Positions 1 through 64,000 of a stretch of 64,000 nucleotides of DNA are shown here, piece by piece. Both the position numbers and the translations under genes were made by a program. Each line of letters begins with the position of its first letter. Position 1 is the stretch's first letter. The stretch comes from Tetraselmis striata. Its lineage: Eukaryota; Chlorophyta; Chlorodendrophyceae; Chlorodendrales; Chlorodendraceae. The notes below the pieces were generated by a model that saw nothing but the letters and a program-made list of their open reading frames with translations, had not been told where the DNA came from and did no database searches. The DNA is taken from assembly GCA_006384855.1 (NCBI GenBank), contig VCJN01003010.1:124001-188000 (forward strand). The letters run 5' to 3'.

Positions 1-3
1 CGG

Positions 4-1618
4 TTGCCCTCAAAAGGGGCTCTTTATCATCGACGGCAATATCGACTTCGACTACATGTGGATGACGCTCTACCATGGCGACCTTGCTGCCGACATCGCC
101 CTTACATACACCGCTACTCCCCAAGAAGGCGGGCCACAAGAACATCAACGCGCGGGAGTAGGTCGAGTTATGGGGCGTCACGGTGGCCGGTGCAGTGTAC
201 TTGCAACAAGGCCGAGAGATATATATGATCGACGAACGTGCTGTACGACGGCGTCTGCGACCAAAAGAATTTCTTGCGTTACATGTCCATGCACCGTTTC
301 GAGTACATCCGCGCGCGCGCTGGTGAAGTATGCTAAGGCAAACGTGAACAAGACCGTGGCGGACCCGTGGACTTGGTTTCGTCACGGAGTTGTCGAATCC
401 AACCTCAACCGAGCCGTTGTGCTGGCCCGTGGTGTCCAAACTACATGGACTACGAGACCATGTTGGCGTTCTAGCCGCGCAAGGACAACCTCGGCGAATT
501 GCCGAATATCAGCAACGTCCACCGCAAGCACAAGCCGCTCGGCACCGTTTTCAAGACCGTCTGCGACTCCGACACGGTCATGATTCATATGGAGATACAA
601 GAGGGCAGCAAGCAGGACGCGATGCGCACCAAGACGCACTCTCCCGAGCTCGGCCGCACGGCGGCATGCACCCTGCGAATGTGCGAGGCTGCCACCGAAA
701 GAGCCTGGCGCTACCATGCTCGCCGATGCGCGGTTCGGCTCGGTGAAGGTGCAAGCTTACTCTATAATGCCTCTTTATGACCTGCATCTATTGCTCGTGA
801 CGCGCCGCTGAGTATGGTGTTGCTGCACCATCTGGATTTGTGTGCTGCTACTGCCTTACATGTACTCGCATGCGCGCAAGCCGCTGTCGCCGTCGCCAAG
901 TGTGGCCGCCACTTCTATGGCATCGTCAAGGGTTGCTCCGGTCTGTGCCCCCAAGGCCTTCCTGCATGTTGGCATGGGGGCCGCTTCTGCGGGCAGCTGC
1001 GCCGTCCTTTCGCTCGGCAATTTTGGGCGGTCAAGACCTCGAGGCCATCGGCTACAACGAGAGAAAGGCGATGTTCTTTGTTACTACTGTGAGCGCGGGC
1101 GCATTGGCCGATGACCCGACTACATTCAACGCTGGTCCGCCGTTGACTTCAACAACTTGGCGACACACACTATCAATTGTCATGCCGTCGTGGCTGAGTA
1201 CTTCCGGCGCAACCCGCGGGTGGACAACAACAAGAAGAGCCGGCAGCACGACCTGCCCCTTCATGATGACGCCTGTATAACCCAAGATTGCTTATTCAGT
1301 CTGGCTGCTATACTGGCCGGCATGCACGCTACTGACTGTTAGAAGCTTATCCGCCACCATGTCGCGGACACACATTCCTACAAGGCCATGCCCGTCAAGG
1401 ACTTCGCCGAGTTGCTGGCCACGGCGCTCATCTACAACAGCCAGCCCGAGAGCACGCCTTGGTCCGTTCAACACACGTGCGGGTGGCTGCTTATAAGTGC
1501 ACCAACCTCTCCCTCCAAGAACACGCCCAAACCCCCGCCAATTTTATCAAGTACCCCAACGGCCCAATCCTTAGTCGTTAGGCATGCCAGTGATAAACAA
1601 AGTTATGTATGGAAATAA
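4..1618 (+). pseudogene. PiggyBac-like (DDE_Tnp_1_7) transposase remnant
   Basis: Pieces of a PiggyBac-family DDE transposase lie in order along about 1.6 kb of the plus strand in shifting frames. Recognisable stretches are FLRYMSMHRFEYIR (near 270-315), the catalytic-core-like LPNISNVHRKHKPLGT followed by QEGSKQDAMRTKTHSPEL (about 500-655), a segment ending AIGYNERKAMFFVTT (about 1045-1085), and RVDNNKKSRQHDL (about 1218-1257). The family enzyme cuts and pastes its own DNA at TTAA sites. The copy begins before the window edge, contains several frame changes and stops, and has no visible C-terminal zinc domain, so it is inactive. Terminal repeats could not be assigned. Family membership rests on motif order recalled from related algal and oomycete proteins, without an alignment. 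Confidence 0.75.
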
Positions 1619-1762
1619 CTGCCGCCTACCCGTAGGGGCGCCGGTGCCTGGATATATGGGAGACATGGAGCCTATGGGTTGTTGTTAACGTTTTATGCTT
1701 ATTTTGGAGTTATTCACAGGTTGTCCACTTGGATCAGTCTAACATCAGCCCGCCTTTACTAG

Positions 1763-2793
1763 GGGGCCTTTGCGAACTTTGGACCATCACGTCAACATCT
1801 ACGGTACACGTCAGCCCGTACATTCTCTTGTACGCGAAAATTGGACCAAGATGTTGGTCTAATCTTCCCCAACTTGGGACCAAAAATGAAGTTGGGATCA
1901 TACAACATATTGGAGGAAAGAAATCGTCGGTGTTTTATTTGAGCGGCGACATGATAGTCGTACCGGAACTGCTACGGTTGCGGCGGTGGGCGGCTATGAT
2001 TATAGCTCCGGGTGGGGCTACGGGTGGGCCAGAGGCGGTGGAGGACGCATCTTCGTGCTGCGCGGCCCGCCGCAGCTCGCGTCATTTCAAACAGCCCGCA
2101 TACAGCCGTACCCACCAGCTAGCCCACACCCCTACGATATGCCTTGTGGTAACTACGCTCCCGTTTCGTCGGACACGAGCTCCGAGTCGTTGGTTGAGGA
2201 GGATGTGCAGCTAAAGAAGGTGTAGCCCATGGAGTGGAAGCGACGGTGGGATTCGACCCCGCGTTGGATCTCAACGTTGTTGCACGCCGCGGACGCCGCC
2301 CGTATATATGCTACGACTTAGGGAAGCAGGCGAACCAATTATCCCGAGCCAACGCCCCCCTTAGGAAGAAGTTGGAGAGGAAACTGCGGAAGCTTGCCCC
2401 AGTCCAGGACGAGAAGCTTCTTGAGGGGCGGGGGCTGCACGAGCGGACGGAGGCGATCGTGAAGGCGTGGGCGGCGGGCGACGCACGTAAAAACCGCGAC
2501 GGCGTTAGCGACTCCAGGTGGCATGCAATGCGGGAGCCGGCGCATGACGACAACAATGCGCTAGAGAAGGGACAAGCGGGCTACAAGGCGTGGTTGGAAA
2601 TTCGTGAGTACCTCGCGCAGACGGCATGGGTGCGTGGGCGAAGACCTCCCTCCTAACCCCCATGACGCGGACCTCCGCGTCATCATGTGACGATGACATG
2701 CTGACTAGTATGTAGGCCCGCGCGGGACGTGGGACGCTAATAAGTTGAACCAAAGTTGGGTCCAATCCTTGATCCAAAGTTGCGAAGGTCCCC
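1763..2793. mobile_element. candidate ~1-kb DNA element with inverted ends
   Basis: The left edge reads GGGGCCTTTGCGAACTTTGG. The right edge, read on the minus strand, begins GGGGACCTTCGCAACTTTGG, so the ends are inverted copies differing by a few single-base indels. Further in, AACTTGGGACC-like motifs (about 1865-1900) are mirrored by AAAGTTGGGTCC (about 2752), as in subterminal repeats. No clear target-site duplication was found. It may be a non-autonomous element or the edge of a larger one that also includes the PiggyBac remnant. Confidence 0.4.
2234..2656 (+). CDS. hypothetical 140-aa charged protein inside the candidate element
   Basis: An open frame of 140 codons begins at the first ATG after the TAG at 2223-2225. 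The product is rich in Arg, Lys, Glu and Ala, and residues about 35-80 look strongly helical (for example LRKKLERKLRKLAP). There is no signal peptide, membrane segment or recognised domain. A preceding open stretch (1986-2225) ends just before it. Lying between inverted ends, it could be an accessory DNA-binding protein of a transposon or chance coding. I do not recognise a family. Confidence 0.3.
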   Translation: MEATVGFDPALDLNVVARRGRRPYICYDLGKQANQLSRANAPLRKKLERKLRKLAPVQDEKLLEGRGLHERTEAIVKAWAAGDARKNRDGVSDSRWHAMREPAHDDNNALEKGQAGYKAWLEIREYLAQTAWVRGRRPPS

Positions 2794-3501
2794 ATTGTAT
2801 TGCGCCGCATACGGTACCGGGTCACCAATAGTTTTTCGTGTAAATCGTATTTTATGATTGCACGTTTAGCGTTCGGTAGTTATCATTAGGCGATGACTCG
2901 GATTATCTCTGTTGTTTTAGGTGGCGGATATTCTGGGGAGAAAAGGGGGCCGGGTGGCTTTCCTTCGTCCTTTTCGCAAAATAATTCCTTTTCTGGAATA
3001 CACTGCTTAAACTACTGTTTTACGATGGTACGGGGGCCTATACTAAAATACTTAATGATGAGTGCCCACTGCACCACAAGCACTTGCATGTATGTTGATG
3101 TACGGGCAAATGTACTAAGAAATGTACAAGTGTGCAGTATGTAGGCGTATCCACATCGATGTATATATTAACACATATAGTAGTGCACCATATATCTATC
3201 CAGAAATATGCATACTAAACGACTAATATATTGTGCTAGGTGGCAAAATACGCCAATAACATGAATATAATGTACCGCCGCGTTCGGCTACGCGCCAGCA
3301 GGCTGCCGCCGCACCCCTAGTTTGCATATTAACCCTATCCACAAACCCATCGCAGTGTCACATCATCCCCCCCGCCCCCCCCCCCCCCCCCCCCCCACAC
3401 CCCCCCCCTCGCCCCATCAGGCGCAGTAGGGTCCCACTACCATGTCGCAAGACGCAGCCGCTCTATGCATCACCATACGGGCGGACAACAAATAACAAGT
3501 C
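2794..3501. other. non-coding stretch with poly-C tract
   Basis: AT-rich sequence with no coding signal, followed by a C-dominated tract at about 3367-3412 interrupted by a few other bases. Nothing else recognisable was seen. Confidence 0.6.
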
Positions 3502-3933
3502 TTGGAATATACATGGATCAAGTATGGCACCGGCAAGTGGGTGGACGGCTACACGACGTTCAAGGACCTTCTTGTCTCCAACCTCCCCGCGGACTACCCA
3601 CAATTGCCATATGAGTGTTTGATATGTCTCAAGAACGTGCATGACCCCGTCGCAGCCATCGTCCTCGTCCTCGGGCGCTCACGATACCTTCGCAAAGACA
3701 GAGATTGCACAACGTTCTTAACCAACTATGCCTTTGATATTGTACTAGAGTTCATGTCGTCGCAATTCCTGAAGTTCGTCATCGAGCGCGGCATGTATGT
3801 GCTCAAACAACCCGCCCGCGTGAACCCTTTCGTGGCAATGATTTCAACGTCCTCCACAAATACGAAGGCACTTGCCGAAACGCCATGCTCTACATGGTAT
3901 TTTTCAATCTATTGGTTGCCATCTGCATTATGA
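3502..3933 (+). CDS. unrecognised 143-aa ORF
   Basis: An open frame with protein-like composition (residues such as WIKYGTGKWVDGYTTFKDLL near the start) that does not look like shadow coding. Coding-like composition continues for about 130 bp beyond the end in another frame, including a hydrophobic segment, so this is probably a piece of an older, decayed gene. No domain or family is recognised, and an origin from a mobile element is possible. Confidence refers only to its having been coding. Confidence 0.25.
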   Translation: MEYTWIKYGTGKWVDGYTTFKDLLVSNLPADYPQLPYECLICLKNVHDPVAAIVLVLGRSRYLRKDRDCTTFLTNYAFDIVLEFMSSQFLKFVIERGMYVLKQPARVNPFVAMISTSSTNTKALAETPCSTWYFSIYWLPSAL

Positions 3934-4471
3934 ATGCTCCGTTGTTACCCTTCCATATGCTCTACCGTTGTTATTTGGCTGCCAACATTGTCGATGTTGC
4001 TCCAGGACGACCCATTCTGAGCCACATGCGTGCAAACAACCCATTCGTCAAAGTACTAAAGTAGATTATCAAAAAAGGAGGGCAGAATGAAAGGGGGCAC
4101 CTAAAACAAAATATAATCTGGGTCGCCTCAAACAATTACACGCAACCTTTTCCCGTTACCGAAAGAAATTATCCCCGTGGGTCGTTTATATCAAAGGTAT
4201 AGTCGCTACTTCAGGATTTTAAACAATTTCTGATGGCGCTCAGCAACAGGAATGTCAAGAGACAAAGCAAAGAAAAATCATCACCAACGCTTATTACGGA
4301 TTAGTCGCTAGTCGCTATATGCAAGGCACTGCGTGCTGCTGCCGCTCCGGAGTGAGAGTTGTTGCAACCGTCGTCGTCCAACATCGTCTGTGCGGCGCGG
4401 TCACACGCAGCGAGCTCGTGGCAACTCCCAAGGTTTTCCCTGATTCCAGGCTACTCTAGCGGCGACTCTCG
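3934..4471. other. upstream region of the Rieske oxygenase gene
   Basis: The end of the decayed coding signal is followed by about 400 bp of mixed composition with no recognised feature. It should contain the promoter and 5' UTR of the gene starting at 4472, but no TATA box or known motif could be supported. Confidence 0.4.
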
Positions 4472-4996
4472 ATGGAAACGTACGGCGGCTGCTCACCGCG
4501 CGCCGTGTCCGGCACGCTCAGCAGCCGCCACCGGCCGGCGGCGTACTCTCCTCGATCCCGGCCGACGCGCCGGCAGGCCTCGGCGCGCGTCGTCACCTCG
4601 GCGTCCGCCGCCCAATCACGACGCAGTCCGCGCCCTCAGCAGCAGCCGCGGGAGGCTTGCGTGTTGACTGCGGTGGACAGCGCGGCTGAGGCGGCGGTCG
4701 CCGACGCCGGGCAATGGGCTGCCACAATGGACGGCGCCTGTCCCATCGACTGGCGGGACCAGTGGTACGCGCTGGCGTTCCTCGGGTGCGTGCCTGCGGC
4801 GCACGCGAGCTCCTGAAAAGAGGATATCAAGAAACTACGTTCCCCGCCTGCCAGCGCGTCCCGCCCCTTGCTGACCTCTCGTCAGCCCTGTTAAGTGCTG
4901 AAGTGCCAGCGCCTCCCCTCCCATTCTGTCGATTTATTTCAGAGTACAGACGGATGTTTCTTCAGTCTTAAATGGGTTCTCATTCCCTTCGGCGGA

Positions 4997-5090
<94 letters not shown>

Positions 5091-7450
5091 CGTGTGTGTG
5101 GTGGTGTGGTGTGTGTGTGTGGGGGGGGGGGGGTGGAGGAGGGGGGCTGTGCAGGGCTTGCAAGCGCATATGCCAGCGGACACACAATGCCACCCTCACT
5201 GGCTGAGTCACGGGTGATGCATGCCATGAGCCGGTAGGGACCTGCAGGAGAACCAGCCTAACGCCTTCACAGTCATGGAGGAGCCGCTGTACGACCCCCC
5301 TCCCCCCCCCCCCCCCCTCCAAGGCACCACTCCCTGCGCCCTCCCGACTCGCCCCCATGCTGCATGCGCGGCATCTCACGCCCATCTCAGTGCTCTGCGC
5401 CCCCCTGATGCTGCGCAGTGTGGTGTGGAAGGAGCCCAGCAGCGGCTGCTGGAGGTAACGTCCCCCCCCCCCCCCCCCCCCAAGTGTGCCTTGCAATCGG
5501 CTTGGACCCGCCATACTCTCCCACTCACCACCCAGCCGCACCTCACATTCGTGTGACCTGGCCCATGCCGGCAGGGTGTTCCGCGACTCGTGCCCGCACC
5601 GGCTCGTGCCGCTGTCGGAGGGCCGCATCGACCCCAAGACTGGCACCCTGGAGTGCCCGTACCACGGATGTGCTCCCCCTCCCCCCCCCCCCCCCCCCTT
5701 GGCACCATCCCTACTGACAACCGAACATCGATTCTGTTGGTATAGTTGCTGCATCTAGTTGCAATGCCGCTGCTGCCGCATACCGTACACTGGAATACGG
5801 TCTGCGGGGCCAAAACAGTATGTATTGGTTTGCATCTTTGCATCGGAATGTTTTTTGTATTCGTGGTCTATTCTGATCTATTTTCCCTTTTATTATTTCA
5901 TACCATTTCATGTCTGTATGGCATTTAGCCAGTCAGTCATTCCAGACACCCCATCAAAGCTGTACATTATGTTGCAGCAGTAGTCCGCGCACACTCTCCT
6001 GCCCCTTCCCCCGCCCGTCTCACGTCTGGCCTGACAGTCCAACCTGCGCTCGCATGTGCAGGGCAGTTCGAACCCTCTGGCAAATGCACTGCCATCCCGG
6101 AGGTCAGTGCCGCCATGCCGGCCATTGCCATCGGGTCGAGAGGCAGCAAGGAGGGGGGCCGGGGGGGGGGGGGGGGGGGGAGTGCCGTTGAGACGGCTGC
6201 GTTGCATGGCGCAGGGCGGCGCAATGGATCACCGCTGCGACGCACTCGTCTACCCCAGCGCCATCAAACAAGGCAACGCCGCCGCCCCCGTCCCCGCCAC
6301 CGCCCTGCACGCACTCCATCCTCACCGCCACCGCGCTCCGGGGCGTTCACCCCGCGCTCCCGCTGCACAGGCATCCTCTTTGTGAAGCCCACGCCCTTCC
6401 GGCGGCTCACCTCCCGCGTGGTGGTGGATCAGCACGACAACCTTGTGGATCTGGACGACCTGGACACCAGCGGCATCCCCATCGTGCCGCTCCTGGAGGT
6501 CCCCCTCCCCCCCCCCCATCCCCACCCCCTGCTCCCCCATTTGCCGGAACCCCCTGAGCACCCCGCCGGGCAGAGCGGCTGACGCCCCCCCGCGCGGGGC
6601 CCCTGCAGGAGGGAGCGGGCGGGGTCACGCTTGACGTCGCCCGCGATTTTCCGTACGACTTTGCGCTGCTGATGGAGAATCTGCTGGATGTGGGGCACGT
6701 CCACTTCACCCACCAGTGAGTAGCTCGTGCCCAGCCTGCACATTTGTGTCTCTCGGGGCAGCCGGAGCGTCCCATCCAGGCGCAATTCACCCTCCATCCC
6801 CCTCATTTTTTTCCTTTCAGCCCCCGCCCTCACCCCCGCCCCAAACGCTGCCGGTCCATCCCGCTGCAGCTCGACCATTTCACGGCGCGAGAACGCCCCA
6901 GTCACCACGTTGACGCTGGACGACCGCGGCAAGTGGGGCTTCACCGGCAAGCAGGGCCCGGAGGCTTCTGGTAATCGCACGAGCGTGTTTCAGGTTGGTG
7001 TGCCTCGATGTCTTGGCTGGCGGCTGCCCGCTAGTACCAGGCAGGCGCCGCCCGGGACCTCACTCCACGCTGCCGCGCCGACCCCGCAGGCGCCGGGCTA
7101 CCTGTGCCACACCATTGACCGCGAGGAGGAGAAGGGCAGCGTGCTGCTGATCGTGGTGTACGGCGTGCCGGTGGCGCCTGGGCGCTGCCGGCTGCTCAAC
7201 CGGCAGGTGCGCACCTCCCACCCGATGCCTCCTGCTGCCCTGTCACCCTCCCCTCCCATGCGCCTGTGCGGTGACGTTTGGTGAATATAACTGCACGCGC
7301 GCGCATGTGTGTGTGTGCATATTAGGTAGCGACTATATCTAGTGTAAGAAAGTGTAGGCCGGCCAGTGTATAGTTATGTATATGTGTAGGTGCAGGTAAT
7401 TTCAATATAAGTTTCAATTTGTAGGTGTATGTATGTTGATGTTCGTTATT

Positions 7451-7500
<50 letters not shown>

Positions 7501-7742
7501 AAATGTGTGATGAAGTGGCAATGATTGGTAATTATAATCTGTGAGTGATGGCAGGCACCGCGGGCCAGGTGTGTTCTTTGATTATGTAAAGGGGCGCATA
7601 CGAATCCCCAGACATGGTGTTGACATAGTCCAGCTAATTGCAAGTTGCAGATCCAAGGTGTCGCCTTCGCCCCCGCAATGGCCGCACGTGTCGCAACCTG
7701 CTTCTATACTAAAACCACAGCACAGCCTGGAGCTTATAGACG

Positions 7743-7780
<38 letters not shown>

Positions 7781-10087
7781 CCCCCCCTTCGCGCTAGGTT
7801 TTCAAGCTCAAGAGCAAAATGGCAATGTCAATCATCCCAAAGGTTCCCGGCTGGATGTTCCACCCCAGCAACAACACGGTACGCCTCTCCCCTTCCCCGC
7901 ACCCTTTTACCCTCAGATGAACCACACCACAACGCCCGCGCCTACCGCTGCCTTTAGCGCTTTCGGGTTAGCCCTTCCGGGTTTGGATGAGGCGGCGGTC
8001 GAACCAGCTAAGCCCAATCTACCAATGGCACGTGGACGGTGTCTCTGGAGGATCTCACCTGCCTAGGTCACGATCGTCTGGACATACAAGATTGCGCCGG
8101 CCCTGCTCCGGGGCACTTCACTTTATTCTACAGCACCACAGCGAAAAGACAGCATAAGCCGACTGGCTGCCTATGTGACCGCCGCCCATTAGCGCTGCGA
8201 ACAACCCTGTCGCTCAGTGTAGACAACGCGTGTTCCTGCCGGCCCGATCGCCGTTCCTTTGGGGGGTGCCCCGGCCGTGCTCGTGCTTCCTCTGCCTGTC
8301 GCGATCGACAGCTGCACTGTGAATCCGTCATTGGGGCGACAGCGCTGTGCCTGAGGTGCGCCGCGCCCGGCAGATCCTGGAGGACGACGTGATCTTTCTC
8401 CACCGTCAGATGAAGGAGTTTGTGGCCCGAGGTGCGCGCCCAGCCGGTGTCCTCTGCGCTTTGTGCCTGCAATCCTGGCCGGGGACAGCAGCATCCACAC
8501 ACAGAACCTGAATCGCTGCCAACATGCCGATGATATGGTGCACTGCCTGGTACATGCACTCATATCATCAAGTGTCCCGGGTCTACCCGGTTGATGCATT
8601 AGCCCTTTGGGGTTCGAATGAGGCAATGGTCTAAGGGCTATGCCAGACCTACGACTGCGGTTGGCGCACGAGGTCAAGTGCTGGGGCGGCTTTGGCCGAT
8701 GTCCCCGGGCAAACTTTTACATGCACTCATTTACCGTGGTGACATGTCATTGGAATAGGGGCCGGAAAACAATGATTGTTTTGCAGCAACGCGTCGGAAT
8801 ATCCGTGCTGTACTTGTGGTGTAGTCTGATATATTCCAACAATGTAGCTTTATTCCTATCTATATACGGCGCGGCGGGAGGGGGAGGGGGTATACCGCGG
8901 AAATTCGGGAAGGAACCCAGACGTTCCTCATCAAGCATAGTTGTCAACGTCGACAGCTCCTGCGATGAAGCGGGAGGCAGTGCGCCGAGGCTCTCCTGCA
9001 AAGAATGAATGTTGGCAAGGGCGCCGCGAACCCGAAGCGTGGTTCCGGTACTTAATGAATATTTTTGCGTAGAAATGCATATCACAACGCAAACGGCCCG
9101 TTGAAACGGACGCTTGCCCTGCTGGTAGTTGCTGCTAGTCTCGCGCATGCGTTACCCGGGTAACCACCGCTTGCATTCCACCGGCGCTGTTGCTGAATAC
9201 ACACGGACAATGCATGCCACGGAATTGACACCGTAGCACCCCACTTGTGGTGGGGCCACTTGATGTCGGATGGACACGCTCTCGTCGCCTGGCGCCGATG
9301 ACCCTAGCCGATGTAGTCTGACGTTGTAAGCGCGATTTCGCGGTGTGCCTCGGACCTGCGCGCAGGCTCGGGCCACAAGAAGGTCGGGCAGGTGTACCGC
9401 GTGCCGTATTCCTCCGACGCCTTTGTGGTGGCGTTCCACGCCTGGCTGGAGAGGTGCGCGGCTGGCTCCCTCCATGCCCCCCCGCCCCGCTTCCCCCAGG
9501 CGGCTGCGGCACCTGCCTTTGGTAGGCCCGCGGTACACCTGAACCTGTTCCGCTTGCAGGTGGGGCAGCTTTGGCCCATTTGGGCGCATGGATGAGCAGT
9601 GGCTCAAGGTGAGCTTTTACCTCCGCTCCCCTTGCGCTTCATGCCTGCCGTGACCAGTGCAGCCACGCAATGGCAGTGCTGCTGCCCGCGCTTACTCCCC
9701 CCCGGCCTCTCCTCTGCTGGACAGACCATCGGTCCCGAGCAAACTCAGGAGCAGCTGCTGGATCGCTACCAGTCGCACACAAAGGGCTGCAAGTATGCCC
9801 CCCTTCCCTGCTGGCAGCCTTGCCCTCCTTCACCATGTGACCGATGCCACACAGTCGGCCCGGTGCTCGGACAGCCACATCCCATCCGCGCGGCACTGCA
9901 TCGCACCTGTGGACCCCCCTGCTGGCACGCAGCCGCACTCACCGCTGCCTCACTCCCGTCGCCATGGCGCGCAGATCGTGCAGCGCCGCGTTGTCCACCA
10001 TCGAGCGCCTCAGGAGTTGGCTGCTACTGGGTGATGCCCCAAAGACAATGTATCACTCACCTGGTTGCCATCCTCATCTTTGCCCCC

Positions 10088-10118
<31 letters not shown>

Positions 10119-11288
10119 CCAAACACACACATACATATAGACGCGCGCGCATCCATTCCTGCCTCCCGTTCCCATAGTTCTCTTGCCTCACCAGCAGTGC
10201 GGAGAGTCGAAGTTCAGGGGCTGTGCCGCTCTCCCGCTACCGCCAGGCGCCGCGGCGGCCGCGGCGACCTCCGTGCTCGCCACCCTAGCGCTCTGCCTCA
10301 AGACGGCAGCGGCCAGCGCTGCCGCCGCGGGCGGGCACACGGCGGGCGCCTCGGCCCCGGTTTGGGGCGCCTCCGCGGCGTCCGTCCCAAAGTGGCTGGC
10401 CGCCATCCCAGCAGGTGGAGCGCCCCCCCTTTGCACACGTATGAATGTGGCCGTGGGGCGTCCGCGGCGCCGTATTTTTACAAATCGGAGTTTGTTTTGG
10501 AAGGAATATTATCTGTATCGTCTTTCAAACACAACTAGGCGGCATTGTCGGGCAGGGGACTCCCTTTCTCCATCACCTTGTTCAAGACGAAAAGTTGAAT
10601 CCCCCCCCCCCCCCCCCCCATTATTACTGCATATCGAGCTATGCAACTGAAGTTAAGAAATAATGTTCGCATATGTATGAAGTGGCGTAAATCATGTTAA
10701 ACGCGGTATGTTGCGCTTTCTTTATATGCAGCAGTGCCAAAACACCGACGACTCGGTTTGTGGCACTGTAAACTATCGCCTTACGGGGTCGAGTGGCCCC
10801 TCGAGGCGGCTGCGCGGATGTTCGAATTCGTCCAATTCATCTTCGGCGGTGTTCTCGGGTGTCGCGGTAGGCAACGCATATGTTCGCGGTCGCCGACTTC
10901 GGCACTGAGTAGGCCGGGCGGCAAGCCCCCCCATCTCGTCGCGCGCCGTCTATTCCGCGGTTTCTTGGACAGGCAAAACCGACGATCCCGCTTCCGGTTC
11001 GTCGAGTACGTGTGCAAGTTGTCGCGCCGCTGTCAGCAGGGTGCGCGGGCACGTTCTCCGCGATACTGATACCATACTGCCTGGCGGATACGGAGGTACG
11101 TCCTCCGTGGTTACGATTCCGACTTGTCGCTGACACTCACCATGTGCCGCCCAGCCGCACTGCCGCAGCTTGCCGTGGCCGCCGTTGGCGCGGCGGCGCT
11201 GTGCGGCTTGGTCGCCCTCTTCCTGCACCGCCAACGGCCGAAGTACTTGCAGGGGAGCTGGCCACCGCCCAGGAACATCAACCCCTGA
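4472..11288 (+). CDS. Rieske [2Fe-2S]/non-haem iron oxygenase, PAO/TIC55/PTC52 family
   Basis: Seventeen phase-consistent exons: 4472-4785, 5238-5288, 5419-5454, 5575-5669, 6062-6102, 6215-6272, 6371-6498, 6609-6715, 6870-6993, 7090-7206, 7798-7878, 8374-8431, 9366-9453, 9560-9608, 9725-9792, 9975-10030, 11155-11288; about 534 aa. An in-frame cassette exon at 10205-10414 would add 70 aa. Order: Arg/Ser/Ala-rich plastid transit peptide, [11 protein letters not shown], Rieske ligands CPHR and CPYHGW with 18 residues between H and C, mononuclear-iron motif [12 protein letters not shown] (N-x2-D-x2-H-x4-H) completed across an intron, HSTISRREN, family C-terminal CxxC (GCKSCS), and a final Ala/Leu-rich membrane helix. 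Known relatives oxygenate chlorophyll-derived or related substrates at plastid membranes; the substrate here is unknown. Intron 6 uses a GC donor. The CxxC argues for PAO/TIC55/PTC52 rather than CAO. The exact last exons are the least certain part. Confidence 0.88.
4999..5089. repeat. compound (GA)n(GT)n microsatellite in intron 1
   Basis: About 45 bp of GA repeat runs directly into about 43 bp of GT repeat, followed by GTG-rich sequence and a poly-G run near 5121-5133. It lies inside intron 1 of the Rieske oxygenase gene and creates long but meaningless Cys/Val and Arg/Glu open frames on both strands. Confidence 0.95.
7455..7498. repeat. (CA)n microsatellite in intron 10
   Basis: About 22 CA units in intron 10 of the Rieske oxygenase gene. 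The same intron has a poly-C tract at about 7744-7779 shortly before the 3' splice site. Confidence 0.95.
7744..7790. repeat. poly-C tract before the intron 10 acceptor
   Basis: An uninterrupted run of about 36 C, then G and seven more C, ending a few bases before the TAG acceptor at 7795-7797. It takes the place of the usual polypyrimidine tract of the intron. Confidence 0.9.
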
Positions 11289-12479
11289 GTGGCCCGGCCA
11301 AGGCGCACGCAGGCGGCTCATCTGTTTTCCGAAATAATGGGTCTGTAGTATGGCGATGCCCTCACTAATTACAAAAAAACTCGGTTGTCTTGCGTTGCGA
11401 GCATGTCTGGTCTGCAGTCTTTAAATCCGATGCAGCCATGCGATAGGGACAGAACGTCGGCGCGCCGGCGCGGTGCCACACTGATATTGATCTTGAAGCG
11501 GCTGCACAAGAGGGGAGGCGCGCGCCATGCGGCCGATACCAAAAAAAAAAACCATTTTAATTGAAATTGAAATAGAGATTGATTGTGTACATTACATTAT
11601 GTCATTGCGTTTTGGACCACATGCCACGGGTTATTAGTGCTTTCCAAATGTTGCCACATGGACGTGTGTGCGTCACGTCGGCAAAAGTGCTGGCAAAACA
11701 CAATTGTATTCATTCTATCCCCTTCATCACCCCATGCATGTATGCCGTTCTGATGCCCTTTCACACGTGTTCTTTATGCATAACGATCTGCCTCTCCCGC
11801 GATTTTCAGATCCATTAGTGCTGGCGACACCTCTTATACACCAACTTCAAGACACATTGTCCCTGTTATTTATTAGGGTGTCGGAATTCTTTCTAGACCA
11901 TCTTGTACTGTATCGACCAGCTAGGGGTCTGCAGTGCAATATATGTGTAGTATATATACATATGATTACGTATATGATTGTGTATATATCTATATGAATA
12001 TGTATGTATATATGTGTGTCTTTTAACATTTACATATATAGGTATACATTTTTTGGGGAGCTCAATTTGGGAAAACGTGTGGTGTGGATATATAATGTGC
12101 ATGCGGCATAATAAGGTGATAGGATATAGTTTCCACACAATGTGTGCCCACACAAGGCTGCTCCTGGCACCATACGTTGCACACAGCACTCAGTGCACAC
12201 TCACCAGCCCGATTCCAGAACTATCAAGCCCCCTTCCATACTCCCTTAAGTGTATGTAATCATCCCTGCAAGGCGGAAGGGCTGCAACGAAAGTTGAAAA
12301 ATGTCCGTCGTTTGCGCGTGCTGAGCTAAGTACCACATATGCCTACAAAGTGCAAGCGCGGCGCAATCCACTGCCCAGGCTGAGTTGTTTTGAGGGCTTG
12401 CTATCTCCAACCACAATGGGAGACACGCAATCGCGCTAACCGTCCAGGGCTTAAGCACTGCGTGGGGCCTTCAACACAC
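11289..12479. other. intergenic, AT-rich
   Basis: Downstream of the oxygenase gene the GC content drops. About 11938-12050 is dominated by TATA/TGTA alternation (for example TATGTATATATGTGTG). No coding signal, RNA gene or transposon end was recognised. Confidence 0.6.
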
Positions 12480-14115
12480 CATTGCTCGTGCTGCCGGTCC
12501 ACCTCGTTCCCCGCTGCCGCGCCGCCTTCCTGGCACGATCGGTAAGTCTTCTTCCGCAGCTTTGGCGGTCGGCCGGTCCGCTGCTGTGCATACCCGTACG
12601 TACTGCGACGCCTCCTTCAATTCCAAGTGTGGTCACAGTTCAAGCTGCGGCGGATCATTTTATTCGTAGCGGTAGACATGCTACATCCTATTGGCACGGC
12701 TCCAGCCCATCGAGCAGGGGCAACTTGATCAGAAGAACCAGAACGACTTTAGGCCGTTTGTGGGTGCTATGGCTTCATCTTCACCGTCAAGCAAGTCATC
12801 AGGAAGCGCCACGAGCACATCTTGGAGACATCAGGCTTCTGCTCATAGATCTGGCGAAGGCCTTTGACCGGGTTCCACGCGAGCTCCTGTCGTCGGCTAT
12901 GGAGGGGCAAGGAGTGCCGCCCAGGCTTGCCTTCCTTCTACGCGCATTGCAGGACACCGTCCGGGTGCTATTTCAGGTCGACGGCGTCACCTGAAATTTC
13001 AGATCGACGGTGTCACCTCTGTGATCGACTCCATCATTGGCGCCAAGCAAAAGCGGGGGACCCTCTGGGAACTGAGCTGGAGGCCGCGCTGAACAAACGG
13101 CGCGCCGACACTGTCGCTGAGTACCCCCCCTGCGACCTTCAGCACCTGCGATGACCTCCCCATGACCGGCCGGCGACCCCTCACACGTGGCTACGAGTTC
13201 AGCGTCACCAATTCGGAGTACGCAGATGGCATGGGTGTCATTTTTGCCTCCCGTGTTCATCTGGAGAAGATTACCCTGCTGTTGATTCAACACTTCAAGC
13301 GATGAGGTACGGAGGTGCATGTCAGGTCACCAACCAATGCTGCTAGCAAGCCCGAGGTGCTCTTTTGTGCAGCCACACCGGCAGCCTACACCTATCCCTC
13401 AGCGCTCGAGGGGGCAGACCTGCCTGACATCCAGATTCCCGAGGGACTCTTCCTGCCTGCGGTGGACAGCTTTGAGTTCCTTGGCATCTTCTTGGCCCGT
13501 GATTGCAACGATGGCCGTGATGTTGGCAGCACAATTGCGCCGGCAGGCAAGGCATTTGCGAGCTTGCGCTGGCGCTTGTTCGCATCCAGCAACATCTCCG
13601 CGTGCCAAGCGAGTTGTCTACACCACCGTCATCCTCTCCGTCCTCCTGTGCGGCTGTGAGTGATGGTCGCTGACCGAGGCTCTGTACTCATGTCTTCGCC
13701 CTTTCCATCCTGGGTGCCTGCGGGTCATGGCACGGGTCACACGCAAGGGCACATTGAGATGCCACATCTCTATGGAGAGCTGAGCAAGGAGCTTGGAGTC
13801 TAATCCATTGACTACCACCGCATAGCCTGGGGGCAGCTCGGCTAGATTGGACATGTCAACCGGATGGCCTTTGAGTGTTTACCCCGCTGCATGTTCTGTG
13901 TTCACTGGCGCCTCACCAAGCGCCCTAGGGGCAGCCCCCACATGACCCATGGCCGCACGATTCAGAAGGCCCTCAAAGTGTTCGGCATCGGCAGCACATG
14001 GCAGTCAGCAGTGACCGATCGCACAGCATGGCACCAAGCATCGACAGCTTCAAAGGCAAGGACAGGAAAAGCAGCCGCAACCCTGATGGAAATCCATAGT
14101 TTCTATGTGTTGTAG
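12480..14115 (+). pseudogene. LINE (non-LTR retrotransposon) reverse transcriptase remnant
   Basis: Reverse-transcriptase blocks appear in order: a VKQVIRKRHEHILET segment (about 12789-12833), the palm A block LLLIDLAKAFDRVPRELL (about 12838-12891), GVPPRLAFLLRAL, a GDPLG block (about 13052), the catalytic-box position as EYADGMGVIFASR (about 13217-13255), then a C-terminal part with LLCGC (about 13641) and GHVNRMAFE (about 13850). Such enzymes prime reverse transcription at a nicked chromosomal site. The catalytic YADD is YADG, several frame changes and stops are present, and the 5' part with the endonuclease is missing, so it is dead. A duplicated stretch near 12975-13015 repeats the GTCGACGGCGTCACCTG motif. 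The clade was not determined. Confidence 0.82.
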
Positions 14116-16472
14116 CGCCATTACATGCTGCAAGAATTCCACCCCATTTCCCCAAGAATCCGTGCTTGTTTACACGTTCCTGACTAAATTCTTTATAGGA
14201 CGTGTCAACTACTGCCTGATACTCACCTACTGTACAATGATGGTATAATAGGGTATGTATACCTGCATTCCCTCTGATCCTTACCGGTGCAAAGTGGGGA
14301 AACCCCGATACTCATGGCATTATAACCCGCTGTAAACGCAAGCAACAGCGCCACTGGCAGCTTGGTTGAGACAAACGATTCTGTGCTATTATCCCGTGTC
14401 CCGTGTCCCGCACTCGCCTGCAGCAGTATGATGATGATTCAGTGCCTCTGGGATAGCATGGCAAAGCGAGAAACACCAGTGTCAGTTGCCGCTGCACCGA
14501 GCTGGGCGCTGGCCTGCGTTGCGGGGGGCGCCGTCTGGGGTCAGTGCGGGCAGCGGAGAAGGCGCCACTGCGCTCTGGCCAGGGACAGCGAGGCAGTCGT
14601 TCGAGCTACCGCTAGGCGGCAGCAGCCGCAAGATGACAGACCCTTGACACAAACCCACTCACACACGCATGTGTATTAGTAGGAGATGGCATGCGGACGC
14701 CGCAATATCAAGGAAGGGTGGAAGGATTGCAGTTCTGGTGCATGGCAGAATGTTGGGAATGCAGGTACTTCGCCGCCTTTGTAGAGACTACAGCAGTGGG
14801 CATCCTCAAGTATCTGTGCCATAGTATCATTTGCAGTCCCAGTAGCGCATCATAGAGATATGCGTAGCTGCAGTTGTCCGCATGGATTTCGCTGAAAAGC
14901 GACACGATACTTACGGTCATGCTAGAAGTAAATCGTCAGAGGGGGGGGGGGGGGGGGGGTCACTGGTTTTACACGCTGAAGCTGAAGTGCCACGCCCGCG
15001 ACATATCCCTTGAGCAGTCACGGTCGATGTCAAACTAGGGCTAGGGGTTCTAGCTGTAGGCATCTGTGAGCCTGCAGACAGGCGCTTCATCAGACGTGCT
15101 CGGCCTTGCCTCGATGGGCCGCTGCCGTGGTGTGCCCTGGATGATGGCCTGGCGCTGGGAGTCTGGGAGAATGACCCGGTTGGGCGGTGTGGATGCTATG
15201 CCGGAAGACGGAGTGGAGGCCATCCTCGCTGACACCGCCCGACTTGACAGCGCGGCGGCAGAAGCGCAGCGGCGCGCGCGAAGGCATGTCTGGTGGTGGT
15301 CTGTGGGCCAGGGGCACACTGGTTTTCTGCAGGGATGAAGGATGAGGCAAGAGACGACCAGGACCAAGATTGATTACAAAAAATATAGGCTACAATAATT
15401 AGTTGCAACGATTAGTAAGTGGCGGTTGGATCCGTGAGGGAGCCCAACTGCCAGCAGACTATGGGACTGTGCCCGGGCCTGTCTAGAAATGGATTGCGCT
15501 TGTTAGAAACTAGCGGGACAGCCCGGGCTGTTCCTCACAGCAGCCAGTATTCTCAGCATCTCCCGCCCACCTGCTCCGGTGTTACTGACACCGCTGTTAC
15601 TCAGTGGCCGGACATCTCCTACGGACATCCCTGTAAGTAAGCGCCCCCGCTGTGCTGGTACCAACACATTGCCTCGTGATCTCTTCAGAAAGCTGGGGCG
15701 CCGAGGAGAGCGCGGCGGCGCTACTCGACTTCGTAGTGCTCACGTGAACGCAGCTCAGCCAGGCCAAGGCATGACATCAAAGCGACAGTCCCGGCGCAGA
15801 GGAACAGCTCATTCGCGCCATTACTACAACACCATTCATATTCCCCCCTGTCATAATGTGCAAAGCAACCAGTCCCTAAATGAGATCCTGGCAGGTGCCT
15901 GCCAGGATATCCTGATTTAGGGACGGCGTGGCTACTTCGGAAAGTAAGCATACAATGGGCTGCTCTACCACATGAGCTTGGCCGTCAAACCACCCCAGTG
16001 GTGCCCACATAGAGCGAATCATCGCTGCTTTCAACTCACGTCAGATGGCACCATGTTATTTCTCTACCGATTCTCACCGCTCTCGTTTGTTCGGGCGGGT
16101 TCAAACAACTCCCCAGCACTGATGATGATGATGATAAAAAAGGCTGGGATATGTGTCATCAAACACACGGCGGCTAAATTGAACCCATTGCCTGGGGCCC
16201 ATTGCGAGCTGGATCCGAGCCAAGGTACCCTGGCGCAGCCTTTACCCCTTCACGCAACCAATTCCCCACATTGCAGTCACAGCTCGTCCAATGCAGCTCG
16301 CAAATTAGCCACCAGGCGTCAGGAACCGGGCATTGCGAATTTCCCGCAGTCATTTACTTGGGATTATTGTCACCATGGCAATGCCGAGGTTCAGATGTGA
16401 GGCGTCCTTTGGAGAGGGCAAAGCGGCGACTGCGACCCAGGTGTCGGCATGTAGGGGCTGATATGTGCTCAT
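14116..16472. other. intergenic; possible weak exons
   Basis: No gene is firmly supported. A frame starting at 14458 (ATGGCAAAGCGAG) encodes an Arg/Ala-rich stretch that could be a transit peptide, and 15066-15338 (+) is open for 90 codons with a helical Ala/Arg-rich end, but no domain or consistent splice model links them. A poly-G run lies at 14941-14960 and a hairpin-forming palindrome at 15873-15923. Confidence 0.35.
15873..15923. repeat. near-perfect palindrome (hairpin)
   Basis: The left arm TCCCTAAATGAGATCCTGGC continues to 15895. It is mirrored by 15898-15923 (ending CCTGATTTAGGGA), with two bases between the arms and a 3-bp length difference. A transcript would fold into a stem of about 22 pairs. 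It could be a fold-back mini-element or joined transposon ends. Confidence 0.7.
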
Positions 16473-16477
16473 TTACA
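16473..16477 (-). terminator. TGTAA polyadenylation signal of psaH
   Basis: TGTAA on the minus strand, about 44 bp past the psaH stop codon. TGTAA is the usual green-algal poly(A) signal and the spacing is typical. Assignment is by motif and position only. Confidence 0.5.
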
Positions 16478-16520
16478 TATTGTCTAATCCTGCAACGCAT
16501 TGAGTTATTATCGGCTGCGC

Positions 16521-17743
16521 TTAGATGCGGCCGCGGGGGCCGATGTCGGCGGGCTTGGAGGGGCCCTTGGTGATGGGCAGGGAGCCGTCCTTCGAGCCCT
16601 TGGCGCCCCAGACCAGGATGGAGGCGCCGCCGATGCCGCACAGGAAGCCGAGCATGGACTCGCGGCGGGTCAGACCGTTGCCCGCGCGCTCGAAGAACTC
16701 GGCCTGCATGCTGGGGTAGCGCTTCTCGTCGTCCTGACCGTACATGTCCCAGGAGCCCAGGGTGTTCTCCAGGTCCTGAGGAAGGCATGGGGAGGTCGCA
16801 CAATTGTTCAGAGGATGCAGCACGTGGAATTCCAGGCGTAATGAAAAGGGCAGTCTGGGCTGCCAAGAGTGGAGTCCAACTTAGCGGGAAAAGCGAGGCA
16901 GATGGGCGCTCACGTTCAGGTCAAAGTACTTGGAGTCCTTGCCGTACTCTGCGCGGGTGACCACCCTGCAGCAGGGACACAGGCAAATGAGGTCAGGCGG
17001 CAGGACATGTCATGACGCAGCAAGCAGGAAAGGTGGGGTGGGGGGGGGGCAGGTGAATCAGCAATTGAAGACGCAAATACCATGAGCATAATTCTAACCG
17101 ATCCAGATGTGGCGATTTCAATAGGACACAACCCAGACCCTCAAAATCTGGCTAATTTCCTAACACAAATACACATGGATTTTTCTGTGCCGGTATACCG
17201 AGATACCCACGTCAGCCCTGTTCGCGGCCTCCGTACACTTCGCTTTGGACCCCTCCCCCGCCGGCCGGGCGCAGCTGGGGTACGCAGAGGCACGGCAGCG
17301 CGCGGCTTGGAAAATCCGCACACGGGCGACGATCTCGCCGTTCGCACGCGTGACGCGTGCGGCGACGAGAGACGGCGGATGAGCCGTCTGACGCGCTCCG
17401 GGCGGCGCGGCCCGCCAACGAGGAGATAAGGAGGGGTTTCGCTCTCCCAGCCCGTTCGGGAATATCTACCCCTAGATTGTCTGCTCCCGCCGACCCGACG
17501 TCATCGAGGGTGAACCGGTGGCGCTGACAACCCTTGGCGCTCTTGAGCGAGTCCTGCGACTATCCCGCCAGCCGAACAGCACGGAAGCATTGGGGTGTGG
17601 GCAGCGGGGGGGTTGCCGACAAGGGCAATTGCGGAGGGGGCGCACCGTGGGGTGGCGCGCTGGGCGCGGGCAGCCCGAGGTGCGCGCACGGGGGTGCCCT
17701 TCACGAAGGCGGCGGACTTAGCGGCGGTCATGGAGAGAGCCAT
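16521..17743 (-). CDS. psaH: photosystem I reaction centre subunit VI (PsaH), plastid precursor
   Basis: Three exons on the minus strand (17743-17646, 16965-16914, 16775-16521) join in phase to a 134-aa precursor, close to the usual algal length. Exon 1 encodes a transit peptide (MALSMTAAKSAAFVKGTPVR, then Arg/Ala-rich). Exons 2 and 3 give the family signatures EYGKDSKYFDLN, DLENTLGSWDMYGQD, EKRYPSMQAEFFERA, TRRES, a hydrophobic membrane segment (LGFLCGIGGASILVWGAKG), and LPITKGP. PsaH is a small thylakoid membrane subunit beside PsaL and PsaI and helps PSI dock LHCII during state transitions. Introns are 147 and 680 bp, with canonical GT-AG borders. It starts at the first ATG of the transit peptide; a second Met sits four codons later. 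No defect is seen. The stop is TAA. Confidence 0.95.
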
Positions 17744-19040
17744 GCTGACGGTTTCGGGCGGACAGGGGGAGGCCAGGCGGTCGTGGAGTCGAGTTCTGAC
17801 AGAATGTTGAGAGGTCGGCAGTGATGTTGGCTGTCCTGTATGATGGCCAACGGGGCGGCTCAGGGGGTAGAGCTATGGAAACGCACACAAAATCGCTGCG
17901 TTCAAGCGGGAAACACGTCTAGTATTCACGTACTTTCCCTGATGTTTGTCTGCATGAAATGAGAAGCAGCATGCGATTATGGTTGGAAACGCAGGTGGTC
18001 AGTTCGCGATACCGAAGAGCCAATGAAAGTACGATCAGGAATGACAGCTGGACGCCAGCATGGACAAAGATCGTGCAGGTTGGATCGGATTTGTCTGTGT
18101 GGCCTATCATACACCAGAGCCGAAACGTAGTTGCTGCAGTTTCTGGAAATACTCAAATCCTGTTGAAGTGTTCGCTGTTGATCGCAATCAGTGCGGATAC
18201 TTATCGATGACATATCGGAGACAGGCATCCCCTCATGGATTTTCCTACTGCGCTTGTTGCTGCTGAATGAGGCAACTACACACTGAGAAACTGCACCGAG
18301 GTACCAGTACCAGTGTCTTGTACTTACTAATCGTGGCAACTATTGTTGCCTGCTGATGGGAGCAGTGAGTATCTCTACAAGGCCGAGGGTACTCGTACCT
18401 GGCAGTGATGGCGCTGTTAGACTGGAGATACTTCAAGACCCGCGAAAAATACTGAGAAGAACCCTGACTGATGAAGAACCCATCACGCGGCGTGGACACA
18501 GCATCGCTCGCACGCTCCTGATGGGCGGGCGGCAGCGGGGCATCCCATCCCATCATGGTCCACAGACGGGCGTGGTCGAATGACATACTCTGCAAGTAAA
18601 CGTGCAGCGGCCAGCCCCGCGCCCGTGACACAGCATACAGGTTCTGTACTCGTAAGAAATATCCATAATCCTTATTCCAGTCATTCCAGTTTCGCACGGG
18701 CACCTAATCCTTATGAAGCTGAGTATGCTCGCTAAGCTAATTATGGTCGCTACTTTCTGTATTATGTCGCAATATTCACTCGTATTCACGTCAATGACAC
18801 TACCGGCACTCGTACTTGAATTACACTCATTATAATCTGCACTGAACCTGGCTGAAAGAACCGCTCCCCTGCCTTAGCTGCTCGCACATTTCTCGTTGCT
18901 GCGCTTCTCATTACGCGTATCAGGACTTGCCTCCTACCAATGTCAAGCATGGCACTACTGTCAAGCATAGATCTGCTACTTCATGCGAGTGCCGGTGCAG
19001 CGAGGAATGTGGTTGCCATCAAGCGCTATGGTTAAAATGG
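17744..19040. other. intergenic between psaH and the pseudouridine synthase gene
   Basis: It contains the psaH upstream region. About 18290-18800 is rich in short GTAC motifs such as GGTACCAGTACCAGTG and ACTCGTACCTGG, which recur elsewhere in the window. A minus-strand TGTAA at 18831-18835 could serve the pseudouridine synthase transcript. No gene was recognised. Confidence 0.4.
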
Positions 19041-20532
19041 CTAGGATGGAGGACCATCGTGCAGGGGACGAGACCGTAGAAGCTTAGTGTCCGAGAACCA
19101 CACGCCTGCATCATCACCTGTGTTGGCCAGGAAGTGCTGGTCAAACGCGGCTTGGAACTCGGGTGTCACAAACTCCTCCCCCTCCGCTGGGGGAACCACC
19201 ACGTCCAGCCCCTCGAGGCCGCCTCCCAGTGCCGGCAGCCGCAGCCCCGCCGCGTGCAGGTAACATCGGTCCGCCTCCGCGCCTGACCCATAGAGAGGGT
19301 CTCCCAGGATGGGGGAGCCTAATGCCTTCATTGCAACGCGCAGTTGGTGTGTTTTGCCTGTCTCCGGCTGCGCATAATACATACACCCTTACAAGCCAGA
19401 GCAGGCCATCTCCGATTCGCTGCTCTTGAGATAAACAGCAGGCGCGCATTACTGAAAGTTTACGTAATGCCCTTATTAGCTGGTATATATAATATGTGTC
19501 AGTGAGCTGCCAAGCGACTGCCCGGAATAGAAGTAGCGTGGAGGGGCATGTGAATGTCATTTCTGTGGCGTGCAGCAGCCGGGTGTTGCGCCTAGAGGCG
19601 GATGGGTGGTGGATGCTCCTGCGCGCGATGGTGGCAGGGCGGAGCGCACCTTCAAGATGAACATACGCAGGCCTGGCCGAGAGCCAGGACAGCCCCAGCT
19701 GTTAAAATAGGTCACTGCGGGGTCGGTGGTCGCTCGCTTGAGCATCCAGGCGCTGCGCCGCGAGCGTGCCATGTCGCCCACGACGCGCCCCTGCGTCTTG
19801 GACGGCTTGCGGGCCCCCAGGCTGATGTAGTACCTACGGTACGACAATGTGGTGTTTTTTATGGCTGCTGTGGGCGGATGCAGCCCAGGTGAACCAGGCC
19901 AATAGACGCGCTGGAATGTGAGGCGAGGGGCAAGAGCTGGCTATGATGGCATCCCGCCGTTCAAGGGGTTGCAGCCGCACTTGTGAACGGTGCGATTCTG
20001 GAAAGCTGCCGCAGCCATTGCTGCGGCCTCTGCGTCTTTGGCGAAAAGTATGACGCCGCTGGTCACGCGGTCCAGCCGGTGCACGCTGAACAGTCCCCCG
20101 TTGTACTCCAGCTGCTGCGACTGCTGCATGGCTCGTAAAGTCTTCAGGACATGAGGAGACATGTGACAGTGACAAGCGGGTATGTCATCAACCACCGCTA
20201 TTTTCCTCATATCCTTATACATAAATTAGTATTGGACATCTGATAGTTCCTGAGGAAAGAACACCAGAAGCCAAGACAGGGTAATAGTTGAGCACCGAAA
20301 GAACAAATGAGCGCAGTGATCGCACCTCGACAAGGCCCAGCTCGTCCGCCTGATCGGCGTGGAAGCTCATCCCTGGCGGTTTGTTCACCAGCAGCAGGCG
20401 CTCTGTCTCCCGCACCACCGCCACGTGCGATTTTCCAGCCAGGGCGAGACGTTGCCGCTGCGGGGCCGGCCCAGGTGTCGACTGTCGGCCATCGCCGGCG
20501 ACGCAGAACGCCGGCGGCATGCGGAGCGCCAT
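19041..20532 (-). CDS. RluA-family RNA pseudouridine synthase
   Basis: Four in-phase minus-strand exons (20532-20326, 20141-19981, 19833-19650, 19367-19041) encode about 292 aa. The enzyme isomerises uridine to pseudouridine in RNA. Visible motifs in order: ERLLLVNKPPGMSFHAD (motif I, about residues 45-62), FSVHRLDRVTSGVILFAKD containing the catalytic HRLD aspartate, YYISLGARKPSKTQGRVVGD, and PETGKTHQLRVAMKALGSPI followed by LGDPLYG. The first exon's initiator is the only Met after an in-frame stop; the ~40 residues before the domain are Arg/Ala/Pro-rich and might be an organelle-targeting sequence, but this is unproven. The exon 2 acceptor (CTGAAG) is non-typical and was chosen for frame and family fit. 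There is no S4 domain. Which RNA it modifies cannot be told. The stop is TAG at 19041-19043. Confidence 0.88.
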
Positions 20533-22422
20533 CGCCTCGCCTACTGGTCGCCGTCCCGCTGCGTCGCGAGGGACAGTTGCCTCCGGCTATACTGACGTTT
20601 CCAGCTGCTCCCCTATCTGGCTCTGGAACCTGGTCGCCAACTGCGCGATGTCCTGTACGGGCAGTGTTCCTTGTGAAAAACCGGAAGACACAAGGTGTAG
20701 TCGCTGTCACCGAGTCGGCCGTCGGCCGTCTCCCCAGCTACCCGTCCCTATCCCGCAGTGCCGATGCGCGGAAGGTGCTACTTGCTGATGTTCCTCGTGA
20801 TTTATACAGGTACGGCCGTACGGGTACCAGTACATCCGGCGCGCCGGTCGGATGATGGAATAAAATTCGCGAGAGAATCGCTAAATTATTTCACTACGCT
20901 GCAGTTGTTTTCCGCCCCCGGGACAGGACTGGCAACAGTGAAACCCTTGCAGCGTCCCTGGGACAAACGTTGAGGCAAAGGAGATCCAGTTTCATACGGA
21001 AAGCCTGGGTAGGCACGACGCTCCGTTAGTATATTCATCTCAAGCAAATTGCGGAAACATTCTGAAATCTGAGAGACTAATAATAGAAGGTCAATGACAG
21101 ATTTCCAATAGTTGGATTCAACGCTGGGATCACCGTCTGCAACAACCATGCTATATTGCCATCAAAATACCCGGCACTGACCGTGTGAAAGGTCTGCGCT
21201 ATACGAGGACGGGTTCGCCGAAGAAAGGTGCCCGGCATGTTCCGGCCATTATCCCATCATTGGCTACTCGCCTGCCAAATATGCGACCAGTCTGTACTAG
21301 AACCTCGACCCGACGGGTGCTGAAACTGCTGTTCTCCCTTCGAGAATATTCGGTTTCATGTGTATCCGGAAATATCCATGAGCATATCATGGAATCAAAT
21401 CCCCAATGGACATCCAGTGACAAACCCCCCCGCCCCCCACCCCCCCGCCCCCCGAATCTTTGGACAGCGAATCGGAATCTTTGGGGTCGACTTTCTAGTC
21501 TAATGTATGGTTGAAATGACCAGTAGGGTTATCAGCCCTATAGGGGTTACAGCGTTCCTTAATAAAGAACCCTAATTAGTGCATTTTAGAACATTTTGTA
21601 TAGGGTGTTGTCTTTTGCGTGAATGACAACGCACCCGCACTTGGATAGAGCCGGGCGAAGGTAGAGCACTGCTGCGTGCGGCAGGCACCACGGGGGGGGG
21701 GGGGTATTAGAGGAGGCCCGCCCGGTCTTGCTGAAAATGTTAAACATGTTCCCTAAAGAACCCTCCTGAAGTGCAAAATGTGTCCGGTTGGACAGTTTAA
21801 TTTTTGATTACATTGAGCTTCAATACTTTCAGTAGTATATTGTGGCAGATACACGGCAGAATAATGTACCAATGTACTGTGCATGCCAAAATTCAAAATC
21901 CCCGGCGGAATAAATGAACTCTTTCACATTAGGCAGTAACAATTATATTATATGTTTAAGGCACTGGATTTCCGGAGAAACTGAAGGGGGGGGTCTAATT
22001 TGGGGTCAAAACCCCCAACTTTCATTTCATTACTTAAGTAGTGCTGGACGGCTGGTGGCATGAGCTAGGTCTCTCACCGCCGCACCGCGTGCGTTGGCAA
22101 CGGTATCTATGTCATCCAGACAAACGATACCGGAATATGAAGCGGCGGCGGCGCGGCGCCATGCTGGACAATCACGCGCTACGTCCCGCTAGCCCAACTT
22201 GGCATGCCATCGTCGCCAAGCGAAGGATGGAAGACGACGACGAAGTCAGCCAGAAGTTGTCTTGATTGTGGTGTGGGGAGGCATGCTCCTAGGCAAGAGT
22301 GTCTTCGAATTATTATTCAGTAGGCAGTGACTAGTTGCGCACACTCTCCGCGAGCTCCTGGAGCATGCGGTTGCCGACTTCGACAGGCAGCCAGATCGTC
22401 CTGAGAGCCGACGCCAAGATTT
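20533..22422. other. intergenic with dispersed repeats
   Basis: No gene is recognised. 20921-20955 (GGACAGGACTGGCAACAGTG then AAACCCTTGCAGCG) is a copy of a repeat also present at 31664-31698. C-rich and G-rich runs occur near 21424-21452, 21692-21703 and 21987-21993. The remainder is AT-richer and featureless. Confidence 0.5.
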
Positions 22423-23536
22423 ATGAATCATACTCCCGAACCAACCGATGACGTGTGGCTGAACCCATGCCAAGACGCGCCGACCACCACTCACACCCCC
22501 CACAACTTAAAAGCCGCCCTTCGGAAACACGCCAACGCGCGCACTACAGTAGGCTGCGAGGCCTCCAACGAAAGCCCGCACTCCCACCTCGTAGACCAGG
22601 CGTTGGCCATATGTGTAATGCCGGACCTCGTCACCCCTTCGGGCATCACCACCTCGGAAAGAATCCACAGGCTGGAATTCATGTGGGGAACACACGCAAG
22701 CCGAATGAGACGCAAAGGCCAGCCGTCCTTCACATGCGGGAAATGCGGGCAACACCTTAGCAACGGTCACATGGCAGGCAATTGCCCCTCTATGGCCGGC
22801 GTAAAGACATACCGACACAATAGCACCCTTAAACCCTTCCTCAACGAGCTGGAAGTCCTAAACGGCGGTCGCTGGCACGTACTATCCACGGACGCGGGCA
22901 ACAAACCTGTGGCTGACTTCTCCTCCCCCAACAGAGACTCCCTGATCTCCGACCTAACCAACAGAATCACACACACAGTCCCGTGCATCAGCATCCCCGA
23001 TCGCCTAGCGGACGCCCAAGAAGGGGAAACCGAAGGTCCCAGCGCCGCCCAAGCACCCACGCACCCTGCTCCCCACGAACACGCTACCCCCTCACCTCCG
23101 CCCTAAACACTGCAAGCCGGGCGCAATACGCATCGTCGGATTCGACTGGGACCCGGCCACCGAAACCATATTTCGTCCCAACACCGATCCCAGAGCAGTC
23201 TAAAAAATACAGATAATCGAATGCAAATACTGTACTGATCTCAATCATGCCACCGTGCACGCTCTCATCCGCGAAAAATACCAACACATGGTGAGCGCCC
23301 TACGTCAACAAGGCTGGCAGTGTCCGATTGAAATCATTCCCGTCACCCTCATCCGCAGCGGCACCATGCACAAACTCACACTAGAAGCCATCCATAGCCT
23401 CACGGTCCTCCGCCCCAAGAAGCAAACCCCGGACAAACCCCCTCCGCCTCCCAGCGCCGCAGCAATCCGCCTATGTAGGAAACTCCAACGACAATCAATC
23501 GGATGGCTACATACTCTCCTCCGCATATCCCGATAG
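22423..23536 (+). pseudogene. 3' part of a non-LTR retroelement: zinc knuckle plus endonuclease-like tail
   Basis: A 227-codon frame (22423-23106) contains CGKCGQHLSNGHMAGNCPSM (C-x2-C-x7-H-x4-C type, near 22735-22794) and RWHVLSTDAGNKPVADF. Another frame continues with IIECKYCTDLNHATVHALI (about 23213-23269) and CPIEIIPVTLIRSGTMHKLT. This order (zinc motif, then a short E-C-x2-C-x-D-L-N-H block and an Ile/Gly-rich end) matches C-terminal parts of retroelement proteins common in algae and oomycetes, thought to be nuclease-fold. No reverse-transcriptase core is seen upstream, so the copy is 5' truncated, and it has at least one stop and frame change. A second fragment lies at 36355-36520. Confidence 0.6.
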
Positions 23537-25746
23537 TCCCTCAAACCCGCCATGTCCAACCCCAGTACCTCCCACACATCCCGCACGCACACCCACTGTT
23601 AACATACACGCTTTACGCAGACCACCGTACACGACACCCCCGCCACGGTAGGGGGGGACAATACCAAGCGGCATGGAAGGAGGAGGGGCGCGGGCGACAA
23701 GGAGGAAGGCCGGAAGCTACATCCGTAATCCCTAGGGTTCCCACAGCGGTTGGATAAAGCAGGTCCTAAAAGCAACTCGGCTTGGGCAGTGGAGAGCAGC
23801 AAGTCAGCATGTTATAAATCAATTTCGATTTCTATGAATCGTGCGTGCAACACATAGACGTCAGCATCGCCTTGGAAGGTAGAAGGCGCCAACCCCCCAA
23901 AAGCATGACATCACCCGCAAGTGGCATAAGAAGATATGGAAGGTGATGCATGACGTGCCAACCGACAAATTGATGTCGTTCGATGTGGAGCTCCGACAAG
24001 AGGGCCACGCGCCTCAGAGCTAAGCGCCTACGTGGGGTGGTGCGTTGCAAGGAGCCAAACTGCTAGAAACCGATATGCATCTCTCCGAGAAGGCACTTGC
24101 CAACATGGAGCTTCATACCCGGACTGTTGAAGACCCGGTCACACCAGAGGAGACGGCCAACTAATGGCGGTGGACTCCTCTGCCCCCCCTTATTGCATGC
24201 AACATGTCAAGCATACATCAATTGCATCTGACATGGCACCGATGCTGGCTGCCATGTCATGCATATGCCCAGAACTCTGACATCTTCATGTGCGGCATGC
24301 TAGCTACCCTTGGATGAGAATTATCATCGTCATCATGCTTCCTTTGTCTGCAATTACCGCATGACATGCATGTGCTACCCCGTGGAGCTTGAGTACTACA
24401 CGCACAAGACAGAAGAACCCCGCTTGGGAGTACTACATCCCGGCCCACCTTATGCGTTGTGTACGCATGCCGGTCATTAGGTGGGGCTTGTTGCCATCTC
24501 AGCACCCCTTTCTTGCCTCATTACATGGCCCATACTTTATCTTAATGTCTGCCCTGCTATGTTGCGCTCATTGATGACGCATTGCACTCATGGGCATGTG
24601 ATACAAATGGAGGCCTCATTTATGATGAGTTACAAACTGCCTACAACATAGTTTTGCTCCTATGCAAAACCTGTGAGCGTGCCGAGTACTAGGTGCTCGT
24701 GAGGAGTGCCAAGGCCAGCTGTGCTAAGAAGTTGTATGAGCTAGATACTTAGGCAGACACCATTGCGTAGCAGGGGTGAGCAAAGGGCAGAGTAGCCATG
24801 CATAGCAATAGCAAGAAGTAGCAGCGACATACTAATGCATGTCAGCGGCCGCATAGCACTACATGGAAAGGTGGATAGGGCCACCATATGGTTGGGTTGC
24901 CTTGATGCTTCACGTAACTTGTTGATGGTTCCAAAAAATGCCCCACCCCCTCTCCGTTTTATGCTTGCATATGGCAGGGAACACCCTCATCATGCACACA
25001 GCCATGCATTGAAAGAGTTCAGAAAAGTCACGCCAGTGGAAGTTTTTCTGTAGGTGAGGGGCATGTTCTACTAAGTACTGTCGGACCTACTGAAAGATAG
25101 TTGAGGGGGGGGTTTTAAAGCTAGGGGGTGGGACCTAAAACACAAAAATAAATCGGACACTGCCTCATTATCAACCAAGGCTTATCAATGGAAAAACTTT
25201 TGTCAAATCGGAAATCTGATATTTCCTGAATGTGGGTGCATGCCAGGCACCTTTCTTCGGCGAACACTCCTCGTTCCTCGGGGGACGATGGCCGTTTGCT
25301 GGATTATTGATATGTACGATGAGTAAGAAGTTATTTCAAGGCGGCAATAAAATGTGAGCGCAGTCGTCGATGCGAGAAAAGGCGAGAGCAGTCGTCAGTC
25401 CGCGAGAATATTACCGGTTGCGCTACAATAGCGCTCATTTTACGGTATCCCGCTAGGGATACAACCGGTCACAGATCCATACGAACCGTGCAAGCCGTTG
25501 TTGCGAACCAACGCAATCGGAATTGCGTGCGACGCCGCCAGCGATCGCCTACCTCCCCTCTACTACCCCCGCGACGAACCTCCTTGCTGGCATAGTCAGG
25601 GCCAAGTGACAGCTGGCATGCCGACTCACCACGCGACAAACTAAGCGGCACTGGCCGCACGATCAGCAGGGGAGGGGCAGCGGGACGAACGCGTGGCAGC
25701 AAAGGGGCAGCCGGCGGGCAGCCGGCGGGCAGTTCTGCGGCGCAAG
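23537..25746. other. intergenic; decayed coding-like traces
   Basis: 23900-24030 (+) has a coding-like stretch (KKIWKVMHDVPTDKLMSFDV) and 24280-24760 another, both broken by stops and not assigned to a family; they are probably transposon relics. A poly-G run lies near 25106-25113. About 25450-25746 is GC-rich and should hold the promoter of the J-domain gene. Confidence 0.35.
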
Positions 25747-28700
25747 ATGGCGATGCGATCAGCGGGAGGGTTCTGCCGTGCGGTGGCCCTGCTGCTGCTC
25801 TTTCTCGGCTGCTTGCAGGTGGGTGGCCACCCTGCTAGCTAGGCCTCGTGGGGTTCAGCCCATGGTGGCAGCTGTACACGAAGATCGAGTGGCAGTGTCA
25901 AGTGTGTGACGGGGCTGAGGGCATTCAGGCCTGCAGTCGCTGGGGCTGGGGCACTGAAGTCGGACTGTTCAGCACAAGCACCCGCGCACGCATAGGGAGG
26001 GGCGACATGCGGGTAGGGTAGGAGCATGGCTTGGGTGGGGACACTCGGGCCCTTCTGCCTGGAGTGCGTGGCGTCACCAAACTAATATGGCACAGTGGCC
26101 GCGTGTATGATGGGCTGCTGGTCGTATGAGAGTTAAATGGGGGCTAAAGACCGGATGCTTAGAGAAGCATACGCACGCGTACAGCCCCCACACACGGCCG
26201 TACTTATACATGCGGGAGCCTAGCTTGGCTTGCACAGCTGTCTGGAAGACTACACGTAGGCCAGATGTCGCGGTATGGTGCCTTAGCCCCCCCCCCCTTT
26301 TCGCCCCCCCCCCCCCCCCCCCCCCGCCCGCCGACAGGGCTGCCTTGCCAAGGACCTGTACTCTGTTCTGGGCGTGAGGCGGCAGTCATCGGACGACGAG
26401 ATCAAGAAGGCCTACCGCAAGCTTGCCATCAAGTACCACCCGGACAAGGTGGGCGCTGTGCCGCTCGCGCATCCCCCTGGACCACGACGCTGCCCTGCCA
26501 GTCAGCCTGCATGCCTTCCTGCCTGCATGTGGCAGTGACAACGCCCCTCACGCGGCCACCCGCTCCCGCGCAGAATCCGACTGATGAGGCAAAGAACAAG
26601 TTCCTTGAGGTTCAGGTGGGTCCTGAGCAGGGGAGACAGGTGTTTGGAAGGGGGGGGGGGGGGGGGGGGGAGAGGGGGGGGGGGGGGGGGGGGGGGGGGC
26701 TGATGCCAGTGCTGACGCTTGTATGGCGACCCGCGAAGTGATGCATCGCTCAGCGTCTGCCCGCTGGCTCCACTGAGCCCCCCCCCCAACCCCCCTTCCC
26801 GTCTGCCCGGGGCGCCGCCAGCGGGCGTACGAGACCCTGAGCGACCGCGATAAGCGGCGGCAGTACGACCTCACAGGGCGGGACGCGGACCAGCAGCAGC
26901 AGGGAAGCGGCCACCCGCACCAGCACCAGCACCGCGGTCACCCGCAGCAGCACTTCCACTTCAACTTTGGGGGCGGCTTCCAGGTACCACCCCCGCTGCC
27001 CCTACCTCCCCCCGTCTCTGCTATGCTAGGGGCAACAGAGCATCATGTGGCGGGCGGCTGCACGCAACTTTGCACCGACACAGTGAATACGGGCGCCGGC
27101 GCGTATGTTGATATCAGATACGGGTGCCGACACGGTAACAAGAACACTGAGAATAAGACCCTGCCAGGCGTGTCAGAGGTCAAATCTGGACAAAGCTATA
27201 GCGGATGTGTAACTGGCGTTCTTCTAGCTTTTGTGCCAGCTCCATTTGAGTCTTGCAATTCGGGATCTTATGGGTCCGTTCTGCACCTATACTACGAAAC
27301 TTTATCATCTGTGCTGTTCGTAGCTGCCTTACCATTTGAATTACGTATATGCCAGCGGCACTGCCGAAATAGATGAATAACCTGCGAATGAATCTGGAGT
27401 GTCAGACGTCTGTCAGGATATACCTGTAGTTGGGGACGAGCGCTTAGCTTGCTACTGTTGTCGCGGTCGTCTGCTGGCCCGCCCGCAGGAGAACATCCGC
27501 TCCGACACGATCCGCCTGAGCTCGATGGACTTCGCGCACCACGTGTTCGGCAGCGGGCTGCCCTGGCTGGTGCAGCTCTACGTGGACCGCGACCCGTACT
27601 GCGCGCGCTTCTCGCGGGACTGGGAGGCCGCGCACGCCTCGCTCCGCGGCTGGGCGCAGCTGGGCCGGCTGGAGATTTCGCGTGACCGGGGCATCGCGGC
27701 CCAGCTGGTCTCCTTCCAGGCGGGCTTCTCGCTGCCAATAATCTTCGGCTTCCCGCCGCACTGCGCTAGCCTGTCGTGTGCCATACGGTACCCCTCCTCC
27801 CTCCCCCCCCAATGATCACTCTTTCTGCCAAGTCGGTGCAGATGGAGCTCCTTTGTAGCGTACGGCGTCAACACAGCAATCGATTTATCTGTGTTCAAAG
27901 CTGATATAGATATAGATATAGATATAGATGTATATAACTATAAACATGAAAAAGGAATATTACTGTATAAAAAGATATATTGTTATATATGTGAGCGTAT
28001 TTGTATTTGAATGTGTATGTGAATGTTGATCAGGTAGGTCCATGTCACTGATCTTGCGCCGGTGTGCTGCGCACCGCCTCCGGCAGCTATCCGCACCATG
28101 TGTCAGCGCACTACAGCGAGGAGGAGCTGCACAAATGGGTGGGCGACAAGCTCATCGGGCTGCCGCGAGTGCGGAGCGTCACCTTCCGCGGCGTGCAGTC
28201 CTTCCTCAAGTCTGTGCCGCCCCACAAGGTGCGCCGGGGCAGGGAGTCAACCGTTCAGCTCCAATGGAACGGGAGTACAAACTTGGGGGTTAGTCCCACA
28301 TGCGGTCGCGTACAGCGACTCGGTAGAGAGCACATCGGCCGTAGATTGGTTGTTGGGGATGATACAGATGATACACTGATCCACAAAAAATACTCCTGGC
28401 CGCGATGTATAACGTGCAACAGCCACCACTCTCCGCTATTGCCAGCGCACATGTCACACCACGTGCAATGGCGGCAAGTAGCGACATGCTTGCAATGATG
28501 GCTCATCTTGTATGCATACACTCGATTACGAGTTGTAATGGCAATGCAGCGGATGGCGGCAGACAGTCCGCCATTGGCAGGGCAGTGGCCCCGGACGTCC
28601 CGCCAGCCCCCGCTGGCTGGCTCGCTAAAGGCGTCGGCCGTGCTTGACGCCGCGACCGCCGTGCGCTGCAGGTTGCAGTGCTGGCCTTCTCGCCGCGTGG

Positions 28701-29265
28701 GCGCCACGCGTCACTGCCTCTGCGCCGCTCTGCAAGCGACCAGAAGGCGGCGGTGGTGGTTGGCCGCGTCGCGCTTGGCGACGAGGACGCCTGGCAGCGA
28801 GAGTATGGCGTCTCTCGTTGGCCTTCCCTTGTGTTCTTCAAGGTGTGCGTCCTGGCTGGCCCATGGGGGCGGTAACACCGATCGCAAGGACCGAATAGGA
28901 GCGGATGTCCACTTCACTATGGCATATTAACTATACAGTGTGCCGTACCTTCACGAATAGCCTGAAAACCATACAGCTGTGAATCGTTGTGTCTGAAGGT
29001 GTGTGTTCTGAATGCACAGCACGGGGCTACTGACCTCAAGCAGCAATTCTTCACCCGTGCCTCACCAAATCTCACACGGCTCGGCCCATATTCCACCCCT
29101 AGCTCCTAAGGGGCCATGTGTGTTGGTTTAGAGGTTCTCTTTCACGTCGTGTGTGCTGTTACGTTTGCCTGCTGCCCGCGGCATCGGATGTGCAGTTTCA
29201 ACATATGCCATGCATGCTTTATATTTTGTTCGGGCGATTGCCACACCCCTGCCCGACCCTCTTTA

Positions 29266-29296
<31 letters not shown>

Positions 29297-32200
29297 TCTG
29301 CATATACAGATGGGTGATAAATGAAAAGTGTAGGATATCCCTCGCGACTAAATTATACAGTGTATGCATGTGCATGCATGATGTAGAAATGCTTTGTATG
29401 ACAGAAGATTTTCCATGATGAAGCCCTTGTGCGGGCTGACGCCGCAGCCTCCGCGCGGACGCCTGCCTGCTGATTGCGCGCTGAGAGATAAAGTGTGCAT
29501 GGCATGCAGGGCCCCGGCACCCGGCCCCTGGTGGTGGACTCTGCCTCGCAGCGCCTCGACGTCGCCACGCTGATTCGGCGCCACGCGCGCCAGACGTTGC
29601 CCGCACTCCGCCACAACACGGGCAAGGTGAGGGCCCCGCCGATAAGATCCCTCCCTCTTGCCCTCCTCTCGCAACTACGGGAGAATGCTCGAGAAGGGGG
29701 GCACCCGCAGGGGCTCCCACGGCACGGATCCCCATCAACATGTGCTGTTAAGCATAGGCTTTTGGTCTCATACTAGCAGATGCTTCCCTGGAGCCTGCCA
29801 CGCCAGGCCCACGTTAAGACAGGAGACAATGTTGCTGGGTTCAACGATGCGTAGATGGCCCGGATTTTAGCACCGCCCGGTGCGAGCCGCAACTGTGCAA
29901 GGGTGAGGGGAAACGTGCAGCTTGCGTGGACTGCTCTGGATTGGCAATGAAATGGAGTTGGGTGGCAGAACGTTTCGGTTTGGAAGCAGCTGCTTTGGGC
30001 GGCGCTACGCATGCGCTGCAAGCTTTGGCACTGCACCACCGTAGTATCGTCTTTAACCCACCGTGACCTGATATTTATACCATTCAACGCGCATGTTGAC
30101 TATCCATGTACACCTTCCCACACATTTATGCACCCGCCCACACACGGCAACGCAACGTGCCATAACACCACACCTGTACACTACTGGTCCTGTCCCATGC
30201 CCTCCCTGATCATCGCCCAATGACACGCGTGCGTGGGCCGCCGCCGCGCAGCCGCGTGTGCTCGGTCTCGTTACGCGGCCGACTGCGCTGCCCTGTACTC
30301 AGCAAAGGCGCGGTGTGCTGCCCGCTCCGCCCCGTGCAGGACATCGGGTGCATATTTGGGGCGAAGCAGGTCATCGGCGCCAGCGCCTTCTGCGCGGTGC
30401 TGCTGGGGCAGCATGGCGCTGTGATGCAGCAGACGCGGGCGCATCTGCTTCAGGTAATAATGCCGACACTTGCACCATTGAAAAGCGCGACCAAGGCCAT
30501 GCGTGTACTGCTGTTTGCTTGGTCGATTGAATATGCATGGACACACAAGATGGCATGGTATGATATGCCCCTGCTTGTTTTGTTTATACATGTAGAAGTC
30601 CCCTCGAGAACTAATACAAGCACTAAGGTTGGTACAGGAAATCACCTGCCATTTGCTGAGGCAACTGCGATTAGGTATGTGTAGGTCATTATAATTATTT
30701 CTTTTCGATTACTCTCAGTACCGGTGGTAACGTTACATCGAGTCTACCCACGATTCCGGTAGTCCCACAGGTCCCACAATAACCAGGAAACAGCTCAACA
30801 CGTCACGCTGGTGCGATTGGGCCAGAATGTGCGCTGTGTTGCGCATGATGATTCATTGGAGAGTGCTTTCCGCACATTGGGCATCCCGCCATTCCCAGCG
30901 CGCGTCACTGTCAACGACTGCGGAAGGCTCAACATTTGAGGAATTTGTGGAATGGTGTATCGAGACTTGATTACTGTATTTCCATACCATACCATACCAT
31001 ACCATACCACACTGGTGCTTGAGCGGTCAACAATCGCGTAACATAAAAGAGAAGAGATGTGGACAGGGTCTGGTGAGTGGTGTAAGACAGATTTACCGCC
31101 ATTCTGGGCGCGGCGGCGGCCGTGATGCAGGATGGTACACTTTTAGGACTGCCCCCACCGTGTCCCTTTTCCCGTGTGCTGAGAATGCAGCGCGCTCTGA
31201 TATGGGCGGGTGCGCAGGTGGCAGCGGTGTTGGACGACAAGGCCGCTCCGCTGGAGTACGCCTCCGCGGCGCAGGCATTCCTGGCCGGCAAGCTGCGCCT
31301 GGCATGGGCAGACGCGGCGGAGCAGCGCCCCTGGTGCCACTACCACCTCGGCACCTCCGCGCCTCCCTGCGCCGCGCCGCCCCTCAGCTGGTTGCAACCT
31401 CCTCGCCCAGTGCTGGTGGTGTTTGCGGCTGGTGGGGGCGCAGTCCACCGGTGAGCGCCCGCAACATATTGCTCTGAAAGGCCTACTCAATATGCCCCTG
31501 CCGTGCCAGGTTGCTGTTGTTTGTGGCAGACTGGCAGTATTTACGATTCCTACCGATGAACGGAGTACTGGTAGCTACCAGTACGTATACTACGGGTATC
31601 CGGACAAGGTCAGTTTCAGGTACACTGTAGGTACTAAATGAATTTTTCCCGCCCCGCCCGGCGGGACAGGACTGGCACGAGTGAAACCCTTGCAGCGGCG
31701 TAGCCCCTACTACGACGGCCGTTTAGGAACTGCTCGCACATATTATCATGACACTACTATGTACGATATATACACAGAAAAATGATGATTTTTCAATATA
31801 ATGTTATAAATGTGCATTTATTATAGCAGGTCGCTATAATTAGTTCAATATTTTATCCCCTGCTGATGATTTTATACATCCAGCTGGGAAATTCGTCCGC
31901 TGAGATGGTATCTGCGAGTACAAACCGACATTACTACGGGCACCTACCTACAACATCAGGATAGTCTGCTGAGCGAGGGCGGGGCCTTTTGTATATTATT
32001 TATTGGTACGGTAGTGGCGAGTTTGAGACCGTGTAAGGAAGGCCATGTACTCGACTAATAGTAAGGATTGTTATAAGATCTGCTGTGAAAGTAAAACAGC
32101 AGTACTGGTACGCAGTCATCAGGCGCATCAATTTAAACGAGAGTTGTCTGTAACAGCCCCAGTGAGCTACTGCAAGGTTACTTAATTGATTAGTTTCACC

Positions 32201-34941
32201 TTCTTTCACACCGGTAGCGACGATGAGTAGCGACTGTATACAATCATATTACTGTACGAGTGTGGCTACAGGGTACAAGGTAAGGATTACTGCTCGTGGC
32301 TTCATCATAGCAACGGGCATTGGCAATTTGGTAGTTGTGACTTACACAAATATTACGTGACTGGCGGCGGGAGAGGTTCCAGTACTCGTAGGGAGTGATC
32401 GTGCGCTCCTGGCACATGTAACTAGTATACGAGAGGTATACATAATCATATTTCCGGTATGATATGACAACTATCATGGCATGCTATTAATTTGTCTGCG
32501 ACCACTGCTGGCAAAAGCGAACCAAACAGTGGGTAACAAAGTCAGCAGCGCCCAGAAACAAGGACGGGCGCATGCCGCATTCATGAAAATGTAATCATGA
32601 AGTCAATATACCCCCCCCCCCCCCCCCCCCACCCCCCTGCCCGACCTGCCCCCCCGTCTGCCTTTACCCACCACCAATAGCAACAAATAAACATCGTGGT
32701 GTAACAGTGATTATGTTTTATGTTGCCCTCTGCGCTCTTGGCGCTTGGTAACCTGCCAGGCACCGGACCAGCCTCCCCGCAATCCGCATCTTCCTGCTGC
32801 ACCCGCCGTTCTCTGCGGTTTAGGTATTGTCTGCGATCTTGGAGGCACTACCTCGATGAGGCCGCATCCGGGTTGCTGACATTGCACTGCACGCAGGTGG
32901 GCGGTCTACGATCGAGACGTCGCCGAGGAGCTACAGGAGCACGGGCCTGCCCAGCTCGCGGTCTGGCTGGCGCAGCTCACCTCCACTCGGGGAGCCATGT
33001 TCCAGGCAGGCCGAGTACCCGATGCCCCCACCTCAAGTGTGCCCCATCTATGCGCCTCGCGCCCAAACTTGGTACAGCCGGCCTGAGAAGACGATGCTTT
33101 CCGCGATGTGCCGCAGTCGTCCCAGGAAGTACCTCCGCCGCTGCTGGATGCGGACAGCCCCGGCCCAATGGGCAGAGCGATGGAGGCGGGTTCCCAGTTC
33201 CTGTCGGGCCTATGGGAGGACGACCTGGACTGGAGCCTGCTCATCGGGCCCGAGGTCCAGAGCGTGCTGATGAACGCCTGGCCGGTGCTGCTGATGGCTG
33301 CCCTTGCGTTGGTAAACATGATGTGGGGCCTCTTTGAGTGAGCCCCCCCCCCCCCCCCCCCCCCCCTCCCCCTCTGCCCGCCGTCCCCTCCTGCGCCATC
33401 CTGCTCAATCCAAGCCGAATATCGCCTTCGCTGCTCACGCTGCGTGCTATGCAGTGATTCCCCGCCAGCGATTGCACCACAACCTGCCCATCAAAGCATC
33501 CTGTCATGCAGATGTCTTGGCACTATCTGGCCGGCGCGATCACTCTGTCTCTATTTCCCGCTTCTGGCAGGGGCCCGCCACCCAGGAACCAAACTGGGTC
33601 ATTCGGCGACGACGCGGATGTCGTCCCACCCAGCGATGACGATAGCGAGGCCGGCAGCGAGCCCGGGGAGGATGGTGCCTCTGGGGACAGCAGCGCACCT
33701 CAGGGCTCAAAGTACAGCAAAATGCTCAGGTGATGCACACTCGCAAATGCGCCGCGTGTCTCAACGTAACCCATGTATTGCCATCATTGTCTCAACTCTC
33801 TATTTTTACTGCCGGCCGGCCACTAAAGACAGTGAGACACCACACAATGACAGTGGCGAACAAATGTAAACGTGAGCAGTGCATATCCAAGCCACGCTCG
33901 TCATGTTTGCTGTCTATGTGAAATACGGGGCGGGTGTGCCAACGACCGTCCCAGACCTTGCCATCGTCGCGTAAATTATACGGATAATTGCGCTTTTTCT
34001 AAAGTATGAAAATCCGTGCGTGTAGAATGCTACGAGTACGAGTATTCTCGCTCGGCGTTGTATACTACGAATACTACGAGGAGGAATTTAAAATCCGGTA
34101 GTACGAGGAAACGTATCCGGAATATATAATCATGATATACGACTGCGTGTACTCGTACTGGAGGACTGGCCGACTTTCTATCTGAAGTTCTTGTTCATTT
34201 TCCCCGACGAGAAATCGCGTTTACTGCACGTTACCGAAAACTGCACGTTACCGAAATTAACTCTGGGACACGCTTGAGTATACCCGCCCGTACTCGAGTA
34301 ACAAATCCGTCCTGTGTTTACTGGGATTATCTTGCGCGTTGCCTGGCTGCATTTTGAGACTGGTATTGGATGCCCGGGCTCGTGCTGCTCCAGGATGGTT
34401 CCCAACTTGGGACGTCTGGAGGCACTGCCGCCCAAGCGCAGCGACCCGCCCTACCTGTTGCTTCTGCTGTGCCCGGCGGAGCCCCATGGTGACACGGCGG
34501 AGACGCAAGTCGCGCACGCCATTCGGCTCTACCAGGAGTTTCAGCGTGAGGGGAAGTTCAGGCAAGTGCCGCGCCAATCGGAACCCACCCACCCCCCTCT
34601 CATCTTGTCTACATCTCCTCGTCAGTTTCATTGGAATGGTGTTCTGCAGACTGACAGCTATCAATATGCATTGTGGCATGCCTACACACATCAGCATGTA
34701 CAAGCTGCAGGTGGCGGATCAGCCGGACTGGGAGGAGCTCTACGCGGGTGTCCTCCGCGCGGCCGCGGCTCTTCATGATGACCCCGGAGCGTGCACCCAC
34801 CCGCTGCTGTGTTGGACTCCCAACCGGCGGCGGTATCAGGTCATCTGGCCACGAGATCTTTCGCATGCCAAGATCAGGCTCGAAGACATACTGAGCGGTG
34901 GTGGGCATTGGGTGAAGACAAGCATGCCTCAGTTGTGGTAG
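25747..34941 (+). CDS. secretory-pathway J-domain/thioredoxin-fold membrane protein (DNAJC16-like)
   Basis: Fifteen exons join in phase: 25747-25818, 26338-26448, 26574-26615, 26822-26983, 27489-27787, 28087-28228, 28672-28842, 29510-29626, 30340-30453, 31218-31450, 32897-33036, 33088-33337, 33571-33729, 34394-34561, 34695-34941; about 808 aa. A signal peptide ([12 protein letters not shown]) is followed by a J domain ([24 protein letters not shown] with [19 protein letters not shown]), a Gln/His-rich linker, and a thioredoxin-like region ([20 protein letters not shown]) in which the CxxC position reads PYCARF, so redox activity is unlikely. A second thioredoxin-like stretch ([17 protein letters not shown]), a membrane helix ([20 protein letters not shown]), an acidic tail and [14 protein letters not shown] follow. 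J proteins of this kind recruit lumenal Hsp70. Intron 14 has an AG/GCAAGT GC-type donor. The 51-bp intron 33037-33087 and the 3' end (a donor-like CAG/GTCATC near 34840) are uncertain. Confidence 0.85.
26650..26699. repeat. poly-G tracts in intron 3 of the J-domain gene
   Basis: A run of about 20 G, then AGA, then about 27 G. They lie inside the 206-bp intron between exons 3 and 4. On the coding strand these are G rather than C, an exception to the usual C bias of intron tracts here. Confidence 0.9.
27903..27932. repeat. (ATAGAT)n microsatellite
   Basis: About five units of the hexamer GATATA/ATAGAT in intron 5 of the J-domain gene. Confidence 0.9.
30982..31010. repeat. (CATAC)n microsatellite
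   Basis: Five tandem CATAC units (CCATACCATACCATACCATA and onward) in intron 9 of the J-domain gene. Confidence 0.9.
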
Positions 34942-36354
34942 GACTAGCTGGGTGGCGGAGGCGTGGGGGTGATTCGGTTTGTCCTACCTAGAGGATGAGG
35001 CAGCTGCTTGTGAATGGCCGCACTCGTCATACACGCAAAACGACATTTGTTTGCTGAGACATGTGCATGTGAATTTATTTGTGTGAAATCTTGGTAACAA
35101 CTCTAGAGACGCAGAAGCATTTGTGGAATGACATAACAACCCATGCATAAAAGCCTAGGGCCCTAGATAGGGGGATGGCTCGACAACGTGGCTAGAAGAC
35201 TTCATCGCCACGCACAGCAAAACCCCAGCCCTCCCCCCATCTACTCCACTCTCGCGCTCTTTCTGTAAGAAAGGGGGGCTAGCCCGCGGCGCTGGTCAGC
35301 TGGTGCGCAGCAGGGATGCACGGGGTTGCTGAGGTATTGCAGGAGTGTAGTAGGTGCTTGTGCGGCAGTAAAAGTGTGTATTATGGAGACTTCAAAGCGT
35401 CGCCGGGCAAACTTTCTTAAATTCCGCTGCAACATCGTAATATATTCGTCTATAGATACCGACTGAACAAGGCCGGCACTTCATGCCTATTCGCGATTTT
35501 TTTATTGGTGCCGACACCCGTATGATTCGCATATTAGCGACGAGTGTGGGTGGGGCGGGGGTGGCTATACCGCTATTTCTTCCTCAAAGCCGACTACCCA
35601 AGAAAAGGCTACTTGAGTATTTTTATGTATGGCGTTGTATCCCGTGCAAACACAAACGGTCTGCGGATAAATGACGTGTTTGACCCCCGGCCAAGAGGGG
35701 AAAACTATAAAATGGAGACATAGATTAGAATATAGCACGAATATATAACGAATATTCCGGCGCGAAGGAGTAAAACAGTTTATTATTTTTCGGCCCCGCG
35801 GACCGTATTTAATTGTTTTGTACAGCATAATGCATTTGATATATATTTGCTTGCTGTGATGTGATGCATCAATGCAGAATAAACAGTTATTGCGATCCAA
35901 ATTACATTATTATTATGTCCAGGCTGTCAAGTCAACATAATTTAAACGCAAAATATCAGTAGATATCAACAATGGCATGCTGCTACATCGTGCATGGTCA
36001 ATAAGAGTGCATACAAATAACCCTCATAAATTTGGCGCTAGCTCGTGCTGCGGTGGTGTCGATCATTGTAGCTCGGATAGTAGCTAGTCAGCACTCGCGA
36101 TATGACGTTGAGCTGCGGATGCATGTTACAATTTCATTTTTTAATATTATCATGCATGCACGCTGATCGTCACATCATGTGGACTGATGTTGCTACCGCT
36201 AGTGATTGACGAGCTATGGAACTATACAGGTCGGGTACGAGGGTACCGCCTTAAGGCATATTCCTGTTTGAAAGTAAGGAACAGTGAGATTGCCAGAATG
36301 GCGGCTTGGCTCATTAACAAAGAGTTGTAGTGCCGAAATAAACAATGGCTAGAA
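34942..36354. other. intergenic
   Basis: No coding signal beyond the J-domain gene 3' end. It is AT-rich from about 35680 onward with no recognised repeat family. Confidence 0.5.
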
Positions 36355-36520
36355 CGGAGCAACATGCCCGAGCAACGAGTGAGTTGGTACATGATACCGC
36401 TGCGGCTGAGGGTGACGGAGAGGATTTCAATCGGGCACTTCCTCCTTGTTGACGCAAGGTGTCCACCATGTGGTGGTATTTTTGTGGATGAGAGTGTGTA
36501 CGGTGGTTTGATTGAGCACG
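36355..36520 (-). pseudogene. fragment of the same retroelement family as 22423-23536
   Basis: Read on the minus strand, this stretch matches the DNA around 23246-23370: ACCGTGCACGCTCTCATCCG there corresponds to ACCGTACACACTCTCATCCA here, and CCGATTGAAATCATTCCCGT to CCGATTGAAATCCTCTCCGT. Translation gives CPIEILSVTLSRSGIMYQL against CPIEIIPVTLIRSGTMHKL. Only the last ~50 codons of the element are present. It is an old, truncated insertion. Confidence 0.7.
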
Positions 36521-36570
36521 CTATAGCATGTGCGAGGAACTTCTCTTTGTGCACAACAACGAATGAAAAA

Positions 36571-39500
36571 TAATGCCACGCACGGTGCTGCCGATAGACG
36601 GTGCTAGGAACATGTCTGAATTTAGTAGTATGTCACTAAAATAGCGATGGGCCGCGGATCAGGTCCGCACACGTCGATTTTAGTATTCAGATCTAGTAGT
36701 TACACGCAGCACATGTGGCGGATATTGGAATAAGTACGCACCGCGCGGAATGACGGATACCAGTGACTAAAACTAGTGCGGCAAAACCACCGCCGGGCCA
36801 GTCACCCAGGTTACCGAAAGTCCGGTACTATAATAATCCCTTTTCCCAAATCTCTGTTCATTATTCCTAGCCGTGAGGAACAACGATCCAATATTTGTTG
36901 TGCGCATATGTTAAAGCACTGATTTAAAAATGTAAAAACGATCCAATGGGCCCGCAGACTCAGCTAATGCTTTATAGGACTATATGTATGGCTAGACGAC
37001 CACTCGGCCTAAGTCTTACGGAGGTTGTGACAGCATGCCGTGACAAAGCGCCCGCGACTTTTGCTAAATAGGGGTTCCAAAAATTATAGATCAAAATGGT
37101 AGATAGAATCTCGCCATTTGCGGGCGCCAAGTAGCAGTCATTGTAACATACTGTAATAAAGTGCGAGACATGTATTCCATCTATCATTTTATGACGTAAG
37201 GGGGTTTCGCGACATACGAGCAATTATAAGATGTACGCGAAGGCGCGATGGGGGAAGACTAGTCGCTAATACATCACGTTGGGACTACTTTTTGTCCCTA
37301 CATGACACCAAGGCTGCGGCAAAATCATCACCGGGCATCACGGCCGACGGCGGGCACCCGTATAGTACGGTCTCCGACTTGCCAAGCGTACGCGCAAGAG
37401 GGTTCAAAGCTGGTCGGAAGTGAGCTAGATACAATATGCCTCGGCAGTTTGGGCGACATGCAGATATGCGATGCGCGTCGCACGGTACGCAGGCTGAAGA
37501 GGATCTTGTTGGTGACGGCGCGAAGCCATCACTCGCTGCACCACTCCCACTACACCACCTCGTGCATACCTGCCGTAGGGTTGCCATCGTCAGGCGACCA
37601 CGGCCGCGCGTGGCCCAAGCGCCTCAGCAGGCAATAGGTTGACTTCGAAGCTGAAGCCTAGCATGCGCGTAGATCCTTCAAGACATCTGTCGCTGCGAGC
37701 CGGGGTATTCCTCCACGCGTACTTGAACCTTTGAAATTGCTATCCTTCTCTGCAATCCAGTAGCAAGAGTGGCCAAAACGTTGGTGAGGCGACAGTAGTA
37801 TCTTGGAGGAATACCTAGTAGAAATGATGCAACGTCTCGGGGTAGGTCTTCTCTACCGAATGATATTGCTCACTCAGTCAAGCAAAACCAATTATGACAT
37901 GATATATACATCATGGAAAGAGGGCGGATTATGACAAGGAAAAATGTCTCTCTCGGTGAATGGCCCCCTCACATGTGTTGAGTGGGCATCTGGCTTCGTG
38001 CAACAAGTTCGCTTCCATGGGTGAATGACACCGCAGTCAATAACATCGCGGTCACACCGGTCGGGCTGTACCCCCAAACAGATGTCCCGCAAACAAATTG
38101 CATTACGTGTGCCAAGCAATCCGCAGGACATTTCACATCCTACTTAGAGCTTAAGCTTATTTCCCTAGATGTTTTATTTACCTGTCAGCATGGGGCCGCC
38201 ACCGGTTGACAATGTACTGACAGATTTAACATATGGTGCCCAATTGGTTGAGAAGGATAGTCATTTGTTGTTGCACATTAGTCATTTGCGCTTTGTTGGC
38301 ATACATATTATCATGTGTCTCTCCCATATTGCGCAGCTCACTCCCTATATAATGCCTACGTCCAGCAAATTGGCACTCTTAATACCTCTCTCAGCCTGAC
38401 TCGACATGTAGTCCTCAATCCGAGGCAAGAGTTCCTCCGTCAATTCATCTTTGGGATCGCCGCGACCCGGCAGTGCACCGGCAAGGAACATAATTATCAT
38501 TCAATCTTGAAGGAAGCCACACGCTGCTTCTTGCGACCCTTCTCCCTTGCGCCTCTTGCCACATCTTTTTTCTGTCATCCGATGCATTGATGAATCTGCC
38601 ATGGCGCATATGATCGGCGTGACGATTATGTTATATATATCGATATAATGCATAAGTTATTAGCGCAACATATGTAATGGGCCCGTCAATGACATGCGGT
38701 GTAAATATCATGGCAAAGTGATTAGTGCAATATATATCATCATGCACCAGCATTGAAAAATCATGGATGCATTTTTTGCATAAATGTGGCGGAAGCGCTG
38801 GGCAGGCAAGACTGGGGATACTTGTCGATAAAGCCTCTACTGACAGCGGAAGTAGTGTGATTGGTTGCCATATTGAGTTGCACTTCCGGGGTAAGCTGGG
38901 AAAGCTTTCCCGCCATGGCCTGGCGAACTGCATGCACCCTTGTGATCGTTGCACTTCTCGCCGGCTTACTTCTCGGCTTTCCAATAGGTCGTTAGTCACT
39001 TAGTCCGGCGATGTCGGCGGCCCGAATTAACGATGCGGTCCACCGTGGATCGGTGGCGAAACGGAAGCAGCGGCCATGTCTCCCCATTTTTCCTCGCCGT
39101 CGCTAGTGCGACTGTCTCAACATGAGAGAGACTCAAAGACAAACAAAGGTGGGTGTGCATTGGTGGTGCAGAGGCGAGAGGCGACAGTGTTTTTCAGCAT
39201 ATATAGAACAATTGTTCATCACAACGCTTACCACATGTCAGCATTATACAGTACATATACCCGTAGTCACAGGTACACATTGCGCTAATACACACAAGTA
39301 CTAACTCGTAGTATATCGTAATCGTATAATTGTCACACTAGCCATACTTCGAGTAGCTATGGTTTTAAAATAGGCGGTGGAGGTAGCTGGGCTGAAGCCG
39401 CGAAACCAATCTGCGTTACCGAGTCAACAATCAACATTTGAAGTTCAAAATCAGGCGAACGTGCCCTGGTGTCCCCCCCCCCCCCCCCCCCCCCGCCCCC

Positions 39501-39909
39501 CTCCCACGGCCATCCATCGTCGCCGCCCACCCATCGCCGTCATCGTTGGGCCGCGATAGAATCGGGCTTGAACGTCGGCGAGGTTGTGAGAGATGTTCTT
39601 GGTTGGCGCCACAACGCGGGCTTCCAACATCTTCTTCTCGACAATCTGACGCATAGACTGTTCAGCGGGAGGACCACCGGGAGGGTAACGGCCTGACGGG
39701 CGCTCCGGTGAGATGCCATGGCAACACGCGGCCCGGATAAGGTCAAAGGGTTCAGAATTGCTACCGGGGGTCGGTAGGACCAGCGAAACCGCGAATGTAA
39801 TGTCACGCGTGTGAGAGCAGGTCGCGGTGGGTCAGCATGTAGGGTTGGACCGTAAAAGGAAGCCGAAACCAGTGTAAGTACTTGTGGCAATACTTGGTGA
39901 AACATGGCT
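36571..39909. other. intergenic; no recognised gene
   Basis: Mostly AT-rich, with several short open stretches that lack family signals. 38140-38580 holds coding-like but unassigned sequence. A poly-C run lies at about 39473-39494. 37302-37637 has open frames on both strands with no recognisable product. I see no RNA gene. Confidence 0.4.
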
Positions 39910-41866
39910 CTATTCGTAGCGTTTGGCGAATTGACTTGATTGCAGAATGTAATATGTTACAATAAGCCGATGGCATTGCATATCTATCTTGTAGCGGTAT
40001 GACTCGGTATTACTGGCGGCTGGTTGTGGCCGTACCAGTGTTAATTCGCGTGAAAAATCGGTACAACAGTATGAAACACAGGGGGGGGGAGGAGAGCGCA
40101 CCATTCTCGTGGAATTTCCAACGGCCATCTTGTGTTGAGAAGCTTTACTCCTCGTCGAACAACGCCATCTCGCACGGCGGCGGGTGGACATGTTGCCCGC
40201 GGCTGCGACACCAATATCTCTCGAATCGAGAAATGTCAAAATTGATGCCCAACGCCTTCATCGAGCCGCCTCCGTCTTTGGAAACCTCGGGTTGCCCAAC
40301 GCAACGTGCAAAATATGCAGTATCTCCTCAAATGCCACGGTAGACAGCTCGTAGTCTGCCTTGACGCCAAGCATGTCGACGAGGCAACACAACCCCGATA
40401 CTCGAACGCTTCCCAACAACTCGTGGGAGAAGCAGTCCATCAGATTTTCGTAGCGCTTGTCATCCTCGGTACCATGCTCGGGCTCGCCGCCACTACCCGT
40501 AGAAGGCATATAGCAACGCCACAGTTAGAAACAAGTAGACGGGATAGGGTTCTGTCCAAGTACAGAGTGAAGCGCGTGAGGCGAAAAGCAGAAAATGTGT
40601 AATATACGACTTACCTCTTTGGCACCGCCTTTAAAACTTTCTTAGTTTAGGAGCGGTTCCCGTTCCTCGTCTCCCTCGTGTCCCTCCTCCTCTCCCCCCG
40701 TCTCGTCCTCGTTGCTGCCGTTGAGGCTAGAGAGAAATCCAGTAGGTTCGCGTTCTTCGTCGTCACCCTCCCAAAAGGCATCGTCTTCAACAATAGCCAT
40801 ACCCCGCTCCGCTCTCTCCTCATCACTACCGTCCGCCCGGCCCTTCGTTAAAGGACTGCCAACCGGGCTCTGGGCCACCCCCCGTCGCTGCCACCAGCCT
40901 TATCGTCGATGTCCATAACACCGCCAGACCCGTCCGAGGTACTATCTAATTTCTGGAAACACCGACGAGTTAATAGGTCGCGCACAATTCACAGTTGCAT
41001 CTCGCGCGTACTGTAACAGTGCGGATGGCACACTGCATGGTTACCTATTGGTGAAGAGGTGTGCGGGGTAAGATAGGGCAAATTTGGGCGGGACGCAAAC
41101 ATAAGCATACGTGCGTGTATGGAATACAGTATCGTTGAGAAAGCAGGCGGGCATTACCTGCCGTCGTGATGTCGCACCCTAACCTTGTTGCCATAGAGCA
41201 TGGTTGTGGCGACAACCTCGGAGTGACGAGACGACAATAACCGCACACCGACCCATTGTCCCACATTATTTCGTTGGTTGGGAGCGTTCCGCTGTTGTTC
41301 GCGCGTGCGGGGTCGACGCGAACGTCGGGTAGCTGGTGCGGCGGGTGGTGAGAGGGGGGTAGGGGGGGGGGGGGGGTCGGTTCGGGCGACGACGGGGCAT
41401 GCACTACGGGTTGCGATGCGGTGGTGGTCTTCAACTGAAGTGAGGGGGGGGGGGGGGGGCGTTGTGGCGAGCGTTGGTTGAGATTTCCATGGCAAGCTGG
41501 AATCCACACACTCGCAGGCGCACTCACCGACAATAAGCGGGCTTGCTCCACCAAGCATGCATCGTTGGCTGGGTGTCTGAGGTGTTGTACCTTGAAGTGG
41601 CGGCTATTCCCGGCGAGGAGAGTTTAGCACACACGACACTGGACCGTAAGGTGGCCGCTTGGACCATCGCATACATCGAAGACGCTCTTCTTGCCGCATG
41701 ATTTTGCTTTGCCGCGATGCATCGCGACGAGGTTGCGATAAGTACGCGTGCGTGGGCCGGCAAGAGGTGCATCACGTACCGTTTCACATACGGGTATTGC
41801 TGTGGCGTCGACGAGATCTCGGCGCAAATACTGGTGACATGCATAGATAAGCGCGGATAAGCTCAC
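39910..41866 (-). pseudogene. coding-like pieces of a possible CACTA-type transposase gene
   Basis: Minus-strand segments in order: 41866-41624 (YRNLVAMHRGKAKSCGKKS, then Cys-rich), a Pro/Thr-rich stretch with poly-C, an acidic stretch after an acceptor-like CAG near 40953 (VMDIDDKAGGSDGG), 40878-40642 (very acidic, ending EGDEEREPLLN), and 40509-40258 (YELSTVAFEEILHILHVALG). In another frame, KALGINFDISRFERYWCRS and a further Cys follow. The last part resembles the N-terminal half of CACTA (Transposase_21-type) proteins, where an AFxELLxLLxxAxP helix precedes a Lys/Leu-rich segment and a zinc-binding block. This is inference from residue pattern. No catalytic domain or terminal repeats were found, and a decayed host gene remains possible. 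Confidence 0.3.
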
Positions 41867-44134
41867 ATAAAGCGGGAGTAGTCGTCAAGGGTATACGAAA
41901 TACGGTACCAGCACAGTAAAAATGAGTACGAATACAATGAAAGAACCGTATTAAGCGCGGTTAAGCGGACCCCGTTTCGACGATTGGACCACATGCGGGA
42001 CCACAAAATTACAGGGACGATGAAAAACAACGTCTCAATCGGTTGTCCCCGGCTGAACGTGCCGAATAAGTATATCGCCAAGCTTTTGAAGCGGGACTTG
42101 TACGTCCTAGTCAATCTGAGTTTGGCTCGCCTGTTCTTTTGTTAGGAAGGCGGATCGATGTCTTCGGTTATGTGTGGCCTTTCGTGGTCTCACTTATGTT
42201 ACTCGGAAGGATGCGTGCCCCTTACCACGTGTTGATGAAATTCTTGATGAGTCGAGGAAAGCTCGATGCTATACATACGCCACTTCGAGTTAGCCTCCGG
42301 TCATCGGCAGGTGGCTATAGCTTAGGAGGATATACATAAAACTGTATTTAATACACCTTGTGGGTTATTAAGATGGACTGCTATGCCCTTTGGTTTATGC
42401 AATATCCAACATGGAGTTTATTCCAACGTATGATGAATGATATCTTACGTCCATTTTGCGTATATTTATTGTTGTGTGTCTTAATAATGTTTATATATAA
42501 GGAAACTATGATGATCACTTGGAACATATTCGTACGATCGTGGGAAAATTATCTGAACGTAAATTACGTTTGCAACTAAAAATGTTTCTTTGGTATGACA
42601 TCTATGAAATATATTTGGGCTATACTATATCTGATGGTAAATTACATGTAGATGAGTCGAAAATATCTACAGTTACATATTGGCCCCGTGCCAAAACTCA
42701 GAGTGAAGATCGAAGTTCTGTGCAATTGGCAATTTTCTCTCTAAGTTTACACCACTTCAGTGATTTAACCACACCATTGACAGATTTGTTACGTAAAACA
42801 AAACCAACCGTCGTAGATTGGAGTTCTGATTGTCAAGGAGCTTTCGAGACTCTTCGTACGCGTTTGATTTCCGCTCGTTGTCTGACCATACCGGAAGTAG
42901 GCTTTGATGCGACGTTCGCCGTAGCAACAAATGCGGCCAACGTAGGGTCAGCTCCCGTTTATTGCCGGACCACGGACGAGGCTCTCAATCAGTGGCATTC
43001 TGGGCGCGGAAGCTGAATGCAACTGAGCGTGGGAATACTTACTCTGCTTATGACCTAGAGGCATTAGCCATCTGTGAGTCTATTAAACGTTGGAGGTGGT
43101 ACCTTGAAGGTTGCCTGTCGATATTCCCTGTTGTCTTATACCATGACACCCTATGGCATTTCCTAAGGCAACATGCAGACAGAATTATTACGCGTCAAGC
43201 TCGCTATGCTCGCGACTTACAACCTTATGTGGGTTCAATGTTCCTTGCGTACGGAAAAGGCAAGTGGAATAAGGCAGATCCGTAGTCTCATACAACGTAA
43301 AAGTTCCGGTGGCCTTTATTGGACTAGGGGATGATGTGCCGGGCACGGCTGAGGCACTTGAAAATGTACACAACTTATATGTACTCCCATAGATTCTATG
43401 AGTGTGAGTACTCTAAAGGTAAGTGATGACATACTCGACATGATAGAACGGGGTATGAGGCAGACGTCTTCTATCCCGAATGGGGGGAGGGGATGGATGA
43501 AGTCGGGACATGTGTCCAAACGTGACGAATTTCTTTGGAGACATAAATGCCTATGTATTCCGAATTACCGTCAGCAAACGAAGGAAATGTTGTATGAACT
43601 ACATGATACTACTGGGCACCGGGCTGTTTAGAGTACCTTGGCAAGGGCCTTGATCGCTTTTGGTGGACACGTATACGTCATGACATAACCGCATATTGTG
43701 AAAATTGTCTAACATGTAGACGGGTACGTTCTCGTCCGCAGCCGGCAGCACCGACGCGGCCGTTACCAGTGCCACCCTATCCTTGGCATTCGGTAGGTTT
43801 GGATTCCAGCATTACTACGGATTTACTTGTGAGAAATGTTTTCGATGCACTGTTGGTCGTTGCATGCCATTTAACCCGTCAAAAAGCGCGTTTTATTCTA
43901 ACGATTAAAACTGTGACCGGTGAATTGTTTCTGAAGGAAGTGTACATGCTACATGGTTTACCGAGGGTTTGATTTCGGACCGTGATCAGAGATTTATGTA
44001 ATATGTTTGGCAGACTTTGTGGCGTCGCCTTGGCACTAAATTAAATATGCCTAGCGGCCAACATTCTGAAACGGATGGCCGGACTGAAAGGATTAACGCT
44101 GTTGTTTGTTAATTGGCAGGAGAATTGCTTTGAT

Positions 44135-45350
44135 GGCACCAATTACGCACGGCGCACCCGCACAAGTGTTTAACATCGGCGATATAGCGCGCGTACGGTG
44201 TCTCATGTACCCGTACAAGGACCACCCCCATCCCACCGCAGCAGTACACATGTCGCGAACGAGAGCCTCTAGACCACCACCCATGGGCCCTTATATGGGC
44301 TAGGGGTGACGGGATATGGGCCGAGTCGTTTGGGATTTGGTGAGGCACGGGTGAAGAATAGTGCGATTCATCCCGTGTCTCACCTTATCCCGATAACCAT
44401 ATTTTCGCTATTTTTAAAGATTATCACAGCTACCCGTCGCTCCATCGGCGTCCGGTGCACCTATAAACAGACAAATCGACCCATATCGGTCTTTATCACT
44501 GGCATATGGGTACATGGGTGGCGCGTCGATCACTCATCTACGGGTGGTGGTCGGCCGGCCCCCCATTCAGCCCGTTCATCTAATATCGGCTCCTCTAATC
44601 TGGGCTCAAAAATATGGGGGGAGATGGGGCACCGTGCACCGACCACCTCATGGGCCACTCATGGGCTCTACCGCACCCCTAGGGGAGCAAGACCATGGGA
44701 CGGTACATGTATGTGCGGCGGGCTAAATAGTTAGCTGCAGGGGGGCAAGGGATGCCTATGCGGGAGGGGGTCGAGAGCGCGGAGAATCGGGGTCGGTCGG
44801 GCCCATCGGGCCGGCATCGACTGAGATTGACCGCAAACTGACCGCCAGCGGACGTCACCCCTGCGTATGGGCCTCTACTACTAGTGCTCATGCGATCGAT
44901 AAGCAGAGAGCTACCTCAGCCGCCCCCGCGGGAGGGGCTGAGGCCGGGGGTGTAATTCCGAAAACACGGGTTCCAAGATCGGACGGCTTCTTGAATCGGG
45001 GGGACATGGGGCACCGTCTCTGTAGCCTCCGATCTCTAGCTCGATTTTTCTATAGCATCCCTATGAGATAGGTTATGGACCTAGCCTATTTCCAGGGCAG
45101 GTGGCGCCCGTTCGGCTCGGGCAAAAGGCCGTCAACATCGTCCCCCTCAGTGAGCCGAACGGGCACTCCCCGTCCGCGCTTGCGGCCGACTGGAGGCCGT
45201 TTTCGCGCATTGCTACGCAGCACACGAGCGGAGCATACCGGGAAATAAGCGATAAACACGATGCACTATTCTAGAGTACTAAACAACGTACCGCGAAATG
45301 TATATTTCGCTATATCTCCAATTAGGCACCCGCTGGGTGCGCCGTGCGGG
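44135..45350. mobile_element. 1.2-kb insertion in the Ty3/gypsy remnant, candidate non-autonomous DNA transposon
   Basis: A GC-rich block interrupts the retroelement. Near its edges the 13-bp GCACGGCGCACCC (44147-44159) is perfectly inverted at 45335-45347, and TTGAT occurs on both outer sides (44130-44134 and 45351-45355), suggesting a 5-bp target duplication. The inverted repeats are offset from these boundaries by 12 and 3 bp, so the exact ends are uncertain. No transposase is encoded. Confidence 0.55.
45106..45164. repeat. 13-bp inverted repeat (stem-loop)
   Basis: GCCCGTTCGGCTC at 45106-45118 is perfectly inverted at 45152-45164, with a 33-bp loop. It lies within the 1.2-kb insertion. 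Confidence 0.8.
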
Positions 45351-45675
45351 TTGATCAATTGCCGCTGATGGAACTTTCGCATAATTATATTCTTGCACTT
45401 GGTATTGAGCATACACTGTCTGAGGTTAATTACGGATTTAATCTTGAAACACCTCATGACTTCTTGTTTTCCACGAGGCCAACAACACATATATTAGTCG
45501 GTGCTCAACAGAAAATCTGGGATTTTTAAGACATCCATAAGTTAGTCAAATTGATTTTGGCAATTCAGAATAACGACTTGACTGTTCGTCCTACAGAAAG
45601 GCAATAGAGGAATGTCCCAATTTTCAATGTTGGAGATAAAGCGAGTGTTGTAACTTGCTTGTTATTGAAAACCAA

Positions 45676-45699
45676 AGGCCAACCTAACTAGGTTGGCCT
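45676..45699. repeat. 24-bp near-perfect palindrome
   Basis: AGGCCAACCTA is followed by its inverse TAGGTTGGCCT around a 2-bp centre. Another copy of one arm (GGCCAACCTAATC) follows at about 45715. Confidence 0.75.
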
Positions 45700-46047
45700 A
45701 ACCAGAAAATCAACGGCCAACCTAATCTAATGGATAGGCAGTTGGGTCCTTTTCGATTATTGATAAAACTGGAAATTGTATTTTTTGGTGGCAATTGCCT
45801 CCGGTTTTCCATATGTGGATATTTGCAACCTTGTACGACTGCATCTATTCGATCGGTTGCGCCAATAGTCACGGTTTCCGAGGAAGACCTTAACAGCCAG
45901 GAATTCGAAATTGAGAAGGTATCTGCTGTCAAAGTTGGCATGATGCATGGACGCAAAGAATCTCAATTGCACTTTTTGGTGCACTTTGCAGATCAATATA
46001 AACGATCGCACATGCATGTGTGGCATCGTCTGTTTGATGTCAAATAA

Positions 46048-47346
46048 CGGACTACCGCTTTGCAAAATTGTATGGATACGGCTATGTAGCTGCAATTTGC
46101 TGAGTCAGATGAGTATCTGCAGCATGCGGCTTAACAGCCGCGGCTAGAATTCCAACTGCAGATTCATACTGCTGCCTTAAGTTGTCCAAGGGGGAGAGCT
46201 GTAGGGTGGCAGTTCTTCGACCGTGTAACTTGTCCTGCACTATCTTTGGCATGACACTGTACGGGTACCAATACCGCGGGATGATATGTACAATAACATT
46301 CTACGCGGGTGAAACAGCAGGTAGTACGAGAGCGCGCGCATGACGCGCGCACGAGTACTCGTACCAGGGATTGATTACCCGTGGTCCGTAAATGCTCGGT
46401 ATTTGTCAGAACCAGACAATATACTAAATGCCATCGCAACCGCGGGGCTCAGCGTCAATGCGCTTTCTGGCTGTCCTCCAAGGCCCATCGGTGGCTTGGA
46501 CCGCGTGCCACGCGGGTTGCATCACCGCCTACGTCCACTCTCCCGAACCTTGGGAAGGGCCAGGACAAGACCCTGGAAGCCTGGAGCAGTTAGACCTTGC
46601 GGTGGCGGCCCGGCGCCGAACAGGCGAAAACGTAATAACAGCTTGAAGCGGTTAGTCCCGGGTGTACGATTACTATTCTTCTAGGTACTTCTGGAACGTT
46701 CGAAATTTACTACCGACTGACGGCAAGGATAATTACCTTTTGTTTTTCTACATTGCGTATTTTATCGTTTTTACCGTTTTAAGGATTACTTCCTGTAATC
46801 CCTTATTAATTTGTTTGATTACATAACGGCTTTCACAAAATCCCTTATTATCCTACCTGACTACCTGATATAGTCGCAATATGTGCACATGTGTTCCTGG
46901 CACTACTGCCATCCACGGACCGCGTCTGATGATGACAGCGTAATATTACAGGCACTACTACCGGCGGCGGGGAGTGGTATATTCACTCGTCGTACGGGTG
47001 TACTTCCGCTAGCGGTACCCGCACCTGTCCCTACTTCACTTTATGACAAAATGCAGTTTAAAGGACGCGCTCTCTGATTGCTTTAGGATAGTGTCAATCG
47101 GATTTTAACGGCGCTCAGACGCAGGTAGGTCTTTCGTCCTGATCACATAGACGCGGCAGCAGCAACCGCATTATGGCAGCACATAGTCGCTAATGTATCA
47201 CGCGGCGTACGATTCGCGGCACGTACTCGTCAGCAGTTTCTACTACCTGATGTACGACTCGCACGGCAGCCACCGTCGCGTAGTACTCGCATTTATCGCT
47301 ACAGGGTCTAGACACTCGTGGCAATCGCTACGGGTACCTTGTACCG
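46048..47346. other. intergenic
   Basis: No firm gene. A 72-codon frame at 46428-46646 (+) includes a small Cys-containing stretch (AWTACHAGCITAYV) but has no context. 46327-46365 is a GC/GTAC palindromic cluster (GCGCGCGCATGACGCGCGC, GAGTACTCGTACC). A copy of a dispersed 21-bp motif lies at 46819-46839. Confidence 0.4.
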
Positions 47347-47425
47347 GTGTGAATTACAAAAAGGGCAGTCCCCAGAATTAGAAAATCAACACAGCAAGCC
47401 GCCTAAAAGCGGCCCGCATCCCGCA
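47347..47425. repeat. left inverted repeat unit
   Basis: GTGTGAATTACAAAAAGGGC at 47347 and ACACAGCAAGCCGCCTAAAA from 47390 are minus-orientation copies of blocks in the tandem array at 48727-48965. The order of the blocks fits the junction of two tandem units. These repeats bracket the coding segment at 47403-48456. Confidence 0.65.
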
Positions 47426-48456
47426 TAAGGCGGGATGGATGAGTGATGCGCACACGGTTCAGAGTCCGGGCCACGCGAGCACGTGTGTGTGTAGGTGATC
47501 CTCGGACGTGCTGTGCAGCTTCAGCAACGGGATGGGAGACGAATCTGCGCCGTCTGATGAGGCAGCGAGCACGCTCTCGAGCGGCCACCAAGCTCAGGAC
47601 CCCGAGGAAATCTCTTGCGAGCAAGGCCTCCTGGTGAGCCCGGGTGATGCACCGAGTGCCCCGCGATGAGAGGGCACCCCGGTCCGCAGCCAAGCATGCG
47701 ATACCACGCACTGTGCGGTGCACCCCCTTGCTCACCTCACCCACTGTGCCGAAGACCATGCCCGTGTACTCCGACATATCCAGGATGTCTCGAAGAGGAC
47801 CCTTCTGTCCGGGCTCCGTGTTGTGCCACGCCGCGTCCCGCGCAGCCAACCCCCGTTGTATGTCGCCCAACAGGGAGCGCTCAAACCGATCCACAGCTGT
47901 GGCCCGGGGCACTGAAGTGTACTTGACCCCGTACCGCATAGTCTTGAAGCAGCGTGGACTTCAAGCTCCGGGGATCATAGCTCCCGGTCACGACGTTGAA
48001 CGCCGGAAGGGAGAGCTCTGCGTCCGGCACTAGGTCCTTGAGTTCATCCCGGGGTACGGTGTTGCCGAGAGGCACTGCCTGCTGGAACAAGTCATCCACC
48101 TCCCGCCGTACCGCGATACCTAGGTCGTGAACACAGTGATCGCGGAAGGCATCTGCGATAGCGTCGTGCTGCACACGCCAGTGAGCGTCTCCAGGCGCCG
48201 GGAGGTTCATGAGCGCGTCGCCGTATAGATCAACAATGACGGGGTTGTGCTCCGTCGAGGGCAGAATAATCTGGCACCCAACCACCGGGGCCAAGCACGG
48301 GCTAGGCAGAAAGAAGTACCCGGCAGCGACCTCTCGCAGCTCATGCGGAGTCATGGCTGTCCGCGCGGTGGGGATGGCCACTGTCCACATGCCTGACGCC
48401 GCGTCGAGCTGGTTGAACAAGATCCGTTCCCTACATGTGGCAGGGAGAGCGCACAC
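47403..48456 (-). pseudogene. retroelement C-terminal segment (endonuclease-like domain after the RT)
   Basis: Two overlapping minus-strand frames (48456-47881 and 47939-47403) carry DLYGDALMNLPAPGDAHWRV, QHDAIADAFRDHCVHDLGI, VRREVDDLF and, further on, TGMVFGTVGEVSKG and ARDFLGVLSLVAARERARC. This pattern (a DxxGDH-like block, RHDAI-like block, V-x-x-E, then a [TG]-x-x-G-G-like block and a closing helix) is typical of proteins widespread in algal and protist retroelements downstream of a reverse transcriptase. No RT core is present here, so it is a partial and broken copy. Whether it belongs to a LINE or a DIRS-like element is not settled. Confidence 0.5.
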
Positions 48457-48726
48457 CTCATTTCGAAGCCGGGAGTTGTTGGCCTGGTCTAGAAATGCCG
48501 TCAGCTCCTTGTACCGGTACCCGTAGCGCTACCTACCGCATAAACTTGCGGCTGTGAGCGCAGTAAATAAACGGCGAGGCGGTACCAGTGCCAGCATACT
48601 GTAAGGATTACCAGTTCAATGCGATGTTGATTGTGTTTCTTACATAAGGGCTTTCACAAAAGCGCACTACAAACAGAACTAACTTCAACATGCGATGTTG
48701 ATGTACCAGCTCTATTTTGATTTTCT

Positions 48727-48965
48727 AGTACTACTTTTTGTAGTAGGTGGATTTGTTGCTGCCCTTTTTTTAATTCACACCAGTTCAATGCGGGACGCTT
48801 TTAGGTGGCTTGCTGTGTCGGAGTACTACTTTTAGCAGTAGGTGGATTTGTTAATCCTTGCTGCCTTTCTTGTAATTCACACCATCGTAATTCAATGCGG
48901 CTTGTGTCGATCTTTTTGTACTGCGTTTAGTGGTTGATTTGTTCCTGTCCTTTTTGTAATTCACG
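48727..48965. repeat. degenerate tandem repeat, ~90-95 bp unit, about 2.5 copies
   Basis: Units start at about 48727, 48822 and 48916. Shared blocks are GTACTACTTTT, TAGTAGGTGGATTTGTT, CTGCC followed by TTTTTGTAATTCACACCAG, and TCAATGCGG. Copies differ by substitutions and short indels. A minus-orientation copy lies at 47347-47425. Confidence 0.75.
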
Positions 48966-49036
48966 CCAGTATAGTGCGACCCGTTTCCTTCCCAGCCCCC
49001 GGGGCAGGACTGGCCCCAGAGACTGGCCTTGCAGTC

Positions 49037-49206
49037 TGATCTAAACTAGTTTATGGGGTTTCCTGCCTTGACCTAACCGCTTTTCCGCTACAAGTGCTGC
49101 TTAGCGGTTCGGGACCTATCGTTGCGCCCTTTTTGGGTGCAGCACGAGTAGAAATAAAAGCAGTTGAGCATGCCATCTTCCAGTTTTCGCTGCGTTACAC
49201 GCAGCG
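49037..49206 (+). repeat. left direct repeat of the tyrosine-recombinase element
   Basis: It contains CTAAACTAGTTTATGGGGTT, CCCTTTTTGGGTGCAGCACG and CGCTGCGTTACACGCAGCG (a small self-complementary end). It aligns along its length with 51947-52133. Confidence 0.85.
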
Positions 49207-51946
49207 ATGTTAAAACTGTCTCGTAACATGTTGCGAGCAAGGTCACCCCAAGTTGTTCAAGACCACACCCGGCTCACCACCCGTGTGATATTCTCATCCG
49301 TACGTCCGTGCGTTACCATACATGCCAGATGGAGAAGAACCCGTCATTGAGCCGACGCTCGAGTCGCTACAGGCATACGTGAAGGCCCTGTCTACATTAC
49401 TGCGCGAGCTTACAACAACGCTGGCCCAACTGACGGCTCGTGAGCGCGTTGTTGATGGAGAAGGGGCACATGGCTCCGGTTTCGGGCAGCGCATCGCGGG
49501 ACAGCCGACAAGCAGCGGGGGAGCCGCAGAGCGCCCCGACTTGCTAGAGCTAGCCAAGAGCGGCCCTGTCGGAGCAGAATCCGTGAGCGGCGAGGAAGAC
49601 TACCTCGCTCGCGGTGCCAGAGCTACTGCAACGAGCAGAGTCTGGTTACGTGGCCGTTCGACCGGTCAGCCGAGTGCCTGGACTCTTCCCCATGAGCACC
49701 GACCTAACGAACGAGTACCCCAAGCAGGATGACCGGCGTCTGCCGGCCCAGGAGGAGTATCTCTGGATGTCGTGTTTCGGCGCCCACATGGCCGCACTTT
49801 TCGTGGCTCTCGACGAGCTGCTGCCCTACGTCCCTACTGCTAGTCAGGACTTCACCCCCTACCTCGCGAGAGCTCGGAACCACGCCGAAGCCATCGACAA
49901 GGCGTTTCGTTTTCGTTTGGCCTTCCTACGGAGGCTTAATGAGGTCAAGCGTGTGCACGGTGACAAAGCAAGGTGTTCTGGACTTGCTGCGAGCCCAGCA
50001 CTTTCAGCCTGCTTATGAGCATCTGGGTTTCGTGAATTTTGGGGACCTCATGAGGGAATACGAGCGTCGCGTCTTCGAGGCAACCATGGCCAGCAGCGCA
50101 AAAGCAACCGCTACTGCTCGGGTAGCGGCAGCAGCTGCAAGACGCGGGCGTGGACGAGGACGTGGCGGTGGACGTGGGCGTGGCCGCGAAGGTGAGCACG
50201 ATTGACGGTGTGGGGCGCCTTTCGTCGGAGCTGCTGGAGCTTTGCGAGGCCACCTTTCGGTGACCGCCGCAAAGCGCACCCTTGCACCTCAACAACGGGA
50301 TGAGCGCCATGTGTCAGGACCTTAACCCCCACCTCACTTCATTTAGACCTTCCTCGGTGCGGCGCTTCTTACAACTACAACCGAGTGCGGCTCAACCATC
50401 CGCACACCTGCACATGGCGGCTCAACTAACCGCCCCCCGTACCATTTCATCACCGCGTCCGTCGGTTGTCACACTGCGTGTTACAACCGGTTCGCAACGA
50501 CCAAGCTTCGCGCGTGTACGTTACGCGCGTGACAAGCGCTACGAGCGCGAAGGGCGCGCGGGGCGGCTTTCTTACCTGAACCTAGCCCCGCAAACCCGTA
50601 CTGGTGCTACTGCAAACCCGTCCAGCAACTACCGGCCAACTGCCGGGGACCTAACCGCTGCTGCCGAGTGCTTTGCAAACAATAGTCGCCCCCTTGGCAC
50701 TCTGTCGGTAAGACGACGCACTTACGTAATTGACGAGCCCGAGGCTGTCGCTCCCTGGGCTGCTTCACTGCGATCTCGACTGCATGATGCTTTCCGCTCA
50801 GACGAGTTAGGACAGCGAACGCTCGACCTACTCTCCCGCTCCCTCACCGCTCAGACACTCAAGAGCTTCATTCGCCGGCATATTGTCTCAGTTCGCGGAG
50901 TTCTGCCACGACTCCGAGAACATCAGCCCGCTCGAGGCGACTACTGTTGCTGTCGTCCGGTACGTTGCCTGGATTGGTGAGCGAGAATGACACATTGGAG
51001 CTATGTCACTGCAACCCTACATGTCTGCAATCAACACGTTCTTCGAGCTGCACAACCTCGACCCAATCGCCAAGGACAGCCTGCACCTTACTGCAACTAA
51101 ACATGGGCTGATGCTGCGGCAGCGCCGCCTAGAGACCGCCCCTTTGCGAGTTCCTCTGCGTGCTGATGTAGCTTACAAATTCGTCGAGAAGGCCGAGTTA
51201 ATTATGTCTGCTCCCACCATAGAGTACCAGCACGACTTCCGAGCCCTCATGGCCTCGGTTGTCAACTTCATGTTCTTTGCCAGGGGACTTACTAGCGTCT
51301 CCTGCCGAGTGCGGGATGTGCATGTCGACGATTATAACATTATCCTGCTTGTGTACCGCGAGAAAGGTCGCGCTCGCCGACGGGAACCCGACGACCTGTG
51401 CGTGCTTTTCCTTGTGTCAAAACACCTACCCCCGAGTTGCACGCCTCCTGCACCACTTCATCGACAACGTACAATCTGTTCCAATGACTATTGTTGCCCT
51501 GGCTGAAACAAGCTTCTGGGCGGCCACCCCAAGCGAGCAGTCAAAACCTTGGAACGCCGCTACAATGTCGGACTGGCGGTCTACCGCCATCCGTCTTGTC
51601 GGTGCCCCTCCCGCCGGCACTTCCTAGACCTCACACAACCTCCGAAAGGGAGCCGCGTCTGCTGCCAATGCCATCGGAGTTCCATTGTCCCACATTCGCT
51701 ACCAAGGCGGCTGGGCCACTAACTCCGACGTTGTTCTGGACTTCATCGACTTCAACGTTCTTCCTTCATTTGGCGCATGGTTCTTCTTTGGCCACATCGC
51801 CCCCCTCCGCCACTTCCAAGTCCAACGGGACTCCGCAGCGGTTGCCTTCTCGGTGCCTCATTCATGACCTGGCGCTACCCCTTCTCCGTCAATCCACCGC
51901 TCCCTCCGTTCGCTCATGACTGGCAAAACCAGACTCAACTTTGAAG

Positions 51947-52133
51947 TGATCTAAACTAGTTTATGGGGTTTCCTCCCTTGACCAAACCGCTTTTCAGCTA
52001 CAAGTGCTGCTCAGTGGTACGGGAACTAGGCACCTGTCGTTACGCCCTTTTTGGGTGCAGCACGAGTAGACATAAAAACAGCCATAACAGCTGAGCCTGC
52101 AATCTTCCAGTTTTCGCTGCGTTCCACGCAGCG
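51947..52133 (+). repeat. right direct repeat of the tyrosine-recombinase element
   Basis: Same blocks as the left copy, with two short insertions (near 52028 and 52080) and scattered substitutions. It ends CGCTGCGTTCCACGCAGCG. Confidence 0.85.
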
Positions 52134-55100
52134 CCCGCCCTGACTCCGTTTTCCCTCAACGTTTTTCACTTTACCTTACTGCCAATTTCGGCTCTTGATG
52201 TGTAAAACAGCCTGGGCGACCTTTTTGGCAGAACCAGACTCAACATTGAAATCTGCGACTCCGGCCTTTTTTGCAGCGATCGAGTTCCGGGCGGAAGCCG
52301 TACGGTAGGCGATGACGCTCCGTTACCGTCATCAAGCAGCAGCATTGCGACTCGTATCGTCTTCCGTAGATTCCAGTAGGGCTGATATTTTACGGTACGT
52401 GGGTACCCTGAAAAAGGATACGACTATTGATGCTTGCGCGCTGCCCCTGTGTATGTTACAGTCGGTAGTATCCGTACAAATCGCGTAGCAGTATACTACC
52501 GGTACCTGTAGCATAAAACCTTCAACCTCGTATCGGTATTACTGATACACCGGTACGGCCGTACTATACGGCGGGGCCCCACCATGTATTTCTGTATGTT
52601 ACCCTGCATGTGTGTATTAAGATGGCGACTACCCAATATATGTAACTGTAGCGCTATGTGGCTGCTCGCGATATAAACGACGAAGGCGCGGCAGTACGGG
52701 TACTGGTTCCATTAAAACTTATTGCTTATTCGCGTTGCAATACACATTACATGTGCTAGACGCAAAATTCAAGAAATCCGCACAGAAATCCAGAAGGAAA
52801 TCCAGATACCCTGTACGTTGGAGCAATCCTGTATGGAGATAATCCTTCTGGGGTCGCCTGGCGGACTTTCGAAGTTTCTTGTCGGTTAGCGACTCCCAGT
52901 AAGGATAATTTATTTTTACATCACGGCTTTCACAAATGCGACTCCCAGTACGTAAGGATTATTACCTAAATGGACATACATGTACAGTGACAAATCACTA
53001 TGTGAGCTAGCTGCAAAAGGCGATCGGGAAATCACCCGAAAAGGCAACAGAAAACGTCCATTGCATCAACTGCGAGGATAGGTGGAAGCAGCGCAACAGA
53101 AGAGGGTGCGGAATGAGCACGGATAGACGCATCAGACCTGGCCGCCTGCACTCCGGCAGAGAGAATGCCGCCCAAGGTACTACCACGCACGCAAGCAGAG
53201 ACTCGCTGCAACAAGCCACGCCGCGTACGCGGCACGTGATGGCGGAACTCAGCAGTCTGACTGGCGGCAAAGTTCCGCCGAGCCTAGAGGGATTGACCAC
53301 GAAGAAAGCATCAAGTCGGGGTTGAAAGACCGCCTGGGAAGTTGCGAACAACAAGCAACACTGCGAAGATGTAGACTGCCGTCAAAGCGGATCTTCTTGT
53401 ATAATGGTCACTCCTTAAAATCCTACGTAGTCCGTATATTACCGGGTGGATTTATACTCGGGTAGGTAGTGATTAGCTGAAATGCGAGAGGACGAGCGTT
53501 ATGCTCGCAATATTGTATTTATGTTCGGGCGCATTCCGTGCATTGTTACACGGCGATAATATCATGGAGTTGCTAGTTCTGGGGAGTTGCTATACATGCG
53601 CGGCTATGGTTGGTGCGTGTATATCGGTGGGGGGAGGGGTGGGGGGGGGGGGGGGGGGGGGGGGTTGCAGCTGCGGCGCGACTGCGGGCGGCGGGCGGCG
53701 AGTACCGTCCCAACAGAACGGAATTCCTACCTACGTTGGGGATGGCGCGATGGCCGGGCCTATTATGCATCAGCGCGCCGCCGCCGCCGCCGACGACTAC
53801 TTGTGGCTTCTTGCTCGACTGGCAATGGTAGTTGAGCACATCATGGACGGTCCATGTCAAGTGATGGAGGCGGCTTTGTGGAAGGGGCATGCTTCGTGGT
53901 AGTAGGAGGAGGATGCGGGACGGGAACACTACGGATGGGGCGAGACGACGAGTTGGTCGGTGAAATGTATGTTGGATGACTGTAGATATTAAGTGACACG
54001 CTACACCGGGCGCAAGCACTTGACAATGATTGCGGGCTTACAGGGCGCCCGCCGCCAGGCGGCGGCCCACAAAGAGCACAGATCTTGGGTGCGGCATGCC
54101 AAGCAGCACCATCCCCGCCTCCACGTGGTGGGAGGTAGTAACGCCTAAGATCCGTGTTGCCCAACTCGGTGCGATAGGGGGCTGAGCGGGGTGGGATGTT
54201 GTCGCCTATCTTCGGATCGTGCGACGACCAGACGACTGGGGAGCCCCCGGGGGGCTTCTCAAATATTACTCGTATAGTCCCGGTAGCGCCTACTAGCGCC
54301 GCCGGGCGGCAGCCCTGTACGGGGGGCGGTTTTAAAATAGTTCGTGTACGACCTCGGCCTCGCATCGGCCTCTCCGAAATATGCCTACGGGACGGGTGGA
54401 AAAGAGGGTATGTACTACTTGGATGGGGGCAACCTACCCCTCTAGGGGTGTTCGAAATGAAATCGTGCTCTCGTACTTCGGTTTGACCCACCCATTTGGG
54501 GGGGGGGGGGGGGGGGGGTTACAATACTCGGCACAACCTTGCACTGTGGTGGCGGCTGTAATATATCCAACCGTGTAAGGGGGCCCACGAAGCCGCCCTC
54601 GCGCAGCGACCTCGGTTATAAGCGTGGGCATGTTGTTGCTGGCGCGCGTCGGATCGGGCGAACCGGCCCGGTATGCAGCCGGAGATCGGAGAGCATACGG
54701 CCAACGGTGCATGTTAGTAGCGTGTTTTTCCCGCCTTCATCTCTGACCTTCGAGGCGTCCGGGGACACCGCTGATAGCAGCTCAAGGCGGGGGCCGAGAT
54801 TGGCATTGAGATGGCAAGGCGGCCTAGCCGCTTGGCCGCGCCGATGCAGCGCAACGCTGGAGCAGGCTGCGTGATCCGGGGCGTAGAAATGGTGGGAATG
54901 CGCATATAATACGGGCGGTCACGTGGGTGCGTATTCGTGCGGACGTGAGTCGTGCACATCCGGTGCGGCGGGTAGTGGCAAGTACAACATGGCGCCATGT
55001 ACTAACGTGTGTCATCACCACCGAATGAAAATCTAGGCGTACACGTCCATTGATGGTAACTAGTACCACTAACAAGCGACATAGCCACGTGGCCTAAATA

Positions 55101-55812
55101 TGCCCCGCCCTACGCGCTTTCGCTAGTGGACCCTATGCGGGTGGGTAAGGGGCGGGCCCTTCCCGGATGCTAGATAAAGACAGGTTGTCAAGACAAAAGA
55201 GCATGATTTAGTTGTAACAAATTGCAATTTGTAACTGAATTTGTTATTCATTTGTAACAAATTTGCGATTGGCCCGCCTAACCCTAGCCTTGCGGGTTTG
55301 TCCGCCTAGACAAATCACAACACTTCCCGCGGTAATCCTTACGATATTGCGAAAACTGCCCGAATATAAGATCCGACATGCGGTTCGCGCCGATAGTACA
55401 GTGTGCACCTGCGGCAATGCGACGCGCACATCTCGCGGCCCATTACCCATGCTCTAGTCTCTAGCAAGCCCACGACTGTCAACCACCGACACCGCGACCG
55501 CCCGTAGCGCCAGAAGTACCTCTTTATGCGGCGATGGTGGGCTGGTCGCGACCGCTACGGCCACGCAGGCGGCGTGCTGCGGGATCTCCGTGGCGACCCA
55601 GCAACAACCGATCTGAGCATCGCCCCAACCATAAACTTCGTACCGATGGCACAGCCTCCGTCGGACCAGCTAGGGGGAAACGCACACTGCTATGCCTTCT
55701 ATTTTAACTAAACTGCCTTTCTTTTCGAGCGATTTTGGACCTAAAGGCGTGTGGTGTCAGCAAAGCGCGAAACCCGGATGTGGGTGGTCAATCGGGCGGC
55801 AGTCGCGAGGGT
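52134..55812. other. intergenic with GTAC-rich repeats and poly-G tracts
   Basis: No gene recognised. 52380-52570 is dense in GTACC/GGTAC motifs. 52915-52935 is a copy of the dispersed TTACAT...GGCTTTCACAAA motif. Poly-G runs lie at about 53641-53664 and 54499-54518. A 216-codon minus-strand open frame (54491-53841) is Pro/Arg/Thr-rich with no domain. 53020-53340 has open frames on both strands with no recognised product. Confidence 0.4.
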
Positions 55813-55834
55813 CACTGTGAGATTCAGATGTGAC
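55813..55834 (+). repeat. left terminal inverted repeat of the CACTA element
   Basis: CACTGTGAGATTC onward, 22 bp identical to the inverse of 63267-63288. It is preceded by GGT (55810-55812). Confidence 0.9.
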
Positions 55835-56033
55835 ATACAGGTGACGAAGCACTACTACTAGCGACTATTATTTATCCGTGAAGGCTGCTGCTGGTGGCGG
55901 CACGTCCATTTAGTTACGTGCGAGTACATCCGGCGTTATTGCCGGCGGGCGATAAATCCTTTTTGTCATCATTCTGGTAGTCGTACCAGCCCGGTGAAGC
56001 GTACATGGCACTGACGTACAAGGTACAAGGTTG

Positions 56034-56116
56034 TCCGTGTGGTACCGGGTAGTACGCGATATATTTATTACGCCGGTACCGGGGATGTAGTACCCGGTAC
56101 CCGGTACCCGGGCACG
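56034..56116. repeat. GTACC-rich palindromic cluster
   Basis: Repeated GGTACCGGG/CCCGGTACC motifs (for example CCCGGTACCCGGTACCCGGG near 56093-56112) give many overlapping short palindromes. Similar clusters occur near 18300, 31570, 52390-52570 and 46350. The function is unknown. Confidence 0.7.
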
Positions 56117-56534
56117 AGCCCTAGTCGTCCTGTGGATAACTACGACTATTAGTACATGGGAGCGCAAATCGCAGCCGTACGTACTTGGTAACACTGGGGA
56201 ATTTGTAGTACTAGTACTGCTGATCGGGCCTGCCAGCCGTCCGATCAAAGGTCATCAGATGGGCGGTTTGGCTGCCATGTTTTGCCAAAGAGTGCTCACG
56301 TTACATAAATATTCGCGAGGGGGAGGGCGGGGGCAGGCAGCGGTTTGCCGAAGAATGATTGAATTACAATATTCGCGACAGCTGCCATCGGGGGATGTGG
56401 CCCGGGGGGGGGGGGGGGGGGGGGGTGCGGGGGCGGGGGGACCACGCCCGCCCCGCCCCCCCCCCGCCCCCCCTCGCCGCCAGCCGCTCCCGCCTGGGGG
56501 GGGGGGGGGGGGGGGGGGGTAAAGGGGGCGGGGG

Positions 56535-57099
56535 CTACTGCTTGTTCTTGTTCTTGCGTGCCCGGGGGACCCTCCGCTTCGACGATCTCGCTGCCTCCGC
56601 CTCCGCCTCCGCCTCCGCCTCCGCCTGCGCCTCCGACTCCGCCTCCGACTCCGCGACCGTCAGTTTCTTACCTCGGCGTTTCTTCACTGGCCTCTTCCGC
56701 TTCTTGTCATCCGTCAGTAAGTGTCTTCACCACCCCGGGAGGCTGTGCCGTCGACGACGCCGCCATGAGCTTCCTTACCTTGGCGTCGGGACGCCCCCTA
56801 TGCCCAGACACCCACAACAAGCCACAATCGTTTCGCCTTTAAGCGGTTGAGGATGCGGCCTCCTCGGCCACCACGAGTTGCGCCGCTGGCACTGTGGAAG
56901 CCTTGGCGTTGAGGTGGGCCTTACGGCGCTCCCGGACGAACCTGCGCGCGGCACAAGTTAGCCACGAGTGGGTGCGTGCTAATGCGGAGGATGGAGTGTT
57001 TTGTTGCGCGCCCACCTTGTCACGGGTTTCCTCATGTCTTTCTCGTCCTCCTCGATGCCGGCGGCGCGGACACGCGAGACAACAAGGCTCGCCGCCCAC
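56535..57099 (-). CDS. basic/acidic ORF of the CACTA element, partial model
   Basis: Two coding-like pieces on the minus strand: 57099-56839 (ends with FVRERRKAHLNAKAS and an Ala/Glu tail) and about 56725-56535, which reads DDKKRKRPVKKRRGKK (a nuclear-localisation-like cluster), then an ESEAESEAQAEAEAEAEAEA-type repeat and ends KNKNKQ-stop. The Glu-Ala tract comes from a GGCGGA hexamer repeat. CACTA elements often carry a second small DNA-binding protein beside the transposase, and this could be one, but no homology was recognised. Splicing between the pieces is unproven. Confidence 0.35.
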
Positions 57100-57400
57100 T
57101 TTTGCCCGGGGGGGCGAGGTCGGCCATGGCGCTGTGAGCGGTGAAGGGGGGGGGGGGGGGGGGCGGCCGAGGTGGAGAAACTAACACCCAGTCGACGACC
57201 GCCTTCCGCAGCAGTCAACGACACATCGGAGGCGAGGAGCAGCGCGCCACTACTATTTATATGCACGTATTGTCAAGAGCTAGTCGGTGCGGCATTGTGT
57301 CGGTGTAATTTCGCAATGTTTATTGTTGAAGTAGCACGGCGTAATGGATACGGCGAGTGAATCCGGGATAATGTGTGCGACGAATGTGCGCGCGCAGCGT

Positions 57401-57445
57401 TGTGCGGCGGTGTGCGGCGGTGTGCGGCGGTGTGCGGCGGTGTGC
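57401..57445. repeat. 10-bp minisatellite TGTGCGGCGG, 4.5 copies
   Basis: Four exact tandem units followed by TGTGC, preceded by GCGT. Related TGTGCGG-containing units recur at 63006-63040 inside the right end of the same element. Confidence 0.95.
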
Positions 57446-57570
57446 ACCGATGTTAATATAGTGTGAATATTATATCGGCCGTAGACGATCAGGTCTGGCA
57501 GCACCGCCTGTGCTTGTAAATAAGCGACAATGGGTCTAGTCTCCCGCTAGTATGTGCACCGCAAGTGCAC

Positions 57571-58325
57571 TCCGCAAGCCTCGCCTCCATCCGCGTCGGA
57601 ACCGGTAGCGCGCTAGTAAGTGTTGTTGTGTGCGCACATCGTGACAACATTACACGGTGGCAATTGCAATTATTAGCGGTGGATAATGTGAAGGCGTTTT
57701 CGAAATCGACAGAGAATGAGGCGGTGCTGGCGGAGTGCATTGGCGGTGCACATAATAGCGTGTTGCTGGGGTTTTGGCTGCATCGGACGCCGTATTCCCA
57801 CCCATCCGGCACGGAATGTCCGGTTTTCACACATTTGTGTGTTAATAAAGTGTGAATATTACGCGTCTTTTACGCCGGGTGGGTGGGCATCCGGCGTCCG
57901 ATGCACCCCGAATCTCACCAACACGCTACTCTACGCACCCCCAACGCACTCCGCAAGCCTCGCCTCCATCCGCGTCGGAACCGGTAGTAAGTGTTGTTGT
58001 GTGCGCACATCGTGACAACATTACACGGTGGCAATTGCAATTAGCGGTGGGTAATGTGAAGGCGTTTTCGAAATCGACAGAGAATGAGGCGGTGCTGGCG
58101 GAGTGCATTGGCGGTGCACATAATAGCGTGTTGCTGGGGTTTTGGCTGCATCGGACGCCGTATTCCCACCCATCCGGCACGGAATGTCCGGTTTTCACAC
58201 ATTTGTGTGTTAATAAAGCAGTGTGAATATTACGCGTCTTTTACGCCGGGTGGATGGGCATCCGGCGTCCGATGCACCCCGAATCTCACCAACACGCTAC
58301 TCTACGCACCCCCAACGCATTCCGC
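57571..58325. repeat. tandem duplication, 371-379 bp unit, two copies plus a partial
   Basis: The second copy starts at 57950 and a partial third at about 58321. The copies are nearly identical, the second lacking CGCGCTAG and TTA. Each unit contains a 32-bp inverted repeat (57779-57810 with 57874-57905; 58147-58178 with 58245-58276) around a loop of about 65 bp that includes TTAATAAAG and GTGTGAATATTACGCG. Confidence 0.9.
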
Positions 58326-59247
58326 CAGCCCCCCCTCTTTCCGCGCAGGTCCTACGTTCCATTGTATGTATATACATACGTACATGTATTGCTCCGAAAC
58401 CAGCCCAAACTTTATGAGTGCACAAGTGTAAATGGCGGGGGGGGGGGGGGGGGGGTGGGGGGGGGGATGTGGCGGCGGGGCATCCACTCACACATACCCC
58501 GGCGATGCATGACAGATATTACATGCCGTGGCGGGTCGGCGGGCCGACCCGGCGGGCCGACCCGGCGGGGGGGGGGGGGGGGGGGGGGGCGTCTATTCAA
58601 CACGTGCGACAGTGTCGTTTCGTGGAGCAGTATATGTGCCCGGCCTCATTTATACCGCCCCCCTACCTGCGCTGCATGGTCTACCCCTAAGAATTACTTA
58701 GCACAAACCGCCATTACTTAATAGGAACCTAGCACAGCCAGGCTTATATGCCCGCTTTCCCGATCAACTTCTACGCACTTCCGTCCCTCAACCGCCGGAC
58801 ATGGGGGTTAAGCCGCCAGCCTCGGCAGTTGCTTAGCCAGACTTGGCATCCCGTACCGTGTCCATGGCTTCGCAGCTCTGCCGCTGGCACACGCCGAGTC
58901 CGGCGCTTGCTGCCGCGGGGTTGCGCACGCATACACGCACGGTAATACGCCGCCGACGCCGCCACGCTTACTTCCACCACCTTCGCCAGCCGCAGCTTCG
59001 CACGCCTTTCCGCCGACATACGAAACGCACGAATCCCCCCCCGTCCCCGCGTCATGTATATTATATTCGAGGCGACTATGCGGGGCGCAGCACACGCCGC
59101 GGCGTGGGTCGGCGGAGCGACAGGCGGCGGGAGCCCTAATGGCCGGGCAGTATCCACACCCACACAGGCACCGCCGCTCACCTCCGACGCGGATGAACCG
59201 CCTCCCAAAGGAAACATGCCGGTTGGCGGTAAGCCCAGCAGGCGTGC

Positions 59248-59949
59248 GTGGGGTGCCGGCGCCGGTACTGGTGCGACGGAGCTGTCGCGTCAGGAACCGC
59301 ACCGCATGTGGAGCAACACATGGCGGTGCCGGCCCCACCTATGTCTAGGGCCACCTCCTCACAACACCCCGCCACGACGGCGTCGGCCACCGCCGACGGC
59401 GCCGTTGCGGGGGGGGACGCCCTACCAGGCGACGATGAGGCGCCTGGTGCGCCGCGTCAGGAGGCGGAGGAGGCCGTGGTCGAGGCGACTGATCGGGCTG
59501 AGGGGGTTGTCGAGGCGAGCGAGGCTGCGCTCGCGCCACCCGCCCCGCAGCCACCTGCGGGACATGCCGACTTGTTCGTCGCCATGTTGACCGGAGCACT
59601 ACGAGCAGTGGCGGGAGGCGGCCACATGCACTATCATGTGCGTGTCCTGGCCGGACGCCCGTCATGCGTGGACTGCGGCCAACGGACGGACTGGGAGTGT
59701 TGCTGCGACGGCACCCCGGCTTTGTGCGGCCATACCCACCCATGCATGGCGACCCATCAGCGGGCAGTCCCCTGCCCGACCACGGCCACGGTGAGGGCGG
59801 AGTTCCGCCATGTCAGGGACGCGTTCCACGACGCGACTCGCGCCGCCGTGTGTGAGGCTTCCGAGAAGGCACGCGCGGCTGGTAGGGTGCGCAGGGTGAG
59901 GCGGCGGACGGCCCAGGAGCTGAAGGAGAGCGAGACATGCCGTCAGTGA
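59248..59949 (+). CDS. Cys/His-rich ORF within the CACTA element
   Basis: The plus-strand frame is open for 233 codons. It is Ala/Glu-rich in the middle, then CVDCGQRTDWECCCDG and ALCGHTHPCMATHQ (near 59668-59759) give a C-x2-C-x5-C-x-C-x-C-x6-C-x5-C spacing like a treble-clef zinc ribbon. It ends with a helical Arg/Glu-rich tail. A similar but separate Cys cluster is duplicated just downstream at 59993-60297. Such clusters occur at the C-terminus of PiggyBac-like and other transposases, but no DDE core is visible nearby on this strand. It could be an element-encoded accessory protein. Confidence 0.4.
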   Translation: MGCRRRYWCDGAVASGTAPHVEQHMAVPAPPMSRATSSQHPATTASATADGAVAGGDALPGDDEAPGAPRQEAEEAVVEATDRAEGVVEASEAALAPPAPQPPAGHADLFVAMLTGALRAVAGGGHMHYHVRVLAGRPSCVDCGQRTDWECCCDGTPALCGHTHPCMATHQRAVPCPTTATVRAEFRHVRDAFHDATRAAVCEASEKARAAGRVRRVRRRTAQELKESETCRQ

Positions 59950-59992
59950 GGTCGGGCGCAATGTCATTGGGTGGGGCACACGGACGTGTAAC

Positions 59993-60297
59993 ACTTGCAC
60001 TTTGCGCGTACTGCTGGGTTACATCCAGGCTGCGTCACACTATGCAACCGGAAAGGCTGCGTTGCTACTGCAAACAATGCGACGCCTCACTCTGTAGCAA
60101 CCGCTGCCGCGCCTATCCCACAGCCGCTGCCCCCCCCCCCCCCCCCGCGCGCGGGATCCCCGCCATCAGCAGCTTGCACTTGCACTTTGCGCGTACTGCT
60201 GGGTTACATCCAGGCGGCGTCACACCGGAAAGGCTGCGTTGCTACTGCAAACGATGCTACGCCTCACTCGGTAGCAACCGCTGCCCCGCCCATCCCA
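59993..60297 (+). repeat. tandem duplication (~120 bp) encoding a Cys cluster
   Basis: CTTGCACTTTGCGCGTACTG starts at 59993 and again at 60179. Both copies can encode a C-x-C-x2-C cluster (RLRCYCKQCDASLCSNRC in the first, RLRCYCKRCYASLGSNRC in the second). They are separated by a poly-C run and differ at several sites, including loss of one Cys in copy 2. Confidence 0.85.
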
Positions 60298-60459
60298 CTC
60301 GGGATGCTGAGAGCAGCTAAAGGGCACCGGGGGCGGGGCAAGAGGGAGCAGGGCCAATGATTGTGGAAGAGCGGGGACCCGCTTGCATGCCATCGTATAA
60401 TATCTTGCACAATATCTGTTGCTGCACTCATATCTCACATCACTAGCTTAGCTATAGTG

Positions 60460-60485
60460 ATCCCCCCCCCCCCCCCCCCCCCCCC
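60460..60485. repeat. poly-C tract
   Basis: An uninterrupted run of about 24 C inside the CACTA element, downstream of the Cys-cluster duplication. Confidence 0.95.
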
Positions 60486-60897
60486 GCACCGCGTACGCAC
60501 AAGCCTGGGTATACGCATCAACTGCCCGCCGGGATGAGAAACTGGTATTGGTAGTGTGTCTGTGGGGTGGAGGGGGGGGGCAAAAGAGCTGCCAATTGCT
60601 GCCAAGCTGGTGCGTTACATTGGGGCAGGCGCTGGGCAGACAATTGGGGCTCGCTTCAGAGCATTGTCTAGTGCCTATGCGGCTGCGCCGCCTCCGCCGC
60701 ATGCAGACTCTGCGGGCTCACCAGCACCGCCACCTCAGTCATGCGGCCCTGCATCCCGCAGCCCGCCGCCGTCAGCCAGATCAGAGGTATCCAGAAGCCA
60801 GTGCTGGGGTTGTTGCGGCATGACCGCATAGTTTTCAGCGGCTGCCGTCCACAGCTTGTAATGCATCCCTTTCCGCCGATTCCGCTGTATGCGCTGT

Positions 60898-61218
60898 CTT
60901 GGCGCCGCGCTGCCCCGGCCGCCGCTGTCTTGGCGCCGCGCTGCCCCGGCCGCCGCTGTCTTGGCGCCGCGCTGCCCCGGCCGCCGCTGTCTTGGCGCCG
61001 CGCTGCCCCGGCCGCCGCTGTCTTGGCGCCGCGCTGCCCCGGCCGCCGCGCCTTGGCGCCGCGCTGCCCCGGCCGCCGCGCCTTGGCGCCGCGCTGCCCC
61101 GGCCGCCGCGCCTTGGCGCCGCGCTGCCCCGGCCGCCGCGCCTTGGCGCCGCGCTGCCCCGGCCGCCGCGCCTTGGCGCCGCGCTGCCCCGGCCGCCGCG
61201 CCTTGGCGCCGCGCGGGG
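60898..61218. repeat. GC-rich minisatellite: four 31-bp then six 30-bp units
   Basis: GGCGCCGCGCTGCCCCGGCC begins at 60901, 60932, 60963, 60994 (31-bp steps), then 61025, 61055, 61085, 61115, 61145, 61175 (30-bp steps), with a partial unit at 61205. The 31-bp units carry CTGTCTT and the 30-bp units CGCCTT as spacer. On the minus strand the 30-bp block encodes repeats of AAAGAARRQG, while the 31-bp block rotates the frame. Both strands stay open, so long apparent proteins here are artefacts or a repeat tail. Confidence 0.95.
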
Positions 61219-61539
61219 TATCGAGTCCTCCCCTCCCTAGTGAGCGCGTCCACCTGCGCCTTGCGCTCGGGGCCGTCCTCCTCCGTCACCACATTCTGCA
61301 ACCCCCACCGCGTGACGAACCACGCAGCTCCTTGCATGCGCTTGTACATGCGCCCAAGCACCGCCTAGGGACGCGAAGCTCCTTCTCGGTCATGATCGCC
61401 TTCACCCGGGCCTCCTCGAGCAGCGGACCGGCGTTAAGAATGGAAAACGTTTCCATGTGGTGCAAGCAGTCCTCCATGACCCAGCCGGACTGCACCGTCA
61501 CCTTGCCTGACCCTGCAGTCATGGAGGGGAATGCCGTCA

Positions 61540-61587
61540 CGCCCACGCCCACGCCCACGCCCACGCCCGGGGGGGGGGGGGGGGGGT
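61540..61587. repeat. (CCCACG)n followed by poly-G
   Basis: Four CCCACG-type hexamers are followed by about 18 G. On the minus strand this is the start of the transposase-gene intron (GTAACC then poly-C). Confidence 0.9.
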
Positions 61588-63266
61588 TACCTTTCGATTC
61601 TTGGACACTGCAAACGAAGGGCGCAACCCGCGTTCAAAGTTGCTGGGTATCGGGACTAAAGCCTGGCGCCGGTCTTCCTGCTTCATAGCTCGGAATCCAA
61701 TGTGGCCCTGCACGGTGACAAATTTCCTCCAGAAGTCCCTTTCCAAGCCAAAAAAAAACAGGTGGAACGGCGCGAGGGGGAAGAGGTTGATCATGCTGAC
61801 ATAGCCCAGGACCACATGCACATGGCACACGCCATGGCAGCCAGTGTTCTGCTTGGCCTCCGCCAGCCGGGTTGTGTTGAACGCACGCCGGGCAAGGTGC
61901 GTGATTCACTGGACAAGTCATCTCCTTGATGGACGGTTACCAAGCGAGCCTCCCCGTCCGCATCCACAGTGGGGTGCTCCTGGGCAGCCGCCATAGCCTC
62001 CACAACCTGCCACGCCGACCGGGTGGGTGCGTGTGATTCCATACAACCGCAGTTGAGTGGTGCCACCAGCACGCAGGCCGGGCCCACTCACCTCTGAACG
62101 CAGAAGGTCCACAATGTCACCGTCCTCGAAAACAGCGCGCCACTGGGTCGCCCCGCCGTAGTCCTCCAACACCCACTCGGTAACGACGCCGGTTATCACG
62201 CCGTAGTGCCATACTCCCCGGAACTTCTTGGCGATGACCTTCATGTAGAAGTCGCCGGGATCGCCTTTCCATATCACGCCCTCATCGCGGGTTCGACGCC
62301 CGCCGGCGGCCACGCAGGCGCGTCGATGTCCATACCGTCTTCGCCAACGGGGTCCTCCCCCACGCCCATCACATCGTCCACCTTCGAGCCGCCGTCGTCC
62401 GAGACCGGCGCCGGCGGGCCGTTTCCGACGGCTGCAGCTACTCCTGCTGCCGCGCTTGTTGCTGCTGTTGCTGCTGCTGCTGCTGCCGCCCCTGCTGCTG
62501 CAGCTTGTGATAAGGCGGCCTTGCGGCGCAACTTAGCCGCACGCTTCAACGAGTGGCTACAGTTCGGGTATTTCCGGAAGTGCCGCTCTCGCGCCGTCCT
62601 TTCACTACTACCCGTCACGATGCCGTGGCAGTGCTTGCATGTGTACACGCCATCCTTCGACACACTCGCTATCCATCCCTTTGCCGGCATGCCTGCTGCC
62701 GCGCGCGGGGGGCGGGGGGGGGTTGAGAGTTGGGGTGGATGTAACCCACCACCGGCAGGCAACACAGATGCGAGTGCGCGGCTGTCCGCGCTTGATTCAA
62801 CGGTGAGCGGCGGTGACCGTGAGGCGACCCCGTACTTCATGCGCGTGCTGGGGCGTTACACAATCATCAGCAGTTAGGGCGGCTGCATTAAAACGCGCAC
62901 CTACGAACACCACCTACCGCCTACCACCTACCGTACCACCTACATCCGCCCACGCCTCCGCCCGTCGTGCCGCACATCGCGGCACACCGCGGGGTCAGCG
63001 GTCAGCGATGTGCGGTCAGCGATGTGCGGCGATGTGCAATGAGTGCGTACATCCGCCTGTACTTAGCCCGGGTGCTCCGCGTCGGCGGGCGACACGCGAG
63101 CCCGCGTGCGCATATCAATTTGATGAAATTATGGAAACGAGAAATTCATATAGTACTTTACAGGTCGCGCGCGATAGTCGTCGCTACTGGGTATGAAATC
63201 CACGTCCCTCGTCCGTCCCGTATCGTCCCCGTATGTCGTCGTTCGTCACCAGTAGGGCACATTTAC

Positions 63267-63288
63267 GTCACATCTGAATCTCACAGTG
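63267..63288 (-). repeat. right terminal inverted repeat of the CACTA element
   Basis: Read on the minus strand it is CACTGTGAGATTC onward, identical over 22 bp to 55813-55834. It is followed by GGT (63289-63291). Confidence 0.9.
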
Positions 63289-63291
63289 GGT

Positions 63292-64000
63292 GGACCTCGC
63301 GGCCGCCGTCCCGGGACATACACGCGCCCCAAGCCAGTCGTGATCGCCCTGTGTCCTCGATGGGGTCAGGAGGTAGGGCTCCGGGGTGGGCGGGAGCTGG
63401 TAAGATGGACGGGGGTGTGCTAGTGCATGCATGATTCGCCGCCCGCAGTGCCGGGCGGGTACTTCGGGCGACGCGACGCGGATCCTGCGGCGCGGTGGCG
63501 CGGCGCGTGCTGAAAGATTATTCGTATTGTATTCGGATCGCGAAATGTCGTACATGTTACCGCGGGAAGTGTTGTGATAGTACTTTATGCCGCGGTGAAT
63601 TGTAACCATTTGGCGCCGCGGAGGGGGTTCTTGGGGTACCTATTTCCGGCCAAAATATGGCCTTGGTACCTCGCGCCCTCGCTGTCCGTAGCTTGTCCTG
63701 CCCATCTAGCACTGGCAAGCTCGTACAGCACTGAAACGGTGGGTATTAGATATTTAACCATTGTGGGGCCGCATTTACCAAAGATGTGATCTCATACATT
63801 TTGGGTGTGAGTAGGCCCACCGGGCGTACTGCCCGCATCGAAAAGGGTAGCATAGCGGGGTGGGTGGGTTGCGCTAGCTGGTCAGCTGGCGCAAAGGCAG
63901 AAGGTGGGCTCCCCTCGTGATGCGGGTGAGTCATGTAGCAGGCATGTCGCATGTTGTCGCTAGCGCCGCTGGACATCAAGAAGTCCAAGCGGTACGCGTA
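63292..64000. other. flank of the CACTA element, no recognised gene
   Basis: Mixed-composition sequence up to the window edge. No coding signal, RNA gene or repeat family was recognised. Confidence 0.5.

Follow-up and report, generated by a model that had tools for sequence, protein, structure and literature searches.

The segment 55813-63288 of the 64,000-nucleotide stretch of Tetraselmis striata DNA analysed here (the window) is, with a probability of about 0.9, a cut-and-paste DNA transposon that has lost internal sequence and is non-autonomous; its ends and target-site duplication are those of the CACTA/EnSpm type. Directly observed are facing inverted ends throughout the genome, duplications of 3 bp, paralogous sites without an insertion, and longer relatives that share these ends and contain the coding parts missing from the window copy. 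The ends and repeats of the element are:

55813-63288, no strand: CACTA-type-ended element of 7,476 bp, read as internally deleted (perfect 22-bp inverted ends, GGT duplication, unoccupied paralogous sites, many copies)
55810-55812, no strand: left target-site duplication, GGT
63289-63291, no strand: right target-site duplication, GGT
55813-55834, plus strand: left terminal inverted repeat
63267-63288, minus strand: right terminal inverted repeat
55813-56312, no strand: subterminal region rich in GTAC (16 within 500 bp), candidate binding repeats for the transposase
57567-58345, no strand: tandem array, 2.1 copies of a 368-bp unit
60898-61214, no strand: tandem array, 10.4 copies of a 30-bp unit

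The initial annotation had described a perfect 22-bp inverted repeat starting with CACTG, found 7.5 kb apart and bordered on either side by GGT, and this description was borne out: the left and right ends are identical in inverted orientation at 22/22 bp, and their inverted match reaches 31 bp at 90%. In the window the 22-bp end has just two matches at up to three mismatches, which are the two ends of the element, and none of 100 dinucleotide shuffles gave two matches. The interior tandem arrays that it reported are real, and shorter ones occur besides the 368-bp and 30-bp arrays, while an Rfam search of the window returned no match. Opposite the GTAC-rich end, GTAC is found five times in 500 bp (29 times across the whole element), and 0 of 2000 single-base shuffles of 55813-56312 attained 16.

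The family is a large one of a known kind, and has probably been recently active. Its 22-bp end has 2,331 matches at up to two mismatches in the window's own 224-Mb genome (1,221 forward and 1,110 reverse), compared with 0 for a reversed-pattern control. Searching for the terminus in inverted pairs revealed facing pairs genome-wide: among the 100 places listed, neighbouring ends within 15 kb were facing (+-) in 30 cases, ++ in seven and -+ in one, and the facing ends were spaced 6.1-8.9 kb apart in 28 of the 30, and 13.0 and 13.9 kb apart in the other two. No description of the family was recognised among the titles and abstract starts listed in literature searches, Repbase and most subscription journals lying outside the search. 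As separate observations on this genome, the RuBisCO small subunit has one match, its best solved relatives being 7jfo_B, 8q04_P, 1ir2_I, 1uw9_C and 1gk8_I (several of which are presumably Chlamydomonas structures), and a fourfold TTTTAGGG gave five overlapping, weak matches on three contigs.

An exact 3-bp duplication was found in 21 of the 33 facing pairs of ends for which both flanks were available, as compared with 13/1,056 agreements when flanks were swapped. Exact duplications of 2, 4 or 5 bp occurred in 0/33 pairs, and no exact flank match exceeded 3 bp when tested up to 8 bp. The other 12 pairs have no exact duplication, which counts against our reading; in two of these, the left flank falls within another copy that does not continue into the right flank. 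Zisupton (KDZ), to which the available part of PMC12730594 assigns an 8-bp duplication, was rejected on these flank lengths, and Plavaka, whose termini are given there as TGT..ACA or CATCA..TGATG, was rejected because the ends of the window element are unlike them. A Chapaev or Chapaev3 transposon in place of EnSpm/CACTA is highly improbable, even though its termini (CAC...GTG) and its duplication of 3 to 4 bp, as stated in the available part of PMC4079192, overlap with what is seen in the window: no pair shows the 4-bp form, and the TWA target of Chapaev3, which that source describes as flanked by A and T, is present in 0 of the 21 duplications. These duplications bear on the TWA rule of Chapaev3, and a 3-bp Chapaev element without that rule is compatible with them.

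The window copy is inserted in another repeat, and its flanks joined with one GGT match at 40/40 scored places (257 candidates) in the same genome; all 40 matches span the junction and 26 of them cover bases 1-222. In eight uninterrupted repeat copies that were read, the target is present once in each (GGT in seven, GAT in one). These unoccupied sites are paralogous copies of the surrounding repeat within one genome, not orthologous alleles. The sites of two nested insertions can also be read uninterrupted in the window copy: CAA for C51, and for C126 TGG in the window copy against TAG at the insertion.

The coding remains of the window copy, and its junctions against a long relative, C8:21199-33277 (12,079 bp, duplication TGG, ends at 0 and 1 mismatch from the family end), are:

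62274-62855, minus strand: zinc-finger-like open frame (CxxC...H...CxxH start, MPAKGWIASV...)
61918-62532, minus strand: open frame with a Tudor-like piece (62089-62289)
61537-61905, minus strand: leftover of the transposase-like frame, the ...FPLAPDHLCFLGLGKDFW... part of the long copies
61895-61903, no strand: junction where C8 has an additional 1,340 bp coding for the DDE-like region
59233-59949, plus strand: cysteine-rich open frame, perhaps left over from the end of the second, convergent gene
57379-57478, no strand: junction where C8 has 3,189 bp (C8:28042-31230) with the Ulp1-like frame and the window about 100 bp of other sequence
57098-57099, no strand: junction where the long relative has an additional 470 bp

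From these alignments, the most likely reading of the window copy is that of a derivative of longer family members with internal deletions: C8 carries the DDE-like region together with an Ulp1-like gene in convergent orientation, and the window copy is without both. However, C8 is not simply its parent, because the differences run both ways, about 1.4 kb of the window copy (58346-59718) being absent from C8. Four other long copies have open frames of 885-1000 aa across the DDE-like region, and an open frame of 886 aa is found in the long copy L121. A further candidate, L110 (C16), was rejected as a long copy, its family end being truncated at 228 bp, next to a tandem array of 2.1 kb. The DDE-stretch DNA has 174 candidates in the genome, and 40/40 scored match at 94-100%. 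Of 256 candidates for the Ulp1-like frame, 106 were scored and gave 108 matches, many of them partial or stop-containing; taking the first 66 of these 108, an Ulp1-like match lies within 16 kb at 18 of the 40 DDE places, and the neighbours are convergent in 18/18. The match of the Ulp1-like frame to PF02902 (E=0.013; 15.8 bits) is under the Pfam cut-off of 20.7, and its two PDB matches by sequence at E<=10 are not proteases, both of which count against our reading. The assignment of 59233-59949 to this second gene is suggested by its orientation and a partial alignment.

The initial annotation had placed zinc-finger, Tudor-like and transposase-like coding in the interior. The zinc-finger-like and Tudor-like frames are open, but Pfam found no significant match in the element's window ORFs, these two included (six other window ORFs, one of which at 63268-63639 overlaps the right end, gave 0 families). 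The 67-aa Tudor-like piece is predicted, with low confidence (mean pLDDT 67.2), to be all-beta, and its structural search returned 277 matches at E<=10 but 0 at E<=0.001, the weak matches including the SETDB1 Tudor and also ribosomal proteins. Among the best-scored 150 copies (1,702 candidates), 147 have the Tudor-like frame without a stop and three have one TGA. As for the transposase-like coding, the leftover frame is present but the DDE-like region is absent. It could be argued that the 7.5-kb copy is autonomous with its transposase hidden by many introns, given that both open frames are in place along with part of the later transposase-like frame, but this is extremely improbable: the missing 1,340 bp contradict it if catalysis lies in the DDE-like stretch, the 3.2 kb that contain the Ulp1-like frame are missing too, and in the window copy the frame of the long copy does not continue beyond an exon-like piece ending at the 30-bp array, where C8 has other sequence that codes in the transposase-like frame.

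Estimates of dN/dS were 0.30-0.62 for three transposase-like stretches (L111 against L121; 3-4.5 synonymous and 3-7.5 non-synonymous changes each), 0.29-0.57 for the Tudor-like stretch (six pairs among four copies; 2-5 and 3-9 changes, respectively) and 0-1.28 for the zinc-finger-like stretch (six pairs; 1-4.8 and 0-14.2), and we claim no selection from them because the changes are too few.

In regards to class, the element is CACTA-type by its ends and duplication, and strict membership is left aside. In the available part of PMC12730594, EnSpm is accepted on 5'-CAC...GTG-3' termini and 3-bp duplications; the window element has such termini, and the duplications are seen in 21/33 pairs and at the unoccupied paralogous sites. 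The CACTA superfamily signature proposed in the initial annotation is supported by ends and duplications. Since there is no match to any Pfam model, the label depends at the protein level on motifs recognised by eye. The strict definition in the available part of PMC4158355 has CACTA as the first five bases; the element has CACTG, with G in place of A at the fifth, which counts against a CACTA/EnSpm assignment. Full-length elements have, according to the same part, two ORFs between the ends, one a transposase; two convergent genes lie between the C8 ends, the first of which would be the CACTA transposase.

The 886-aa frame gave only a proline-rich Pfam match (0.7) at E<=10, with no Transposase_21, no PDB match by sequence at E<=1, and in an IMG/VR scan a pattern match in one stretch and 0 relatives. 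The Transposase_21 model (PF02992), which is a detection aid and not a definition of CACTA/EnSpm, had 0 matches in the genome and also 0 in 14 control genomes, hence this search is uninformative. The frame contains, in order, D (DDGF), D (WVCD), CPWC, PDHL, NLHSAVC and WMEN, an order that seems to resemble that of EnSpm transposases. The CMC/CMCT clade has C(2)C and H(3-4)H between the second D and the last E (PMC12730594, available part); with D and E assigned by eye in the L121 frame, C(2)C is found as CPWC at 256 and H(3-4)H is not found, HSAVC at 598 being H(3)C. The missing Pfam match and the missing H(3-4)H count against our main reading. A separate, undescribed superfamily with similar ends and likewise 3-bp duplications could account for the lack of Pfam and PDB matches and of H(3-4)H, but the motif order would speak against it, and we regard it as very unlikely.

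For the internally deleted CACTA/EnSpm-type element, long copies would make a transposase that binds the ends, perhaps within the subterminal stretch rich in GTAC, cuts the element out and inserts it where the target is cut with a 3-bp stagger. Short copies that lack the catalytic region could be moved in trans and may in this way have come to outnumber the long ones, and internal tandem arrays changing in number would widen the length spread, as the 368-bp unit has more copies in L069 and about one in L111. A further, unlikely reading is that of a distinct algal CMC lineage, in which the transposase would start with a zinc-finger-like and a Tudor-like module, and the many deletion derivatives might still make this N-terminal part, which would regulate the mobility or silencing of the family itself. 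Because one assembly contains both long relatives and shortened derivatives, the short and long forms can be compared base by base.

The family is like En/Spm of maize and its relatives in its CAC...GTG ends, its 3-bp duplications and probably the two genes of its long copies, and CACTA/EnSpm elements have deletion derivatives, as the window copy probably is. It differs in the G at the fifth base, in a transposase-like frame without a Transposase_21 match, and in the zinc-finger-like and Tudor-like stretches that open the gene. Chapaev3, as far as the available part of PMC4079192 describes it, shares the ends and the duplication length but follows a TWA rule that is not followed here. For grapevine, the available part of PMC2528002 reports ULP domains in five CACTA families, and for rice, proteins that contain Tnp2 and ULP1 domains; there too a CACTA-type element is associated with an Ulp1-like region. 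In the alga, the Ulp1-like frame runs convergently to the transposase-like gene and scores below the Pfam cut-off. If the Ulp1-like reading is true, the association known from grapevine and rice extends to an alga.

The two ends of the 7,476-bp window copy (55813-63288) are identical as inverted repeats over 22 bp (55813-55834 against 63267-63288) and are flanked by GGT on the left and right, as the initial annotation had described. Only these two matches to the terminus occur in the window at up to three mismatches, and two matches were obtained in 0 of 100 dinucleotide shuffles. The inverted match reaches 31 bp at 90%, past which the ends diverge from each other, so that a left end can be distinguished from a right end. 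The left subterminal stretch contains GTAC 16 times in 500 bp, a count reached in 0 of 2,000 single-base shuffles. The window holds 30 homopolymers of at least 12 bases, 14 of C and 16 of G, with a maximum length of 36; no run of A or T reaches 12 bases.

The proposed genome-wide search for paired termini (224,097,584 bases in 2,903 contigs, the window being C2429:124001-188000) gave 1,221 forward and 1,110 reverse matches at up to two mismatches, and none for the reversed pattern used as a control. Among the 100 places at the head of the listing, neighbours no more than 15 kb apart were facing in 30 cases, ++ in 7, -+ in 1 and -- in 0, and the facing pairs were 6,081-8,933 bp apart in 28 of 30 (13,030 and 13,854 bp in the other two). 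At roughly 1,100 copies of about 8 kb, the family would make up ~4% of the genome. In 33 facing pairs within 10.5 kb with both flanks known (window copy included, one-end loci excluded), an exact 3-bp duplication was present in 21 and an exact 2-, 4- or 5-bp duplication in none; with left and right flanks swapped, 3-bp agreement was seen in 13/1,056. Twelve pairs had no duplication. In two of these, on contigs C70 (L078/L079) and C35 (L057/L058), the left flank falls within a different copy which the right flank does not continue, and such flanks from different places point to possible recombination or mis-joined contigs in these two pairs.

The window copy sits inside another dispersed repeat (window 55700-55812 and 63289-63400), for which the genome holds 257 candidates. 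When its flanks were joined via one GGT into a 222-base query, all 40 scored places (of 257 candidates) matched at 86-92% and crossed the junction, 26 of them spanning bases 1-222. These unoccupied sites are paralogous places in the same genome, not alleles of another strain, and the eight that were fetched had a single GGT at the junction in seven cases and GAT in one. Copies are also nested in family members, on C51 inside a 368-bp unit with the duplication CAA, and on C126 with the duplication TAG, where the window copy has TGG.

Identity was compared among 28 ends, drawn from the 30 exact termini that come first in contig order; the remaining two belong to a third end type and were excluded. 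The inner 1.2 kb showed a median nearest-neighbour identity of 99.2% in 12 right-type ends and of 97.8% in 16 left-type ends, with outliers as low as 46%; of these outliers, L048 and L053 at least are copies that have been interrupted. This high identity suggests that the family was recently active, with the caveat that picking exact termini biases the sample toward young copies. At L053 (C22:144112-146526) the family end is broken into after 41 bp by a frame resembling, by eye, the end of a Gypsy-type polyprotein. At L110 (C16:1-6700) it is cut off at 228 bp and adjoins a tandem array of 2.1 kb, in which a 171-aa frame occurs three times (homeodomain-like HTH match PF13565, E=0.00015, under its cut-off). 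L011 (C542) and L012 (C2845) have identical outer flanks (100/100 bases) on two contigs; this is one insertion present twice, via haplotypes or duplication.

A 12,079-bp member, reached from a family end on contig C8 (C8:21199-33277), has ends at 0 and 1 mismatch and TGG on each side. Several of its stretches are absent from the window copy.

Stretches of the C8 copy absent from the window copy (window positions)
61895-61903: 1,340 bp, coding for the DDE-like region
57379-57478: 3,189 bp, including a frame that matches Ulp1 weakly
57098/57099: 470 bp
near the left end of the C8 copy: about 960 bp

Where the transposase-like frame of C8 continues, the window copy has the 30-bp tandem array (60898-61214), then other sequence. 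Conversely, the window copy has more 368-bp units (57567-58345), and about 1.4 kb of it (58346-59718) is absent from C8. Since the differences run in both directions, the two copies are related, without C8 being simply the parent of the window copy. The coding parts of the short form break off, from which we infer that the window copy is a deletion derivative.

The DNA of the DDE stretch matched at 94-100% in 40/40 scored places (174 candidates). The C8 transposase-like frame is spread over several frames; a search with the DDE-like exon scored 128 of 337 candidates and gave 170 matches, and four of those listed fall within open frames 885-1000 aa long.

Open frames over the DDE-like exon
C925: 885 aa
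C724: 886 aa
C900: 887 aa
C1397: 1000 aa

The 886-aa frame at locus L121, uninterrupted as it stands, contains in order CPKGC (31), CPEC (56), D148 in DDGF, D237 in WVCD, CPWC (256), PDHL (381), NLHSAVC (596) and E621 in WMEN, a layout which we take to be that of EnSpm transposases, as a lead. This frame had no match in Pfam except a proline-rich one (E=0.7) and none in PDB at E<=1; C(2)C is present, and H(3-4)H was looked for and not found. The CACTA-type identity claimed initially is therefore secure on the ends and 3-bp duplication, and at the protein level it is only a candidate assignment.

From their order and strand, the zinc-finger-like (62274-62855, minus strand) and Tudor-like (61918-62532, minus strand) frames of the window copy would be the start of one gene. 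In the best 150 of 1,702 candidates for the 204-aa Tudor-like frame, 147 had no stop and 3 had one TGA, which near-identity among young copies can account for without selection. For the Tudor-like coding suggested initially, a 67-aa piece is predicted to be all-beta, and with a pLDDT of 67 and no significant match in structural comparison of the predicted fold, its Tudor identity is not established. Elsewhere in the genome, L122 (C1745:67761-68102) encodes a RuBisCO small subunit whose open frame runs on into a proline-rich C-terminal extension; it is the only PF00101 match found.

The Ulp1-like frame in the 3.2-kb stretch of C8 matched PF02902 at E=0.013 (15.8 bits, below the cut-off of 20.7). 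Of 256 candidates for this frame, 106 were scored and yielded 108 matches, many of them partial or with stops. Comparing the first 66 of these matches, 18 of 40 DDE places had one within 16 kb, and the neighbours were convergent in 18/18.

A transposase made by the long copies would recognise the element ends, for which the GTAC-rich stretch next to the left end is a candidate recognition site, and could cut and paste long and short copies alike. The initial annotation was correct about the structure and the type of element, which is ordinary in kind and well documented in detail; to it are added the size of the family, the statistics on the duplications, the paralogous sites without the insertion, the long relatives and the deletion-derivative reading. 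The Chapaev3 target rule is TWA (PMC4079192), and none of the 21 duplications in this family has that sequence. ULP domains are reported from grapevine CACTA families and from rice (PMC2528002), and an association with escape from silencing is reported for the VANC genes of Vandal elements, which bear Ulp1 (PMC13317346).
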